Positions 1 to 64,000 of a DNA stretch of 64,000 bases are shown in pieces; position 1 is the first letter of the stretch, and each line of letters begins with the position of its first letter. Source of the stretch: Gammaproteobacteria bacterium (GTDB lineage: Bacteria > Pseudomonadota > Gammaproteobacteria > Ga0077554 > Ga007554). The DNA lies in NCBI GenBank assembly GCA_021731145.1, contig JAKFXX010000001.1, forward strand, positions 1-64,000. Reading direction: 5' to 3'. The translations under genes were made by a program, and so were the position numbers. The notes beneath the pieces are model-generated. The model was not told the DNA's origin. It worked only from the letters and a program-made list of their open reading frames with translations, and did no database searches.

Positions 1-131
1 ACCCAGCCCTCCCCGCCCAACTCGCGGCCCGCCGCCACGGCCTCATCGACGCTGCGTGCCACGCGGCCACTGGGAATAGGGATGCCGTACTCAGCGAACA
101 ATTGTTTGGTCTGGTATTCGTGAAGGTTCAT
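1..131 (-). CDS. sucC: Succinyl-CoA synthetase beta subunit, N-terminal part (cut by window edge)
   Basis: Only the first 43 codons are inside the window; the gene runs leftward off the edge. The start [16 protein letters not shown] is the hallmark N-terminus of the ADP-forming succinyl-CoA synthetase beta subunit, which begins the ATP-grasp fold. With SucD the enzyme makes ATP from succinyl-CoA in the TCA cycle in the cytoplasm. The gene is divergent from cstA, so the 115 bp between them should hold both promoters. Identification rests on this short N-terminus alone, but the motif is very specific. Confidence 0.9.
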
Positions 132-246
132 GTTTGTCGCACCGCTTGCCTTTTGATTCGAATGGGAAACAATAACAAACCGCGTCCATGAGGAGAAGCG
201 TGCATGGTAAAATTATCCGCAATCAACGAAAACCAAGGTGAAACGC

Positions 247-2448
247 ATGCTAAAGGGAGCTATACCCATCAAAAGAATGAGCCTATTGGGTATATTAATC
301 TGGATCACCGTCGCGATCCTCGGCGCATCCGCCGTGGGCGGCATCGCGCTGCACCGCGGCGAGTCCATCAACAGCCTGTGGTTTATAGTCGCCGCAGTGT
401 GCGTATATGCCATTGGTTACCGGTTTTACAGCGCCTTTATCGCCGCCAAGGTATTGGTTTTGGATGAAACCCGCGCCACCCCGGCCGAGCGCATCAACGA
501 TGGCCGCGATTTTGTGCCCACCAACAAATGGGTGGTGTTCGGCCATCACTTCGCCGCGATTGCCGGGCCGGGGCCATTGATTGGTCCGACTCTGGCCGCA
601 CAATTCGGTTACCTGCCCGGTACGCTGTGGATCCTGATCGGCGCGGTACTGGGTGGCTGCGTGCAGGACTTTGTCACGCTGTTCTTCTCCATACGCCGCA
701 ATGGCCGTTCTCTGGGCCAGATGGCCCGCGACGAGCTTGGGCCGATCGGCGGCGTGGCCGCGCTCGTGGGTGTGATGATGATCATGATCATCCTGATCGC
801 TGTGCTGGGACTGGTGGTGGTCAATGCCATGAAGCACAGCCCATGGGCCACGTCCACGGTGGCGGCGACTATTCCTATCGCCGTTCTAATCGGATTGTAC
901 ATGCGCAATATCCGCCCTGGCCGGGTGCTGGAGGCCACGTTGATCGGCGTTGCCCTGCTGCTGATTGCGGTAGCGGGCGGCGGGTGGCTGGATCACCAGC
1001 CAGTTCTGCGCCAGTGGTTTGATTATGATGGCCCACAGCTCGCGCTGATGATAATTGCCTACGGCTTTGTCGCGGCGGTGGTGCCAGTATGGCTGCTGCT
1101 GGCGCCGCGCGATTATCTCTCCACCTTCATGAAGATCGGCACCGTGCTTGCCTTGGCGATTGCCATCGTGATTCTGCGCCCCGAGGTCAAGATGCCCGCG
1201 CTTACGCAATTCATCGACGGCACCGGCCCGATTTTCGGCGGAGCGTTGTTCCCCTTCGTCTTCATCACCATTGCCTGCGGCGCGATTTCCGGCTTTCACT
1301 CACTGATTGCTTCCGGCACCACGCCTAAACTGCTTGCCAATGAAACAGATGCGCGCTTCATTGGTTATGGCGCGATGATGATGGAATCTTTTGTTGCCAT
1401 CATGGCGATGATCGCGGCCACCGTGCTCGATCCTGGCGTCTATTTCGCTATCAACAGCCCGGCGGGCATTGTCGGCAAGGAGGCTGCAGATGCAGTCGCC
1501 AAGATCAATAGCTGGGGTTTCCCTGTGAGCGTGGCGCAGATGGAGCAGCTCGCAGCAAGTATGGGCGAAACCAGCCTGTTCGCCCGCACGGGCGGCGCGC
1601 CATCATTCGCCGTGGGCATGGCCAGTATCTTCGCCAGCGCCTTCGGTAACGCCTTTCTCGCCCTGTGGTATCACTTCGCCATCATGTTCGAAGCGCTGTT
1701 CATCCTCACCACGCTGGACGCAGGCACACGTGTGGGCCGCTTCATGCTCCAGGATATGCTCGGCAACATTTACAAACCGCTGGGGCGCACCAGTTGGTAT
1801 CCCGGCGTGCTGCTCACCAGCTCGCTGGTGGTCGGCGCATGGGGCTATTTTCTCTATATGGGCACACTCGATCCGCTGGGCGGCATCAACAGCCTATGGC
1901 CGTTATTCGGCATCGCCAATCAGATGCTGGCGGCAATAGCCCTATGCGTGGGCACCACCATTCTTATCAAATCCGGCAAGCGCCGTGCAGGACGCACAAG
2001 TGCCGGTCGCTTCCGGCATCCTGCCTCTGGCGACACTTGTGCATCCCTGCACATCGCAAGCGACGGCAGGGATGGCGGGAGCGGCCTGCGCTACGCCTGG
2101 GTCACTGCCCTGCCCCTGGCCTGGCTGGTGACCGTCACTAGCGCCGCCGCATGGGAAAAGCTATTCAGCCCCGAACTGCGGGTAGGCTTCCTCGCTCACG
2201 CCAAGGATCTGGCTGAAAAACTGGCTGCAGGCACCCTGCCACCGGATAAAATGGCCACGGCGCCCCAATTGATCTTTAATGATTATGTGGACGCCGCCCT
2301 TACCGCGTTCTTCTTGATCACTACATGGGTGCTGGTGCTGGATACGCTACGCGTGTCTTACCGCATCGCCACTGGCGGCGCCCATCCGCCCTCATCTGAG
2401 GCGCCACATGAGCCGAGCCGGTTGGTGGAAGATTGGGTGCGGGATTAA
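247..2448 (+). CDS. cstA: CstA/BtsT-family carbon starvation carrier (pyruvate/peptide transporter)
   Basis: A polytopic inner-membrane protein of 733 residues, close to the 690-720 usual for CstA and BtsT. The N-terminal TM helix is followed by the family signature around [16 protein letters not shown] and many further hydrophobic helices. E. coli relatives take up pyruvate or peptides when carbon is scarce. I chose ATG 247 because AAGGTG at 235-240 sits at the right distance; an in-frame GTG at 238 is the alternative. Oddity: residues about 581-613 are a hydrophilic Gly/Arg/Ser-rich insert, between KSGKRR and RYAWVT, that family members lack. It is encoded by a palindromic repeat (see the repeat at 1987). 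ybdD follows 14 bp downstream. Confidence 0.93.
1987..2085. repeat. Palindromic repeat inserted in frame inside cstA
   Basis: About 99 bp, a multiple of three, rich in inverted copies of a GCAGG(G)ATGC-like unit. One pair of arms is GCACAAGTG near 1995 and CACTTGTGC near 2034. It codes for about 33 residues not expected in CstA. The reverse complement of 2020-2060 matches the intergenic sequence 35482-35522 at 34 of 41 positions by eye, with looser similarity beyond, so the two are members of one dispersed repeat family. The boundaries are inferred from where family similarity in CstA stops and resumes. Confidence 0.6.
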
Positions 2449-2462
2449 AGAATAATTCGATA

Positions 2463-2657
2463 ATGACTGCACTGAAAAATTCACTTCGAAAATTCTGGTA
2501 CGGATTGCGACACGTCAGCGGTGACGACGCCTACGAACGCTATCTGGAACATTGGCACGCCCACCACGCTACGGAAGGAGCTTCGCCCCTGGATCGCAAG
2601 GCATTTTTCAGGGCTGAGCAGGAACGTAAATGGAATGGGGTAAAGCGCTGTTGTTAG
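2463..2657 (+). CDS. ybdD: YbdD/YjiX family small protein (DUF466)
   Basis: A 64-residue soluble protein with the family core DAYERYLEHWHAHH, then PLDRKAFFRAEQERKW and a double-Cys C-terminus. YbdD/YjiX proteins are encoded directly after cstA/btsT in many proteobacteria and are thought to accompany the transporter, though their biochemical role is not settled. The start at ATG 2463 gives the usual family length. An upstream in-frame start at 2433 would overlap cstA and add unconserved residues. It is surely co-transcribed with cstA, 14 bp away. Confidence 0.88.
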   Translation: MTALKNSLRKFWYGLRHVSGDDAYERYLEHWHAHHATEGASPLDRKAFFRAEQERKWNGVKRCC

Positions 2658-2672
2658 CGGGAAAATACTATT

Positions 2673-3410
2673 TTATGTATTTTGGTTCATTGTGCCACCC
2701 GCATCCGCCAGAAACGGTGCAAACAAATGGCGAATCTCATCAAGAGAGTCATTGATGGTATACGGCATCACCTTGGCAAAAAGGTCAAGGAGGATCACGG
2801 CGTTCACGGCGGCATCCCTTTCGCTGGCGGCGCGCAGCCGGGCGGCAAGTGCACTATTAATGATTTGAAGATTGCGGTAAATTTTCACCAGACCATCCAA
2901 TTCAAGATCCGCCTCTCCCCCCTGTTTGTGCAAAAAATACTGCGCCAGCAAATACATGGAGGTAGCACGGTAGATGGTTTCGTCCTCGCTTGCAAAGGGA
3001 AGATGAAAGCGTGCCATAGGCTTGAAAAATTCAGCATGCGGACAAGCGCTGGTTGCCATGACCAAGCCCAGCAGCGAGCTGACACCAGCCTGCATGGTGG
3101 TATCTTTTGAGACTACTCGCTCCGGCGTCGTGACCTCCAGATGCACCTTGTCGTAAGACCACAGACCTCCACACTCCTCTGTCAACTTAACCAGATTCAC
3201 GGCAACTGGACAGTGCGGGTGAGTCTTGGCATTCAATGGACAATTCGGGCATTGATGAAAACCCAGTGATGTCCAGGCCGGTACATTTTTTGGGTTGCTT
3301 TCGACCTGTTCCAGAGAGCGTGGGTTTAGAGATAAAGTGAAATCCAAACTGCCACCGTCTGGAAAACAAAATCGATATTGGATGTCCAGGGTTTTTATTT
3401 CTTTGCTCAT
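2673..3410 (-). CDS. Unrecognised cysteine-rich cytoplasmic protein downstream of a signalling operon
   Basis: A 245-residue protein with no signal peptide or TM segment. The N-terminal 30 residues look like a beta hairpin (YRFCFPDGGSLDFTLSL). A cysteine cluster follows: C54 and C57 in QCPNCPL, C67 in HCPVA, C80, and a later SACPHAEFF. This could bind zinc or an Fe-S cluster. The C-terminal half is predicted helical. I have a vague memory of a DUF with the same N-terminal pattern (possibly DUF6901) but cannot confirm it. It lies 51 bp downstream of the REC gene on the same strand, so it may be the last gene of that operon, and it converges on ybdD. Confidence 0.7.
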   Translation of the reverse strand: MSKEIKTLDIQYRFCFPDGGSLDFTLSLNPRSLEQVESNPKNVPAWTSLGFHQCPNCPLNAKTHPHCPVAVNLVKLTEECGGLWSYDKVHLEVTTPERVVSKDTTMQAGVSSLLGLVMATSACPHAEFFKPMARFHLPFASEDETIYRATSMYLLAQYFLHKQGGEADLELDGLVKIYRNLQIINSALAARLRAASERDAAVNAVILLDLFAKVMPYTINDSLDEIRHLFAPFLADAGGTMNQNT

Positions 3411-3461
3411 AACAATTACCCTTTCATAAGACTATCTGCCCTGGAATTATAAAAGAAGCTT

Positions 3462-4004
3462 CTAAATATCATCTTCTTCCATAACCACCGAACCATCCTC
3501 CCCCCAATTGACCTTGGTCAATCCTGGATATTGCATTTCCAATTTCCGAATGGCAGCACTCTGCCTGTGAAGAATTTCCCGCTGTCGCCTGACCTGGTCG
3601 GCAAGACGGCGATTTTCCACAAGAATAGATCGGTGCAACAAGGCATGCTCTACGGTTGCCTGAAGATCATAATCATCCCAGGGTTTTCTGACGAATCTAA
3701 AAATTTCCGCTTCGTTAATGGCACCTAATAATCCCTGCATATCAGCATAACCACTGATAATGATTCTCATTGATTCAGGCTGTAGTTTCTTTACTTCGCA
3801 TAAAAAATGAACACCGTCCATATCAGGCATGCGGTAATCAGAGATTATCAGATCAAAAATTGCCACTTGAGCTCTTCTAAGGGCTTCATGAGGATTTGAA
3901 AACAGCTCAACATCTTGATCATTGCCGCTCAAAACACGCCGCAGTGCACGTAGGATATTGTCCTCATCATCCACCACCATGATCCGGTTCATGTTTACAC
4001 TCAC
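3462..4004 (-). CDS. Response regulator: REC domain with C-terminal coiled coil, no output domain
   Basis: The REC domain spans roughly residues 5-125: acidic pocket VVDDED, phospho-acceptor Asp in LIISDYRMPDMDG, switch Ser in IIISGY and the Lys in FVRKPWDD. A helical, probably coiled-coil tail follows (about 125-165) and then an acidic C-terminus ending VMEEDDI. There is no DNA-binding or enzymatic domain, so it probably acts through protein contacts or as a phosphate sink or relay. Its ATG overlaps the stop of the upstream HD-GYP gene (ATGA), which implies translational coupling. The KPWDD-type REC is shared with two other regulators in this operon. Confidence 0.88.
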   Translation of the reverse strand: MSVNMNRIMVVDDEDNILRALRRVLSGNDQDVELFSNPHEALRRAQVAIFDLIISDYRMPDMDGVHFLCEVKKLQPESMRIIISGYADMQGLLGAINEAEIFRFVRKPWDDYDLQATVEHALLHRSILVENRRLADQVRRQREILHRQSAAIRKLEMQYPGLTKVNWGEDGSVVMEEDDI

Positions 4005-5335
4005 TTTGTTTCTACATGGATCAGCAATGCTTTACCAGCGTCACGCTCAAATGACTTTATTTTTTCGATCAACGCCCCCGTCAGTCGATATCCCTTTGTC
4101 AGGAGTAGTATGCCATCCAGATTAACAAGATCGCGCGCGAGCACCATGCCCTCACGCAGGTTGTCAGAGGTTAGTTTCACCTCTCTCCCCAAGGGTACCT
4201 GGTGAGGAAGGCTATCTAGCAGTTTCACAAAAGCGTCAACCACTACCGGGTCATAACGTTGCCCACGGTTACTGAGAATAAAAGCACGCGCATCGACAGG
4301 AGAAACAGGTTCATCAAGCAAGGTTCCAATCAACAATGCGTCATAGTCATTGACTACTGCCAGAACACGCGAACCCATGGGTATCCGGTCTCCAAATAAA
4401 AGATCAGGATATCCCTTGCCATCAAACCGTTCGTGATGGGACCGAATAATTTTAGCGGCGCCTTCCAGGGGTTCCAGAGCAAGCAAGGCAGCCTCTCCCA
4501 TGACGGGATGCTTTTCCATCTGGGCTTTCTCTTGTGGAGACAGCCGGATATAGGGGCGATTAATCAGTGCATCGGATAGGCCGATTTTGCCGATATCGTG
4601 CAACAATCCTGCAAAATAGATATTCTCAACTTCTTCATCCGCCAAACCCATTTGTTGCGCCAGCGTACGCGCCTGTTCGGCGACACGCCGTCCATGACCG
4701 GCGGCGCTGCCCTCGCGCATTTCCACAAGATTGGCAAATACCGGGATTGCAGTCACATAACTGCGCCTCAATTCATTAAAGGCCAGATCCAGCATATCTG
4801 CGGTTTGCTGTATCTCCGCCGTGCGAGCCTGCACCATCTTTTCCAGATTGGTATTAAACTCCCTCAACTCTTCGTTCTGTTTACGCGTCAGCTCCTCGAG
4901 GCGCCGCTTCTCGTGCTCCAGAAATTTTTTTTCCAGGGCATTTTGCACAGTCATCTTGATATCATTATCCTCCCATGGCTTGCTGAGGTAACAATAGATG
5001 CGCCCCTGGTTGACAGCGGTAATGGTTGAGGTCAAGTCAGAATAACCCGTCAGCAGGATCCGAACAGTATCCGGCCACCGTTTGGCCACCTCCGAAAGGA
5101 ATTTTGCGCCGTCCATTTCAGGCATGCGCATATCTGAAATTATCAAGTCTATATTTTCTTGGCCCATGACCTCCATGCCTTGAACTCCGCTCTGGGCGGT
5201 AAGAATGCGATAGCCCAGAGGACGGAACAGGCGCCGCAGAGATGAGAGGATGTTCTCTTCATCATCGACCAGCAACAATGTTGGCGTAAAGGCTTTCTCC
5301 ATCACCTGCGGCTCCATCGTATTCATTGTCTGCAC
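4001..5335 (-). CDS. Response regulator with HD-GYP c-di-GMP phosphodiesterase output (RpfG-like)
   Basis: A 444-residue cytoplasmic protein. The REC domain (about 18-140) carries LLVDDEEN, the phospho-Asp in LIISDMRMPEMDG and a KPWED motif. A long coiled-coil linker (about 140-190) leads into an HD-GYP domain with GLLHDIGKIG and HHERFDGKGYP. The catalytic HD pair and the GYP motif are intact, though the usual Ser before GYP is Lys. About 60 extra residues follow, including LREGMVLARDL, as in many REC-HD-GYP proteins. HD-GYP enzymes hydrolyse c-di-GMP to GMP. The cognate kinase is probably the GAF-PAS kinase encoded 27 bp upstream. Confidence 0.92.
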   Translation of the reverse strand: MQTMNTMEPQVMEKAFTPTLLLVDDEENILSSLRRLFRPLGYRILTAQSGVQGMEVMGQENIDLIISDMRMPEMDGAKFLSEVAKRWPDTVRILLTGYSDLTSTITAVNQGRIYCYLSKPWEDNDIKMTVQNALEKKFLEHEKRRLEELTRKQNEELREFNTNLEKMVQARTAEIQQTADMLDLAFNELRRSYVTAIPVFANLVEMREGSAAGHGRRVAEQARTLAQQMGLADEEVENIYFAGLLHDIGKIGLSDALINRPYIRLSPQEKAQMEKHPVMGEAALLALEPLEGAAKIIRSHHERFDGKGYPDLLFGDRIPMGSRVLAVVNDYDALLIGTLLDEPVSPVDARAFILSNRGQRYDPVVVDAFVKLLDSLPHQVPLGREVKLTSDNLREGMVLARDLVNLDGILLLTKGYRLTGALIEKIKSFERDAGKALLIHVETK

Positions 5336-5362
5336 GTCCTTTTACTATCATTCTCTGTCGGC

Positions 5363-7435
5363 TTATGGAGCCGTGTTGCCCAGTTCATCATGTATATTTA
5401 CATGCCGCACCGGGATCCATACCTTAAAGCTCGTTCCCTTGCCGGCTTCACTCTGCACTTCTATTCGCCCGCCATGTTTATTCACAATCCCATAAGACAG
5501 CGACAACCCCAAGCCCGTCCCCTTCCCTACCGGCTTGGTGGTGAAAAATGGCTCAAAAATTCTCTTTATGTTTTCAGGCGGTATACCTTTCCCTGTATCG
5601 TACACCTCCACCCATACCCAATCGTCCTGCTTTCCCGTACGCAGGATGATGGTTCCACGATCCTCGATAGCATGAGCGGCGTTCACCAACAGATTCATAA
5701 ACACCTGATTCAACTGAGAGGCCAGGCATTCCACCAGCGGCAAATCACCATACTCCTTTATCACTTTTGCCTTATATTTTATTTCATTGTGAGCAATGTT
5801 AAGTGTGCTATCCAAGCCTTTGTGCAGGTCTATTGACTGCCATTCGGCCTCATCGACATGCGAAAAATCCTTTAGATCCTGAACGATATCCTTTACTCGT
5901 TTCACGCCCCCCAGAGACTCTTTAATGAGCTCTGCTATGTCCACTTTGAGGAATTCCAGGTCCGTTTCATTCTTGATCGTTTGAACATCCTGCACTTCCT
6001 TGGCGTTTCCGGGAAGGAGTGCCTCTACTTTCGCATACGCATCAATAACCCTAAACAGGTCTCCCACATAGTTATTCAACGAACCAAGATTCGAGCTGAC
6101 ATAACCTACCGGGTTGTTGATTTCATGTGCTACACCCGCCGCCAACTGACCGATTGATGCCATTTTCTCGGACTGCAATAATTGACTTTGGGCTTCCTGT
6201 AGTTGCTTGATCAGAGATTGCTGCTGCTCTTTTTCGGACCGCAAGACCTCCTCCATTTTCTTGCGCTCGTCAATGTCAACCATGGAGCTCACAATCTCCA
6301 GAGGGTTATTTTTTTGATCTCGTATTAAGCGCAGGGTGTCATGAACCCATAAATAATTTCCGTTTTTATGCCGGAAACGGTATTCGTGCATTTGTTGACC
6401 ATCTACCAATATCCTGGAAAGGCTTGAAAATATATGTGTTATATCGTCTGGATGTATGTGATTAAACAAAAAATTATGATCTTCGAGCATTTCACGCGGT
6501 TCATAACCAAAAACCCGGGTCAGGTTTTCACTGACAAAAGTGACTCTAAAATCACCTGAAGGTACGCTGCTGCATATGATGGTCGAACTATTGTCAATCA
6601 AATGTTGTAATCGAGCGCTGGTTTTGGCGAGATTTTGCTGTGCCTCTTTGCGAGCCACTATGTCTTTCATCAAAGCATGATTACTATCTCGAAGCGCCTC
6701 CAATAGTTCATTTCTCTCCAATATATCTATCACATCCGAAGCGAGCATATTCATAATAATTTCATCATCTTCAGAAAATGATCTTCCCTTGGCATTATTG
6801 GCCAGATAAATCACACCTTTCGTAACTCCATTAACCTTGAGAGGGAGGCCAAGTAGACTTTTCATTATCGGATGGCCAGATGGAAATCCGCATGAGCGCG
6901 GATCACTGGAAATATCGTCAACTCGAGTCGCTTTACCCTCATGATAAAAAGCGCCAAGCAAACCTTTCCCGGCCGGCATCTCTCCTATGTTATTCTTTTC
7001 CTTATCAGATAGTCCTTGCGTTATAAAATCCTTCACGCGGCCTTCCTTGTCTAAAATAGAAATGGCCCCGTAATCCACTCCGGTTACTTCCATAAAATTC
7101 TTGATGATATCCATATAAAGTGTATTGATGTCGCCGCCACGGCGCATTTTATCGTCAGCTTCCCTGATGCCTGCCACTGCCGAATTAATGAGCGACATGC
7201 GTATATTAATGCTTGAAAGGCTGGTTATATTATTTTCAAGCCCATGAATTTTGGTGCGCGCTCCCGTGATCATTCTGTTAATGATTTTGGCAAGATCCGC
7301 TAACCTATTATTACCATTCTCTGGAACGCTTACAGTCCAATCATCCTCTTCCATCATATAATTAACAACGGAGATTATTTCTTCTATACGTGATTCATTT
7401 GAGTTAATGGTTTTTCTAGTGTTGGATGTGTACAT
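5363..7435 (-). CDS. Soluble hybrid-sensor histidine kinase: GAF-PAS-HisKA-HATPase
   Basis: A 690-residue protein with no TM segment, so it senses a cytoplasmic signal. The order is: a helical N-terminus (about 1-90), a GAF domain (about 95-240), a short coiled coil, a PAS/PAC domain (about 290-400), then an H-box [12 protein letters not shown]. The C-terminal HATPase has N-box [15 protein letters not shown]1 DTGKGIP, F-box FEPFFTTKP and G2 GTGLGLS. It has no receiver domain of its own; three separate REC proteins are encoded in the same operon. GAF and PAS ligands cannot be told from sequence. Confidence 0.92.
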
Positions 7436-7454
7436 TTTTTAATTGCCTCGATAT

Positions 7455-8297
7455 TCAATCAAAAGCAATGGATGCATTGAGATGTTCTATCTCGGCCAGA
7501 ATTGCTTCACACTTGCCTAAATCCAATCCGATCCTTTGCCTCGCACCAAGCGACATATATGACAGAAGCAGTTCTTTATCGCCCTTGCCCTCGGCTATTG
7601 TGGACAGGATATCAGCGATATGCACCAGATCGACAACGGGGGAATGTTCCCCCTGATCTGGCGCATGGTGCCTCTCAATAGCCGCCCGTATCGGTGATGG
7701 AAAATTCCAGTGCGCTGCCAATTTGGCGCCAACCATGGTGTGATCCACCCCAAATACTGTAGCTTCGGCTTCCAAGACTGAACAACACTCAACATTGCGA
7801 TACTGTCTCACCTTGGAAAATTCTGTGGGAAAACAGACCTCCAGAACCAGCTTCCCAATGTCATGCAATAGCCCGGCAGTAAAAGCCAGGTTCTGCTCAT
7901 AGCCATGATGCCTTGCCAAGACCTTGGCTGCGGTTCCGACATATAATGCATGCTTCCAAAGAGCTGTGTAATCAATGGTTTCTTTCTGCATTCGAGGAGA
8001 AAAAAACATATAAACAGTCGCTGTAATGGCAACATTGCGGATGGTGTACATCCCCAAAACGACACAAGCCTCTTTAATGGAAGTTATTTCTCCTGAAAAT
8101 CCATAAAAAGGTGAATTGGCAATCCTCAGTATCCGAGCAGACAGGCTTTGATCCTGGCTAATTTTCTTTTCCAGCGTAGCAAGATCACATCCCTCGCTGT
8201 CTATCATTCTCAGCACTTCCATGGCAACCGTGGAAAGGGAAGGTAGCTTCTGGATGACCTGATCGATCTGTTCGTTACTGATCACGATTGCGCTCAT
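7455..8297 (-). CDS. HDOD domain protein
   Basis: A 280-residue protein dominated by an HDOD domain (about 15-210), recognised by LPSLSTVAMEVLRMI, RILRIANSPFYGFSGEI and ACVVLGMYTIRN. The HD pair is present in FTAGLLHDIGKLVLEV and a later AIERHHAP motif is also kept. Many HDOD proteins have lost these residues and act as scaffolds, so catalysis remains possible here but is unproven. The gene overlaps the upstream REC-PAS gene by 23 bp and precedes the kinase gene by 19 bp, firmly inside the signalling operon. Confidence 0.88.
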   Translation of the reverse strand: MSAIVISNEQIDQVIQKLPSLSTVAMEVLRMIDSEGCDLATLEKKISQDQSLSARILRIANSPFYGFSGEITSIKEACVVLGMYTIRNVAITATVYMFFSPRMQKETIDYTALWKHALYVGTAAKVLARHHGYEQNLAFTAGLLHDIGKLVLEVCFPTEFSKVRQYRNVECCSVLEAEATVFGVDHTMVGAKLAAHWNFPSPIRAAIERHHAPDQGEHSPVVDLVHIADILSTIAEGKGDKELLLSYMSLGARQRIGLDLGKCEAILAEIEHLNASIAFD

Positions 8298-9108
8298 GTT
8301 TTCGTGGCATCATCACTAAAATCACACCGCCCACCTGGCAGGCATGCAACAATGGACTGCAATGCACCTCAACGTGACGCTCTTCCTCAAGCTCCGCAGT
8401 ACAGCTTACAGGGTTCTTTTGTTCAGACGCATACCGATATATTCCATGCATGGATGCGGGCAGAACATCACCTGCAAGTTGCCCTACCAGCCCGGCGCCA
8501 TTACCAAACATTTTCTGAGCAGCGCGATTAGCCACAGCAATTACTTTGTCTCCTCCAATCCCAAGAACAGCCACCGGCAGCTCTTCCAGCACTTTTTGGG
8601 AAATCTGCAGCGCACGTAAATTAAACTGTGCCTCGCGATTCTTTTCATCGTAACGCTTTTCTAAATCATGATTAAGGTTCATCAACTCATTATTTGCAGC
8701 GCTCAAATTATCTGATGCACACCCATTCTCCATTCGCAATTCAAAATCCCGAAACGCTTCCTGAACATTGGCACGCAACAGATCATCATCCCATGGCTTT
8801 GTCAGAAACTTATAGATGGCGCCCTTGTTGATGGCATCGGTGATGGATTCGAGCTCGGTATACCCGCTGAGCACCATGCGTATGGTGTCTGGATATAATT
8901 CTTTAACCCTGCTGAGAAATTGCGTGCCCGTCATCTCCGGCATACGTTGATCCGAGATGATCACGTTCACAGTGTTGTTAGCCAAAATTTCCAGTCCGCT
9001 CGCACCGCTGTTTGCTCTTAAAATACAGTAACCATCACGACGAAAAAGACGCGCCAACGAAGAAAGGATGTTTTCTTCGTCGTCTACCAATAGCAAAGTT
9101 CTTTCCAT
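8275..9108 (-). CDS. Response regulator: REC-PAS
   Basis: A 277-residue protein, first gene of the leftward signalling operon. The REC domain (about 4-125) has LLLVDDEEN, phospho-Asp in VIISDQRMPEMTG, switch Ser in VLSGY and KPWDDD. A coiled-coil stretch (about 130-170) joins a PAS-like domain (about 175-265, ELPVAVLGIGGDKVIAVAN). The REC is close in sequence to that of the HD-GYP protein, sharing DDEENILSSL near the N-terminus, which suggests duplication within the operon. There is no obvious output enzyme, so it may modulate the partner kinase or phosphodiesterase. Confidence 0.87.
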   Translation of the reverse strand: MERTLLLVDDEENILSSLARLFRRDGYCILRANSGASGLEILANNTVNVIISDQRMPEMTGTQFLSRVKELYPDTIRMVLSGYTELESITDAINKGAIYKFLTKPWDDDLLRANVQEAFRDFELRMENGCASDNLSAANNELMNLNHDLEKRYDEKNREAQFNLRALQISQKVLEELPVAVLGIGGDKVIAVANRAAQKMFGNGAGLVGQLAGDVLPASMHGIYRYASEQKNPVSCTAELEEERHVEVHCSPLLHACQVGGVILVMMPRKHERNRDQ

Positions 9109-9450
9109 TTGTTTCCGATGATTTCTTCTAAAGGCAATAGCCTGGGAGCGCTGGCATGACCCATCTACTATTGTTATCTTGTGGGTAATGCGCTCGCCAG
9201 GCAGGGTTAATTACCTACTGTTGTCGGCAAAAAAACAAAAAACTTGATCATGAGCATAGCTTCTGCCCCCGCAATCTGGCTGGATCGGCATGGGTATCCT
9301 CATCGGCGTTTGATTCCACCGGGCATTCAGCCGTGCCACTCGCTGACCAACGTCGATTGACAGGACAATGTGGGGTCGCCTTTGAAAACGGAGAATAAAG
9401 CACGGCAGGGACGCTTCCCTGGCAGCCGACTCTGCTTTACAATAAAACAG
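9109..9450. other. Divergent intergenic region between the signalling operon and gdpD
   Basis: 342 bp without a convincing gene. It should hold the promoter of the leftward signalling operon and that of the rightward gdpD. A TTGACA hexamer lies at 9357-9362 on the plus strand, but no good -10 box stands at the normal distance. GCAGGGACGCTTCCCTGGC near 9408-9426 can form a short hairpin. A 130-codon minus-strand frame (9211-9603) crosses into gdpD and looks like an antisense shadow. Confidence 0.5.
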
Positions 9451-10212
9451 ATGAACATACCTCGCCTGATCGCCCACCGCGGCTACACCAAACATTATCC
9501 CGAAAATACCCTGATCGGTATCGAAGCCGCATTGCAGGCCGGGGCCTGCTTTATTGAATTTGATGTACAGCTCACCAAGGATGGTGTGCCGGTGCTGAGT
9601 CACGATGACACCCTCACACGCACTGCAGGCATTGAGCAGCGTCTGCTATCGCTAAACCTGGCGCAACTCGAAGGCATTCATGTCAACGAAAGCGCCCGCT
9701 TCGGGGATACGTTTAAAGACGTTGCCATCCCTACTCTCGCAGAGATGGTTGCATTAATCCAGCGCTGGCCGCACGCCACGGCTTTTGTCGAAGTCAAGGA
9801 GGAGAGTCTCCGTGAATTTGGCATTGAGAATACGGTGAAGGCGGTGATGAAGGTACTGGAGCCTGCCCGTAAACAATGCGTACTGATTTCTTATGACAAG
9901 CTTGCCATACGCTGTGCTCGGGCCATGGGTGTGCACCGTATCGGCTGGGTACTGCATGAATGGAATAATGCCAGCCGCGCCACCGCCACTGAACTCGCCC
10001 CGAATTATCTGTTCTGCAATCACACCAAGATACCTGCTACTGATATCCTGTGGCCAGGCCCTTGGCGGTGGGCGCTCTATGAGGTCACCAATCCCGAGAT
10101 AGCCATGGTGCTCGGCAACCGTGGTGCTGACCTGATCGAAACCATGGCCATTGGTGAGATGTTGAAATATCCGCCGTTGCGTAAACGAGGCTGTTTTGCT
10201 TCGGATAAATAA
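9451..10212 (+). CDS. ugpQ: Glycerophosphodiester phosphodiesterase (cytoplasmic, UgpQ type)
   Basis: A 253-residue GDPD TIM-barrel protein without a signal peptide. The N-terminus reads MNIPRLIAHRGYTKHYPENT, with catalytic His in AHRG and Glu in PENT. EFDVQLTKDGVPVLSHDD follows, giving the Glu-x-Asp metal site and the second catalytic His. It hydrolyses glycerophosphodiesters to glycerol-3-phosphate and an alcohol. glpD follows 42 bp later, so the pair forms a route from phospholipid head groups to dihydroxyacetone phosphate. The start at 9451 places the conserved HRG at the usual position; longer frames upstream lack similarity. Confidence 0.9.
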   Translation: MNIPRLIAHRGYTKHYPENTLIGIEAALQAGACFIEFDVQLTKDGVPVLSHDDTLTRTAGIEQRLLSLNLAQLEGIHVNESARFGDTFKDVAIPTLAEMVALIQRWPHATAFVEVKEESLREFGIENTVKAVMKVLEPARKQCVLISYDKLAIRCARAMGVHRIGWVLHEWNNASRATATELAPNYLFCNHTKIPATDILWPGPWRWALYEVTNPEIAMVLGNRGADLIETMAIGEMLKYPPLRKRGCFASDK

Positions 10213-10226
10213 TCTTCCCGCGTACT

Positions 10227-10250
10227 TGTAGGCGCACCCTACAATTTTTT
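10227..10250 (+). terminator. Small hairpin plus T-tract between gdpD and glpD
   Basis: TTGTAGG (10226-10232) pairs with CCTACAA (10238-10244) around a 5-nt loop and is followed by six Ts. It has the form of a weak intrinsic terminator, but it ends only 4 bp before the glpD ATG. It could instead attenuate read-through or mask the glpD ribosome site. The GTAGG/CCTAC ends resemble the larger palindromes at 45874 and 63642. Confidence 0.45.
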
Positions 10251-10254
10251 GGCC

Positions 10255-11433
10255 ATGATGAAATACGATCTGGTAGTCATAGGCGGCGGCATTCATGGTG
10301 CGGGCATCGCCCAGGCCGCCGCCGCGCGGGGCTTTTCGGTGCTGGTGCTGGAGCAAAGCGGTCTCGCCAGCGGCACGTCCAGCCGCTCCAGCAAGCTCAT
10401 TCATGGTGGTCTGCGTTATCTGGAGATTGGACAGTTTGGGTTGGTGCGAGAATGTTTACAGGAACGCGCCTTGCTGCTCAAGCTGGCGCCGGATCTGGTT
10501 CGGCTGCAACCGTTTTATATCCCCGTCTACCATAATACCACGCGTCGCCCCTGGCAATTGCGCGCGGGCCTGAGCCTGTACGCCGTGCTGGGCGGGATGG
10601 ACAAGGCAACACGCTTTCACACCCTGCCCCGCCGTGCCTGGGCCAATCTCGACGGGCTGGACACCACCCAGCTCCAGGGCGTATTTCAATACTGGGACGG
10701 CCAGACCGATGACGCAGCACTCACCCGCGCCGTGATGCACTCGGCCCAGGAATTGGGCGCCCAGTTGAGCATGCCATCAACCTTCACTGGCGCGGAGATT
10801 GGCCCACGAGGCTGCACTATTCATTATGTGCATAACGGCCAAACGCAGAGCTGCGAGGCGTCAGTTCTGGTCAATGCCACAGGGCCTTGGGTCAACCACG
10901 TGCTCGATAAGATCACCCCTGCCCCGGCACAACTGAACGTTGAACTGGTGCAAGGCACGCACATTATTGTGGACGGTGAAATCACCAAAGGCATCTACTA
11001 TGTGGAGGCCCCGCGCGACCAGCGCGCGGTGTTTGTCATGCCCTGGCAGGGGAAGATCATGGTGGGCACGACCGAAACCGCATATCACGGCGACCCCGCC
11101 AGAGTGCGACCGCTGCCGGGAGAAAAAGATTATCTGCTGGAAACGCTGGCACATTATTTTCCGCTCTATCGCTCACCTCAGCAGCGCGAGATTCTGTCCG
11201 CTTTTGCCGGTCTGCGCGTCCTGCCCTCCGGCACAGGGACGGCGTTTGGACGGCCACGCGACACCACGCTGCATACCGGCCTGCCCAACCGGCCCCGGCT
11301 TTTGACAGTGTATGGCGGCAAGCTCACCGCCTATCGCATCACTGCTGAACGGGTCCTGCAGCAGATCGCATCCGCTTTGCCGCAGCGCAAGATAATTGCG
11401 AATACGCGCATGTTAAAATTGGAGCCGCATTAG
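10255..11433 (+). CDS. glpD: FAD-dependent glycerol-3-phosphate dehydrogenase, short form
   Basis: A 392-residue flavoprotein with the dinucleotide fold VVIGGGIHGAGIAQAAAARG at the N-terminus, then GTSSRSSKLIHGGLRYLE, the GlpD signature. A C-terminal FAD segment is seen in YGGKLTAYRITAERVL. It oxidises glycerol-3-phosphate to dihydroxyacetone phosphate, passing electrons to quinone at the membrane. E. coli GlpD is about 500 residues; this protein stops right after the FAD/substrate domain and lacks the C-terminal helical domain. No frameshift is visible, so it seems a natural short form. Start ATG 10255 is preferred; 10258 is possible. Confidence 0.88.
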   Translation: MMKYDLVVIGGGIHGAGIAQAAAARGFSVLVLEQSGLASGTSSRSSKLIHGGLRYLEIGQFGLVRECLQERALLLKLAPDLVRLQPFYIPVYHNTTRRPWQLRAGLSLYAVLGGMDKATRFHTLPRRAWANLDGLDTTQLQGVFQYWDGQTDDAALTRAVMHSAQELGAQLSMPSTFTGAEIGPRGCTIHYVHNGQTQSCEASVLVNATGPWVNHVLDKITPAPAQLNVELVQGTHIIVDGEITKGIYYVEAPRDQRAVFVMPWQGKIMVGTTETAYHGDPARVRPLPGEKDYLLETLAHYFPLYRSPQQREILSAFAGLRVLPSGTGTAFGRPRDTTLHTGLPNRPRLLTVYGGKLTAYRITAERVLQQIASALPQRKIIANTRMLKLEPH

Positions 11434-11489
11434 GCTCTGCTGGCTATCAAAACAGGCGTGGAAAAGACGGTAGCGCGGATTGCTTGGAA

Positions 11490-11804
11490 TCAAGACGCGT
11501 CGCTTTTGCATTTCGTACCACGGCACGCATGCACGGTGGACATTACCAAGGGTATCAGTGGAAGAAACGCCTCCAACTTGCTTGGCCAGCTCGCAACAGC
11601 ACTGGATTTATCAGCCGCCTTGGTGCGTCTTGCTGTAAACAAACCCAGCACCAATCCTCCTGCGAGGCTTGCGATCAAGACTTTAGGCGTGGTGATTTTG
11701 CTGTAAAAAGTCTGCTTCAGGGAACAGGCTTGCCCGCACGCCAACGCCTTTTTTTGATCTATTTGCGCTTCAAGATCATCAATCGCCTTTTTAAGATGCC
11801 GCAT
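11490..11804 (-). CDS. Small single-pass membrane protein, third gene of a yqjDE-like cluster (YqjK-like position)
   Basis: A 104-residue protein with a helical N-terminus (MRHLKKAIDDLEAQI), a central hydrophobic glycine-rich segment around VLIASLAGGLVLGLF, and a basic Ala/Ser-rich tail. A strong ribosome site (GAGGAGGGG) lies in the end of the preceding gene, and the ATG follows that gene's stop directly. Position after DUF883 and YqjE genes recalls E. coli yqjDEK, but I cannot confirm homology to YqjK. It is probably an inner-membrane accessory protein. Confidence 0.7.
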   Translation of the reverse strand: MRHLKKAIDDLEAQIDQKKALACGQACSLKQTFYSKITTPKVLIASLAGGLVLGLFTARRTKAADKSSAVASWPSKLEAFLPLIPLVMSTVHACRGTKCKSDAS

Positions 11805-11805
11805 G

Positions 11806-12219
11806 TTATTCCCCTCCTCTTGCGCGTGGTGCCATTTGGCGGCGGGTGGCTTTGAACAGCAGGTTGCGGCTGAAAACGAATATAAGCCTGACCAGAATCA
11901 CCCCCAGGACAATATTGAGCAGCGCGGTGATTAACAGCGCCAACCCCCATCCCAACCCCAGATCCACCAATGAAAACGCGATGCCTGCCACAAACAGCAG
12001 CCATGCCGTGATAAATAACAACGCCGCGGCCACGCCCAAACCCAGCATGGCCGCGATGCTTAAGCCCGCGAGACGGGCTTCGAGTGCAAGCAACCCCAAG
12101 ATATCGCCAACGATGGAGCGAAAGGTGCGCAGCAGAGAAACCCCGGCGCTCGCCAAGGATTCCTCCGCCGCACCTTTCGATTCATCCGATGGCTGGGTCG
12201 GCGGAGCGGTTGGAGACAT
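11806..12219 (-). CDS. yqjE: YqjE / phage-holin-3_6 family membrane protein
   Basis: A 137-residue protein with a hydrophilic N-terminus (about 1-25), an amphipathic helix (LLRTFRSIVGDILGLLALEA), then two strong hydrophobic helices at about 52-78 and 88-112. The basic C-terminus is RRQMAPRARGGE. This is the layout of YqjE and the actinobacterial/proteobacterial holin-superfamily III proteins, inner-membrane proteins of unknown exact role. It sits 15 bp after the DUF883 gene and abuts the next small membrane gene, a conserved arrangement. Confidence 0.82.
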   Translation of the reverse strand: MSPTAPPTQPSDESKGAAEESLASAGVSLLRTFRSIVGDILGLLALEARLAGLSIAAMLGLGVAAALLFITAWLLFVAGIAFSLVDLGLGWGLALLITALLNIVLGVILVRLIFVFSRNLLFKATRRQMAPRARGGE

Positions 12220-12234
12220 CAGGTGATGCGCCAG

Positions 12235-12516
12235 TTAGCGTCTGAGCAACGCGCCAAGCACCAGCCCCGCCGCGGCCGCGATGCCAACAGAAGTCATCGG
12301 ATTCTGTTTGATGTATTCAGTCATGGAGTGTCCCAGCTCCTTGGTGCTTTCCTGGACTTTCTGCGTGGTTTCCTTGAGGGTTTCCTGAGCCTTCTGGGCA
12401 GTTTCCCTGATGCGCTCTTCAGCATGTCCGGCGGGGCCAGACGCCTTGTCAACGGCCTCATGTGCCGTCTTGGCGACTTTATCAGTCGTGGGGTGAGTTT
12501 CTACGCGCGCTTCCAT
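12235..12516 (-). CDS. yqjD: DUF883 family protein (ElaB/YqjD-like)
   Basis: A 93-residue protein: a charged, helical N-terminal two thirds with heptad-like Ala/Thr/Lys repeats (KAQETLKETTQKVQESTKEL), then MTEYIKQNPMTSVGIA and a C-terminal TM helix ending LVLGALLRR. ElaB/YqjD proteins are tail-anchored in the inner membrane. In E. coli they bind stationary-phase ribosomes. It heads the three-gene leftward cluster. A direct repeat of ATTGTATAC-like sequence about 40 bp upstream (12555-12572) may be part of its promoter. Confidence 0.88.
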   Translation of the reverse strand: MEARVETHPTTDKVAKTAHEAVDKASGPAGHAEERIRETAQKAQETLKETTQKVQESTKELGHSMTEYIKQNPMTSVGIAAAAGLVLGALLRR

Positions 12517-12904
12517 AACAACCTCCCTTGCAATGTTGGTACAAAAAACGTTCTGGATACAATGTATACAATGGGACTAAATGACACATTTTGCAAGTGG
12601 TCAAATGAGCTTAATCCTTATGGGCGTGGCAATGCCTGCCCTTGTGGCAAAAAAATGGATTCTCTCCCATTTTTGCGGTAGATTCGTCACAAATCCTCTA
12701 CGGCTGAGTGAGCCGTCGTTCAAAGTTAATCTGTACATTTAGAATGGTGGGAACGGCATAAGGGGCCGTAATCACCGTAAGGCATTGCGCCCTTCACGGG
12801 TGTGACAATGAGGCTTAACCAGAAAAGCACTGGTTATTCCTTAACGGCCCCTAATCACCGCTGGCGCCAATGCCGTGACTTAATTTTGAAAAAGGAATGG
12901 CTGT
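12517..12904. promoter_or_regulatory. 388-bp divergent region upstream of the arsenosugar operon
   Basis: No convincing gene. The arsS-proximal half contains inverted arms AGGGGCCGT (12761-12769) and ACGGCCCCT (12844-12852), each followed by TAATCACCG-like sequence, which could form a leader hairpin or operator. An 18-mer at 12783-12800 is identical to one at 31843-31860 upstream of the FliK-like gene. A ribosome site AAAGGA at 12890-12895 precedes arsS. I do not recognise an ArsR operator. Confidence 0.45.
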
Positions 12905-13870
12905 ATGCATGCAACCTTGCCGCTTCTGGAGCAGACCAACTTCCCGCCGCTGCGCCGCGCACGGCTCGAAACACTGCAAGTCAACCTGGGCTACCGCTGT
13001 AACCAGCAGTGCGTGCATTGCCATGTCAATGCCGGACCGCAGCGCAAGGAGATGATGACACGGGAAACCATCGAGCAGGTGATATCCTTCATGCAGGCAT
13101 CGGGCGTGTCCACCTTGGATCTGACGGGCGGCGCACCGGAACTCAATCCTCACTTCCGTTACCTGGTGCAGCGCGCCCGCGATCTGGGCATGCGCGTGAT
13201 CGACCGCTGCAACCTCACCATCATCGAGGAACCGGGGCAAGAAGATCTCGCCGGATTTCTCGTTGCGCATCAGGTAGAGATAACGGCCTCGCTGCCGTGT
13301 TATCTCGAGGAGAACGTCGATCATCAGCGCGGCAAGGGCGTGTTCATGGCGAGCATCCGCGTCCTACGCAAACTCAACGCACTGGGATATGGCCAAGAGA
13401 ACTCCGGCCACGTTTTGAACTTGGTCTACAACCCGCAAGGCCCCACGCTGCCGCCGCTGCAAGCGCAACTGGAGGCAGACTACAAGGAACACCTCGGCGA
13501 GCACTACGGCATTGTTTTCAACCGTCTCTACACACTGGCCAACATGCCCATCCACCGTTTCGGCAGCATGCTGGTGTCGAAGGGCCAGTTTCACAACTAC
13601 ATGGCTCTGCTGCGCACGGCCCACCAGGATGCCAATCTGAAAGGGGTTATGTGCCGCGCGCTGCTCAGCGTGGACTGGCAGGGCTATGTCTACGACTGCG
13701 ACTTCAACCAGATGCTCGGCCTGCCGCTGCAGCGCAATGGCCGGCCGCGCTTCCACATCAACGACCTGGCTGGGAACGATGTACAAGGTGATTCCATAGT
13801 GGTTGGCGATCACTGCTACGGATGCACCGCCGGCCAGGGCTCGAGCTGCGGCGGTGCGCTAAAGAGTTAA
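12905..13870 (+). CDS. arsS: Arsenosugar biosynthesis radical SAM protein ArsS
   Basis: A 321-residue radical SAM enzyme. The Fe4S4 cluster motif is C32-x3-C36-x2-C39 in YRCNQQCVHCH. LDLTGGAPELNP supplies the SAM-binding GGE-like segment, in the GGAPE form typical of this family. The C-terminal third is a Cys-rich auxiliary domain with CRALLSVDWQGYVYDCDFNQ and CYGCTAGQGSSCGG. ArsS is proposed to transfer the 5-deoxyadenosyl group of SAM to dimethylarsenite, giving the first arsenosugar precursor. An ArsM-like gene lies 32 bp downstream, followed by two rSAM-associated transferases, which strongly supports the call. Confidence 0.93.
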   Translation: MHATLPLLEQTNFPPLRRARLETLQVNLGYRCNQQCVHCHVNAGPQRKEMMTRETIEQVISFMQASGVSTLDLTGGAPELNPHFRYLVQRARDLGMRVIDRCNLTIIEEPGQEDLAGFLVAHQVEITASLPCYLEENVDHQRGKGVFMASIRVLRKLNALGYGQENSGHVLNLVYNPQGPTLPPLQAQLEADYKEHLGEHYGIVFNRLYTLANMPIHRFGSMLVSKGQFHNYMALLRTAHQDANLKGVMCRALLSVDWQGYVYDCDFNQMLGLPLQRNGRPRFHINDLAGNDVQGDSIVVGDHCYGCTAGQGSSCGGALKS

Positions 13871-13902
13871 CAATCGGACCAGCTCGACAAGGGGTGCACA
13901 AA

Positions 13903-15024
13903 GTGAACATACATTCCACGGTACTCGACCGCTATTCGGAAGGAGCAAAAACGCTACAACCCAGCCTCTGCTGCCCGGTGAGCTACGACCAGGAATTGCT
14001 GGCGCTGCTGCCGGAGGAGATCCTCATCAAGGATTACGGCTGCGGTGATCCGTCGCGCTACGTACAGCCGGGCGATGTGGTGCTGGACCTCGGCAGCGGC
14101 GGCGGCAAGGTCTGCTATATGGCGGCCCAATTGGCCGGGCCGCAGGGTCGCGTGATCGGCGTAGACATCAACGATGACATGCTCGCCCTGGCGTGCAAGT
14201 ACCAAGCGGAGATGACGGCCAGGCCAGGCGGTGCGCAAGTGGAGTTCCACAAGGGCTACATTCAGGACCTCACCCTGGACGTGGCGGCAATGGAGCAGTA
14301 TCTCGCCGTGCACCCCGCGCGCACCGCCCAGGACCTGGCGCGGCTGGAATCCTGGAAAACCCAGCAACGCCGGGAATCCCCGCTGATTCCCGATAACTCG
14401 GTGGACCTGGTGATCTCCAACTGCGTGCTCAATCTGGTGAGCGACGCCGACAAGCGGCAATTGGTGCGGGAAATCTTCCGCGTGCTGAAGCCCGGCGGGC
14501 ACGTGGCCATCTCCGACATCGTCAGCGATGAGCCGGTGCCTGCGCATTTAAAGGAAGATCCCACGCTGTGGAGTGGTTGCATCTCCGGAGCCTTCGATGA
14601 ACAATCCTTCCTCCAGGCCTTCGCCGCTGCGGGCTTCCTCTGCGTCAGCTATGACAAATGGGACGCACGACCCTGGCAAGTGGTCGAGGGAATCGAGTTT
14701 CGCGCGGCGACTCTCACCGCTGTCAAGGGGGAAGCGAGCCCTTGCCTGGACTACGGCCACGCGGTGATCTATCGCGGCCCCTATGCTTCCACAACAGACG
14801 ACGAGGGCCATGTCTTTCCCCGCGGCGAGCGCATGGCAGTGTGCGAGCGCACCTTCAAGTTTCTCACAGAGGGGCCGCTCAAGAACGACTTCATCGGCAT
14901 CACACCCCAAGCCCCGCGAGAACCCCTGCCCTGGTGCGCCCCGCACGGCACACGGCGGCCTGCGGCCGAGTCCAAGGGCGGCACCCACGGCGCAGCCTAC
15001 GACGCGAAAAGTGGCTGCTGTTAG
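13903..15024 (+). CDS. arsM: ArsM-like arsenite S-adenosylmethionine methyltransferase
   Basis: A 373-residue class I methyltransferase with SAM motif LDLGSGGG at about 61-68 and GVDIN at about 86-90. Cysteines sit where ArsM enzymes bind As(III): C23/C24 near the N-terminus, C47, C174 in SNCVLN and C226 in WSGCISGAF. The protein ends in KSGCC. It probably methylates arsenite to the dimethyl form used by ArsS. GTG 13903 is the best start, with GGGG about 10 bp before it; it leaves a 32-bp gap after arsS. An insert of about 35 residues (125-160) separates the SAM fold from the C174 motif. Confidence 0.9.
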   Translation: MNIHSTVLDRYSEGAKTLQPSLCCPVSYDQELLALLPEEILIKDYGCGDPSRYVQPGDVVLDLGSGGGKVCYMAAQLAGPQGRVIGVDINDDMLALACKYQAEMTARPGGAQVEFHKGYIQDLTLDVAAMEQYLAVHPARTAQDLARLESWKTQQRRESPLIPDNSVDLVISNCVLNLVSDADKRQLVREIFRVLKPGGHVAISDIVSDEPVPAHLKEDPTLWSGCISGAFDEQSFLQAFAAAGFLCVSYDKWDARPWQVVEGIEFRAATLTAVKGEASPCLDYGHAVIYRGPYASTTDDEGHVFPRGERMAVCERTFKFLTEGPLKNDFIGITPQAPREPLPWCAPHGTRRPAAESKGGTHGAAYDAKSGCC

Positions 15025-15037
15025 AATGTAAAGGACT

Positions 15038-15718
15038 ATGTCGAAACGCCGCATCTCCATCATCGTGCCAACACTGAATGAGGCATATGGCATCACCGCC
15101 ACACTGACTCCCTTGCAAACGCTGCGTCAGGCCGGGCACGAGGTCATCGTGGTGGACGGCAGCAGTACGGACGATACTGTGGCGTATGCCGCGCAGCTAG
15201 TGGATCATCTGGTGACATCACCACGCGGGCGCGCCCGCCAGATGAATGCCGGTGCTACCGCAGCAACGGGAGACGTGCTGCTGTTTCTGCACGCCGACAC
15301 AATGCTGCCCCTCGATGCCCTGGCGCACGTCACCGCCGGGCACAGTCAACTCTGGGGCCGTTTTGACGTGCGCTTAACGGGCACTCATTCCCTGCTACGC
15401 ATCGTGGAGAGCATGATGAACCTGCGCTCGCGCCTCACGGGCATCGCCACTGGGGACCAGGCGTTGTTTGTGGAGCGGGCCTTGTTCCTGGCGGTGGGTG
15501 GATTTCCCGATCAGCCTTTGATGGAAGACATCGCACTGTCCCGGACATTAAAACGTCATGGCCGCCCCCTGTGTCTGCGTGCCAAGGTCACCACGTCGAG
15601 CCGGCGTTGGGAACAAAACGGCGTGTGGTCCACCATCCTGCTCATGTGGCGCCTGCGCCTCGCCTATTTCCTGGGCGCCGACCCGGCGCGCTTGGCCCGC
15701 CAGTACCATCGTCTGTAA
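15038..15718 (+). CDS. Family 2 glycosyltransferase associated with arsenosugar biosynthesis (TIGR04283 type)
   Basis: A 226-residue GT-A fold protein: SIIVPTLNEAYGI at the N-terminus, VVDGSSTDDT, and the metal site HADT in LLFLHADTMLP. Near the C-terminus a GDQALFVERALFLAVGGF segment forms the acceptor side. Members of this family travel with the ArsS radical SAM protein and were first named rSAM/selenodomain-associated transferase 2. It presumably alters or attaches the sugar part of the arsenosugar. The ATG lies 13 bp after arsM; the next gene starts on the base after its stop. Confidence 0.9.
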   Translation: MSKRRISIIVPTLNEAYGITATLTPLQTLRQAGHEVIVVDGSSTDDTVAYAAQLVDHLVTSPRGRARQMNAGATAATGDVLLFLHADTMLPLDALAHVTAGHSQLWGRFDVRLTGTHSLLRIVESMMNLRSRLTGIATGDQALFVERALFLAVGGFPDQPLMEDIALSRTLKRHGRPLCLRAKVTTSSRRWEQNGVWSTILLMWRLRLAYFLGADPARLARQYHRL

Positions 15719-16312
15719 ATGGACGCAGTACATATCCTCATCTTCGCCAAGGCCCCCGTCGCAGGGGAAGTAAAGACACGCCTGATTCCCGCACTCGATG
15801 CCGAAGCGGCGGCGCGTTTGCACGGTGAATTGGTGCTGCACACGCTGCATACCGTATGCGCCGCCAACACCAGCGATGTCGAACTGTGGTGCGCACCGAA
15901 TACACAGCACCCGTGGTTCGCGGCATGTCAGGCACGCTTTCCCGTCACCTTGCATGCACAGCAAGGTGACGACTTGGGGGAGCGTATGCTGCATGCCGCC
16001 ACCATGGCGCTGCGCCGAGCTACAGCGGTGATCCTCGTCGGCACCGACTGCCCGACTTTATGTGCCGAAGATTTGCACGCGGCCCAGGCGGCGCTGCTTA
16101 CGGCGGATGCTGTGCTGGGGCCAGCAACAGATGGCGGCTACTGGTTATTGGGCTTGCGACATTACGATGCGGCGTTGTTCCGTGATATCGAATGGGGCAG
16201 CGAACAGGTGCTGGCTGTCACGCGCCAGCGTCTGCACACCCTTGGCTGGACATGGCACGAATTGGCGACACGCTGGGACGTAGACCGCCCGGCGGATCTT
16301 GAGCGGCTCTAA
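15719..16312 (+). CDS. CofC-like nucleotidyl/glycosyl transferase associated with arsenosugar biosynthesis (TIGR04282 type)
   Basis: A 197-residue protein with the family N-terminus LIFAKAPVAGEVKTRL, then LVGTDCPTL and LGPATDGGYWLLGL, all diagnostic of rSAM/selenodomain-associated transferase 1. The fold is related to CofC/MobA nucleotidyltransferases. It is the last gene of the four-gene operon. Its stop touches an inverted repeat that fills the whole gap to the convergent flavoprotein gene. Confidence 0.9.
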   Translation: MDAVHILIFAKAPVAGEVKTRLIPALDAEAAARLHGELVLHTLHTVCAANTSDVELWCAPNTQHPWFAACQARFPVTLHAQQGDDLGERMLHAATMALRRATAVILVGTDCPTLCAEDLHAAQAALLTADAVLGPATDGGYWLLGLRHYDAALFRDIEWGSEQVLAVTRQRLHTLGWTWHELATRWDVDRPADLERL

Positions 16313-16421
16313 ATCCCCCCTGCCCCCCCTTTTTCAAAGGGGGGGAACTGCGGCGGTGTTTTCTGTTTCCACGGAGCTAAGTTTTACTCCCCCCTTTGAA
16401 AAGGGGGGAGCAGGGGGGATT
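16312..16421. terminator. Long inverted repeat acting as a bidirectional terminator
   Basis: Arms 16312-16346 and 16388-16421 are near-perfect inverted copies of a C-tract/TTTTCAAAGG/G-tract unit. About 41 bp lie between them. The element spans almost exactly the space between two convergent stop codons (TAA ending 16312, TAG beginning 16424). It resembles C/G-tract inverted repeats seen in many proteobacterial intergenic regions and could be a mobile small repeat as well as a terminator. Confidence 0.75.
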
Positions 16422-16423
16422 CG

Positions 16424-18571
16424 CTACCCGCCGCGCCGCCACGCATGAAACCGTGCAAGAACGCGCAGCAACCTCTGCGGGGTGTGGGCCCGGCGCCAAG
16501 CGCCAGCGGCGTGTTTGTTGGCCTCCGCCAGCGTCGGATAGGGATGCACAGTACCCAGGATTTTATTAAGTCCCAGACCATGCTTCATGGCCAGCACGAA
16601 TTCCGCCAGCGACTCACCGGCATGGGCGCCCACGAGGGTGACGCCCAGAATCGTGTCCTTGCCGGGCGGGGTGAGCACCTTCACGAAGCCGTGGGCCTCC
16701 TCCTCGGTGATGGCACGGTCCAGGTCGTCGATACCGTAATGAGTGACTTCGTAGGGAATATCCTGCGTCTGCGCCTCCTGTTCATTGAGCCCAACGCGCG
16801 CCACCTCCGGGTCAGTGTAAGTGACCCACGGGATGACGCGGTAGTCCGCCTTGTATTGCTTGAACGGGCTGAACAGGGCGTTCACCGCAACATACCAGGC
16901 CTGATGGGCGGCAGCGTGGGTAAACTGGTATGGCCCGGTGACGTCACCGCACACATAGATATTGGGATAGTTGGTGCGCAGGCAGGGATCAGCTGCGATG
17001 GTGCCGTTATCGGCAAGACTTACGCCCAACTCCTCCAAGCCGAAGCCCTGCACATTGGCTCGGCGACCCAAAGCGACGAGCAGCTTGTCGAACGCAATTT
17101 GCACCTCGTTGCCATCATATTCGCAGATCATGTATTTGGTTTCCCCCTCGGTGCGGACAGCGAGTGGATTGTGATCGAGCAGGACTACGACGCCCTCGGC
17201 GCGCAGGCGTTCGGTGATGAAAATAGAAACCTCATCGTCCTCCTTGTTCATGATGCGGTTCGAGCGCTGTACCAGCGTGACCTGCACACCGAGGCGCTGA
17301 AAAGCCTGGGCCAGCTCACAACCTATAGGCCCACCGCCCAGCACCAGCAGCCTCGATGGTTTTTCGCGCAAATCCCATATTGTGTCTGAGGTGAGATAAC
17401 CCACATCTTCCAGGCCAGGGATAAAAGGCACGGCGGGCCGTGCGCCGGTAGCGATGACGATATTGCGGGTGGTGAGCACGCGCCCATTCACCTCCACCTC
17501 GTAGGGCGAGCGGACACGCGCCTCACCCTGGATACAATCAACGCCCAGAGTGGTGTAGCGCTCCACTGAGTCGTGGGGCGCAATCGTCTTGATCACCCGC
17601 TGCACTCGCTCCATCACATCAGCAAAATCATAGTCCACCGTCGCTTTCTTAAATCCGAATTGCTGGGCACGGTGCGCATAGGAGAGTATTTTGGCGGAGC
17701 GGATCAACGCCTTGCTGGGTACGCAGCCGGAATTTAAGCAATCGCCACCCATCTTGTGACGCTCGATCAGCGCCACCTTCGCCTTCACCGCAGCGGCGAT
17801 ATAGGCCGTCACCAGACCGCCCGCACCGGCGCCGATCACGATCAGGTTGTAATCGAAACGCCGCGGCCGGGGATAACGGCGCAACACCTGCCTGCCCTTA
17901 ACGTAATTTACAGACTTCTTCGCAACCAAGGGGAAAATGCCCAGCAGAGCAAAGGACAACAACAGGCCCGGCGACAAGATACCCTGCAAGGAATCGAGAC
18001 GCGCCAACTGGGTGCCGGCATTTACGTAGACCAGCGTAGCCGGCAACATGCCGAGCTGGCTCACCCAGAAAAAGGTAGTGGCGCGAATGGCGGTGAGCCC
18101 CATCACCAGATTGATCACGAAGAAAGGAAAAAGGGGGATGAGACGCAAGGTGAACAGGTAAAAGGCTCCTTCGCGCGCCACCCCCGCGTCTATGGCACGC
18201 AGACGCTCACCAAAACGCGCCTGTACTGCATCCCGGAACAAAAAACGTGCGGCGAACAGCGCCAGTGTCGCCCCGATAGTGCTGGCAAAGGAGACAGCCA
18301 CAGTGCCGGCCGCAAACCCGAACAACGCCCCACCCGCGAGGGTCATAATCGTCGCCCCAGGCAACGAGAGCGCGGCCATGGCAACATAGGCCACCATATA
18401 GATAAGCAGGGTGCGGAGCGAGTGCTGCTGATAGTAACTGGCAAATGCCGTTTGTTGGGACTTGAGGTAATCCAGAGTGATATAGCGGCCTACATCCTGC
18501 GTGAAAAACACATAGACTACTGCGATAGCCACCGCCACCAGAAACATCTTCGCCAACATCCGCATCTTCAT
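16424..18571 (-). CDS. VTT-domain membrane protein fused to a pyridine nucleotide-disulfide oxidoreductase
   Basis: A 715-residue fusion. Residues 1-235 are a TVP38/TMEM64 (VTT/DedA-like) membrane domain with SLPGATIMTLAGGALFG and TLRLIPLFPFFVINLVMG. The rest is a mercuric-reductase/lipoamide-dehydrogenase-like flavoprotein. It has FAD fold IVIGAGAGGLVTAY, redox pair in GGDCLNSGCVPSKAL, NAD fold LVLGGGPIGCELA, FAD motif IYVCGDVTG and a C-terminal HPYPTLAE catalytic His-Glu. MerA-type C-terminal vicinal cysteines are absent, so mercury reduction is not supported. Start ATG 18571 has AAAGG just upstream; a longer frame to 18619 is less likely. Confidence 0.9.
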   Translation of the reverse strand: MKMRMLAKMFLVAVAIAVVYVFFTQDVGRYITLDYLKSQQTAFASYYQQHSLRTLLIYMVAYVAMAALSLPGATIMTLAGGALFGFAAGTVAVSFASTIGATLALFAARFLFRDAVQARFGERLRAIDAGVAREGAFYLFTLRLIPLFPFFVINLVMGLTAIRATTFFWVSQLGMLPATLVYVNAGTQLARLDSLQGILSPGLLLSFALLGIFPLVAKKSVNYVKGRQVLRRYPRPRRFDYNLIVIGAGAGGLVTAYIAAAVKAKVALIERHKMGGDCLNSGCVPSKALIRSAKILSYAHRAQQFGFKKATVDYDFADVMERVQRVIKTIAPHDSVERYTTLGVDCIQGEARVRSPYEVEVNGRVLTTRNIVIATGARPAVPFIPGLEDVGYLTSDTIWDLREKPSRLLVLGGGPIGCELAQAFQRLGVQVTLVQRSNRIMNKEDDEVSIFITERLRAEGVVVLLDHNPLAVRTEGETKYMICEYDGNEVQIAFDKLLVALGRRANVQGFGLEELGVSLADNGTIAADPCLRTNYPNIYVCGDVTGPYQFTHAAAHQAWYVAVNALFSPFKQYKADYRVIPWVTYTDPEVARVGLNEQEAQTQDIPYEVTHYGIDDLDRAITEEEAHGFVKVLTPPGKDTILGVTLVGAHAGESLAEFVLAMKHGLGLNKILGTVHPYPTLAEANKHAAGAWRRAHTPQRLLRVLARFHAWRRGG

Positions 18572-18688
18572 CAACCTTTCGCCACTGCTGTTTCGCGCCA
18601 AGAATACCGCATCGGACACAACAATGGGTGGCTCTTGGAGGGCTGGCAGGTTAAGAAGGCGCAGGGAGTGAGGGAGCGGGAAAGATAG

Positions 18689-18715
18689 GGTGGGTTAGCG
18701 TATGCGTAACCCACC
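18689..18715. repeat. REP-like palindrome
   Basis: GGTGGGTTA (18689-18697) and TAACCCACC (18707-18715) are perfect inverted arms around a GCG/TATG/CG core. A second short palindrome (GTCGC/GCGAC) follows at about 18721-18731. It sits between two leftward genes and could serve as a terminator for the upstream gene or as a REP unit of the family discussed in the findings. Confidence 0.6.
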
Positions 18716-18740
18716 AAGCGTCGCATAGCGACACGGCATG

Positions 18741-19211
18741 TTACATATGCCGGCTGAATCGCCCATGCCTGGCGTAGGACAGCAAGCCCCGGAATTGTTC
18801 GCCACTCATGTGGATCAAATCCTCGTGGCTGCCCGCTTCGAAATAGATATCCGGCTGTTCCGCGAGACTGTCATCCCAGATCATTTCAACCCCATAGGCC
18901 GCGCCTAAGGGCGGTATCGCACCGGCTTCACAATCTTTAAACAATGCAGAGATTTCCCTTTCGGTCGCAAGACCCAGTCTGCGTTTCAGTGCGCGATGCA
19001 ACTCACCCATTTCAAGTTTATGGGTGGACGGCAGAGCGGCCATGAGATAGCCACCCTCATCTTCCAGCAAAACCGCCTTCGCAAGACGGTCACCGGGAAT
19101 ATGGGCTATTTGCGCGGTTTGTCGGCTATTTTGTGTGCGGGGGTGCGAGATCAAATCATACTTGATCCCTTTGCGCATCATATAGCTTTCGAGTGTGTGA
19201 GAGATGGTCAC
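18741..19211 (-). CDS. YbaK/EbsC-family aminoacyl-tRNA deacylase-like protein
   Basis: The product is about 156 residues from GTG 19211. GGAGGA lies 8 bp before that GTG, which makes it a better start than the upstream ATG codons at 19226 or 19298. The YbaK fold shows in RLAKAVLLEDEGGYLMA and ALPSTHKLEMGELHRAL, with the catalytic Lys in AKAV, then GAIPPLGAAYGVE and a VDxxL-like DDSLAEQ region. These enzymes hydrolyse mischarged tRNA such as Cys-tRNA(Pro) or Ala-tRNA. It stands alone, leftward, between the palindrome and the nuclease gene. Confidence 0.85.
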   Translation of the reverse strand: MTISHTLESYMMRKGIKYDLISHPRTQNSRQTAQIAHIPGDRLAKAVLLEDEGGYLMAALPSTHKLEMGELHRALKRRLGLATEREISALFKDCEAGAIPPLGAAYGVEMIWDDSLAEQPDIYFEAGSHEDLIHMSGEQFRGLLSYARHGRFSRHM

Positions 19212-19367
19212 GGCAGCTTCCTCCATGTATGGATTGCCAGAAACATTGAGGGGGAGCGCAGGATTGTTCTCCACCCGAGGTGAGGCGGTATATATCATTT
19301 ACTTTTAAAGGTTATGAATCATTTTTTTTAAAAAGTCAAGAGGGTGACAGAATCTTTAGAGGCGCCC

Positions 19368-22061
19368 TTAAACTTCATTTCCCACCACTTGCTCGTCACC
19401 CACAAGCCCTAACCCATTATGTTCATGAATGCGGCACAGCGGTGTAAGCGCGCAGAACGTGCATGTCTGTGGCGGATCCTTCGGGTCAACCGGGGCATGG
19501 CCGGTGCGGAACGCTGCGCCCAGGCTGTGCAGCGTCGCCTTCCATCCCTCGATGAGACCATTCCATGAAGATATATTCTCAGTCTCGCTAATGGCCTTTA
19601 TTCCAGGGGCTATTCCGGCATATTGCGCCAGCCCTTTGAATTTCATGTCACTGTTTCTGACTTGCGCAAACATCAGCGCCGCCACCTCTTGCTCATTAAA
19701 GGCGCAATACAGAGGCAACTGGGGTTCGTCCGGGCGATCACCAAACCAGCCGCTTATATTTGCAATGCCGGTCTTATAGTCGATGATGACCTGTCTACCG
19801 TCTGGCAGTTGGTCAATGCGGTCGATACGGGTAGTCACATTAATCCCGCCGACCTGCACCATACGTTCCTGTTCCGGCTTAAACACAGTAAAAGGCGCAC
19901 GCTGTTTTTCCAACGCCAACCAGACTGTAACGAGCTTCTCTAATCTGTTTTTTTCCAGCTCCGTGAATTTTGCAGTGAAAGTAAGCCGCCGTTTTCTTGC
20001 CATATCACCGACGGCTACTGCAACAGCCTGCTTGACGATATTTTGTATCGTTTCATCGGAAAAACTGCACAGGTTTTCGTAAGATTGAAGTTCTTGCCAC
20101 GTTTGTTCCAATGCCGAATGCAAAAGCTGCCCTCGTTCCATGGGATTCAAGCCGATCTGGGTGGTTGCCAGTGGCCGCGCGCCCAGGCGATATTCGGCAA
20201 AAGCGCGAAATGGACACGCTGCCTGTTGCTTGAAAATTCCCGTGCCACCGGAGGCCAGCGAGCCCTCCTGCAACGAAGGGGCCTGATAATCTTGCATGCT
20301 CTCGATAGCCGCAGCCTGGTGCGTGGCAGCCGCATAGGAAATTATTTGCGCCGCGCTCATATAGCCCTCTGGCACAGCTTCTTCCAGGCCGGTGATGAGT
20401 GGTGAGGGACGCAGATGGCGATCGCCGTCGCGTTGCGGGTAGCTCATCACCACTTCCGGAGCGCTGGCGAGCAACCTTTCCGTCATGCGCCTGGCGAATG
20501 CCAGTTCGCGCGCAGCAGAGGCATGCGGCAGGCCTTGCGTGCGTTGCAGCGAGAGCGGCAGAAACGGATTGGGGCGCGGCGGCGTCGGCCATACCTCGTC
20601 GTGCAAGCCCATCACCCAGAGGTGATCAAAGTGCATCCCCGCCGCCTCCATCACGCCCAGGATCTGTATCGGGGCATCCGCCCCCTGCGGTTGAAACAGC
20701 GTGCTGGCGGCCATCTTACGCAAACAGGACAGCGCCTCATTGAGGCTTTGCCTTGCCACCACCTCATCCAGCCGCGCATAATCTGCCAGCAATTCACGCC
20801 AGGCCATGACCGCTTGATATTCCTGACTACTCAGCGAGCGCTCACCCGGCCAGCCCATGGCCACCAGTAAGCGAGGGAAGGTTGCCGCCCATGCACTGGG
20901 TGCTTGATGATGCGGCAAGTCCCGCGTCACTTCGATACACTGCTGCAGACGCGCACCAAGCAGCGGGCAAGCATTCGCTGCAAGGGCATGGTGCTTTATC
21001 CCCTCCACGCTGACAGTCAACTCGCCAAAACGGCGCATCCGCGCATCCAACAGTCCCCTGCGTGTCATTTCCTGCTCGCCCCCCGCCAAAAACGGAGAGC
21101 TCAACAAGGTGCCCAGTTTTTCCAGCGGCAACTCTCCCTGCGCCATTTCGATAATCAGCAACGCGGTATTGATGACGGGCTGATCAGTCAAGGGCACACC
21201 CAGGGAGATATTGTGGAGCGACGCATCCGCTGTCTCACCGGGCATGATGGAGGCAGGCAACAGCACGTCATTAAAAATTCGCACCACCTTTTCCCGTAGC
21301 GTACCCAGGTCGTGGATGACCACACCTATCGCCCCGGCATTCCCCTGTTCCAGCAGATGACGCGACCAGCGCGCAGCAGCAGTGATCTCGGCATCGGCAG
21401 CGGTAAATCCAATGCGTCGCGCCCGGCTCTGCGGGAAAGACGGCAGATGAACTTCGCTCACCTCACTGCCTGCCGCCCGCAACGCCTCGAAAAGGGCTTG
21501 TTGCTGTGGCGTCAACTCATCGAATCCCGCCAACAGCAAATGGCGTGGCGCCTTTAATGCCCCGGCGTGAATCTGCCGCGCGATAAAATCCGGCAACCGG
21601 GCATTTTCCATCCATCCAGACACACGGCAGAGCTCTTCAAAAGAGCGCGCCCAACGCTGGAATGCCAGGACATCCTCATTAAAGGGATTAGCCCTGCCAT
21701 CAAGCGTGACCTTCCATTGCACGAGCAATGCCCATGCCTCCAGCGTGTCTTGTGCCGTAGCGGAAACGCGCAACAGCCCCTGCCCTTCCGGCGACTCGGC
21801 GATGATCCGTTCCCACAGCGTCAGTTCCTGCTGGGTATTGAGCAGCGTGGGATGCTCTGCCAGCACGGCGCTCTCCGCCATTTCATCCCAACACCGCCCC
21901 AGCCAGGCGGACAACGGAAGGATGTCGGCGCTTCGCCATGCCGCGCGTCCTTTCGCCTCTTGGCGGGCATCAAACATACGGCACAAATGACGCGTCAGAC
22001 GCCTGTTGGCGGTCAATAATGTCGCACCCTGTTCAAGCGCGGAAAAAATGTCGTTCATCAT
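19368..22061 (-). CDS. AddB-like PD-(D/E)XK nuclease, probable DNA repair protein
   Basis: An 897-residue protein from ATG 22061 (MMNDIFSALEQGATLLTANR). The N-terminal part resembles the inactivated helicase fold of AddB/RexB, including TLLTANRRLTRHL. The C-terminal nuclease has RIDRIDQLPDGRQVIIDYKTG with the metal ligands and catalytic Lys. An Fe-S cluster probably forms from one Cys in ACPFRAFAEYRLG and the late triplet CTFCALTPLC, as in AddB and Cas4. It should process DNA ends with a UvrD-like helicase partner that is not in this window. Members of this family are annotated as probable DNA repair protein (TIGR03623). Confidence 0.88.
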   Translation of the reverse strand: MMNDIFSALEQGATLLTANRRLTRHLCRMFDARQEAKGRAAWRSADILPLSAWLGRCWDEMAESAVLAEHPTLLNTQQELTLWERIIAESPEGQGLLRVSATAQDTLEAWALLVQWKVTLDGRANPFNEDVLAFQRWARSFEELCRVSGWMENARLPDFIARQIHAGALKAPRHLLLAGFDELTPQQQALFEALRAAGSEVSEVHLPSFPQSRARRIGFTAADAEITAAARWSRHLLEQGNAGAIGVVIHDLGTLREKVVRIFNDVLLPASIMPGETADASLHNISLGVPLTDQPVINTALLIIEMAQGELPLEKLGTLLSSPFLAGGEQEMTRRGLLDARMRRFGELTVSVEGIKHHALAANACPLLGARLQQCIEVTRDLPHHQAPSAWAATFPRLLVAMGWPGERSLSSQEYQAVMAWRELLADYARLDEVVARQSLNEALSCLRKMAASTLFQPQGADAPIQILGVMEAAGMHFDHLWVMGLHDEVWPTPPRPNPFLPLSLQRTQGLPHASAARELAFARRMTERLLASAPEVVMSYPQRDGDRHLRPSPLITGLEEAVPEGYMSAAQIISYAAATHQAAAIESMQDYQAPSLQEGSLASGGTGIFKQQAACPFRAFAEYRLGARPLATTQIGLNPMERGQLLHSALEQTWQELQSYENLCSFSDETIQNIVKQAVAVAVGDMARKRRLTFTAKFTELEKNRLEKLVTVWLALEKQRAPFTVFKPEQERMVQVGGINVTTRIDRIDQLPDGRQVIIDYKTGIANISGWFGDRPDEPQLPLYCAFNEQEVAALMFAQVRNSDMKFKGLAQYAGIAPGIKAISETENISSWNGLIEGWKATLHSLGAAFRTGHAPVDPKDPPQTCTFCALTPLCRIHEHNGLGLVGDEQVVGNEV

Positions 22062-22178
22062 AACGAATGAGTAAAACGGACTCCTGGATTGGGCGACACA
22101 GCCACGGTAGACAGAGTAACATATACAATCTTTAATGAACGCGCCACGCCAGCGCGCACCCATAAGTTAATGTGTAAA

Positions 22179-23645
22179 ATGAAAAAAGAATTATTTCATA
22201 GTATTTATAAAACATTTTTATTTTTATATACGGGGCTTGCCTGCACTGGCGCCGCGTTTGCCGCAAATACTGGCGGAGAAGGCGCTTCCCCACTCGATCT
22301 CACCGGCACGGGCTTTGGTCTGCTGGCGTTGTTGCTCTTCGTGATCGCCTATGCGCTGGTCATTAATGAAGAGTTCCTCCACCTGCGCAAGTCCAAGCCG
22401 GTCATCGTCGCCGCCGGTGTGATCTGGATGCTGGTAGGCATAGCGTATGCCGTACACGGGGACAAGGTCACCGCCGGCACGGCCCTGCGCCACAACATTC
22501 TTGAATACGCCGAGATCATGCTTTTTTTGCTCGCGGCCATGACCTACATCAACACCATGGAGGAACGTGATGTATTCAATGCCTTGCGCGCCAGAATGGT
22601 GTCCGCCGGTTATTCCCTGCGTAAAATCTACTGGATATCCGGTGTGATGGCCTTCTTCATCTCATCCGTCGCAGACAACCTGACCACTGCCCTGCTGATG
22701 GCGGCGATCACGCTCGCCGTGGGCACCGGCTACCCTGGTTTCGTCGTGGTGTCGTGCATCAACATCGTGGTGGCCGCCAATGCCGGGGGCGTATTCAGCC
22801 CATTCGGCGACATTACCACGTTAATGGTGTGGCAAAAAGGCATCGTCAAGTTTCATGAATTCTTCGACTTGTTTCTTCCGGCGCTGGTGAACTGGCTGGT
22901 CCCGGCCGTACTCATGTCGTTTGCCATCCCGAAAGCACAGCCCGTAGCTATCAGTGAGCGCATTGAGGTTAAACAGGGAGGTTTCGTCATCATTGGCCTC
23001 TTTGTGTTTACCCTGATCATGACCGTATCCTGCCATCAACTCCTGCACCTGCCACCTGCACTGGGCATGATGACAGGCCTGGGTTTGCTGCAAATCCATG
23101 GTTATTTTTTGAAACGGAATGACCAAGGCAGGCAACGCACCCTATCATACCAGCCCGAACTGGAACCCCTTGGACTTGATATCTACACCAACCCGCATGA
23201 CCGCCCCTTCGACATTTTCAACAGTCTGCGGCGTGTCGAGTGGGACACCTTGTTGTTTTTCTATGGGGTGGTTCTGTGCGTAGGCGGGTTGGGCGCGCTG
23301 GGTTATCTCACGCTGCTGTCGCAAACGATGTACACCGGTCTTGGCCCTACCGCCGCCAATATTCTGGTAGGCCTGCTGTCCTCCGTGGTGGATAACATCC
23401 CCGTCATGTTTGCCGTACTCACCATGAATCCGGACATGTCTCATGGGCAGTGGCTGCTGGTGACACTGACTGCCGGGGTGGGCGGATCACTGCTTTCGAT
23501 CGGCTCTGCGGCTGGCGTGGCGGTGATGGGCCAGGCCCGTGGCACTTACACCTTCTTTGCCCACCTGAAATGGTCCTGGGCGATTGCGCTGGGCTATGCA
23601 GCCAGCATCTGGGTGCATTTTTTATTGAATGCGGATTTGATGTAA
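22179..23645 (+). CDS. nhaD: NhaD-type sodium:proton antiporter
   Basis: A 488-residue membrane protein with an N-terminal signal-like segment (FLFLYTGLACTGAAFA) and about a dozen further hydrophobic helices. NhaD hallmarks include NEEFLHLRKSKPVIVAAG, SSVADNLTTALLMAAI and NAGGVFSPFGDITTLMVW in the first half, and SSVVDNIPVMFAVLTM plus GGSLLSIGSAAGVAVMGQ in the second. It exchanges Na+ (or Li+) for H+ across the inner membrane. Start ATG 22179 or 22170 cannot be separated by ribosome-site quality. It is divergent from the nuclease gene. Confidence 0.9.
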   Translation: MKKELFHSIYKTFLFLYTGLACTGAAFAANTGGEGASPLDLTGTGFGLLALLLFVIAYALVINEEFLHLRKSKPVIVAAGVIWMLVGIAYAVHGDKVTAGTALRHNILEYAEIMLFLLAAMTYINTMEERDVFNALRARMVSAGYSLRKIYWISGVMAFFISSVADNLTTALLMAAITLAVGTGYPGFVVVSCINIVVAANAGGVFSPFGDITTLMVWQKGIVKFHEFFDLFLPALVNWLVPAVLMSFAIPKAQPVAISERIEVKQGGFVIIGLFVFTLIMTVSCHQLLHLPPALGMMTGLGLLQIHGYFLKRNDQGRQRTLSYQPELEPLGLDIYTNPHDRPFDIFNSLRRVEWDTLLFFYGVVLCVGGLGALGYLTLLSQTMYTGLGPTAANILVGLLSSVVDNIPVMFAVLTMNPDMSHGQWLLVTLTAGVGGSLLSIGSAAGVAVMGQARGTYTFFAHLKWSWAIALGYAASIWVHFLLNADLM

Positions 23646-24004
23646 ATCTGCCACATGATATCTCCGCAACAATCCGCGCCGCACCCTTGTAAGCAAATGC
23701 CTATTTTCCTGTAATCGCCCCACCCCAAATAATCCACACTATTGTTATGGATATTTTTGAGGGAATTATTAATCTCATAATTATTAAAACAAAAACATAC
23801 GGCAACATTAAAACCTCAATCATCGCCATAGAAAATGTATGGGATTTAAAACCCCTCACGAAGTCTTTTGGAAACAGTTACAATCCCATCAATAAGAGCG
23901 TTGCACTTCAGACTTGAAGCCGCCAGACCTTCTAAAGACTCTTTTTTGGATGTCTTAAAAAAACACCGGCTTATCCAACGCACTTGGTATCGAGAAAACA
24001 GGCC
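23646..24004. other. AT-rich 359-bp intergenic region upstream of the globin-coupled GGDEF-EAL gene
   Basis: Noticeably more AT-rich than its surroundings. I see no promoter I would defend and no repeat. A 56-codon frame at 23747-23917 (MDIFEGIINLIII...) has no ribosome site and no recognisable similarity. The region probably carries the promoter of the downstream signalling gene. Confidence 0.4.
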
Positions 24005-26236
24005 ATGAATAAAATCAGGTTTGAAGATGGCATTGCCAATACCCTTTACTCAACAAACCTTGCTGGCCAAATTATTAACAAGGAATTTAACGCCTTTCTG
24101 CAACTCACCGATGATGAGATTCATCTCGTAAAAAGTTACCGCCATCAATTGCTGCAGGGTGCGGCCTGTTTCTCAAAGATCTTTTACGATTACCTTCTGT
24201 CTTCCCAGGCAACCGCCGCCATATTGCAAGACTACCAGAGCCGCGGCAACTCGATTTCGACGCTGGTAGCAAGTCAATTACAGCACCTCTCGACCTTTCT
24301 TGATGCAAATATAAATGATGAATCCGCCGCGCAATTGATGCACATCGGCAAGATACATTACCAGGCCAGGATTGCACCCGAATGGGTGATGGGAGCCTAC
24401 CGGCTCTATCTTGATCACCTGCAATCCATTGTCAATTCTGAAAGCGGAATTCGCGATGAGCATCGCAGTCCACTTACCACAGCACTCATCAAACTGTTGT
24501 TCCGTGACATGGGGCTGATGCTGAAAGGCTACTGGGATAGCGCGTTCCAGGCTTTGCAGGATGAGCAGCGCAAAGTCGGAGAATTGCAAAATCAGGTCTC
24601 CAGCCTGCTGGCGAATATTCCGCAAATACTATGGTCTTTCGATGTGTCTCAAAACCGGCCTTTGTATATCAGCCCCAACACGCGCCAGATTTGCGACATC
24701 GATATGGAAGCCCCCATTCCATGCCTTGGCAACACCATTATGGAGGACAGGGAAAACGTTCAGTTGGCCTGGCAACAGGCACTGAAAGGCGAGCGCATCG
24801 AAGTGGAAAGTCGGATGCACACGATGACGGGGGAGCAGCGCTGGTTCCGCAAGGTATTCAGTCCTTTTTTCGATATTAACGGCAATGTGGTGCGTATCGA
24901 CGGCCTGATGGAAGATATCACTGAGTCGAAAAAAACTATCGAGCGCCTGCAATATCTCGCAACCACCGATGTTCTGACCGGACTTGCGAATCGCACGTTG
25001 TGGTATGACCGGCTTAATCAAGCCTTGGTTGCCGCGCGCCGCAAAGAGGGACAACACGCGGTATTGATGATTCTCGACCTGAACAATTTTAAAATCGTTA
25101 ACGACACGCTGGGGCACTCCACCGGGGATGAGATATTATCCCAAACAAGCCAGCGCTTACGCGCTGTGCTGCGCGAATCAGATACCCTGGCGCGCCTGGG
25201 GGGCGACGAGTTCGCGGTGCTGCTGCCGGATGTTGCGCATGGCAGGGAGGCAGCCGAAAAGATTGCCAAAGCCATCCTTGGCTGCTTTGCGGAGGCGTTC
25301 CACTGTGAGTCACACGAGATTCATGTTGGCGCATCCATAGGCATTGCAGTATTTCCCGAACACGGCCTGGACACCAAAACCCTGATGAGCCGCGCCGATG
25401 CGGCGATGTATGAAGCAAAAAGCAAAGGCGGGGGTTTCCAGATCTATTGTTCCGAGTCAGACATCAATAATGGACAACGGCTGCGGATATCGGCCGACCT
25501 CAGACATGCACTGGAGTATAAGCAATTTGTTCTGCGTTATCAGCCGAAAGTGGACATAAAAACCGGAGAAATCCACAGCGTTGAGGCCTTGTTGCGTTGG
25601 CGCCACCCCCATTATGGCCTGATCAATCCCGCGGATTTCCTTCCTTTGGCGGAACGCACCGGCATGATCAATGAAATCACACAATGGGTACTAAACAACG
25701 TGTGTTCCCAGCAAAAAAAATGGCATGAATCAGGGCTGGATTTGCCAGTCACGGTAAATGTCTCGGCGCGCGCCCTCCTCGACCCCCGCGTGGTCGAGAA
25801 TGTCGCAAGGATCTTGGATGCCAGAGGTACACCAACAGCCAGTTTAGGGCTTGAAGTTACCGAGGCCGTATTAATGTCCGCCGCCGCGCGCGATGATCAC
25901 AACCTGGAAAGGTTAAATGAATTGGGGCTAGCCATTTCCATCGACAATTTCGGCCTGGGTTTTTCCTCCCTTTCTTACCTGAAAAAGATGCCGATACAAA
26001 GTATAAAAATCGACAAATCCTTTGTGGGCGGAATGGAAAGAAACGAAAACGATGCAGCCATCGTGCGTTCATCCATCGAGCTTGGCCATAACCTGGGGCT
26101 CCAGGTAGTAGCGGAAGGCGTGGAAAGCAGCGACGTGTGGGAATCACTCGCGAAGATGGGCTGCGATTACGCCCAGGGCTTCTACATCAGCCACCCGCTA
26201 TCGGCAAATGAGTTGCTGCGCTGGACACAGCATTAG
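24005..26236 (+). CDS. Globin-coupled sensor with PAS, GGDEF and EAL domains
   Basis: A 743-residue soluble protein. Residues about 15-180 are a protoglobin/globin-coupled sensor with proximal-His region HIGKIHYQARIAPEWVMGAY, pointing to O2 or another haem ligand as the signal. A PAS/PAC domain follows (about 195-310), then GGDEF with intact RLGGDEFAVLL, then EAL with VEALLRWRHP. The EAL domain keeps the Asn of TVNVSAR, Glu of EVTEA, Lys of IKIDKSF and Glu of VVAEGVE. However, the DDFGTG motif reads DNFGLG, replacing one conserved metal-site Asp by Asn, so phosphodiesterase activity may be reduced. ATG 24005 is chosen as the start. Confidence 0.92.
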   Translation: MNKIRFEDGIANTLYSTNLAGQIINKEFNAFLQLTDDEIHLVKSYRHQLLQGAACFSKIFYDYLLSSQATAAILQDYQSRGNSISTLVASQLQHLSTFLDANINDESAAQLMHIGKIHYQARIAPEWVMGAYRLYLDHLQSIVNSESGIRDEHRSPLTTALIKLLFRDMGLMLKGYWDSAFQALQDEQRKVGELQNQVSSLLANIPQILWSFDVSQNRPLYISPNTRQICDIDMEAPIPCLGNTIMEDRENVQLAWQQALKGERIEVESRMHTMTGEQRWFRKVFSPFFDINGNVVRIDGLMEDITESKKTIERLQYLATTDVLTGLANRTLWYDRLNQALVAARRKEGQHAVLMILDLNNFKIVNDTLGHSTGDEILSQTSQRLRAVLRESDTLARLGGDEFAVLLPDVAHGREAAEKIAKAILGCFAEAFHCESHEIHVGASIGIAVFPEHGLDTKTLMSRADAAMYEAKSKGGGFQIYCSESDINNGQRLRISADLRHALEYKQFVLRYQPKVDIKTGEIHSVEALLRWRHPHYGLINPADFLPLAERTGMINEITQWVLNNVCSQQKKWHESGLDLPVTVNVSARALLDPRVVENVARILDARGTPTASLGLEVTEAVLMSAAARDDHNLERLNELGLAISIDNFGLGFSSLSYLKKMPIQSIKIDKSFVGGMERNENDAAIVRSSIELGHNLGLQVVAEGVESSDVWESLAKMGCDYAQGFYISHPLSANELLRWTQH

Positions 26237-26293
26237 AGCGCTGCCTTTTCATTCAACCCAGATTGTCCATTAGCCCCAAAACCGTATGCTTAA

Positions 26294-26384
26294 TGTAGGT
26301 TGGGTCAAGCGAAGCGGACCCAACATGGCACTGAAGCAATGGTTTTGTTGGGTCCGGAGCTTGCGCTCCTTGACCCAACCTACA
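26294..26384. terminator. Double palindrome between convergent genes
   Basis: Outer ends TGTAGGTTGGGTC (26294-26306) and GACCCAACCTACA (26372-26384) are perfect inverted copies. Two inner hairpins each use GTTGGGTC/GGACCCAAC-type arms, with CAACA at 26321-26325 and TGTTG at 26346-26350. It lies between the convergent GGDEF-EAL and parC genes and should terminate both. Its form fits a pair of REP-like units in a BIME. Confidence 0.7.
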
Positions 26385-26452
26385 CACTGATTTTTTCAGA
26401 GGTTCTGTGCGGGGTTTTTTGATCGTCATCTCATAGCTATCTGCCCGCCCTG

Positions 26453-28702
26453 CTACTCCACACTGACCTTATCAACACGCTGAAACCCCCTGGGCAGCAG
26501 ACTGCCGCGCCTGCCACGCTCGCCCGCATAGTGCTCCAGATCAGCGGGCTTCAAGGTGAAATGGCGTTGCCCTGAGTGGATGGTCAGGTTTCCGTCACGC
26601 GACACCACGGCAATCGCAACGACAAATTCCTCGCGTGCGGCGACTTTTGCCGGGGGAACACCAATGATCTTGTTGCCCTTACCCTTGGTTAGCGCGGGCA
26701 GCTCGCTTACCGGGTGGAGCAACAGATGACCGGTGTTGGTGATGGCTGCAACGCGGTCGGTTTCTGCCTGTTTTATCAATACCGGCGGCAACACCCGCGC
26801 ACCCTCGGGCAGGGTCAACACGGTCTTGCCGTTTTTGTTTTTGGCGTAAAGTTCGTCCATCTTCACGACAAATCCATAACCGGCATCACTGGCTATCAGA
26901 TAAATATCTTCCGGATTGCCCATGATCACGCTGGTAAACGTGGCGCCCGGCGGCGGGCTGACGCGCCCGGTAAGCGGTTCACCCTGACCGCGCGCGGATG
27001 GCAGGCCATGGGCGGGCAGCGAATAGCTGCGGCCTGTGGAATCGAAAAAAACGGCAAGCTGATTGCTGCGTCCTGAGCAAGCCGCGAGGAAGGTATCGCC
27101 CGCCTTGTAACTGAGTGTCGTGGGGTCGATGTCATGCCCTTTGGCGGCGCGTACCCAGCCTTTTTCCGAGAGCACCACCGTTACGGGCTCTGTGGGGATT
27201 AATGCTGTCTCGTCCATCGCCTGAGCCGCACGGCGTGCGACTATCGGCGAACGCCGTGCATCACCGTATTTTTCCGCATCTTCCATCAGCTCTTTGCGAA
27301 TCAATGTCTTGAGGCGTTGTGCCGAACCCAGTGTTTTTTCCAGACCATCACGCTCGGCGGCCAGTGCATCCTGTTCGCCACGTATCTTCATCTCTTCAAG
27401 CTTGGCCAGATGCCGCAGCTTCAATTCGAGAATCGATTCAGCCTGCATATCGCTGAGCGTGAAGCGTTCCATCAACACCGCCTTGGGATGATCCTCGTAG
27501 CGGATGATGGCGATAACCTCATCGAGATTCAGATAGGCGATCAGCAGCCCATCGAGGATATGCAGCCGTTGCAGAACCTTGTCCAGGCGGTATTGCAGGC
27601 GGCGGCGAACCGTGGTGGTACGGAAGGACAGCCATTCGCCAAGAATGACACGCAGGTTCTTCACCTGCGGCCGGCCATCGATGCCGATCATGTTCATGTT
27701 GATGCGATAGCTGCGTTCCAGATCGGTGGTGGCGAACAGATGCGCCATCAGCGCCTCAATGTCGATACGATTGGAACGCGGCACGATGACCAGGCGCGTG
27801 GGGTTTTCATGATCGGACTCGTCGCGCAGATCTTCCACCATCGGCAGTTTCTTGGCATTCATCTGTGCGGCGATCTGCTCCAGCACCTTGGAGCCAGACA
27901 CTTGATGCGGCAAGGCGACAATTACAACGCCATCACCTTCCTTCTCGTAGCGGGCACGCATACGGACACTGCCGTGGCCAGTCTGGTAAATGCGCAGGAT
28001 ATCCTCACGCGGCGTGATGATCTCGGCGTCGGTAGGAAAATCCGGGCCTTGGATGTGCTCGCACAACTGTTCGACCGTTGCGTTCGGTTCATCCAGCAGT
28101 CGAATGCAGGCACTCGTCACTTCGCGCACGTTATGCGGTGGTATGTCCGTGGCCATACCTACTGCGATGCCCGTCCCGCCATTGAGCAGCACATGCGGCA
28201 GGCGCGCGGGCAGTAGCGCGGGTTCGTCCAGCGTGCCATCAAAATTGGGCACCCAGTCCACAGTGCCCTGCCCCAACTCGGCCAGCAGCACCTCGGAAAA
28301 CCGCCCCAGGCGAGCCTCGGTGTAGCGCATCGCGGCGAATGACTTGGGATCGTCCGGCGAACCCCAGTTACCCTGTCCGTCGACCAGCGGATAACGGTAG
28401 GAAAAGGGCTGCGCCATCAGCACCATCGCCTCGTAACAGGCGGTATCGCCATGCGGATGAAATTTACCCAGCACATCACCCACGGTACGCGCCGACTTCT
28501 TGTGCTTGGCGGCAGCGGACAGGCCCAGCTCGGACATGGCATAGACGATACGCCGCTGCACCGGCTTGAGCCCGTCGCCGATATGGGGCAGCGCGCGATC
28601 GAGAATCACGTACATGGAATAATCCAGATACGCCTTTTCGGTGAATGCCTTGAGCGGCAGGCGTTCGATGCCTTCGTAGTTTGTTTCAGGAGTATTCGTC
28701 AT
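26453..28702 (-). CDS. parC: DNA topoisomerase IV subunit A
   Basis: A 749-residue type IIA topoisomerase subunit. The breakage-reunion domain has [19 protein letters not shown], the quinolone-region [12 protein letters not shown] and the catalytic Tyr at about 127 in [11 protein letters not shown]. The C-terminal portion forms a degenerate beta-pinwheel, shorter than in GyrA, without a GyrA-box. Length and the [10 protein letters not shown] sequence fit ParC rather than GyrA. The position equivalent to E. coli Ser80 is Thr87 here, a common natural residue. parE lies 122 bp upstream on the same strand, so the two are probably co-expressed to decatenate chromosomes. Confidence 0.95.
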
Positions 28703-28721
28703 GGTTTACCAGTCAGGAAAA

Positions 28722-28802
28722 AGCCGTTAGCCACAGAGCACACAGAGTTCACAGAGAAAAAATATTCCCCGGTTATCCGCGTAACCCGCATCGTCTCTGC
28801 GG
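28722..28802. repeat. CACAGAG-type intergenic repeat between parE and parC
   Basis: Clustered CACAGAG/CACACAGAG units at about 28732-28760 are followed by a single GTCTCTGCGGC near 28792, giving an imperfect inverted repeat. Similar CACAGAG...CTCTGTG intergenic units recur in many bacterial genomes. No gene is present between the two topoisomerase genes. Confidence 0.4.
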
Positions 28803-28824
28803 CTTGCATCTATGGTTTTTAGAA

Positions 28825-30714
28825 TCACACAACCTCCGCCAGATCACCCTTCAGCTCCAGCCACGCCTTGCGATCACCGGCGCGTTTTTTGGCCAGCAGC
28901 ATGTCGATGAGGCTGTTGGTGTCATCATCAGCTTCGATGGTGAGTTGCACCAGACGACGGGTGTCGGGGGCGATGGTGGTTTCACGCAGTTGCAGCGGGT
29001 TCATCTCGCCCAACCCTTTGAAGCGCTGTATGCTGACCTTGCCTTTAACCTTCTCTGCCGCGAGGCGATCAAGTACGCCCTGTTTCTCGGCATCATCCAG
29101 CGCGTAGAAAATTTCCTTGCCGACATCGATGCGGTACAGCGGCGGCATGGCGACAAACACGTGCCCCGCCTCGACCAGCGGCCGGAAATGGCGCAGGAAC
29201 AAGGCGCACAGCAACGTGGCGATGTGCGCGCCATCGGAATCGGCATCGGCAAGAATGCAGACCTTGCCGTAGCGCAAACCATCGAGCTTGTCCAAACCCG
29301 GTGTCACGCCGATGGCCACGGAAATATCGTGCACCTCCTGCGAGGCCAGCACCTCGTCGGAGCCGACCTCCCAGGTGTTGAGGATTTTGCCGCGCAACGG
29401 CATGATCGCCTGAAACTCGCGGTCACGCGCTTGTTTGGCGGAACCGCCCGCAGAATCGCCCTCAACCAGAAACAGTTCGGTACGTTTAAGATCTTGAGAG
29501 GTGCAATCGGCAAGCTTGCCGGGCAACGCAGGACCGCTGGCGACCTTCTTGCGCACCACCAACTTTCCGGCACGCAAGCGGATCTGGGCATTGCCAATGG
29601 CATATTGCGCAATGCGCTCGCCCATCTCGGTGTGCTGGTTGAGCCACAGGCTGAAGGCATCTTTCACCACACCGGAGACGAATGCGGCACATTCGCGCGA
29701 TGACAGCCGCTCCTTGGTCTGGCCGCTAAATTGCGGGTCCTGGAGCTTCGCCGAAAGAATGTAGCTGCACCGATCCCACACATCTTCCGGGGCCAGGCGC
29801 ACCCCGCGTGGCAGCAAGTTACGGAATTCGCAGAATTCGCGAACAGCCTCAGTGAGGCCGGTGCGCAATCCATTCACATGCGTGCCGCCCTGTGCGGTCG
29901 GAATCAGGTTCACATAGCTTTCGGCGACCACCTCGCCGCCTTCCGGTAGCCACACCACTGCCCACTCGGCGGCTTCCTTATTGCCTTCCATGCGCCCGAT
30001 AAACGGCTCATCCGGCAACAGTAGCGCATCTTTCAGTTCATCGAGCAGATAATCCTTGAGACCGTCCTGATATTGCCACTCGGCCTTCTCACCGCTGGCC
30101 TCATCAAAAAAACTCACCCGCAGACCTGGGCACAGCACCGCTTTGGCACGCAGGATATGTTGCAGTTTCGACACCAGGAACTTCGGCGTGTCAAAATATT
30201 TGGGGTCTGGCAAGAAACGCACTGTGCTGCCGGTATTCTGCTTGCCCACCGGGCCAATGACCACAAGATCAGACACCTTGTCGCCATTGGCGAAGGCCAT
30301 GTGATATTCCTTGCCGCCGCGCCGCACCCACACATCAAGCCGCTGTGACAGAGCGTTGACCACCGACACGCCGACGCCGTGCAGCCCGCCGGAAAAGGTG
30401 TAACTTTTGTTGGAAAATTTACCCCCCGCGTGCAGCCGCGTGAGGATCACCTCCACCCCTGGCACACCTTCCTCGGGATGGATATCGACCGGCATGCCGC
30501 GGCCATCGTCCTTAACCTCCAGCGAACCATCCTTGTAGAGAATCACATCAATGGATTTGGCAAACCCGGCAAGGGCTTCATCAACACTGTTGTCGATCAC
30601 CTCCTGAGCAAGATGATTGGGGCGCGTGGTGTCGGTATACATGCCGGGGCGCTTGCGCACCGGGTCGAGGCCACTCAAGACCTCGATGGCGGCGGCGTTA
30701 TATACAGTACTCAT
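28825..30714 (-). CDS. parE: DNA topoisomerase IV subunit B
   Basis: A 629-residue GHKL ATPase subunit. ATP-binding motifs include EVIDNSVDEALAGFA, VKDDGRGMPVDIHP and GLHGVGVSVVNALS. The transducer domain follows, then TOPRIM motifs EGDSAGGSAKQARDREFQAI, PLRGKILN and DADSDGAHI. The absence of the large GyrB insert and the length favour ParE. The start ATG 30714 gives MSTVYNAAAIEVL. It is read leftward ahead of parC. Confidence 0.95.
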   Translation of the reverse strand: MSTVYNAAAIEVLSGLDPVRKRPGMYTDTTRPNHLAQEVIDNSVDEALAGFAKSIDVILYKDGSLEVKDDGRGMPVDIHPEEGVPGVEVILTRLHAGGKFSNKSYTFSGGLHGVGVSVVNALSQRLDVWVRRGGKEYHMAFANGDKVSDLVVIGPVGKQNTGSTVRFLPDPKYFDTPKFLVSKLQHILRAKAVLCPGLRVSFFDEASGEKAEWQYQDGLKDYLLDELKDALLLPDEPFIGRMEGNKEAAEWAVVWLPEGGEVVAESYVNLIPTAQGGTHVNGLRTGLTEAVREFCEFRNLLPRGVRLAPEDVWDRCSYILSAKLQDPQFSGQTKERLSSRECAAFVSGVVKDAFSLWLNQHTEMGERIAQYAIGNAQIRLRAGKLVVRKKVASGPALPGKLADCTSQDLKRTELFLVEGDSAGGSAKQARDREFQAIMPLRGKILNTWEVGSDEVLASQEVHDISVAIGVTPGLDKLDGLRYGKVCILADADSDGAHIATLLCALFLRHFRPLVEAGHVFVAMPPLYRIDVGKEIFYALDDAEKQGVLDRLAAEKVKGKVSIQRFKGLGEMNPLQLRETTIAPDTRRLVQLTIEADDDTNSLIDMLLAKKRAGDRKAWLELKGDLAEVV

Positions 30715-30820
30715 GTTTTTGAAGGTCTCGAAAAGTAACGGAAAACACAGTAATGGGCGGGAAAACTACTGAAAATGTGCGCTCAAGTCAAATCCTGAAG
30801 GTGACAAAAAAGCGCTATGT

Positions 30821-31711
30821 CTAGTGAATACAATGACCTAAAGATCCTTTTGCGCAGGCACTTTTATCCACCCAAATAGCGTTATCCAGCCGCACTCCCT
30901 CAAGATTCGCCCCCTCCAGCCTGGCGCCCGAGAGATCCGCATATGAAAGATTCGCCCCCTGCAAATTGGCATTGCTCAGATCGGCGTTGCGCAGGCTGAC
31001 GCCAAGCATCACCGCCCCTTGCAGATCCGCCGCGCTCAGGTCCGCGATGCTCAAGGTAGCAAAGGACAGGTCACTGCCTTTAAGTTTGCCCTCACGTAGC
31101 GAGGCGCCACTCAGATTGACATTGCGCAATTTGGCACCGGTCAGATCGGCCCCGTCCAAGTGTACGCCTTCCATACGGCAATCGCTCCAATTAACACCCG
31201 GGCGCGCCGACACAGTGCAATCCCATGCCGCGTTCTCCGACGCCGGTTGGGATAAAAACAGCAGCCCCGCGACAAACAAAATTATACCGCCGATAACGAT
31301 AGCGGCCCACTTACCGTTAAACCGGGCCGTCTGTCCCGCATCCCTGCCGGCTTTGGCGATCCGATGCTGAACCACCTCGCCCGGTTCCTGCTGCCTGCGA
31401 TCACCGCTACGCCGGCTCACCCCCTCAGGCACTACATCGTTCGGGCCACGCCGCTCGCGCAGCCGCTCATCAGCCCAACGCCGTGCCGCGTGAAGACGCT
31501 CCTGCACGAGGGAATCATTAGAGTCGGCCCGCATTGCTTCGGGGATCAATTCCGGCATGGCATTCACCGGCGTCCACGTCTCCCGGTCCTGGCTCAACTC
31601 ATCGTCCAGACCGATGCGCCCCAACAGGATATGGCGCGACACCAAGCCTGCTGCAAATGGACCCCTGATTTCGCCGCCACGGCGAACGTACCACAAATGC
31701 TGATTCTGCAT
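30821..31711 (-). CDS. Membrane-anchored pentapeptide-repeat protein with N-terminal GYF_2-like domain
   Basis: A 296-residue protein from ATG 31711, with AGAGG about 11 bp upstream. Residues about 4-55 match the GYF_2/DUF4339 pattern (LWYVRRGGEIRGPF...WTPVNAMPELI). A charged linker leads to one TM helix near 140-160 (AAIVIGGIILFVAGLLFL). The last 120 residues are tandem A(D/N)LxX pentapeptides (GADLTGAKLRNVNLSGASL...), forming a right-handed quadrilateral beta-helix. It lies about 100 bp upstream of parE on the same strand. Some soluble pentapeptide proteins bind topoisomerases, but this one is membrane-anchored, so that link is only a suggestion. Confidence 0.85.
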   Translation of the reverse strand: MQNQHLWYVRRGGEIRGPFAAGLVSRHILLGRIGLDDELSQDRETWTPVNAMPELIPEAMRADSNDSLVQERLHAARRWADERLRERRGPNDVVPEGVSRRSGDRRQQEPGEVVQHRIAKAGRDAGQTARFNGKWAAIVIGGIILFVAGLLFLSQPASENAAWDCTVSARPGVNWSDCRMEGVHLDGADLTGAKLRNVNLSGASLREGKLKGSDLSFATLSIADLSAADLQGAVMLGVSLRNADLSNANLQGANLSYADLSGARLEGANLEGVRLDNAIWVDKSACAKGSLGHCIH

Positions 31712-31890
31712 GTCACGTTTCACCTCTGATGAACAAGTGTATGGAATTATCCCAAGTTTAGTCTATACTCACTTTGTAGCCGCTACCCAATGGTTGGAGG
31801 TATATTTGCGATGGCAAACACTTTGTACCCTCATTGCCACCTCATTGCGCCCTTCACGGGCATCACGGTGATCACGGGTAGATTCGTGAC

Positions 31891-33084
31891 ATGCGAGTAA
31901 ATGCTCCGGAGCAGGCGTCTCCAGCCATCACACCGGGCAGCCCCAAGGCATTGGACGCATGGCGTGTGGGGCAGGTTCTCAATGCAACCGTCATTGAAAC
32001 AGCAGCACAGGGCGCCATAACGCTGCGTATCAATAATACCTTGATCCAGGCACAAAGCCAGTTGCCCGTCTCCCCCGGCCAGCAACTCAGTTTACAGGTT
32101 GCCAACACCGGGCAACAAACCGTTTTGAAGGTAATCGAACCCGCTGCGCCCACCGACCCGCTAACCCAGGCATTACGGGTAGCCTTACCGCGTCAGGCCG
32201 CGCTTCCACCGCTGCTGGCCAATCTCGCGTGGCTCTCCGCACCGTCCGGAACGGCGCAAGCATCCACTTTATCCCCGGCGGTAACGCAGCTCGCCAGCCA
32301 GCTCTTCAACAACCTTGCCAGCGCGGCCAGCGCCACCACGGCCCAAGGCCTCAAGGACGCCCTTTACAACTCAGGCCTGTTCCTGGAAAACAAACTGGCG
32401 CATCAGGTCCCTAGACAGGATCAACAAGGCTTGAAAAATGACTTTAAGGCCGGTTTGTTGCGGCTTCTGGAAGGGCTTCATGCAGAGAGTGTCCGGGGCC
32501 AAAACTCACCGGGCCAGCCCTCCGCCACACAACCGCCATCATTGCGGGGCTCCCCTTTGCAGGCCCAACCGGCAGTGCCTGCCTCGCTTCCTGTGCAATC
32601 TCCTTCTGGCGCGGTAGCGGAATTGACGCAGCAAACAGAGGGCGCACTGGCGCGATTGCAACTCAACCAGTTGACTTCGCTACCGGCCGCCGAGCATCCC
32701 GCGCCGCTCTGGACACTTGAGTTGCCGCTACGCCACAATGGCCGCGCCGATCTGCTCCATATGCGCATTGAACAGGATCAAACCGCAAAACGGTCGAGCA
32801 CACAGAACGCATCGTGGACGGTTTCACTGGGGCTCGACCTCGACGGCCTGGGCCCCATGCATGCCCGCATCACACTTGCCAATGAACGGGTTTCCACTAC
32901 GCTATGGGCAGAGCGTGGCGAGACCGTGGCATTGCTGGACAAACATATTGATGAACTTCGCCATGGCCTCGCGCACGCAGGACTCAAAACAGACACTATC
33001 CGCTGCCAGCAGGGAGAGCCACCCCGTGCAACGTCTGAGGCGGCAATCACCAATGAAATGGCCTTGGTGGACCTCACGGCATGA
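31891..33084 (+). CDS. FliK-like flagellar hook-length control protein
   Basis: A 397-residue protein. The N-terminal 75 residues form a beta-rich domain (WRVGQVLNATVIETA, LTIQAQSQLPVSPGQQL-like). The middle is Pro/Ala/Gln/Ser-rich and probably disordered (about 195-260). The C-terminal domain, from WTLELPLRHNGRADLLHMRI to LRHGLAHAGLKTDTI, matches the FliK/Flg_hook substrate-specificity switch domain. FliK sets hook length by acting on FlhB. No other flagellar genes are near apart from the FlhB-tail gene that overlaps its stop (ATGA). No clear ribosome site precedes ATG 31891. Confidence 0.82.
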   Translation: MRVNAPEQASPAITPGSPKALDAWRVGQVLNATVIETAAQGAITLRINNTLIQAQSQLPVSPGQQLSLQVANTGQQTVLKVIEPAAPTDPLTQALRVALPRQAALPPLLANLAWLSAPSGTAQASTLSPAVTQLASQLFNNLASAASATTAQGLKDALYNSGLFLENKLAHQVPRQDQQGLKNDFKAGLLRLLEGLHAESVRGQNSPGQPSATQPPSLRGSPLQAQPAVPASLPVQSPSGAVAELTQQTEGALARLQLNQLTSLPAAEHPAPLWTLELPLRHNGRADLLHMRIEQDQTAKRSSTQNASWTVSLGLDLDGLGPMHARITLANERVSTTLWAERGETVALLDKHIDELRHGLAHAGLKTDTIRCQQGEPPRATSEAAITNEMALVDLTA

Positions 33085-33383
33085 CCAAAAAGCCTTCACC
33101 CGCAAAGAGTGCCGTGGCGCTACGCTATGACGGCACAGGCGCGCCCCGTGTTACCGCTCAGGGTGAGGGGTATGTTGCCGAACAGATTCTGGCATTGGCG
33201 GATGAGCATAACGTTCCGCTACATAAGGACGCCAACCTTGTACAGTTACTTTCCCAACTGGAGCTGGGGGAGGAAATCCCGGCCTCGCTGTATGCTGCGG
33301 TTGCGGAAGTGCTTTCGTTCGTTTATCTGTTGTCGGGCAAACTTCCCCGGCACGCAATGCGAGAAGAGCAACGCCAAACATGA
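33081..33383 (+). CDS. FlhB C-terminal-domain protein (FlhX-like)
   Basis: A 100-residue protein equivalent to the cytoplasmic tail of FlhB alone: AVALRYDGTGAPRVTAQGEGY, VAEQILALADEHNVPLHKD, LVQLLSQLELGEEIP and LYAAVAEVLSFVY. It lacks the transmembrane part and the autocleaving NPTH motif. Such stand-alone FlhB tails (FlhX) can partly replace the FlhB-C fragment in export switching in some bacteria. It overlaps the FliK-like gene by 4 bp, and these are the two partners of the hook-length switch. Confidence 0.88.
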   Translation: MTKKPSPAKSAVALRYDGTGAPRVTAQGEGYVAEQILALADEHNVPLHKDANLVQLLSQLELGEEIPASLYAAVAEVLSFVYLLSGKLPRHAMREEQRQT

Positions 33384-33549
33384 ACAATACAAGGGAAGCA
33401 AAGTGACTCCTGACGGCAAAAAATTTACTTTAGGTTACAATTCACCCTATCCTGTTAAACCAAGACTAAAGGTAATGGTATATTGTGCCGATCATCCATA
33501 TTCCATAATAAATATAAATACCATCTACAAGAACCAAAGAAATTGAAGA

Positions 33550-35397
33550 ATGACGCCTTTTCGCGAAAAACCTGAGACTCTTGTGGTTAACAACACTCCG
33601 ACAAACAAGCCGCCCTCCGGGCAAAGCCACCAAGCGCTACCGCAAACACTGCGCGACGCGAACCAAATGCGTCTCCTCATCATCAGCGACCAGCCTGGCG
33701 ATATTGCGCTAATGAGATCAGCGCTCGAACAAAACGGGTTCACCAACCTGATAGTGGCTGGAAACAGCGAAACAGCATTCGAACACCTAAGAAACAGTCT
33801 TGTGAGTGGCGTCAGCGACATTAATGCCATCTTGATGGATGTCACGGTTCCCAGCATGAATGGCTATGAAACATGCCGCATGCTGCACGCCAACAGCGAC
33901 TGGAATGCGATTCCCGTTATCATAATCGCCCCCAACGAAGAATCCAGTCAAATGCCCTTTGACGCAGGCGCCACGGACATCATCTTCAAGCCCATTCGCG
34001 GCATGGAACTGATACCCCGCGTCATCGCAGCGCTGTCCCTCAAGGAAGAACGTGATTTGCGTAAATCCCGCGAGCATGAACTGGAAACCGAGCTGGCCGA
34101 GCGCAAGGTGATGGAGGCGCGGCTGCAATACCTGGTAGGCCATGACGACCTGACAGGATTAAGCAACCGCCGCCGACTGGAGCAGGAGCTGGAACTGGCA
34201 GTGCTGAATGCCCATTACAACAACACCACCAGCGCCCTGCTCTACCTTGATCTCGATCAATTCAAAGTAGTCAACGACACGGAAGGCCATACTGCGGGCG
34301 ACCGCCTGCTGATCAACGTCGCCAACAAACTCAGGCGCCAGGTAGGCGCAACCGGCACACTGGCACGCATCAGTTCTGATGAATATGCCGTGCTGATTGA
34401 AAACGTCACCCTGGATGACGCCGTGCGGACTGCCGAATCGTTTCGCTGCCTGATGGATGAATTCTATTTCAAAACAGACAGCCGCACTTACCACATCGGC
34501 GTCAGCATCGGCGTAGCTTTAATCCATCCCGAGGAAAGCATAACAGCGGGTGATGCGCTGACCCGCGCCGATCAAGCATGCTACGTCGCCAAGACGCGCG
34601 GCCGCAACATGGTTCATGTGTTCAGCCATGAAGACACGGAAATGCTGCCCTTGCGCCACGCCGCGCAATGGGTGCCACGGATCAGGGACGCCTTGCTTAA
34701 CGACAAGTTTTGCCTGGTCTTCCAGCCCGTAATCAGCCTGCCTAGCCATGAGACCACCCATTACGAAGCGTTGATACGCATGATCGGAAATCATCAGGAG
34801 CTGATCAGCCCGGACAATTTCATCCCGGTAGCAGAGCGCATGGGACTGATACACGATATCGACCTGTGGGTAGTGGATCATGCCATTGATGTTTTGCGCA
34901 CATTGCCCGCGCATTTGTCGCTTAATATCAACCTGTCCAGCCACGCCTTCCAGGATCCCGCCCTGCCGCCCCTGATCAGGGAAAAGCTCGCGACAACCGG
35001 GGTCGATGGAAAACGCATCACCTTCGAGATTACCGAAACCGCCGCCATCGCCAATTTTTCACAGACACGCAACATGATCACCCAGTTGCGCACGCTGGGC
35101 TGCCGGTTCGCACTTGACGATTTCGGCGCGGGATTCAATTCATTCAGCTATCTCAAGCAGTTTCCTGTCGACTACCTGAAAATAGACGGCGCATTCATCA
35201 CCAACCTTGTCAACGATCCTGTAGACCAGACGCTGGTCAAATCCATGACCGAAGTTGCCCGCACCCTCGGCAAGCGCACCGTCGCCGAGTTTGTGGAAAA
35301 CAGCGAAACCTTGGCACTGCTTAAGGAGTATGGGGTTGATTATGCGCAAGGATACTATGTGGGCAAGCCGCAACCACTCAAGATGACAGGCTATTAG
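33550..35397 (+). CDS. REC-GGDEF-EAL protein with degenerate GGDEF site
   Basis: A 615-residue soluble protein. The REC domain (about 38-160) keeps the phospho-Asp in AILMDVTVPSMNG and the Lys in IFKPIRG, but the switch Thr/Ser position is Ala (VIIIAPNEE). The GGDEF domain (about 190-350) reads ARISSDEYAVLI, SSDEY in place of GGDEF, so cyclase activity is unlikely. The EAL domain is intact: HYEALIRM, LNINLSSHAF, FEITETA, LDDFGAGFNSFSYL, LKIDGAFI and VAEFVEN. It is probably a c-di-GMP phosphodiesterase under phospho or GTP control. The 166 bp before it are AT-rich without a clear gene. Confidence 0.92.
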   Translation: MTPFREKPETLVVNNTPTNKPPSGQSHQALPQTLRDANQMRLLIISDQPGDIALMRSALEQNGFTNLIVAGNSETAFEHLRNSLVSGVSDINAILMDVTVPSMNGYETCRMLHANSDWNAIPVIIIAPNEESSQMPFDAGATDIIFKPIRGMELIPRVIAALSLKEERDLRKSREHELETELAERKVMEARLQYLVGHDDLTGLSNRRRLEQELELAVLNAHYNNTTSALLYLDLDQFKVVNDTEGHTAGDRLLINVANKLRRQVGATGTLARISSDEYAVLIENVTLDDAVRTAESFRCLMDEFYFKTDSRTYHIGVSIGVALIHPEESITAGDALTRADQACYVAKTRGRNMVHVFSHEDTEMLPLRHAAQWVPRIRDALLNDKFCLVFQPVISLPSHETTHYEALIRMIGNHQELISPDNFIPVAERMGLIHDIDLWVVDHAIDVLRTLPAHLSLNINLSSHAFQDPALPPLIREKLATTGVDGKRITFEITETAAIANFSQTRNMITQLRTLGCRFALDDFGAGFNSFSYLKQFPVDYLKIDGAFITNLVNDPVDQTLVKSMTEVARTLGKRTVAEFVENSETLALLKEYGVDYAQGYYVGKPQPLKMTGY

Positions 35398-35460
35398 TCC
35401 TGCCGTGTCATAAGCCGATCAGATGTAAATGCAGGTAGGGTCTCGGCAACCGCTCCATGC

Positions 35461-35567
35461 GTTGCCCTGCCTCCTGCGCATCCTGCGACGTGCATGGAAG
35501 CACGAGTGTCGCGGGAGGCAGGGAGGCCGTGAGGACCACCTGTGGCACTCGCAGAACCCTTCGCTTA
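35461..35567 (+). repeat. Structured palindromic repeat upstream of crcB, second copy of the cstA-insert family
   Basis: CCCTGCCTCCTGCG (35465-35478) pairs with CGCGGGAGGCAGGG (35510-35523) with one mismatch, enclosing an inner hairpin CGTGC/GCACG (35489-35493 and 35500-35504). Positions 35482-35522 match the reverse complement of cstA 2020-2060 at 34 of 41 bases. It lies in the 218-bp gap before crcB. It has no resemblance to the fluoride riboswitch consensus. Confidence 0.65.
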
Positions 35568-35615
35568 AGCAAACTGTACTGGGCCTAACCCCAATCATTT
35601 ATACCGTATAAAAAA

Positions 35616-35986
35616 TTGAACCAGATTTTCCTGATCGCCGCAGGTGGTGCCGTGGGCTCCGTGCTGCGTTTTTTGATGTCCACCGGAGTGCATGGCATTC
35701 TTGGGCGCGCCTTTCCGTATGGCACGCTGGCGGTCAACGTGCTGGGGTCTTTCATCATGGGGCTGCTTTATGTCCTGTTGATTGATAGATTCAACATGAG
35801 CGGGGAATGGCGTGCGGCATTGCTGGTGGGATTGCTCGGCGGTTTCACCACCTTCTCCAGCTTTTCCATCGAAACGCTTAATCTGTTTGAAACGGGTGAA
35901 ATAGTAAAGGCGCTGCTGAACATCCTGTTAAGTGTCGGCGTGTGCATCATCGCCACATGGCTGGGCGTGATTATCGGGAGGCAAGT

Positions 35987-35990
<4 letters not shown>
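35616..35990 (+). CDS. crcB: CrcB/Fluc fluoride channel
   Basis: A 124-residue four-helix membrane protein with GGAVGSVLRFLM, GTLAVNVLGSFIMGLL (the conserved pore Asn) and GLLGGFTTFSSFSIE (the Phe box). Fluc channels work as antiparallel dimers and export fluoride passively. The start is TTG 35616, the only one giving the normal N-terminus. Its stop overlaps the next gene in an ATGA, so translation is coupled. No fluoride riboswitch is recognisable upstream. Confidence 0.93.
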
Positions 35991-37572
<1,582 letters not shown>

Positions 37573-37585
37573 GAGGTGCCTTAGC

Positions 37586-38986
37586 GTGGATTTTCTGCCG
37601 GTATTTCTCAATATAAAAAACCAGCCGTGCCTGGTAGTAGGCGGCGGCGAAATAGCCGCGCGCAAGGTTGGCCTGCTGCTGCGCGCCGGAGCGCGGGTAG
37701 CCGTGGTCTCGCCGCTGTTGAATGATGCGCTGACTGAGTTACGCGCCGCAGGAAAGATCCAGCACCGTGCCGCCCATTTTCAAGAATCTGATTTGGCCGG
37801 CACAGCGCTGGCCATTGCGGCAACGGATGACATTGCTGTCAACCAACTGATTTCCGAATCAGCCAAACAGCGCAGCATTCCCGTCAATGTGGTCGATCAG
37901 CCGGAACTGTGCAGCTTCATCCTCCCCTCCATCATCGACCGCTCGCCAGTCATCGCGGCAATCTCCACCGGCGGCACGTCCCCGGTGCTGGCGCGTCTGT
38001 TGCGCGCACGGCTGGAGACGCTGATACCCGCATCGTATGGGCGACTGGCCGAACTGGCGGCACGTTTCCGTGATCCGGTAAAGCAGCGCTTTGAAAACAC
38101 CACGCAACGCCGCCGTTTTTGGGAAAAGATACTTCAAGGCCCGGTTGCCGAGATGGTATACAACGGCCGTGACGATGAGGCAGATATCGCCATCCAAGCT
38201 GCGGTGGAAGGTGCGTCAAGCACGGACGCCCTGGAACGCGGTGAAGTCTATCTGGTCGGCGCCGGCCCCGGCGATCCCGACCTGCTTACCTTCCGCGCCC
38301 TGCGCCTGATGCAGCAGGCCGATGTTGTACTCTACGACCGACTGGTGACACCGGAAATATTAGACCTGGTACGTCGCGAAGCCGAACGTATCTACGTCGG
38401 AAAAAAACGTGCTTACCACACGCTGCGACAAGAAGAAATCAATCAGGAATTAGTCCGCCTTGCCAGGCAAGGCAAGCGCGTGCTGCGCCTGAAAGGCGGC
38501 GACCCCTTCATCTTCGGGCGCGGTGGTGAAGAGATCGAAACACTCGCCGAAGAAGGCATTCAGTTTCAGATCGTCCCTGGCATTACCGCCGCTTCCGGCT
38601 GCGCCAGCTACGCCGGCATCCCCCTCACCCACCGCGATTACGCGCAATCCGTGGTGTTCGTCACCGGACACCTCAAGGATGGTTCGATGGACCTCAACTG
38701 GGTGAATCTGGCTCAACCTCAACAGACTGTAGTGATCTACATGGGACTGGCGGGGCTGGATATTTTGTGCAGGGAGTTGATCAATCACGGCATGCCCACA
38801 GACAGACCCATCGCCCTGATACAACAAGGCACCACCCCTCACCAGCGTGTCATCATCGGCACATTGGAAACCCTGCCGGGCATAGTCGCCACAACTGAAG
38901 TGCATGCGCCCACCTTACTGATCGTGGGCGAGGTTGTAAGGTTGCGGGATAAATTGGCATGGTTTGAAACTGGGAACGGCCATTAA
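37586..38986 (+). CDS. cysG: Siroheme synthase CysG (dehydrogenase/ferrochelatase and methyltransferase)
   Basis: A 466-residue bifunctional enzyme. The N-terminal part (about 1-210) is the precorrin-2 dehydrogenase/sirohydrochlorin ferrochelatase with NAD fold [13 protein letters not shown] and a dimerisation domain. The C-terminal part is uroporphyrinogen-III C-methyltransferase with [39 protein letters not shown] and VVIYMGL. It turns uroporphyrinogen III into siroheme for sulfite/nitrite reductases. GTG 37586 is the start, with AAGAGGTG just upstream; it lies 13 bp after serS. Confidence 0.96.
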
Positions 38987-39013
38987 CCTCGTGTCTTTCC
39001 ATGGTGATTTTCT

Positions 39014-40396
39014 TCAGATCACCTTGGAATACCGCTGCCCAGCCTTTTCGCGCAGGTAGGCATCGAACACCATGCAGATATTGCGTATCAATAATCTACC
39101 GGCGGGCAACACATGAACATGGTGCTCATCGATCTGCAATAGTCCATCGTTCTGCATGGACAGAAGATCCTCCTGCTCGCTATTAAAATAGGCGTGGTAA
39201 TTAATCCCGAATTGGCGTTCAATTGAAGGGATGTCCAGTTCAAAATGACAGATGAGCTGGGTAATGATCTCACGCCGCAACACATCATCGTCACTCAGAT
39301 CAATGCCACGGAACACCGGTAATTGACCGGCGTCGAGGCGCTGATAATAGTCATCGATGCCGCGCACATTCTGGCTGTAGGTATTGCCCACCTTGCCGAT
39401 GGCAGTGGTGCCCATAGCGACGAGGTCGCAGTCGGCATGGGTGGAATAGCCCTGGAAGTTGCGGTACAGGGTGCGGCTGCGTTGCGCGATGGCAAGCTCG
39501 TCATCGGGCTTGGCAAAGTGGTCCATGCCGATATACACGTAACCGGCCTGGGCAAGACGTTCAATGGTCATGCTCAGAATGTCGAGCTTTTCGGCGGGCG
39601 ACGGCAGATCGGCCTCATTGATGCGGCGCTGGGGTTTGAACAGCTCGGGCAGGTGCGCATAGTTGAATACCGACAGGCGATCCGGGTTGACAGCGATAAT
39701 CTTGTCGAGGGTGCGCGCAAAACTCGTCACACCCTGAAACGGCAGTCCATAAATCAGGTCGATACTCACCGACTTGAAGCCGACACGGCGGGCCTCTGCG
39801 AGCACGGCCATGGTCTCCTCCTCGCTCTGAATACGATTGACCGCCTTTTGCACCTGCGGATCGAAATCCTGCACCCCCATGCTCATCCGGTTGAAACCAA
39901 TCTCGCGCAGCAGTGCGATGGTCTCCGCGCCGACCTCGCGCGGGTCGATCTCGATCGAATATTCGCCGCTGTCATCATTGCGCAGCGTAAAATATTCGCC
40001 GGTCACACGCATCAGCTCGCGCATTTCGTCATGGCTGATGAACGTCGGCGTGCCGCCGCCCCAGTGCAACTGGTCCACGGTGCGTGAACGGTCAAACAGC
40101 GCCCCCTGCATTTCAATTTCCTTGAACAGCCGCGCCAGATAGGGCGCGGCGCGGGAACGGTCCTTGGTGACCACCTTGTTACAGCCGCAATAAAAACAAA
40201 CGGTGTCACAGAACGGGATGTGGAAATACAGCGACAGCGGCGAAGCCACGCTATTGGTTGAAAGGGCAGCGGCGCGATAGTCCGCGTCAGTGAAACCTTC
40301 ATGGAACTGCACAGCAGTCGGATATGAAGTATAACGTGGTCCGGATGTGTCGTAGCGGCGAATCAGGGCGGGGTCGAACACCAGTGTTTGATCCAT
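39014..40396 (-). CDS. hemN: Oxygen-independent coproporphyrinogen III dehydrogenase
   Basis: A 460-residue radical SAM enzyme with N-terminus LIRRYDTSGPRYTSYPTA, cluster motif in FCDTVCFYCGC and LHWGGGTPTF. The full-length HemN form, with the C-terminal HemN domain, distinguishes it from HemW. It converts coproporphyrinogen III to protoporphyrinogen IX without oxygen. ATG 40396 (MDQTL) is preferred over the in-frame ATG at 40402. The 109 bp to the divergent smr gene show no FNR-type box. Confidence 0.95.
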   Translation of the reverse strand: MDQTLVFDPALIRRYDTSGPRYTSYPTAVQFHEGFTDADYRAAALSTNSVASPLSLYFHIPFCDTVCFYCGCNKVVTKDRSRAAPYLARLFKEIEMQGALFDRSRTVDQLHWGGGTPTFISHDEMRELMRVTGEYFTLRNDDSGEYSIEIDPREVGAETIALLREIGFNRMSMGVQDFDPQVQKAVNRIQSEEETMAVLAEARRVGFKSVSIDLIYGLPFQGVTSFARTLDKIIAVNPDRLSVFNYAHLPELFKPQRRINEADLPSPAEKLDILSMTIERLAQAGYVYIGMDHFAKPDDELAIAQRSRTLYRNFQGYSTHADCDLVAMGTTAIGKVGNTYSQNVRGIDDYYQRLDAGQLPVFRGIDLSDDDVLRREIITQLICHFELDIPSIERQFGINYHAYFNSEQEDLLSMQNDGLLQIDEHHVHVLPAGRLLIRNICMVFDAYLREKAGQRYSKVI

Positions 40397-40505
40397 GATC
40401 ATTCCTGTTTTTTATGTCAGTCAGCTGAGGATGAAACTTTTTCGCCCATTCTACCACTAATACAGTGGATTTACCTTCGCCCGGCAGTGGTAAGATTGCA
40501 CACCT

Positions 40506-41054
40506 ATGGCCAAAAAATCCAGGATCAGCAAGGAAGACAGTGAGTTATTCCGCAGCACCGTGGGATCCGTCAGGCCGCTACAGCACGACAAGATCGAGCT
40601 GCAGCCGCCGCGCGTCAAGCCTATCCCCAGACAGATCTGGCGGGATGAACAACAGGTGCTGCGTGACATGCTGTCCGACGACATCGATACCGCCGAACTG
40701 GAAACCGGCGAGGAAATGCTGTTTACCCGCCCCGGCCTGCAACACAACCTGCTGCGCAAGCTGCGCCGTGGCCAGTTCAGTGTCGGCAGTCAGCTCGACC
40801 TGCATGGCCTGACCGTGCCTGAAGCACGGCAGGCGCTTGCGGATTTTTTACGCGCTTGCCAGATGCGGCAGATGCACTGCGTGCGCATCATCCACGGCAA
40901 AGGACATGGCTCCCCGCATAAACTGCCGGTGTTGAAAAATAAAGTGAATAGCTGGCTTCAGCAGCGCGATGAGGTTTTGGCCTTTTGCTCGGCGCGCGCC
41001 GTTGATGGCGGCACCGGTGCGGTTTATGTGCTGCTCAAACGAAGGCCTTCTTGA
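40506..41054 (+). CDS. Smr-domain endonuclease-like protein (SmrA/SmrB type)
   Basis: A 182-residue protein with a charged N-terminal region (about 1-90) and a C-terminal Smr domain: LDLHGLTVPEARQAL, RIIHGKGHGS and VDGGTGAVYVLL. Smr domains of this kind cleave mRNA on stalled or collided ribosomes (SmrB) or act as nucleases more broadly. The catalytic-type LDLHG and HGKGxGS motifs are intact. It is transcribed divergently from hemN. Confidence 0.9.
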   Translation: MAKKSRISKEDSELFRSTVGSVRPLQHDKIELQPPRVKPIPRQIWRDEQQVLRDMLSDDIDTAELETGEEMLFTRPGLQHNLLRKLRRGQFSVGSQLDLHGLTVPEARQALADFLRACQMRQMHCVRIIHGKGHGSPHKLPVLKNKVNSWLQQRDEVLAFCSARAVDGGTGAVYVLLKRRPS

Positions 41055-41105
41055 AAAACTGTCTATGACGGGATTGAGCAGCGACAGCTAGACAGAGCCG
41101 GTAGT

Positions 41106-41160
41106 GAAGCCGCCAGCGAGCAGCTTCAGCGGCTTCTTGTACGGACAAAGACGTTGTCCG
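41106..41160 (+). terminator. Two successive hairpins after smr
   Basis: GAAGCCGC (41106-41113) pairs with GCGGCTTC (41129-41136). Directly afterwards CGGACAA (41142-41148) pairs with TTGTCCG (41154-41160) around a 5-nt loop. There is no long T-run, so they may be a leader structure of the following hydrolase gene rather than a strong terminator. Confidence 0.4.
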
Positions 41161-41211
41161 GGACGGCTCCCGGCTTGGCGATCCGCCAGGGGACAATGTG
41201 GGAGAGCAACC

Positions 41212-42402
41212 TTGGATACACCTGCCTCATCGCGCCGTTTGCTAAAAAAACAGTTCGCGCTGTGGGCAATGCTTGCCGCTCTATTCCTGCTCACCCTCGT
41301 TTCCTGGCCGCAGCTCAACCGCGCTTACGAATCGCTGCTGGTGCTCGCCGACATCAACACCGCCGCCGCACCGAGCCGATTGAAGGCGGTCACCCCGCAG
41401 CCCAAGCGCGCAGCGGTAAACTACACTGTCTTGGGGCGCTCTCATCGCGGCGATCTCTACCTGCCTGGCGAGGGACCCCCTGAAGCAGGAATCGTGCTGG
41501 TGCCCGGTATCGTGCCCGAGGGCAAGGATGACCCGCGCCTGGTCGCGCTGGCCCACACCCTGGCTCGCGCCCGCTTCGCGGTATTGGTGCCGGACATGCC
41601 GGGGTTCAGGGCGATGCGTGTGCGTCCCTCGGACGCCCGCGCGGTGGCCGATGCCTTTGTTTTTCTCGTGAGCCGGACTGATCTCGCCCCGCAAGGGCGG
41701 GCGGGGATGGTCGCCTTTAGTTATGCGGTGGGACTGACGGTGTTGGCCGCTCTGGAGGATGATGTGCGCGACAAGGCGCGCTTTGTCGTCGGCGTGGGCG
41801 GCTATTATGATTTGATGCGCGTCATCACTTTCTTCACCACCGGCTATTTCCAGGAAAACGGCCAATGGCGCCACATGCAACCCAGCCCCTATGGCAAATG
41901 GGTGTTTGTCGACAGCAGCAAGGAGTATCTGCGCAATCCGCAGGACAGGGCCATTCTGGACGCCATGGTGAGGATCAGGCTGCGCGACAACCGCGCGGAC
42001 ATTTCATACTTGGCCCGCGAACTGAATCCAGAGGGGTACGCCGTGTATGATCTGCTGACCAATACCGACCCGGCGCGCACGCCTGCATTGATTCAATCTC
42101 TTCCCTCGGAGATACGGGCAGACATGACGAGACTGACACTGTCCAACAAAAACCTCAAGCACCTCAAAACGCGCCTGATGCTTATCGCCGACCGCAACGA
42201 CAACATCATCCCTTACACCGAAAGCATCGCCCTGTCTCAGGCCGTTTCCGAAGGACAGGCCAACCTTGCCCTGGTAGGCAGCCTGATGCACGTCGAACCC
42301 AAGGGCTGGCGCTATTTTTCCTGGGAATTTCTGAGCCGGGATCTGCCTGACTTCTGGCGGATGTACAAAGTGATTTATGAGTTGATGGAGGAGCGAGGAT
42401 AG
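41212..42402 (+). CDS. Membrane-anchored alpha/beta hydrolase of unknown substrate
   Basis: A 396-residue protein from TTG 41212, which has GGAG 7 bp upstream. Longer frames start inside the hairpins and lack a ribosome site. One N-terminal TM helix (ALWAMLAALFLLTLVSW) anchors a periplasmic or cytoplasmic-face hydrolase. The fold shows GIVLVPGIVPEGKDDPRLVALA and LVPDMPGFRAM. The nucleophile elbow is GMVAFSYAVGLTVL (Ser in FSYA, not the canonical GxSxG), with a late Asp in ADRNDNIIP and His in SLMHVEPKGW. It is 77 bp before pncA in the same direction. Confidence 0.75.
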   Translation: MDTPASSRRLLKKQFALWAMLAALFLLTLVSWPQLNRAYESLLVLADINTAAAPSRLKAVTPQPKRAAVNYTVLGRSHRGDLYLPGEGPPEAGIVLVPGIVPEGKDDPRLVALAHTLARARFAVLVPDMPGFRAMRVRPSDARAVADAFVFLVSRTDLAPQGRAGMVAFSYAVGLTVLAALEDDVRDKARFVVGVGGYYDLMRVITFFTTGYFQENGQWRHMQPSPYGKWVFVDSSKEYLRNPQDRAILDAMVRIRLRDNRADISYLARELNPEGYAVYDLLTNTDPARTPALIQSLPSEIRADMTRLTLSNKNLKHLKTRLMLIADRNDNIIPYTESIALSQAVSEGQANLALVGSLMHVEPKGWRYFSWEFLSRDLPDFWRMYKVIYELMEERG

Positions 42403-42479
42403 GCTTTAATGAAGGCACGACAGGCTGCCAGGACTGCGGGTGTTGTGGAAGACTGATGCTGTGGAGCGAGGACTATAAA

Positions 42480-43106
42480 ATGAATATTCATAATCAAACA
42501 ACGTTCGGCAATCTCTCACCCTCCCAGCGGATCCATTTACAGGCAGGCGATGCGCTGCTGATCGTCGACGTGCAAAATGACTTTCTGCCTGGCGGCAGTC
42601 TCGCGGTACCCTGCGGTGACCAGGTGGTACCGGTGTTGAACCACTATATCTCGCTCTTTCAGGACAGGGCGTTGCCGGTCTACGCCACACGCGACTGGCA
42701 CCCGCTCGATCACTGCTCCTTTCACGCCCAGGGTGGTCCATGGCCACCACATTGCATTGAGGGCTCGGCAGGCGCGCAGTTCACGCCCTGCCTGCAACTT
42801 CCCCCATCGGCGACCGTGATCTCCAAGGCAACCAGCGCCGACAAGGATGCCTATTCTGGATTCGAGGGCACGCACCTGGATGACAGCCTACGCAACGCAA
42901 AAGTCCAACGCCTGTTCATCGGCGGGCTTGCAACGGATTACTGCGTGCTCAACACCGTTAAGGACGCGCTCCAGCATGGCTATCAGGTATTCTTGCTGGA
43001 AGATGCAATCCGTGCGGTCAATGTTAATCGCAATGACGGGGTGAAGGCGGAATGGGCCATGACGCATCAGGGTGCGATACCTGTGGAGTGGAAAATGTTG
43101 TCATGA
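42480..43106 (+). CDS. pncA: Nicotinamidase
   Basis: A 208-residue isochorismatase-fold enzyme. The catalytic Asp is in LLIVDVQNDFLPGGSL, metal ligands are in TRDWHPLDHCSFHAQGGPWPPHC, the catalytic Lys is in KATSADKDAYSGF and the nucleophilic Cys in GLATDYCVLNTV. It deamidates nicotinamide to nicotinate in NAD salvage. Start ATG 42480 is supported by conserved length. The stop overlaps the pncB ATG (ATGA), coupling the two consecutive steps. Confidence 0.95.
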   Translation: MNIHNQTTFGNLSPSQRIHLQAGDALLIVDVQNDFLPGGSLAVPCGDQVVPVLNHYISLFQDRALPVYATRDWHPLDHCSFHAQGGPWPPHCIEGSAGAQFTPCLQLPPSATVISKATSADKDAYSGFEGTHLDDSLRNAKVQRLFIGGLATDYCVLNTVKDALQHGYQVFLLEDAIRAVNVNRNDGVKAEWAMTHQGAIPVEWKMLS

Positions 43107-44449
43107 TGAACCCCTCGTCCAGCATCCTGCTCACCGACCTCTATCAACTCACCATGTTGCAGGGCTATTTTGAGCAGGAGATGTTCGATACTGCGGTATT
43201 TGAGTTCTTTGTGCGCAAGTTGCCGCCGCAGCGCAATTTCCTGATGGCCGCAGGTCTGGAGCAGACCCTGGACTTTCTGGAGAATCTGCACTTCACGCCG
43301 GAGGAATTAGACTGGCTTTCGGCCAGCCGCCATTTCAGTAACGCATTCGTGGATTATCTGGCGGGACTACACTTTACCGGCGATGTCCACGCCATGCCGG
43401 AGGGCACTATATTCTTCCCCAATGAGCCAATCCTGCGCATCACCGCGCCATTGCCGCAGGCGCAACTGGTGGAGACGCGATTGATCAATCTCCTCCATTT
43501 TCAAACGCTGATCGCCTCCAAGGCCGCGCGTTCAGTGCTGGCGGCGCCGGGGAAACTGCTGATCGATTTCGGACTGCGTCGCGCCCACGGCGCCGAAGCC
43601 GGCCTGCTCGCGGCGCGGGCAGGCTATATCGCCGGGCTCAATGGCACTTCCACAACCTTGGCCGGGCCGCTCTTCGATATCCCGGTATACGGCACCATGG
43701 CCCATTCTTTTGTACAAGCCCATGAGGACGAAGAAACCGCCTTCGAGCACTTCGCCCGCGCACAACCGGACAATGTCGTGCTGCTGATCGACACCTATGA
43801 CACCGAGATCGCCGCGCAAAAGGTGGTGGCTCTCGCACCGCGCCTGCGAGAACAAGGCATCGCCATCAAGGCGGTGCGTCTCGACAGCGGTGATCTTGCC
43901 GAACATGCGCGCCGTGTGCGGCATATTCTCGATGAGGGCGGACTGCGTGAGGTACACATTTTTGCCAGTGGCAACCTTGATGAATATGCCTTGCAGGCGT
44001 TCAACGCAGCACATGCGCCGATTGATGGTTTCGGCATCGGCACTCATCTGGATACCTCCGCAGACGCCCCCCACCTCGACTGCGCCTACAAGCTCCAGGA
44101 ATACGCCGGACGCGCCCGGCGCAAGCGTTCCGAAGGCAAGGCAACATGGCCCGGCCGCAAGCAGGTGTACCGCATCTATGATGACAACGGACGATTTGCC
44201 GGGGACACCCTGACGTTGGAGGGCGATCCCTGCGCTGGAGAAACGCTGATCCAGCCCATCATGTGTAACGGCCAGCGCCTCGCCCCGCGACCAAAGCTGA
44301 GTGAGACACGCCGGCACGCCAGTACGCAACTTGCCCGGCTACCTGAACCGCTACACGGCCTCACCTCGGCGCCTGGCTATACGGTGACGGTATCGCAGGC
44401 ACTGCATGAACTTGCAACCGAGGTAGATAGACAGCACTTCACGCCATGA
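43103..44449 (+). CDS. pncB: Nicotinate phosphoribosyltransferase
   Basis: A 448-residue enzyme of the longer bacterial NAPRTase type: LLTDLYQLTMLQGYFE at the N-terminus, FEFFVRKLPPQRNFL, FGLRRAHGAEAG, GTMAHSFVQAHEDEETAF with the phosphorylated-type His region, AVRLDSGDLAEHA and FGIGTHLDTS. It makes nicotinate mononucleotide from nicotinate and PRPP using ATP. Both gene ends overlap their neighbours by ATGA, so pncA, pncB and the amidohydrolase are translated as a unit. ATG 43106 is an equally possible start. Confidence 0.95.
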   Translation: MMNPSSSILLTDLYQLTMLQGYFEQEMFDTAVFEFFVRKLPPQRNFLMAAGLEQTLDFLENLHFTPEELDWLSASRHFSNAFVDYLAGLHFTGDVHAMPEGTIFFPNEPILRITAPLPQAQLVETRLINLLHFQTLIASKAARSVLAAPGKLLIDFGLRRAHGAEAGLLAARAGYIAGLNGTSTTLAGPLFDIPVYGTMAHSFVQAHEDEETAFEHFARAQPDNVVLLIDTYDTEIAAQKVVALAPRLREQGIAIKAVRLDSGDLAEHARRVRHILDEGGLREVHIFASGNLDEYALQAFNAAHAPIDGFGIGTHLDTSADAPHLDCAYKLQEYAGRARRKRSEGKATWPGRKQVYRIYDDNGRFAGDTLTLEGDPCAGETLIQPIMCNGQRLAPRPKLSETRRHASTQLARLPEPLHGLTSAPGYTVTVSQALHELATEVDRQHFTP

Positions 44450-45393
44450 ACGGCTCCTACACCGATATCCACGTCCACGCAGTGCCACGTGCGGGATGTA
44501 CAGCGCACGGCCTGCGTGAAGGGGCGATATTCCGGCTGCTGCGGCAGGCGGGCGGATTAACGCCGGCACAGGACGACCCCGCAACAGCCTATATGGCAGT
44601 ATTGGAAAAGCGCCTGCGCGCCTCGCGCTTTGTGGGCCAGGCGGTATTGCTGGCTCTGGACACCGCCCATGACAACCATGGCCGTCTGGACACCCGCCAC
44701 ACTGGCTTTTCCGTGCCTAACGATGATGTCGTGGCATACTGTCGGCAGCAGCCGGACATATTCCTGTTCGGCGCTTCAGTCCACCCCCATCGCCCGGATG
44801 CACTGGAAGAACTGGCACGCTGCAAGGCCTTGGGCGCGGTACTGATCAAGTGGCTCCCCAACAGCCAGAATATAGATCCTTCCGACAGACGCCACATTCC
44901 GTTTTACCGCAAGCTTGTCGAATTGAGACTCCCACTGTTGAGCCACACCGGCATCGAGGTAGTGCTGTCCATTACCCGGCAATCGCTGGGAACGATCTCT
45001 CGCCTGCGCCTGCCGCTGGATGTGGGCGTGACTGTCATCGCCGCGCATGGCGGCTCCAGCGGGCTGGTCTGGAATCATCGCACCCAGCGCGAATACGTGG
45101 CGATGCTGCGCGCCTATCCACATTTTTACGGCGACACCGCCGGACTGGGGTTTCCCAATCGCATGGGCGCCCTCCTCTGGTGGCGCGACCGCCCCGACCT
45201 CTGGGACAGACTGCTGTTCGGCACCGATTATCCCGTACCGTTTTATGCACCGCTATGGCGCCCCTTTCTGACCAACGAGGCCTATGCGGCACTGGCGGAG
45301 GAACGCAATCCCTTCAACCGCATGATGTTGCTCTTGGAAGGACTGGGATTGAGCCTGAAGCCTGAGAGTTTTGTGCGCATGCTGGAAGGATAA
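44446..45393 (+). CDS. TIM-barrel metal-dependent hydrolase coupled to pncAB
   Basis: A 315-residue amidohydrolase-2/PHP-like TIM barrel. Metal-site motifs: YTDIHVHAVP (HxH), GASVHPHRPDALEEL, a possible Lys ligand in AVLIKWLPNSQNID, SHTGIEV, VTVIAAHGGSS and a terminal Asp in LLFGTDYPVPFY. The same layout is found in many uncharacterised amidohydrolases. Its ATG overlaps the pncB stop, suggesting a role near NAD or nicotinate metabolism, but no substrate can be named. Confidence 0.85.
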   Translation: MNGSYTDIHVHAVPRAGCTAHGLREGAIFRLLRQAGGLTPAQDDPATAYMAVLEKRLRASRFVGQAVLLALDTAHDNHGRLDTRHTGFSVPNDDVVAYCRQQPDIFLFGASVHPHRPDALEELARCKALGAVLIKWLPNSQNIDPSDRRHIPFYRKLVELRLPLLSHTGIEVVLSITRQSLGTISRLRLPLDVGVTVIAAHGGSSGLVWNHRTQREYVAMLRAYPHFYGDTAGLGFPNRMGALLWWRDRPDLWDRLLFGTDYPVPFYAPLWRPFLTNEAYAALAEERNPFNRMMLLLEGLGLSLKPESFVRMLEG

Positions 45394-45435
45394 AAGTACC
45401 CTATGAATCTCCCCGCAACATTTTGTGCTGTGAAT

Positions 45436-45449
45436 TTGATATAGATCAA
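45436..45449. promoter_or_regulatory. FNR/ANR-type binding site upstream of cytochrome c
   Basis: TTGATATAGATCAA is a perfect match to the FNR/ANR consensus TTGAT-N4-ATCAA. It is centred about 90 bp before the cytochrome c ATG, a distance compatible with activation of a promoter whose start lies near 45485. This suggests that the cytochrome is induced when oxygen is low. Confidence 0.8.
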
Positions 45450-45531
45450 GACAAAGAATCGCAAATTCATCTATTCTCTGTTAAAGCAGACTGCTGAATA
45501 AACTGAAACATGAACTGGAACGAGGTGAGGT

Positions 45532-45834
45532 ATGAAAACTGTATTGATCGTTGCTGCCGCCGCTGTTTTGTCGGTGGCAAACTATGCAAATGCCGCAGAC
45601 GGAAAAGCCGTATACACATCCGCATGCGCCCTATGTCATGCCACTGGCGCGATGGGTGCGCCCAAAACCGGTGACAAAGCGCGCTGGGCCCCGCTCATCA
45701 AGACGGGCATGGATACCCTGTACAAAAACACTATCAATGGAAAAAATACCATGCCGCCCAAGGGAGGCAAGTCCGGCATTACTGATGCCGATGCGAAAGC
45801 AGCCGTGGATTACATGGTGAGCCAGTCGAAGTAA
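45532..45834 (+). CDS. Periplasmic cytochrome c, c5-like class I
   Basis: A 100-residue precursor with a signal peptide (MKTVLIVAAAAVLSVANYANA) cleaved before ADGK. The haem motif is C32-A-L-C35-H36, and the axial Met lies in NTMPPKGG. The pattern GKAVYTSACALCHATG...GAPKTGDKARWAPL and DAKAAVDYMV is typical of cytochrome c5 electron carriers. GGAACGAGGTGAGGT precedes the ATG as a ribosome site. The upstream FNR box suggests use in microaerobic or anaerobic respiration. Confidence 0.94.
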   Translation: MKTVLIVAAAAVLSVANYANAADGKAVYTSACALCHATGAMGAPKTGDKARWAPLIKTGMDTLYKNTINGKNTMPPKGGKSGITDADAKAAVDYMVSQSK

Positions 45835-45873
45835 TCGGTCTGGAGTAATTCCATTTCAAAACGCAAATAATTA

Positions 45874-45926
45874 TGTAGGGTGCGTCCCACGCACCAATGA
45901 TTGTGGTGCGTGGGACGCACCCTACA
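45874..45926. repeat. Perfect 23-bp inverted repeat, REP-like (GTAGGGTGCG family)
   Basis: Arms 45874-45896 and 45904-45926 are perfect inverted copies around a 7-nt loop, each with the palindromic core GGTGCGT/ACGCACC. It lies between the cytochrome c and glgP genes and ends 20 bp before the glgP start. The same GTAGGGTGCGT...ACGCACCCTAC sequence returns at 63642-63666 as a single unit. Confidence 0.8.
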
Positions 45927-45946
45927 ATTCCACTGTTGATTTAGAA

Positions 45947-47653
45947 ATGGAGTATGCCGCCATGCTTGACGATTTCACCCACGAACCGCGCATCGCCTAT
46001 TTCTCCATGGAGATTGCCCTGCGCAATGAGATACCTACCTACAGTGGCGGGTTGGGGGTACTCGCCGGGGATACCCTGCGGTCCAGTGCGGACCTCGAAT
46101 TACCGCTGGTTGCAGTAACACTGGTAAGCCGCGCGGGTTATTTCCGTCAGGAGATCGACCCCCAGGGGAAACAGATCGAACATCCCGACATGTGGGACCC
46201 CAGCCGCTGGGCGACACGCCTGAAGGCCGGCGTCGCCATCTCCATTGAAGGACGGGACGTGTGGGTAAGTGGTTGGCTCTACATCCTGCAGGGCCACATG
46301 AATGGCAGAATACCCGTTATCCTTCTGGATACCGACCTGCCTCTCAATGGCAGCGAAGACCGGGAAATCACCCATCACCTGTACGGCGGCGACCTGGCCT
46401 ACCGGCTCAAACAGGAGATCGTTCTGGGGGTCGGCGGGGCGCTGGTGTTGCAGGCATTGGGATTTCAAATTCGCCAATACCACATGAATGAGGGCCATTC
46501 CGCCTTGCTGGCACTGGAACTGCTGCGGCGTTACGCCTACCCCCCGGACGATGTGAGGGCAGGAGAAAGCCCTTATGATGTTCCCAGGGTTAGAGAGCTA
46601 TGCAACTTCACGACCCACACGCCGGTTGAAGCGGGGCAGGATAAATTTCCTTATGACCTGGTGCACCGGACGCTGGGGGAGATTATCACCCTCCCAACGA
46701 TAAAATCGCTGGCAGGCGAAGACAATCTCAATATGACGCGGCTCGCCCTTAACCTCAGCGAGTATGTCAACGGTGTTGCCAAGAGTCATGCCGAGGTATC
46801 CAAAAAGCTTTACCCTGGGTACCGCGTTCACGCCATCACGAATGGGGTACATCCCTATGCCTGGACTCATCCTGCCTTTGCCAAACTTTACGATACCCAC
46901 CTGCCTGGCTGGTGCCACGAAGCCGGAATTCTGGTACGCGCCGACCGCATACCGGATGCAGCGATCTGGGAAGCACATACCCACGCCAAGAATGATCTCA
47001 TCGAAAAGGTAAAGGCGCTGACAGGCGTAGAGCTACACCCCAAAATACCCATCATCGGTTTCGCCCGGCGCATGACCGAATACAAACGCCCCGATCTATT
47101 ATTTTCAGACATCCAGCGCCTGCAAACCATCGCGCAGGAACGGACTTTCCAGATTGTGCTGGCGGGCAAGGCCCACCCCCGCGACGAAGGTGGCAAACGC
47201 CTGATCGAACTGCTGCATACACATATGCGCGAGCTCGCCGATAGTGTGCGGATCGTCTATCTTCCCAACTATGACATGGATATTGCACTATCCATGGTGT
47301 CCGGCGTGGACATATGGCTGAACACCCCCTTGCGCCCCCTCGAAGCCTCCGGCACCAGCGGCATGAAAGCCGCCTTCAACGGCGTGCCTAGCTTGAGCGT
47401 CATGGACGGGTGGTGGATCGAGGGATGCATCGAAGGAGTGACGGGCTGGGCGATAGGCAACTCCACAGAATTAGCCAATGGTGATGATGTGAATGCGCTG
47501 TACAACAAATTGCTGCAAGTGGTTCTGCCGCTTTATTACATGGACCGCCCCGCCTGGATCTCGGTGATGAAAGGCGCAATCTGCAAGAACGCATCTTTCT
47601 TCAACAGTCACCGTATGATGCGACGTTATGCCACAGAGGCTTACATCCGATAA
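45947..47653 (+). CDS. glgP: Alpha-glucan phosphorylase, short GT35 form
   Basis: A 568-residue GT35 phosphorylase of the short bacterial/archaeal type (TIGR02094-like), against about 800 for GlgP/MalP of E. coli. Landmarks are RIAYFSMEIALRNEIPTYSGG at the N-terminus, YHMNEGHSALL, FTTHTPVEAGQDKF, FARRMTEYKR and the PLP-Lys site LEASGTSGMKAAFNG near residue 472. It releases glucose-1-phosphate from glycogen or maltodextrin. ATG 45947 is used, though 45962 is possible. ackA starts 2 bp after its stop, so glucan breakdown and acetate-kinase ATP production are co-transcribed. Confidence 0.93.
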   Translation: MEYAAMLDDFTHEPRIAYFSMEIALRNEIPTYSGGLGVLAGDTLRSSADLELPLVAVTLVSRAGYFRQEIDPQGKQIEHPDMWDPSRWATRLKAGVAISIEGRDVWVSGWLYILQGHMNGRIPVILLDTDLPLNGSEDREITHHLYGGDLAYRLKQEIVLGVGGALVLQALGFQIRQYHMNEGHSALLALELLRRYAYPPDDVRAGESPYDVPRVRELCNFTTHTPVEAGQDKFPYDLVHRTLGEIITLPTIKSLAGEDNLNMTRLALNLSEYVNGVAKSHAEVSKKLYPGYRVHAITNGVHPYAWTHPAFAKLYDTHLPGWCHEAGILVRADRIPDAAIWEAHTHAKNDLIEKVKALTGVELHPKIPIIGFARRMTEYKRPDLLFSDIQRLQTIAQERTFQIVLAGKAHPRDEGGKRLIELLHTHMRELADSVRIVYLPNYDMDIALSMVSGVDIWLNTPLRPLEASGTSGMKAAFNGVPSLSVMDGWWIEGCIEGVTGWAIGNSTELANGDDVNALYNKLLQVVLPLYYMDRPAWISVMKGAICKNASFFNSHRMMRRYATEAYIR

Positions 47654-47655
47654 TC

Positions 47656-48849
47656 ATGACACTTCTGGTTTTCAACAGCGGCAGCTCGTCACTCAAATTT
47701 CAGCTTTTTGATACTGCCGCATCGGGTGAGTTAAAGATGCTGGCGCGCGGGCTGATCAGCGCATTTGGTGAGCAGGCGCGCTGCACGTGGGTTATCGATG
47801 GCCAACCCGGCGACGCTTGCGCAGCCATCCGCAATCACCATGATGGCGCCCGCTGGATATTGAACTGGCTGAAAGATAAAACACTTCTGCATACCCTGAC
47901 AGCCATAGGTCATCGCGTGGTGCATGGCGGAGATATCTTTAGCGCGCCGATACGGGTAAACGAAGCCGTCGTAGCAGCAATCGAATCATTAAATTCTCTG
48001 GCGCCGCTGCACAATCCCCTTGCCGTGCAAGTCATTCGCGCCTGCCAGACATTTTTGTCACCGGATATCCCGATGGTCGCGGTGTTTGACACCTCATTTT
48101 TTCATGCCCTGCCGGACCACGTGAGCTGCTATGCCCTTCCGCATGAATGGACACTCAACTATGGCATCAAACGCTATGGCTTTCATGGCATCGCGCATCG
48201 CTATCTTTACCAACGGTATCACGAGATCAGAAAAGCAGACACCAAAACCAGCCGTGTGATCACCCTGCAACTCGGCCAAGGCTGTTCCGTTGCAGCCATC
48301 CGTGGTGGAACAGCGGTGGAGACCAGCATGGGTTTCACGCCGCTGGAAGGACTGATCATGGCCACACGCTGTGGTGATATTGACCCTGGCGCACTGTTGT
48401 ATCTCGCCGAACGGCTAAGCATCGAACAATTACGTGTAGGGCTGAATCAACACGCGGGACTGTTGGGCGTGTCCGGCACGAGCGCCGACATGCGTGAATT
48501 GTTACGGCTGGAGGCACAAGGCCACAGCGGCGCAAAACTCGCGATTGACGCCTTCTGCCACCGCGTGCGCAAATACCTCGGTGCCTATCTGGCCGTACTG
48601 GGCGGCGCCGACGCCATCGTCTTCAGCGGCGGCATCGGCGAACACGCACCGCTCATCCGGGAACGCATCTGCGCCGGCATGGAATGGTGCGGACTGGTAA
48701 TGGACAAAGCCGCCAATGCCGCTGCAACGGGCACCTCGGAAGCCTTCATCTCCACCAACTCATCGCACGTAGCGGTTTATGTCATTCCGGCAGATGAAGA
48801 ATTATTGATAGCGCGTGATACCAGGGAATGTCTGGCACAATATTTTTAG
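47656..48849 (+). CDS. ackA: Acetate/propionate kinase family protein
   Basis: A 397-residue ASKHA-fold kinase with LVFNSGSSSLKFQLF, IGHRVVHGGD, AVFDTSFFHALP, YGFHGIAHRY and VFSGGIGEHAPLIRE. The phosphate loop that is HLGNG in standard AckA reads QLGQGCSVAA here, and the following TSMGFTPLEGLIMATRCGDIDPG is normal. This variant is typical of a divergent acetate-kinase subgroup. It should make ATP from acetyl phosphate, or the reverse. It is co-transcribed with glgP. Confidence 0.9.
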   Translation: MTLLVFNSGSSSLKFQLFDTAASGELKMLARGLISAFGEQARCTWVIDGQPGDACAAIRNHHDGARWILNWLKDKTLLHTLTAIGHRVVHGGDIFSAPIRVNEAVVAAIESLNSLAPLHNPLAVQVIRACQTFLSPDIPMVAVFDTSFFHALPDHVSCYALPHEWTLNYGIKRYGFHGIAHRYLYQRYHEIRKADTKTSRVITLQLGQGCSVAAIRGGTAVETSMGFTPLEGLIMATRCGDIDPGALLYLAERLSIEQLRVGLNQHAGLLGVSGTSADMRELLRLEAQGHSGAKLAIDAFCHRVRKYLGAYLAVLGGADAIVFSGGIGEHAPLIRERICAGMEWCGLVMDKAANAAATGTSEAFISTNSSHVAVYVIPADEELLIARDTRECLAQYF

Positions 48850-48977
48850 CCGTTAACCTACCCTATTCGCTGAGAGAGAATATTTAAAAAAACAATGGTT
48901 TGAGCGGTGATATTAATGTGACGAGTATCAGGCACTTTAGGGTGCGCTCCAACCAGGCATGGGGAGCTGTTACGGGG

Positions 48978-49021
48978 TTGCATGTAACGAACATCGTGCT
49001 TATAATTGTGTTTCATGTAAC
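48978..49021 (+). promoter_or_regulatory. Sigma-70-like promoter and CATGTAAC repeats upstream of mazEF
   Basis: TTGCAT (48978-48983) and a perfect TATAAT (49001-49006) are separated by 17 bp. Identical CATGTAAC octamers at 48981-48988 and 49014-49021 bracket the promoter, 33 bp apart, which is three helical turns. They are good candidates for the operator at which the MazEF complex represses its own operon. Confidence 0.65.
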
Positions 49022-49043
49022 AACAGATGATTGAGGTGGTATC

Positions 49044-49256
49044 ATGAAGACAAGCACTTCTGAGCGCGTGCAAAAGCATCGGGCAGGCTTACGTGCCTCT
49101 GGGCTGCGCCCGGTACAGATTTGGGTGCCGGATACCCGCCGTCCAGGTTTTGCCGAGGAATGCCGCCGCCAGTCGCGCCTGGTGCACGACGACCCGCACG
49201 AGAAGGAAACCCTTGAATGGCTGGCCGCCGCTGCTGACACGGACGGCTGGGAATGA
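49044..49256 (+). CDS. mazE: MazE-family antitoxin (DUF3018)
   Basis: A 70-residue protein of the DUF3018 antitoxin family: SERVQKHRAGLRASGLRPVQ, IWVPDTRRPGFAEECRRQ and ETLEWLAAAADTDGWE. The N-terminal half should bind DNA and the acidic C-terminal half the toxin. Its TGA overlaps the mazF ATG (ATGA). GAGGTGGT upstream of ATG 49044 is the ribosome site. Confidence 0.9.
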   Translation: MKTSTSERVQKHRAGLRASGLRPVQIWVPDTRRPGFAEECRRQSRLVHDDPHEKETLEWLAAAADTDGWE

Positions 49257-49576
49257 GGCGGGGCGACCTCGTCACAATTGCCCTGCAAGGCCACTACGGC
49301 AAGCCACGCCCGGCGCTGGTCATACAGTCAGACCTATTCGATGAACATCCATCCGTTACGATCTTGCCCGTGACTAGCGAGCTGCGGGAAACCCCCTTGT
49401 TCCGTATCATCGTACAGCCGAACGCCGGCAACGGCCTGCAGAAGCCCTCCCAGATCATGGTCGACAAGGTACAGACCATTCCCCGCGAAAAGATCGGCAA
49501 TACCGTCGGTCGACTGGACGACGAAAGCCTGTTGGCCGTCAATCGCGCCTTGGCGGTGTTCCTGGGCTTCGCATGA
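49253..49576 (+). CDS. mazF: MazF/PemK-family endoribonuclease toxin
   Basis: A 107-residue PemK/MazF toxin with MRRGDLVTIALQGHYGKPRP (catalytic Arg region), ALVIQSDLF, TILPVTSEL, KPSQIMVDKVQTIPREKIG and LAVNRALAVFLG. It cleaves mRNA at short sequence motifs. All conserved segments are present, so it appears functional. It is translationally coupled to mazE. Confidence 0.93.
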   Translation: MRRGDLVTIALQGHYGKPRPALVIQSDLFDEHPSVTILPVTSELRETPLFRIIVQPNAGNGLQKPSQIMVDKVQTIPREKIGNTVGRLDDESLLAVNRALAVFLGFA

Positions 49577-49651
49577 GTCGCTCTTCGCTTGAGGGATGAG
49601 TGATGTAGTGTTAGATTTCGTGGCACTGACGGAATTCATGAAATATTCGGT

Positions 49652-49861
49652 TTAAGATGCAACATCATAACCCGCATCTTCGATAGCATTCTTGAACATT
49701 TGCACGCTGGCCTTACCGGCATCATACTCGATAGTGGCCTGTGCCTTTTCCAGAGAGACATCCACACTGATTACACCATTAATCGGTTGCAGCACGTTTT
49801 TAATGCTGTTTACGCAGCCGCCGCACGACATGCCCTGTACATTCAGTATTACGGTTTCCAT
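49652..49861 (-). CDS. copZ: CopZ-like heavy-metal-associated domain chaperone
   Basis: A 69-residue ferredoxin-like HMA domain with copper site GMSCGGCVNSIKNVL and the typical end ENAGYDV-like sequence IEDAGYDVAS. It delivers Cu(I) to the ATPase. It lies 16 bp downstream of copA on the same strand and is surely co-transcribed. Confidence 0.93.
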   Translation of the reverse strand: METVILNVQGMSCGGCVNSIKNVLQPINGVISVDVSLEKAQATIEYDAGKASVQMFKNAIEDAGYDVAS

Positions 49862-49877
49862 TTTTCACCCCTTAAAC

Positions 49878-52094
<2,217 letters not shown>

Positions 52095-52300
52095 GATGAA
52101 ATATCATCCTGGAAACAGCGGTTGGACGTTGCGCCACCCGTAACCACCGTATAGGTGGCTACAGGTACGGGACAGAACAAGCGATCAGGTCGAGCTAAAG
52201 GGATTGCGCTCGCCAGCTCGACCTGGTCAGCTTGATCAAGACTTCTCCGGCGACATCCCTGGTGTAGCCACGGACGAGTATGGCCTGGGATTCCTGCGGT
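52095..52300. promoter_or_regulatory. Region upstream of copA with two inverted repeats
   Basis: Contains the palindrome CCACC-GTATA-GGTGG (52144-52158), about 50 bp before the copA start, a plausible operator. A second inverted repeat, GATCAGGTCGAGCT (52183-52196) with AGCTCGACCTGGTC (52215-52228), may end transcription of the upstream leftward DUF4276 gene. The sequence 52204-52300 is open on both strands and may be decayed coding DNA. Confidence 0.4.
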
Positions 52301-52924
52301 TCATCGTGCGCCCAAGGCTTCAACAAAGCGCTTTGCCCAAGGAGATGCTTGCGTCACCTTGTCCGGGTCGATCATCGCCAGCAACTTGAAGGAGTGCTCT
52401 CCTTTGCCGTACTGAGCCTTGGTCTTGCAAGCGCGTGTGGCCTTTGCAAGTGACTGATACACCTCCTGCTTGGCGACGGATTCCACCGTGTTGGCTGCGG
52501 CTGGCAATTGGTTATCTTGGAAGCCTTGCCCAAAAAAAGATTTCAAAACTGCCCTGTCCGCCAGAAACCAGTTTTCCATGCACTGAACCATCAGATGGCA
52601 CTGCAACTCATCAGCTTTTTCAGGCTTTGACCATTCATCGCCCTGTCTTTGTGCCAAGTGTTCCCATGGCAGCCAAGCATCGGGCTGACCATGCTGGTGC
52701 TGAGTTGCAACGGGGGCTTCGCTATCCACCAGCAAAAAAGCGGGCTCTCCCGTTTTGAGCGCCACACAGAAAGACTCGTAAGCATCACGGCGGCTGCCGC
52801 AGGCCACAATACGGGGCATCCGGCCTTTGAGACCGACTTGTTCCAGAAAATTGGCGAAACCTTCACGGCACGCTGCTCTCAATGCAGCAGTATCGCCACC
52901 GCCCTCAACATAGAGCTTCACCAT
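52301..52924 (-). CDS. DUF4276-like TOPRIM-type protein, partner of the adjacent ATPase
   Basis: A 207-residue protein. The N-terminus MVKLYVEGGGDTAALRAAC has the Glu of a TOPRIM first motif. PAFLLVDSEAPV is the acidic second motif (DxE in place of DxD). LQCHLMVQCMENWFLADRAV is a DUF4276 signature, followed by basic motifs near the C-terminus. DUF4276 proteins are predicted nucleases encoded with AAA ATPases. ATG 52924 overlaps the ATPase stop by 7 bp (ATGGTGA) and follows a G-rich ribosome site. I prefer this to the longer frame from 52954. Confidence 0.82.
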   Translation of the reverse strand: MVKLYVEGGGDTAALRAACREGFANFLEQVGLKGRMPRIVACGSRRDAYESFCVALKTGEPAFLLVDSEAPVATQHQHGQPDAWLPWEHLAQRQGDEWSKPEKADELQCHLMVQCMENWFLADRAVLKSFFGQGFQDNQLPAAANTVESVAKQEVYQSLAKATRACKTKAQYGKGEHSFKLLAMIDPDKVTQASPWAKRFVEALGAR

Positions 52925-54084
52925 CTGGTCCCCCCGATCTCGCCGCGCGTCCAAAGCTGCCCTAGACGGTATTTTTCCAGCCAGGGTTTCAGCTTTTCAG
53001 CATCCAAACGCTTCAGAACCGTGCCTGTTGCCTGCTTCTCAGCAACCAATACCGCTTCCGGCTGATCGGTCATGGCGTCCACCAGCACATCAGAATGTGT
53101 GGTGACGATGAGCTGGCAACGCTCGGAGGCTTCCTTCAACAAATCGGCCAGCGTCGGCAGCACATCTGGATGTAAACCAAGTTCGGGTTCTTCAATGCAC
53201 ACCAGCGGCGGCGGACTGGGGTGGCAGAGGATGGCAAGCAAACAGAGGTAACGCAACGTGCCATCGGAGAGGCGCGTCGCCGGAACGGTAAATTGGCCTT
53301 CATGAAAGAACACCTGAACGGTACCGCCTTCAATTTGCACATCGTAGTCGTCGATGCCGTCGTACAGTGCCTTGAGTGCCTTCAGCAATCGGGCCTTGAC
53401 CACGGGGTCGCGCCGCAGGCGATTCAGCACCAGGCCAAGGTTGCTGGCGTCGGGTTCCAATATGTCGTTCGGCAAATCAGCCTTCTGCGGTAGACGCGGG
53501 GCCGTGTAGCGGCCGAAGCTCCATTCGCGGTACAGGCGGATTCTAGGCAGCGTCTCGGCAAGATAGGTGATCTCGGGGTATTGATCGGGGTCGCGGCGCT
53601 GAGCGAGGATGGAACGCTCAACATCGATATCTTCGTGCTGCAGGGTGCGATTTTCGCCTTTCACATTCAATGTGGGGCGGCCGTTGTTGAAGTGGTAATA
53701 AAAATAGGGCTGAGGGTGCTTTGCATTCGCTGGCTTCTCGTTTTCAATCCGCTCATCGACGATTTCAAAACGTTGTCCCACCTCTGTAAACGACATCTGA
53801 TAACGCAGGTTCTGAGGTCCTTTTGGATTTTCAACCACAACATCCAATGATGCTGTAGGTGTGCCTTTGGCTCCTTTCCAAAGCCAGTCACGTACACCAC
53901 CGCCTTCACGGATGGGCTTAAGCAACTGCTCTGGGGCACTGCGAAGCAGCTCGATGGACTCCAACAAATTCGACTTCCCCGAGCCATTGGGTCCAATAAT
54001 CACGTTCAACGGCCTAAGAGGGACCGCCTCGCCTGAATCCCCAAAGCTCAAAAAATTGTTCAGCTTGATGGCGTGTATCAACAT
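52918..54084 (-). CDS. AAA_21 / RecF-OLD-type ATPase
   Basis: A 388-residue SMC/RecF-like ATPase lacking a long coiled coil. Walker A is GPNGSGKSN at about residues 31-39, the signature LSDGTLRYL, Walker B VCIEEPELGLHP and the switch His in IVTTHSDVLVDAM. It has no fused nuclease domain; the overlapping DUF4276 gene would supply it, as in split OLD or PARIS-type systems. The ATG at 54084 is preceded by TTTGGAGAACGGCC. It is the first gene of the leftward pair. Confidence 0.9.
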   Translation of the reverse strand: MLIHAIKLNNFLSFGDSGEAVPLRPLNVIIGPNGSGKSNLLESIELLRSAPEQLLKPIREGGGVRDWLWKGAKGTPTASLDVVVENPKGPQNLRYQMSFTEVGQRFEIVDERIENEKPANAKHPQPYFYYHFNNGRPTLNVKGENRTLQHEDIDVERSILAQRRDPDQYPEITYLAETLPRIRLYREWSFGRYTAPRLPQKADLPNDILEPDASNLGLVLNRLRRDPVVKARLLKALKALYDGIDDYDVQIEGGTVQVFFHEGQFTVPATRLSDGTLRYLCLLAILCHPSPPPLVCIEEPELGLHPDVLPTLADLLKEASERCQLIVTTHSDVLVDAMTDQPEAVLVAEKQATGTVLKRLDAEKLKPWLEKYRLGQLWTRGEIGGTRW

Positions 54085-54164
54085 GGCCGTTCTCCAAATT
54101 TATTCGACAACAAACCGCAGCGTGATTGCGCCTTTACCCTTGCAACGCTCGTCGAGAAAAGTAA

Positions 54165-54273
54165 GCACGAACACATTATCCCTGATCCAGGGCGATATTA
54201 GAACCAGATGAAACATGGTTATGTGAAACCGGCTGTGGAATGGCCTCATTCGAGTTTCCAGCACTATGCGTAG
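54165..54273 (+). pseudogene. Decayed C-terminal fragment of a REP-associated tyrosine transposase (copy 1)
   Basis: Reading 54202-54273 in frame gives NQMKHGYVKPAVEWPHSSF, then QHYA and a TAG stop. This matches the conserved C-terminal block of RAYT/TnpA_REP transposases (NPVKHGxVxxxxDWPWSSF). A stop codon directly precedes it, and the upstream HEHIIPDP segment seems to be the deleted WEHxIRDE region. It is about 80 percent identical over 105 bp to copy 2 at 55418. A REP-like palindrome follows at 54280. Confidence 0.72.
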
Positions 54274-54279
54274 TTTGAT

Positions 54280-54300
54280 CGTGCGCACAGCGCACGCTAC
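54280..54300. repeat. REP-like palindrome next to transposase remnant 1
   Basis: CGTGCGCACAGCGCACGCTA (54280-54299) is palindromic around GTGCG/CGCAC. It recurs in inverted orientation, with one mismatch, at 55403-55422. Its reverse complement, GTAGCGTGCG..., resembles the GTAGGGTGCG repeats at 45874 and 63642. Confidence 0.6.
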
Positions 54301-54506
54301 ACTTGCTGAGAATGAAAAAGTGAGGGCGCATAAACGAGGCTGCGGGGGCATGCCAACCCTGACAGTACTATTGGTATAATATACGGGCGCAGAAGCACAC
54401 AATACCATTGCGTATCAAACAATTACGATACATGATGGATGCCCGCGTTATTAAAGAATGCTCGGGCGCTGGCGCCCGGCTATTACCTGTTAGAGATTCA
54501 TGGTCC

Positions 54507-55322
54507 ATGGCTAAGTCATCAAAGATCGGTCACTGCCACCTATGCGGGAGCTACGGGAAGCTATCCTTCGAACACGTGCCACCCGAGTCCGCGTTTAATA
54601 ATCAGAAGGTGGTCACACCTGATGCTAAGAAAGTGTTTGAACTCACCAACCTTGATGATCTTCGCATTCTTTCGGGGAAGCAGTCCCAACGCGGCAAAGG
54701 CGGTTATACACTATGCGAGCGCTGCAACAACTTGACTGGTCACTGGTATGGGTCGAACTATGCAGCCTGGGCCTTTCAGGGGGCGGCCTATCTGGTAAGA
54801 TCTAATGGAATGCTACAGCTAGCATACCCGTACCATTTGCTGCCACTGAGAGTCATCAAACAAATTGTCTGCATGTTCTTCAGCATCAACTCGCCAAGGT
54901 TCCGAGAAGCCCATCCGGCGCTGGAGAGGTTTGTCCTCAACAAAGAAGCAAAATATCTCCCCCCAGACATCCAGATCTACGCAGGCTACTTGCTGTCGGA
55001 CCGAAGCCGCGCAGCTGGAATTACTGGTTCGCTTCAACTTGACGAAAGCTCAGGCGTTTCACATCTCCGGACCTACTCAGAGATTTCATTTCGACCATTT
55101 TCGTACATCCTGAGCATTAAATCTCCGCCTCCAGAGCATCCCTTGCTTGACATATCGTTCTTTGCGCAATACGGCTACGATGATTTCACGACATTGCAGT
55201 TGCCCATTCCAGTTCTCTCCGTTTACACGCCGTTCCCGGGTGACTTTCGGAGCCGTGAGGCCGTATTGCGAGAGTCTGGAGGGCGCAATCTCTCTCTTAA
55301 GAAACACCTACAAAGCGATTGA
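54507..55322 (+). CDS. HNH-like zinc protein with EHVPP motif
   Basis: A 271-residue protein from ATG 54507 (MAKSSKIGHC). A zinc ribbon forms from C10-x2-C13 and C70-x2-C73, enclosing FEHVPPESAFN at 21-31. This is the degenerate HNH arrangement in which the first His pair is Glu-His. The remaining 190 residues are not recognised and lack TM helices. A function as a nuclease is plausible but not shown. The gene is divergent from the ATPase pair and is bracketed by two transposase remnants, which points to an acquired or rearranged segment. Confidence 0.75.
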   Translation: MAKSSKIGHCHLCGSYGKLSFEHVPPESAFNNQKVVTPDAKKVFELTNLDDLRILSGKQSQRGKGGYTLCERCNNLTGHWYGSNYAAWAFQGAAYLVRSNGMLQLAYPYHLLPLRVIKQIVCMFFSINSPRFREAHPALERFVLNKEAKYLPPDIQIYAGYLLSDRSRAAGITGSLQLDESSGVSHLRTYSEISFRPFSYILSIKSPPPEHPLLDISFFAQYGYDDFTTLQLPIPVLSVYTPFPGDFRSREAVLRESGGRNLSLKKHLQSD

Positions 55323-55417
55323 TTAGCATGAGCGTTTCAAGCGGGCTATTCAGTGCTGGCGATCTTCATACCAAGCTTCTCGGCGCGCTTGGTCAGCCAG
55401 CGTAGCATGCGCTGTGC

Positions 55418-55525
55418 GCACGAACACAGTATCCTTGATCCATGGTCAGATTGGAATCCGGTGAAACATCGTTACGTGAAACCAGTTGTGGAATAGCCTC
55501 ATTCAAGTTTCCACAGCCATGCACT
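55418..55525 (+). pseudogene. Decayed C-terminal fragment of a REP-associated tyrosine transposase (copy 2)
   Basis: The frame from 55452 reads WNPVKHRYVKPVVE, then TAG where TGG (Trp) is expected, then [10 protein letters not shown]. Together these recreate the RAYT motif NPVKHxxVxxxxxWPxSSFH. A REP-like palindrome (55403-55422) abuts its left end. It has the same internal shortening as copy 1, so the two copies share an already damaged ancestor. Confidence 0.72.
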
Positions 55526-57555
55526 CAGCGCGCCAAATCCTGATAAAGATGACAATGTACACGATGCTTGTCACTCAACACCGTCTCCCCAGGATAGATA
55601 TCGTTGCATATCGGCATGGCATGCGGGCAGCGCGGGTGGAAATGGCAACCGGCGGGAGGGTGGATAGGCGATGGCATGTCACCCTTCAGCGGTGAGATTT
55701 CACGGCGGCTGTCAGGGTCAGGCACGGGAACCGCTGCCAGCAAGGCCTGTGTATAGGGATGACGTGGGTTCTGCAATACCTCCTCAACCGTGCCGCGCTC
55801 CACGATGCGGCCAAGGTACATCACCGCCACTTCGTGCGCGAGATATGCCACCACCGACAGATTGTGGGTGATAAAAAGATAAGACAGGCCGAGTTCATCT
55901 TGCAGGCGCTTGAGTAGATTCAGGATCTGCGCCTGCACTGAAACATCCAGCGCACTGGTAGGTTCGTCGCACACTATCAGCTTGGGATTCACCGCCAACG
56001 CCCTGGCAATGCAGATGCGCTGCCGCTGTCCGCCCGAGAACTCATGGGGATAACGGTATTTCATGGACGGTGACAGCCCAACCTGGGTCAACAATTCATC
56101 GACCCGCGCTTGGCGGGACTGCCGCGATACCTCAACGCCAAGGGCCGTCATCCCCTCCTCGATGATGTCCGCCACTCGCATACGCGGATTCATCGAGGAA
56201 TAAGGATCCTGGAAAATAATTTGAAAATCCGCGCGCCGTTTGCGCAAACTTTCACCACGCAAATCGTTCAGGTTGGTTCCCTGAAAATATACCGTGCCGG
56301 CAGTCGGGCGGATAAGCTGCAATATAGCCTTGCCCGCCGTGGTCTTGCCGCAGCCCGACTCCCCTACCAGCGCCAGCGTGCGTCCTGTTTCAATATTAAA
56401 CGATATGCCATCTACCGCATGCACCTGTCCCACGCGCCGCTTGAACAGGCCCTTGTGTATGGGGTAATGAACTTTCAGATCATTGATCTCTAAAAGCGAT
56501 ATTTGCTGATTTTCTTTCTCTGGAACAACGTCTTCCTCAACAGCTACCGACGCCGCCTGACTCACCGGGCGCCCGGACAGCAACTGAGCATCATACAGAT
56601 GGCAACGAATGCCACGCCCTTCATTGGATATCTGCCACACAGGCTCAACATCCCGGCAGGTCTGCCAGGCAAACTCGCAACGATCAGCAAACCGGCAGCC
56701 TTTGAACTCCTGCCCCAAATTGGGTACTGAACCCGCAATAATGGCGAGTTTGCTCTTGCGCTTGTTTATATCCGGCAGGGAGTCGAATAATTTACGGCTA
56801 TAAGGATGCTGAGGCGCATTAAAGAATTCTCGCACACTGGCCTGCTCCACGATCTGCCCGGCATACATCACCGCAACACGATCAGCAAGCTCTGCCACCA
56901 CACCCAGATCGTGGGTAATGAGCATGATCGACATGCCCCGCTCCTTCTGCAGGGTGCGCAGCAATTCCAGAATCTGTGCCTGTATCGTCACATCCAGCGC
57001 GGTGGTCGGCTCATCGGCAATCAGCAGCTCCGGCTCGCCCGCCAGGGCAATGGAAATCATGATGCGCTGTTTCATCCCGCCGGAGAGCTGATGAGGATAT
57101 TCCAGCGCGCGCTGGCGGGGATCGGGAATGCCGACGGCATCGAGTAATTCGAGCAATGCCGCCTGCGCCTTTTCACCCTTCAGACCACGATGACGGCGCA
57201 GGCTTTCGCAAATCTGTTCCCCAACCGTGAGCACCGGGTTCAACGATGTCATCGGCTCCTGAAAGATCATGGCGATACGCCCGCCGCGCACATCGCGCAT
57301 TTTGACCTCGGGCAGCCGCAGCAAATCCTGGCCTTCCAATAAAGCACGCCCGTCAACAACCTGCCCCGCAGGCTGAGACAGCAAACGCATGATCGACAAC
57401 GAAGTCACCGATTTGCCGCAACCGGATTCCCCCAGCAATGCAAAGGTCTCGCCGCGCTTGATCTCAAAGCTGACACCATCCACGGCACGTACTGTTCCCG
57501 TGCCAGTGCCAAACCAGGTTTTTAGGTTTTCTACCTGCAATAAAGTATCGGTCAT
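55525..57555 (-). CDS. yejF: Fused double ATPase of a peptide ABC importer (YejF-like)
   Basis: A 676-residue protein with two ABC domains of the DppD/DppF type. The first has [16 protein letters not shown] and [10 protein letters not shown]. The second has [19 protein letters not shown] and [10 protein letters not shown]. Each ends with the oligopeptide-transporter C-terminal Cys motif ([20 protein letters not shown]). It energises uptake through the two permeases encoded upstream. Its ATG once overlapped the upstream permease stop; a 267-bp MITE now separates them. Confidence 0.93.
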
Positions 57556-57574
57556 TTTGAAAGCGTCATTCTTA

Positions 57575-57841
57575 AGAGCCTGTCTGTGAATAAATCATCC
57601 CTGCGTTGCCGCCCCAAAACACGCCAGGCAAGGCGCGAGCCGCGATGTTTGGTAGTTCCAAATGAGCGGCGAGCAACGCTGCATGGCGTGTTTTGGGGCG
57701 CAACCCGAAGGGACGGGGCCGGTTTTGCGCAGTGCGGCGTCACGCTTCGCTCATGTGCAACAAGCACACTACGCTCAGCCTTCCTTGCCCTGCGCAAAAC
57801 CGGCCTCCGTCGCATGGATGATTTATTCACAGACAGGCTCT
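57575..57841. mobile_element. 267-bp MITE with perfect 26-bp terminal inverted repeats and TA target duplication
   Basis: Ends 57575-57600 and 57816-57841 are perfect 26-bp inverted copies (AGAGCCTGTCTGTGAATAAA...). TA flanks both sides (57573-57574 and 57842-57843), the target duplication made by IS630/Tc1-type transposases. The interior holds two further inverted pairs, GCCCCAAAACACGCCA/TGGCGTGTTTTGGGGC and GCCGGTTTTGCGCAG/CTGCGCAAAACCGGC-like, and encodes no transposase. It sits between the second permease and the ATPase gene of the yej operon and supplies the last four codons and stop of the permease. Confidence 0.88.
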
Positions 57842-59344
57842 TAGCCCACTCCTGCGCAAACGTGGATCAAAGGCGTCGCGTACTGCATCGGCAAAGAGAT
57901 TCGCCGACAGCACCAGGACAAACATGAATATAAACGCGGCGAGCAATGGCCACCAAACAATCGGTTCGCGCGCCATCTCCAGACGCGCACTGTTAATCAT
58001 ATTCCCCCAACTGTTCATGGTCGGATCGACACCAACGCCGACATAGGACAACACCGCCTCCGCCAGCACCAGGGCGCTGAAATCCAGCACTATCGAGATC
58101 AACACGATGTGCATGACATTCGGCAGTATATGACGGCCTATGATCTTGAAATGACCCACTCCAAACGCCACAGCCGCCTGGATATAATCCATCTCGCGCA
58201 GCTTCATGGCCTCACCGCGCAGCAATCGGCATAACCCCGTCCAGCTCGTGACACCCAGAATGATGCACAGAAACAGCAGGCGCAGATCAGCGCGTGCCGC
58301 CGCCGTTTCAAACAACTCCGGATGTGTCGCCATATAGACCTGCAACATCAGTATGGCCGCCGCGATCAACAAGACACCAGGTATCGAACTCAGTGTGGTA
58401 TAGACATATTGAATGACATCGTCCGCCAAGCCGCGAAAGTAACCTGCGGCGATTCCTGCAAGAATGGCAAACGGCAGCATGACCAGGGTAGTAAGTGTGC
58501 CGATCACCAGTCCGGTTCGGATACTCTTTAGCGTTTGATAGAAAGTATCCTGCCCAACCTTGTCAGTACCGAAAATATGATATTTCCCCGATAGATTCAC
58601 CACCAATATCGCCAGCAGAATCAAAATGGCTGTGGTTAATAAAATCACATGCCACGGAATCTCGGTCCGTCCACGCATCACCAGCCCAAACATTTCCGAT
58701 ACTGAGCGATGGTGCCGCCGTGCCAGCCACGATATCAATAGCGCGGTAAAAACAGCCCATACCACCACGCCTTCAATAACAGACAACAATGATGTGTTCA
58801 GAATGTCGCCAGAACGCTCTTGTTCAGGATTATTCAGATGGGCGCCACCATGCTGAAGACGTGGATAGAGGCGCACCTTGCTGCCATCGGGAAGATCCAC
58901 TGTTTCCTTGACATAAAGGTGGGCGGCGAAGGGTGCGGAATAACTCTTCTCAACACCTTCACGGACAGGCGTCGCCATCCAGTCCAGAACGCTCAACACA
59001 TCATTTGAATACTGCTGTTCTGTGGATTGCTTAACATCAGGCAGCGGCATTCTAAAATGCACGGAATCCAGCAGCCCGATAACAAGATAAGCACTGAGGA
59101 AGACCACGGCGACTACACCTACGCGGTCACGCGCCACTTCACGCCACGGCGCGCGCAGGTGTTCATGCTGGCTGGCATAGGCGGCGAATCCCACGCACAT
59201 CGCGCATAAAATAAAGATCAACGCGTCCGTCCATAACACGACAAATCTGACGGGCAAAAACGATACTGCAAAAACAAGCAGCACGGACGCCGACGCAAGC
59301 GCCAGTGCCGTTCTGCCTATAATTTTTTTTGTTGCCATCAACAC
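57827..59344 (-). CDS. yejE: Peptide ABC importer permease, YejE-like
   Basis: A 505-residue inner-membrane protein. Two or three extra N-terminal helices and a periplasmic stretch (about 100-180) precede the BPD_transp_1 core. The core includes FGTDKVGQDTFYQTLKSIR and the EAA-loop region GEAMKLREMDYIQAAVAFG. The natural end would be ...DPRLRRSGLRMTLSK. The MITE insertion changes this to RRSGLRACL, altering only the last few residues. It begins 3 bp after the upstream permease gene, so function is probably retained. Confidence 0.9.
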   Translation of the reverse strand: MLMATKKIIGRTALALASASVLLVFAVSFLPVRFVVLWTDALIFILCAMCVGFAAYASQHEHLRAPWREVARDRVGVVAVVFLSAYLVIGLLDSVHFRMPLPDVKQSTEQQYSNDVLSVLDWMATPVREGVEKSYSAPFAAHLYVKETVDLPDGSKVRLYPRLQHGGAHLNNPEQERSGDILNTSLLSVIEGVVVWAVFTALLISWLARRHHRSVSEMFGLVMRGRTEIPWHVILLTTAILILLAILVVNLSGKYHIFGTDKVGQDTFYQTLKSIRTGLVIGTLTTLVMLPFAILAGIAAGYFRGLADDVIQYVYTTLSSIPGVLLIAAAILMLQVYMATHPELFETAAARADLRLLFLCIILGVTSWTGLCRLLRGEAMKLREMDYIQAAVAFGVGHFKIIGRHILPNVMHIVLISIVLDFSALVLAEAVLSYVGVGVDPTMNSWGNMINSARLEMAREPIVWWPLLAAFIFMFVLVLSANLFADAVRDAFDPRLRRSGLRACL

Positions 59345-59347
59345 TTT

Positions 59348-60325
59348 TTATGCCAGCTTTACGCGCGGATCGACGAGAGTGTACGAGATATCGGTCAGTA
59401 ATAATCCGAGGATGTATAAAATGGAGCCAAGAAACACCATGCTGCGCACGATAGCAAAATCCTGCATATTAATGGCATCAATGGTATAACTGCCCAGCCC
59501 GGGGATACCAAAGAACGACTCCAGCACCAGATTCCCCATAAACAACAGCGGCAGAATCACCACCACGCCTGTAAGAATGGGAATCATGGCGTTCTTCAAC
59601 ACATGCCTGAACAACACCAGCGACTCGGACAACCCTTTGGCACGCGCGGTACGCACATAATCCTTGCCCATCTCTTCGAGAAAAATGGTGCGGTACCAGC
59701 GTATCCCCGACCCAATGCCGCTGGCCACGCCAACCATGACCGGCAGAACCACAAACTTGAACGCATCAAAACCTTCTTCATATCCGGAGATTGGCACAAG
59801 GTGCCACAATTTTCCCACCAGATATTGACCACCGATGATATAGAAAAGACTGGAGATAGACATGAGGGTCACGCACAACACCACCCCCCAGAAATCGATA
59901 TACGTGGCACGAAAAAAGGCCACCAGCAACGCAAACGTGATATTCGTCAAAAGCCCGATCAACAGAATCGGCAGCGCTATGACAAGGCTTGGCCACATGC
60001 GTTGTTTGATGTCGTAGGTAATATCGCGCCCGCTGTCCGACTGGCCAAACTCAAATACAAACAATTTAACGGATTTATCATAGAAAATGGTATCAGTGAA
60101 TTTTTCTGAGCCTGCAGCGCTACCATTAAAGACCAGAGGTTTGTCATATCCCCGTTCATGCTTCCACTTCTCAATCGCCTCCGGCGTGACGCGTTTCATG
60201 CCAAGGTTCATGCGCGCCATATCATCGGGGGTATTCACCACAAAAAACAGCGCAAAGGTCAACAGATTAACCCCGATCAAAATCGGTATCGCATAGAAAA
60301 ACCGGCGAATAATATAGTTAATCAT
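59348..60325 (-). CDS. yejB: Peptide ABC importer permease, YejB-like
   Basis: A 325-residue permease with N-terminal MINYIIRRFFYAIPILIGV and VNTPDDMARMNLG typical of YejB/DppB. Five to six TM helices follow. The EAA loop is EEMGKDYVRTARAKGLSESL, and the C-terminus ends YTLVDPRVKLA. It pairs with the YejE-like permease to form the membrane channel. It starts 23 bp after the binding-protein gene. Confidence 0.93.
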   Translation of the reverse strand: MINYIIRRFFYAIPILIGVNLLTFALFFVVNTPDDMARMNLGMKRVTPEAIEKWKHERGYDKPLVFNGSAAGSEKFTDTIFYDKSVKLFVFEFGQSDSGRDITYDIKQRMWPSLVIALPILLIGLLTNITFALLVAFFRATYIDFWGVVLCVTLMSISSLFYIIGGQYLVGKLWHLVPISGYEEGFDAFKFVVLPVMVGVASGIGSGIRWYRTIFLEEMGKDYVRTARAKGLSESLVLFRHVLKNAMIPILTGVVVILPLLFMGNLVLESFFGIPGLGSYTIDAINMQDFAIVRSMVFLGSILYILGLLLTDISYTLVDPRVKLA

Positions 60326-60348
60326 GGCTGATGTAATACCCTATCCAT

Positions 60349-62532
60349 TCAAGAATTGAGTTGCGGCGGTTTAGGCGCCGAATATTCGCGGCGCACATAC
60401 ATCACGATGGCCGGCACTGTGCCTAAAATTAAGAGAAAAATTAAAACCACAAACGGCCAGACTATCGGATGATTCCATTCGGCGCGTTTTTGCTCGCGCA
60501 ACTGCGGATCTATTCTCAGATACTTGAGCGTGTTATTTGCCATCAGGTTAGGCTTGGCGTTGTGATACCAGCCATGGTAGAGCGTAAATCGCTGCGGATG
60601 AAAGCCCCATAGCCATGGGGCATCGCGCCGCGCAATTTCCACCATTTCCTTAATAATGGCGAGCCGTTCCGGACTGTTTTCCATATTCTTCATACGTTCA
60701 AACAGGCGATTGAACTCCGGGCTATCGTAATTGGCCGCGTTCTCACCGTTTTTCCCCACCTTGCTGTTTGGGCCGTAAAGCAAAAACAGAAAATTTTCAG
60801 GGTCAGGGTAATCGGCATTCCAGCCCCAAGTGAACAACTGCGCATCACCCTTGAGCATCTTTTCCTGAAAGCGGTTGTAATCGGTATTGCGGATAATCAA
60901 CTGCACGTCGATTTTCTGGAGTTGCTTGCGATACCAGTCCAGCAACGCCTTGTCATCCGGCCCGGAGGCTGTGATATCCAGATACAACAACAAGGGCCTG
61001 CCTGTTTTTTCATCCCTCCCGCCCGGATACCCCGCCTCCGCCAGCAAACGGTGAGCTTCATCAAGAGACTTGCGCTGCGGCTTGCCGTTCGCCCAGCGAT
61101 ACACATAGGGATTGATACCTTCAGCACCTTCCTGATAGCCGAAGATGCCGGGCGGGACCGGACCTTGAGCGGCGATGCCGCGGCCATTGGTAAAGATGGA
61201 AATATACTCTTCATGATCGATGGCAATCGAAACCGCCTGGCGCAGCTTGCGCGCCCGCTCGCTATACCCTCCTATCACCGGATCGAGCATATTGAACCCC
61301 ATATAGAACGTCGAGGTCTCCACCGAGGTGTTTAGCTTGATGCCCTTCGCCTGCATGTCTTCGGTCAAGCCCACTTCGCCCTGACCACCGACACGCACCG
61401 CCTGATCGAAACTGTCCGAACTGATCCCCGAGGCATCATAGTAACCTTGCAGGAATTTATTCCAATAAGGGATACTTTCCTTTTCGAGACTGAAAACAAT
61501 TTTATCTACAAAAGGCAGCGGCTTGCCTGCGTCCTTCAGGAATCCCTTGCCTTGATCCGCAGGCTCGCCCTCCAACGGATAGCGCTCACCGTGAAAATTC
61601 GGATTGCGCTCCAGCACCATCTGCCGGTTCGGGTTATTCACAGTCAGCATGTACGGCCCGGTTCCCACCGGATACCAATCAAGAGTAATGTTCTGTTCCA
61701 CCAACCCCGCTTGTGAATAGAAACGATCGGCCTCCGCAGGGACAGGCGCAAAAAACGGCATGGCCAACCAATACAAAAGTTGTGGGTACTGTCCCTGCAC
61801 CTTGATGCGGTAGGTATAACGGTCAATAACCTGCACACCCTCAAAATCGAACTTGTCAAGATCGAGATAAGCCTCCTTATTTCCTTTAGCGGCCACCAGG
61901 CTCTCGTAGGCCTTATCCAGCCGCTGTGCATAGCTCTTCAGGCCAACAATGTATTCGCTCATCGCCCCCAGAATCGGCGAATGCAGGCGTGGATGGGCAA
62001 GGCGTTTGATCTGATACACATAATCGTCAGCCACCAGTTCACGACTGCCTGTTTTGGCAAAATCGGCCAAGGTATTAATCCCCGCCAAACTTTTCGCATC
62101 CAGGTCGTGATATAAAAAACGTTTGCTCGCATCACGGGCAAAGGCGGGATGGGGTTGATAATACACACCAGGGCGGACATGTATCTCGTAAACGCTATAC
62201 GCCACCTCCTGCGATGCACTGGACAACACGCGCCCATCACGATCCAAAAAAACCGGGCGCGGGACTTCAGTAGCACCGAGTGGAATCAGCGTATAGGGGC
62301 GTTTGAGGTAATGGTACTGGAGTGGCGGCTCATAGATCTGGGCCGTAAACTGAACCTCGTTGGAACTATAGGAGCGCGCGGGATCGAGGTGCTTGGGCCT
62401 GTCTGCAAAAGCGGAATAAAGAATATTCTTGTTGGCCTCATCGGCCGGATAAGGATCATTCCAGGTCTGCACCCCGCAGCCGGACAGAAACAAAATAATG
62501 CCAGCGACCAGATAACGCAGCATCACCCGCAT
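60349..62532 (-). CDS. yejA: Family 5 solute-binding lipoprotein of the yej-type importer
   Basis: A 727-residue SBP_bac_5 protein. The N-terminal signal has a lipobox (LVAGIILFLSGCG), so the Cys is likely lipidated. Typical features include LDPARSYSSNEVQF, GTGPYMLTVNNPNRQ and WGWNADYPDPENFL. Unusually, the C-terminus holds a second membrane segment (VVLIFLLILGTVPAIVMYV) followed by a short basic tail. It is longer than YejA (about 600). The substrate is probably peptide-like. First gene of the leftward operon. Confidence 0.88.
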   Translation of the reverse strand: MRVMLRYLVAGIILFLSGCGVQTWNDPYPADEANKNILYSAFADRPKHLDPARSYSSNEVQFTAQIYEPPLQYHYLKRPYTLIPLGATEVPRPVFLDRDGRVLSSASQEVAYSVYEIHVRPGVYYQPHPAFARDASKRFLYHDLDAKSLAGINTLADFAKTGSRELVADDYVYQIKRLAHPRLHSPILGAMSEYIVGLKSYAQRLDKAYESLVAAKGNKEAYLDLDKFDFEGVQVIDRYTYRIKVQGQYPQLLYWLAMPFFAPVPAEADRFYSQAGLVEQNITLDWYPVGTGPYMLTVNNPNRQMVLERNPNFHGERYPLEGEPADQGKGFLKDAGKPLPFVDKIVFSLEKESIPYWNKFLQGYYDASGISSDSFDQAVRVGGQGEVGLTEDMQAKGIKLNTSVETSTFYMGFNMLDPVIGGYSERARKLRQAVSIAIDHEEYISIFTNGRGIAAQGPVPPGIFGYQEGAEGINPYVYRWANGKPQRKSLDEAHRLLAEAGYPGGRDEKTGRPLLLYLDITASGPDDKALLDWYRKQLQKIDVQLIIRNTDYNRFQEKMLKGDAQLFTWGWNADYPDPENFLFLLYGPNSKVGKNGENAANYDSPEFNRLFERMKNMENSPERLAIIKEMVEIARRDAPWLWGFHPQRFTLYHGWYHNAKPNLMANNTLKYLRIDPQLREQKRAEWNHPIVWPFVVLIFLLILGTVPAIVMYVRREYSAPKPPQLNS

Positions 62533-62772
62533 GCCTGCACCTTAAAGTCCACGGTTGGCAGGTGTCCGATTGCACTGTTGTACTTCATATATCTGTCTGC
62601 GCGGCAATACATACCCGGATTATAACCACTATCCACAACGCTTTCACAACTTGCGCCCCTTGGTTAATACAGCACCTCACCCCAGAGCCATCACGGAGTA
62701 GTGTAGCTTTTTTTACATTACGGTAAACTATAGCCTGATTATCACTCGGCACTCTATGAAAAGGGCAGAAAC

Positions 62773-63558
62773 ATGGGATTTTTGACAGGTAAACGCGCGC
62801 TCATTGTTGGATTGGCAAGCACACGCTCTATCGCCTGGGGTATCGCCAAGGCCATGCAGCGCGAAGGAGCGGAGCTGGCATTCACATACCAGAATGAAAA
62901 ACTCCGTGAACGTGTCGAGGACATGGCAGCCCAGTGCGGGTCAGAGATCACCATGCCCTGCGATGTGGGCAGCGATGAACAGATCGAAGCGGCATTTCAA
63001 CACCTGGATGATTTCTGGGATCACCTGGACATCATTGTCCACTCCGTCGCCTATGCCCCGCGCGAACAACTCGAAGGTTCCTACCTGGACAGCGTAACCC
63101 GCGAGGGCTTCCGCATCGCCCATGAAATCAGCTCCTACAGCTTTGCGGCATTGGCCAAGGCCGGCCGCAACATGATGGAAGGACGCAACGGCGCGCTGCT
63201 CACCCTCAGCTATCTCGGCGCGGAACGCACAATGCCCAACTACAACGTCATGGGCCTGGCCAAAGCCAGCCTGGAGGCCAACGTGCGCTACATGGCCCAA
63301 ACCTTGGGTCCTGACGGCATCCGGGTGAACGCCATCTCCGCCGGCCCCATCAAAACGCTGGCCGCCGCCGGCATTGCGGATTTCAGAAAACTACTGGATC
63401 ACGTGGAAAAAAACGCTCCCATGCGACGCAATGTCACCATTGATGAAGTCGGCAATGCCGCCGCCTTCCTCTGCTCCGACCTGGCCTCGGGCATAACAGG
63501 AGAGATCACGTATGTCGATGGAGGATTCAACACCACCGCAATGGGCGGATTGTCCTAG
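62773..63558 (+). CDS. fabI: Enoyl-[acyl-carrier-protein] reductase (NADH)
   Basis: A 261-residue SDR enzyme: [20 protein letters not shown] (FabI dinucleotide site), [16 protein letters not shown], and the active site Y...K as [21 protein letters not shown]. The C-terminal [14 protein letters not shown] is also characteristic. It completes each elongation cycle of fatty acid synthesis in the cytoplasm. An AAGGGC ribosome site precedes ATG 62773. It is transcribed away from the yej operon and is followed by palindromes. Confidence 0.96.
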
Positions 63559-63641
63559 GGCGAGGCCGCGTAGGTCAGCTTGCCGTAAGGGCCTGGCACT
63601 AAACCGCCAGGCAGGATTTGTCAGGGAGCCATCGTGGAATC

Positions 63642-63666
63642 GTAGGGTGCGTCTTACGCACCCTAC
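63642..63666. repeat. REP-like palindrome, single unit
   Basis: GTAGGGTGCGT (63642-63652) and ACGCACCCTAC (63656-63666) are perfect inverted arms around CTT. The sequence matches the arms of the repeat at 45874. It lies 83 bp after fabI. Confidence 0.75.
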
Positions 63667-63694
63667 ATAGTTATTAGCGCTTTGAAATTGAAAA

Positions 63695-63724
63695 TGCGGG
63701 CATGGGGCTTACCCCACACCCGCA
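63695..63724. terminator. Hairpin between convergent fabI and the right-edge gene
   Basis: TGCGGG (63695-63700) and TGGGG (63703-63707) pair with CCCCA (63712-63716) and CCCGCA (63719-63724), forming an 11-bp stem with one internal mismatch and a CTTA loop. It lies 14 bp beyond the minus-strand stop at 63739 and can end transcription from both sides. Confidence 0.65.
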
Positions 63725-63738
63725 TCAACAAAGGTTCA

Positions 63739-64000
63739 TCAAATATTCTCGGCCTTCAACTCAATCTTTGAGTCTTTTTTCAGCCCCTCAATAAACGCCT
63801 TGAACTCACCCTCGCCAAAGGAACGCAATCCGGCCTGTTTCATGGCATCACGTGCCACATTGTTTATCGTCGCCGGATCGCCATCGCGTACTGCGGACAC
63901 CACCACTGCGGCATAATCGCCCGAGGGAAGCGTCACGCCTCCACAAGACGAGGCGTTTGCCGCGGGTTTTGCAAGCTTGAATGAGGCATTGATAATCGCC
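63739..64000 (-). CDS. Unidentified protein, C-terminal part (cut by window edge)
   Basis: The frame is open from the stop at 63739 to the window edge, giving 87 codons that end FGEGEFKAFIEGLKKDSKIE and LKAENI. An internal GTG at 63936 would leave 65 residues but has no properly spaced ribosome site, so the gene probably begins outside. The visible part is Ala/Lys-rich and soluble, with DPATINNVARDAMKQAGL. I do not recognise the family. Confidence 0.6.
   Translation of the reverse strand, partial: AIINASFKLAKPAANASSCGGVTLPSGDYAAVVVSAVRDGDPATINNVARDAMKQAGLRSFGEGEFKAFIEGLKKDSKIELKAENI

Follow-up and report, generated by a model that had tools for sequence, protein, structure and literature searches.

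A free-standing copy of the candidate defence system HEC-01 pairs an OLD-type ATPase with a predicted TOPRIM-fold DUF4276 protein in a gammaproteobacterial genome

PARIS, OLD and Gabija each combine an OLD-type ABC ATPase with a TOPRIM active site, and they differ in how the two are joined. In PARIS they are separate proteins, AriA and AriB (the latter of about 300 aa), and the TOPRIM protein cuts tRNA; anti-restriction proteins, Ocr among them, elicit a response from PARIS-type pairs (PMC12839542). In OLD of Class 1/2 (Thermus scotoductus, B. pseudomallei) the two form one fused polypeptide, as they do in GajA of Gabija, which is paired with the helicase GajB; both OLD and GajA cut DNA (PMC10568477). 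In addition, a 2026 survey of BREX (PMC12839542) records OLD-ABC/TOPRIM pairs at BREX loci and proposes for them a suicidal backup role, so that a pairing of this kind, which an earlier note on the DNA examined here had not known as a well characterised system, is already on record.

The pair considered here lies in a 64,000-nucleotide stretch of a Gammaproteobacteria genome that was analysed as a whole (hereafter, the window). The features to which the text refers are as follows.

52918-54084, minus strand: OLD-type ABC ATPase (HEC-01A; Pfam AAA_21/AAA_15), 388 aa, intact open reading frame
52301-52924, minus strand: TOPRIM-fold DUF4276 protein (HEC-01B), a predicted metal-dependent nuclease, 207 aa from ATG, intact
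52918-52924, minus strand: overlap of the ATPase and DUF4276 genes, exactly 7 bp
52127-55394, no strand: inserted segment holding the pair and an HNH-like gene, absent from congener G006
54408-55322, divergent from the pair: HNH-like gene with the motifs CxxC...EHVPP...CxxCN; Pfam HNH_5 below threshold
49044-49576: MazE-like/PemK toxin-antitoxin pair (Pfam)
Elsewhere in the genome, locus L115 (G000:C5:26000-36000): second HEC-01 pair, with its DUF4276 gene at C5:31422-32030

By sequence, the window pair is a member of an already catalogued candidate system, HEC-01. Both proteins match its models end to end in PADLOC-DB, a resource to which the earlier note had pointed: the ATPase matches HEC-01A model PDLC04177 (E 3.9e-195, protein residues 1-388 on profile positions 3-393 of 393) and the DUF4276 protein matches HEC-01B model PDLC04201 (E 1.8e-84, residues 2-205 on positions 4-197 of 202), and the two genes are adjacent in the A-B order of HEC-01. 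The acronym HEC, 'Hma-embedded candidate', reportedly originates from a 2024 preprint by Payne et al. To our knowledge, the embedded location is not required by the PADLOC system definition of HEC-01. The window pair shares with HEC-01 these matches, the gene order and relatives embedded in defence operons, and differs in being free-standing, outside any BREX or Hma operon. Membership in MADS was rejected, as the ATPase scored 98.6 bits against MAD3 where the cut-off is 420. As in PARIS, the ATPase and the TOPRIM protein are separate; however, the DUF4276 protein is shorter than AriB, and the top-scoring PADLOC models of both window proteins are those of HEC-01 rather than AriA and AriB, with the ATPase reaching 131.8 bits against AriA versus 646.4 bits against HEC-01A and the DUF4276 protein matching HEC-01B models only, at E <= 1.

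According to secondary sources, several HEC systems (e.g., HEC-06) have antiviral activity, and one of these sources places HEC-04, a fused ATPase-TOPRIM, in that group (PMC12111858). HEC-01 as a defence system receives no more than a brief mention, in a single genome survey. No report of HEC-01 itself being assayed was found in the literature searched, the Payne et al. preprint lying outside that search, nor was any experiment on the window pair or a close homologue found there. DUF4276 is named in no paper of the same literature, including the main text of the BREX survey (PMC12839542). The earlier note's view that the pairing is not well characterised therefore holds as regards functional study, but the pairing does carry a name, as a PADLOC candidate. 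What is added here is the TOPRIM assignment of DUF4276, with candidate active-site residues, and evidence from inside and outside BREX that the pair is a portable cassette.

Both genes belong to their Pfam families at scores above the curated cut-offs (AAA_21, E 1.6e-39; DUF4276, E 3.2e-28). The ATPase carries the full set of ABC motifs, namely a Walker A (GPNGSGKS, residues 31-38), a signature (LSDGT, 272-276), a Walker B (CIEEPELGLHP, 296-306) and an H-loop histidine (H330), every one of which is invariant in the first four homologues, and NCBIfam and PDB matches group it with SMC, RecF, OLD, PtuA and AriA. Because its C-terminus follows soon after the H-loop, the ATPase lacks a built-in nuclease domain, as had been read from the sequence before. 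The two proteins are encoded by separate open reading frames in different frames (54084-52918 and 52924-52301) rather than as one polypeptide, and the 7-bp overlap reported earlier is exact. This overlap is not fortuitous, since relatives have the same gene order, mostly with overlaps of 4 or 7 bp at a conserved start (larger listed overlaps stem from upstream alternative starts); the two genes are likely to be translationally coupled. Relatives comprised 81 loci, 80 from a scan of genomes and 1 from a scan of viruses, and the genome loci span Pseudomonadota, Chlorobiota, Chloroflexota, Planctomycetota, Spirochaetota, Thermodesulfobacteriota and others. In 80 of the 81, the gene immediately upstream, in the same orientation, encodes an ATPase homologue, the exception (L036) being cut by a contig end. 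The partnership is obligate, and a few copies appear broken (e.g., L048).

An AlphaFold model of the DUF4276 protein built on 71 homologues reached a pLDDT of 96.7; an earlier run on 4 sequences (pLDDT 62) was set aside. Sequence profiles of the protein returned nothing meaningful when compared with all PDB chains, and the TOPRIM call rests for that reason on structure comparison together with motif position. The top Foldseek match of the model was Thermus OLD (probability 0.98, at an E of only 0.013). When aligned with VIA-align, the model matched the TOPRIM of B. pseudomallei OLD best (Z 10.2), followed by PARIS AriB chain 8ux9_A (Z 9.3), with Thermus OLD third-best (Z 8.7), then AriB chain 8v46_D (Z 8.1) and Gabija GajA (Z 6.3-7.5), as compared with 4.9 for retron Eco8 and 4.3 and below for unrelated folds. 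DUF4276 is therefore predicted to have a TOPRIM nuclease-like fold, in keeping with the TOPRIM-like motifs noted previously. In these alignments residue 1 of the model falls on BpOLD 394, AriB 20, TsOLD 371 and GajA 373, and, presuming no gap within the first seven residues, E7 maps at an offset of +6 to the published TOPRIM glutamates BpOLD E400, AriB E26, TsOLD E377 and GajA E379, four agreements that are unlikely to arise by chance. The model thus shares the metal-A glutamate and an acidic pair with OLD, from which it differs in being encoded by its own gene and in its second acidic motif, LLVDSE, which in all 71 sequences is a DxE (D67, E69) rather than the usual DxD. Along with E7, D67 and E69, the residues E117, R20, R45 and K174 are invariant in the 71 homologues; D11, which maps to BpOLD E404 and TsOLD D381, is present in 58 of them and is otherwise mostly N or E. 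E117 opens the helix that follows the core, 48 residues past E69, where in BpOLD the metal-B ligand E508 lies 51 residues past D457, and from this order and spacing the two would be equivalent. On the model, E7, D11, D67, E69 and E117 are candidate catalytic residues.

We consider it likely that the window pair is a free-standing HEC-01 copy that forms a two-protein antiphage system working like PARIS or OLD, and the pair is very probably antiviral. By analogy with those systems we infer a defence function, sensing by the ATPase, nuclease activity of the DUF4276 protein, an abortive outcome and a nucleic acid substrate. The ATPase would probably dimerise on ATP and act as both sensor and cage, and the DUF4276 protein would be the effector, a two-metal nuclease that is released or activated when the ATPase registers infection and that would cut host tRNA, or phage or host DNA. 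The most likely outcome would be that the phage is stopped and the infected cell sacrificed. The module moves into and out of BREX operons, and there it probably backs up a main system that phages have blocked.

As to the substrate, the modelled fold does not decide between a tRNA target, as in AriB, and a DNA target, as in OLD. One reading, a sub-hypothesis of the PARIS/OLD-like explanation and not exclusive of it, is that the DUF4276 protein is an OLD- or Gabija-like DNase that nicks or degrades phage DNA, possibly under nucleotide regulation, with the ATPase controlling access to the DNA and an outcome that may not be abortive. We regard this as a serious possibility that falls somewhat short of probable. 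Its closest structural match is a DNA-cleaving TOPRIM, that of B. pseudomallei OLD, and its invariant E117 may occupy the place of the metal-B ligand of that enzyme. However, the advantage in Z over AriB is slight, and differences of about 1 amount to ties; the DUF4276 protein is separate, as is the tRNA-cutting TOPRIM of PARIS, whereas those of OLD and GajA are fused; and the position two residues before E117 holds C or V, with no evident counterpart of the S/T metal-B ligand of OLD (T506/S478). Gabija further differs in its helicase partner, and no UvrD-like GajB is present beside the window pair, the neighbours of which are copA, the HNH-like gene and yejF.

The surroundings of the relatives bear on the PARIS/OLD-like explanation as well. 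A total of 26 of the 81 loci are embedded in BREX, 24 of them holding at least two BREX core genes and the other two a single BREX gene, and this placement of about a third of the copies lends weight to the earlier proposal of a PARIS-like ATPase plus TOPRIM defence. A structural TOPRIM match and a defence context elsewhere, two of the points on which the earlier note had let its proposal stand or fall, were both found. The slot taken by the pair is mostly between brxC and a pglX-type methylase, in a type III-like layout (brxF-brxC-[pair]-pglX-type methylase-brxHII-pglZ) or a type I-like layout (brxA-brxB-brxC-[pair]-pglX), and in some of these operons a HEC-02B protein or a further ATPase like HEC-01A is also encoded. 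It speaks against the explanation that ordinary genes surround about half of the relatives. A few free-standing copies have type I RM subunits, DndH-like, PglX or MADS-like proteins nearby, most neighbours being ordinary, and PADLOC matches are only moderately more frequent in the neighbourhood of non-BREX copies than among distant genes (199 versus 69 families, the majority of them hit by 1-3 of 94 proteins).

Such contexts could also mean that the pair functions as an accessory that depends on BREX or RM systems and senses anti-restriction, in which case the window copy would be non-functional or would work with the RM systems of its genome. The BREX-embedded loci, the response of PARIS-type pairs to anti-restriction proteins and the presence of several N6-methyltransferase genes in the source genome are all consistent with this; yet two thirds of the copies have no BREX genes nearby, both window reading frames are intact and conserved, and the ATPase tree points to repeated independent life, which together make it unlikely. 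The BREX OLD-ABC/TOPRIM backup effectors (PMC12839542) resemble the window pair in architecture, and many of its relatives share their BREX location, but the window copy itself lies outside BREX, and the main text of that survey does not mention DUF4276 by name. Furthermore, no match to PglZ (PF08665) was found in the source genome, which is 99.99% complete, and a role as BREX backup cannot therefore apply to the window pair.

On the ATPase tree, BREX-embedded and free copies interleave, requiring a minimum of 13 changes, 8 of which are imposed by branches with good support. With labels shuffled, about 20 changes were needed, indicating that location is also partly inherited. The window ATPase has its nearest relative (87% identity) in a Sulfuricellaceae genome, where the copy is embedded in BREX. 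The pair is therefore an independent cassette that has made at least eight moves between BREX operons and free sites. On the single IMG/VR contig among the loci (L090), the pair sits in a type III-like BREX operon that is nearly complete and very closely resembles the one on a Burkholderiaceae chromosome (L053); the contig may be chromosomal DNA labelled as viral, or may reflect a recent transfer. A phage home for the pair is thus unsupported, and a tblastn search of phage and plasmid records with the DUF4276 protein gave no match.

Within the class, a close form of the pair occurs in 4 of 369 genomes and the wider DUF4276 family in 39. The congener G006 has an empty site, with yejF and copA 166 bp apart and no pair, and in G007, of the same family, yejF adjoins copA at 122 bp. 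The alignment with G006 jumps from position 55395 to 52126 of the window, so that the window carries an insertion of 3268 bp, comprising the pair together with the HNH-like gene. Composition gave no sign of a recent transfer (GC 55.1% in the pair, 55.2% in the window). The second HEC-01 pair of the genome (PDLC04182/PDLC04205) is diverged and adjoins a purA-like gene, and congener G005 (L004) has a close copy of it with different neighbours. It is very improbable that the pair is a housekeeping or repair module of a RecF/SMC-like ATPase and a RecR/OLD-like TOPRIM protein rather than a defence system, since, although its ATPase motifs are common to SMC and RecF, an archaeal OLD-family ATPase is reported to have a cell-cycle role (PMC12796447) and many stand-alone copies adjoin metabolic genes, the pair is rare and scattered, is absent from congeners that show an empty site, occurs in two diverged copies in one genome and is embedded in BREX operons elsewhere.

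Neither of the neighbours to which the earlier note had drawn attention qualifies as a functional partner. The toxin-antitoxin pair, described there as lying next to the pair, is separated from it by copZ- and copA-like genes, and MazEF was rejected as a partner on this ground. The segment that holds it (48850-49644) is itself an insertion; at its site, the acetate kinase gene of the congeners G004 and G006 joins the copZ-like gene almost directly. The HNH-like gene is indeed the divergent neighbour of the pair, but its resemblance to HNH_5 is sub-threshold (E 0.076) and it is not a conserved partner: no homologue was found beside any other pair, no relative in 19 other, related genomes and no match in PADLOC, and its weak PHROG match is of unknown function. 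It was accordingly rejected as well. It is flanked by a 105-bp direct repeat (81%; 54165-54269 and 55418-55522), the resemblance of which to the yejF-copA intergenic sequence of G006 suggests two successive insertions. Further along, a 268-bp palindromic MITE-like element (57575-57842) with near-perfect terminal arms and a folding z-score of -13.9 lies between the yejF- and yejE-like genes; the genome holds three full copies (94-100%), and at this place the element is absent in G006 and present in G004.

In its most specific form, the proposal would be that HEC-01 is a portable sensor-effector cassette passing between the brxC/pglX slot of BREX and free sites, with a DxE TOPRIM effector, a trigger in the inactivation of a host restriction layer, and an RNA or DNA target unlike that of AriB, which we consider decidedly doubtful. 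The at least eight moves into or out of BREX mean that the pair is not an obligate part of BREX, and the predicted TOPRIM fold of DUF4276, a Pfam domain of unknown function, makes HEC-01 testable by point mutants.
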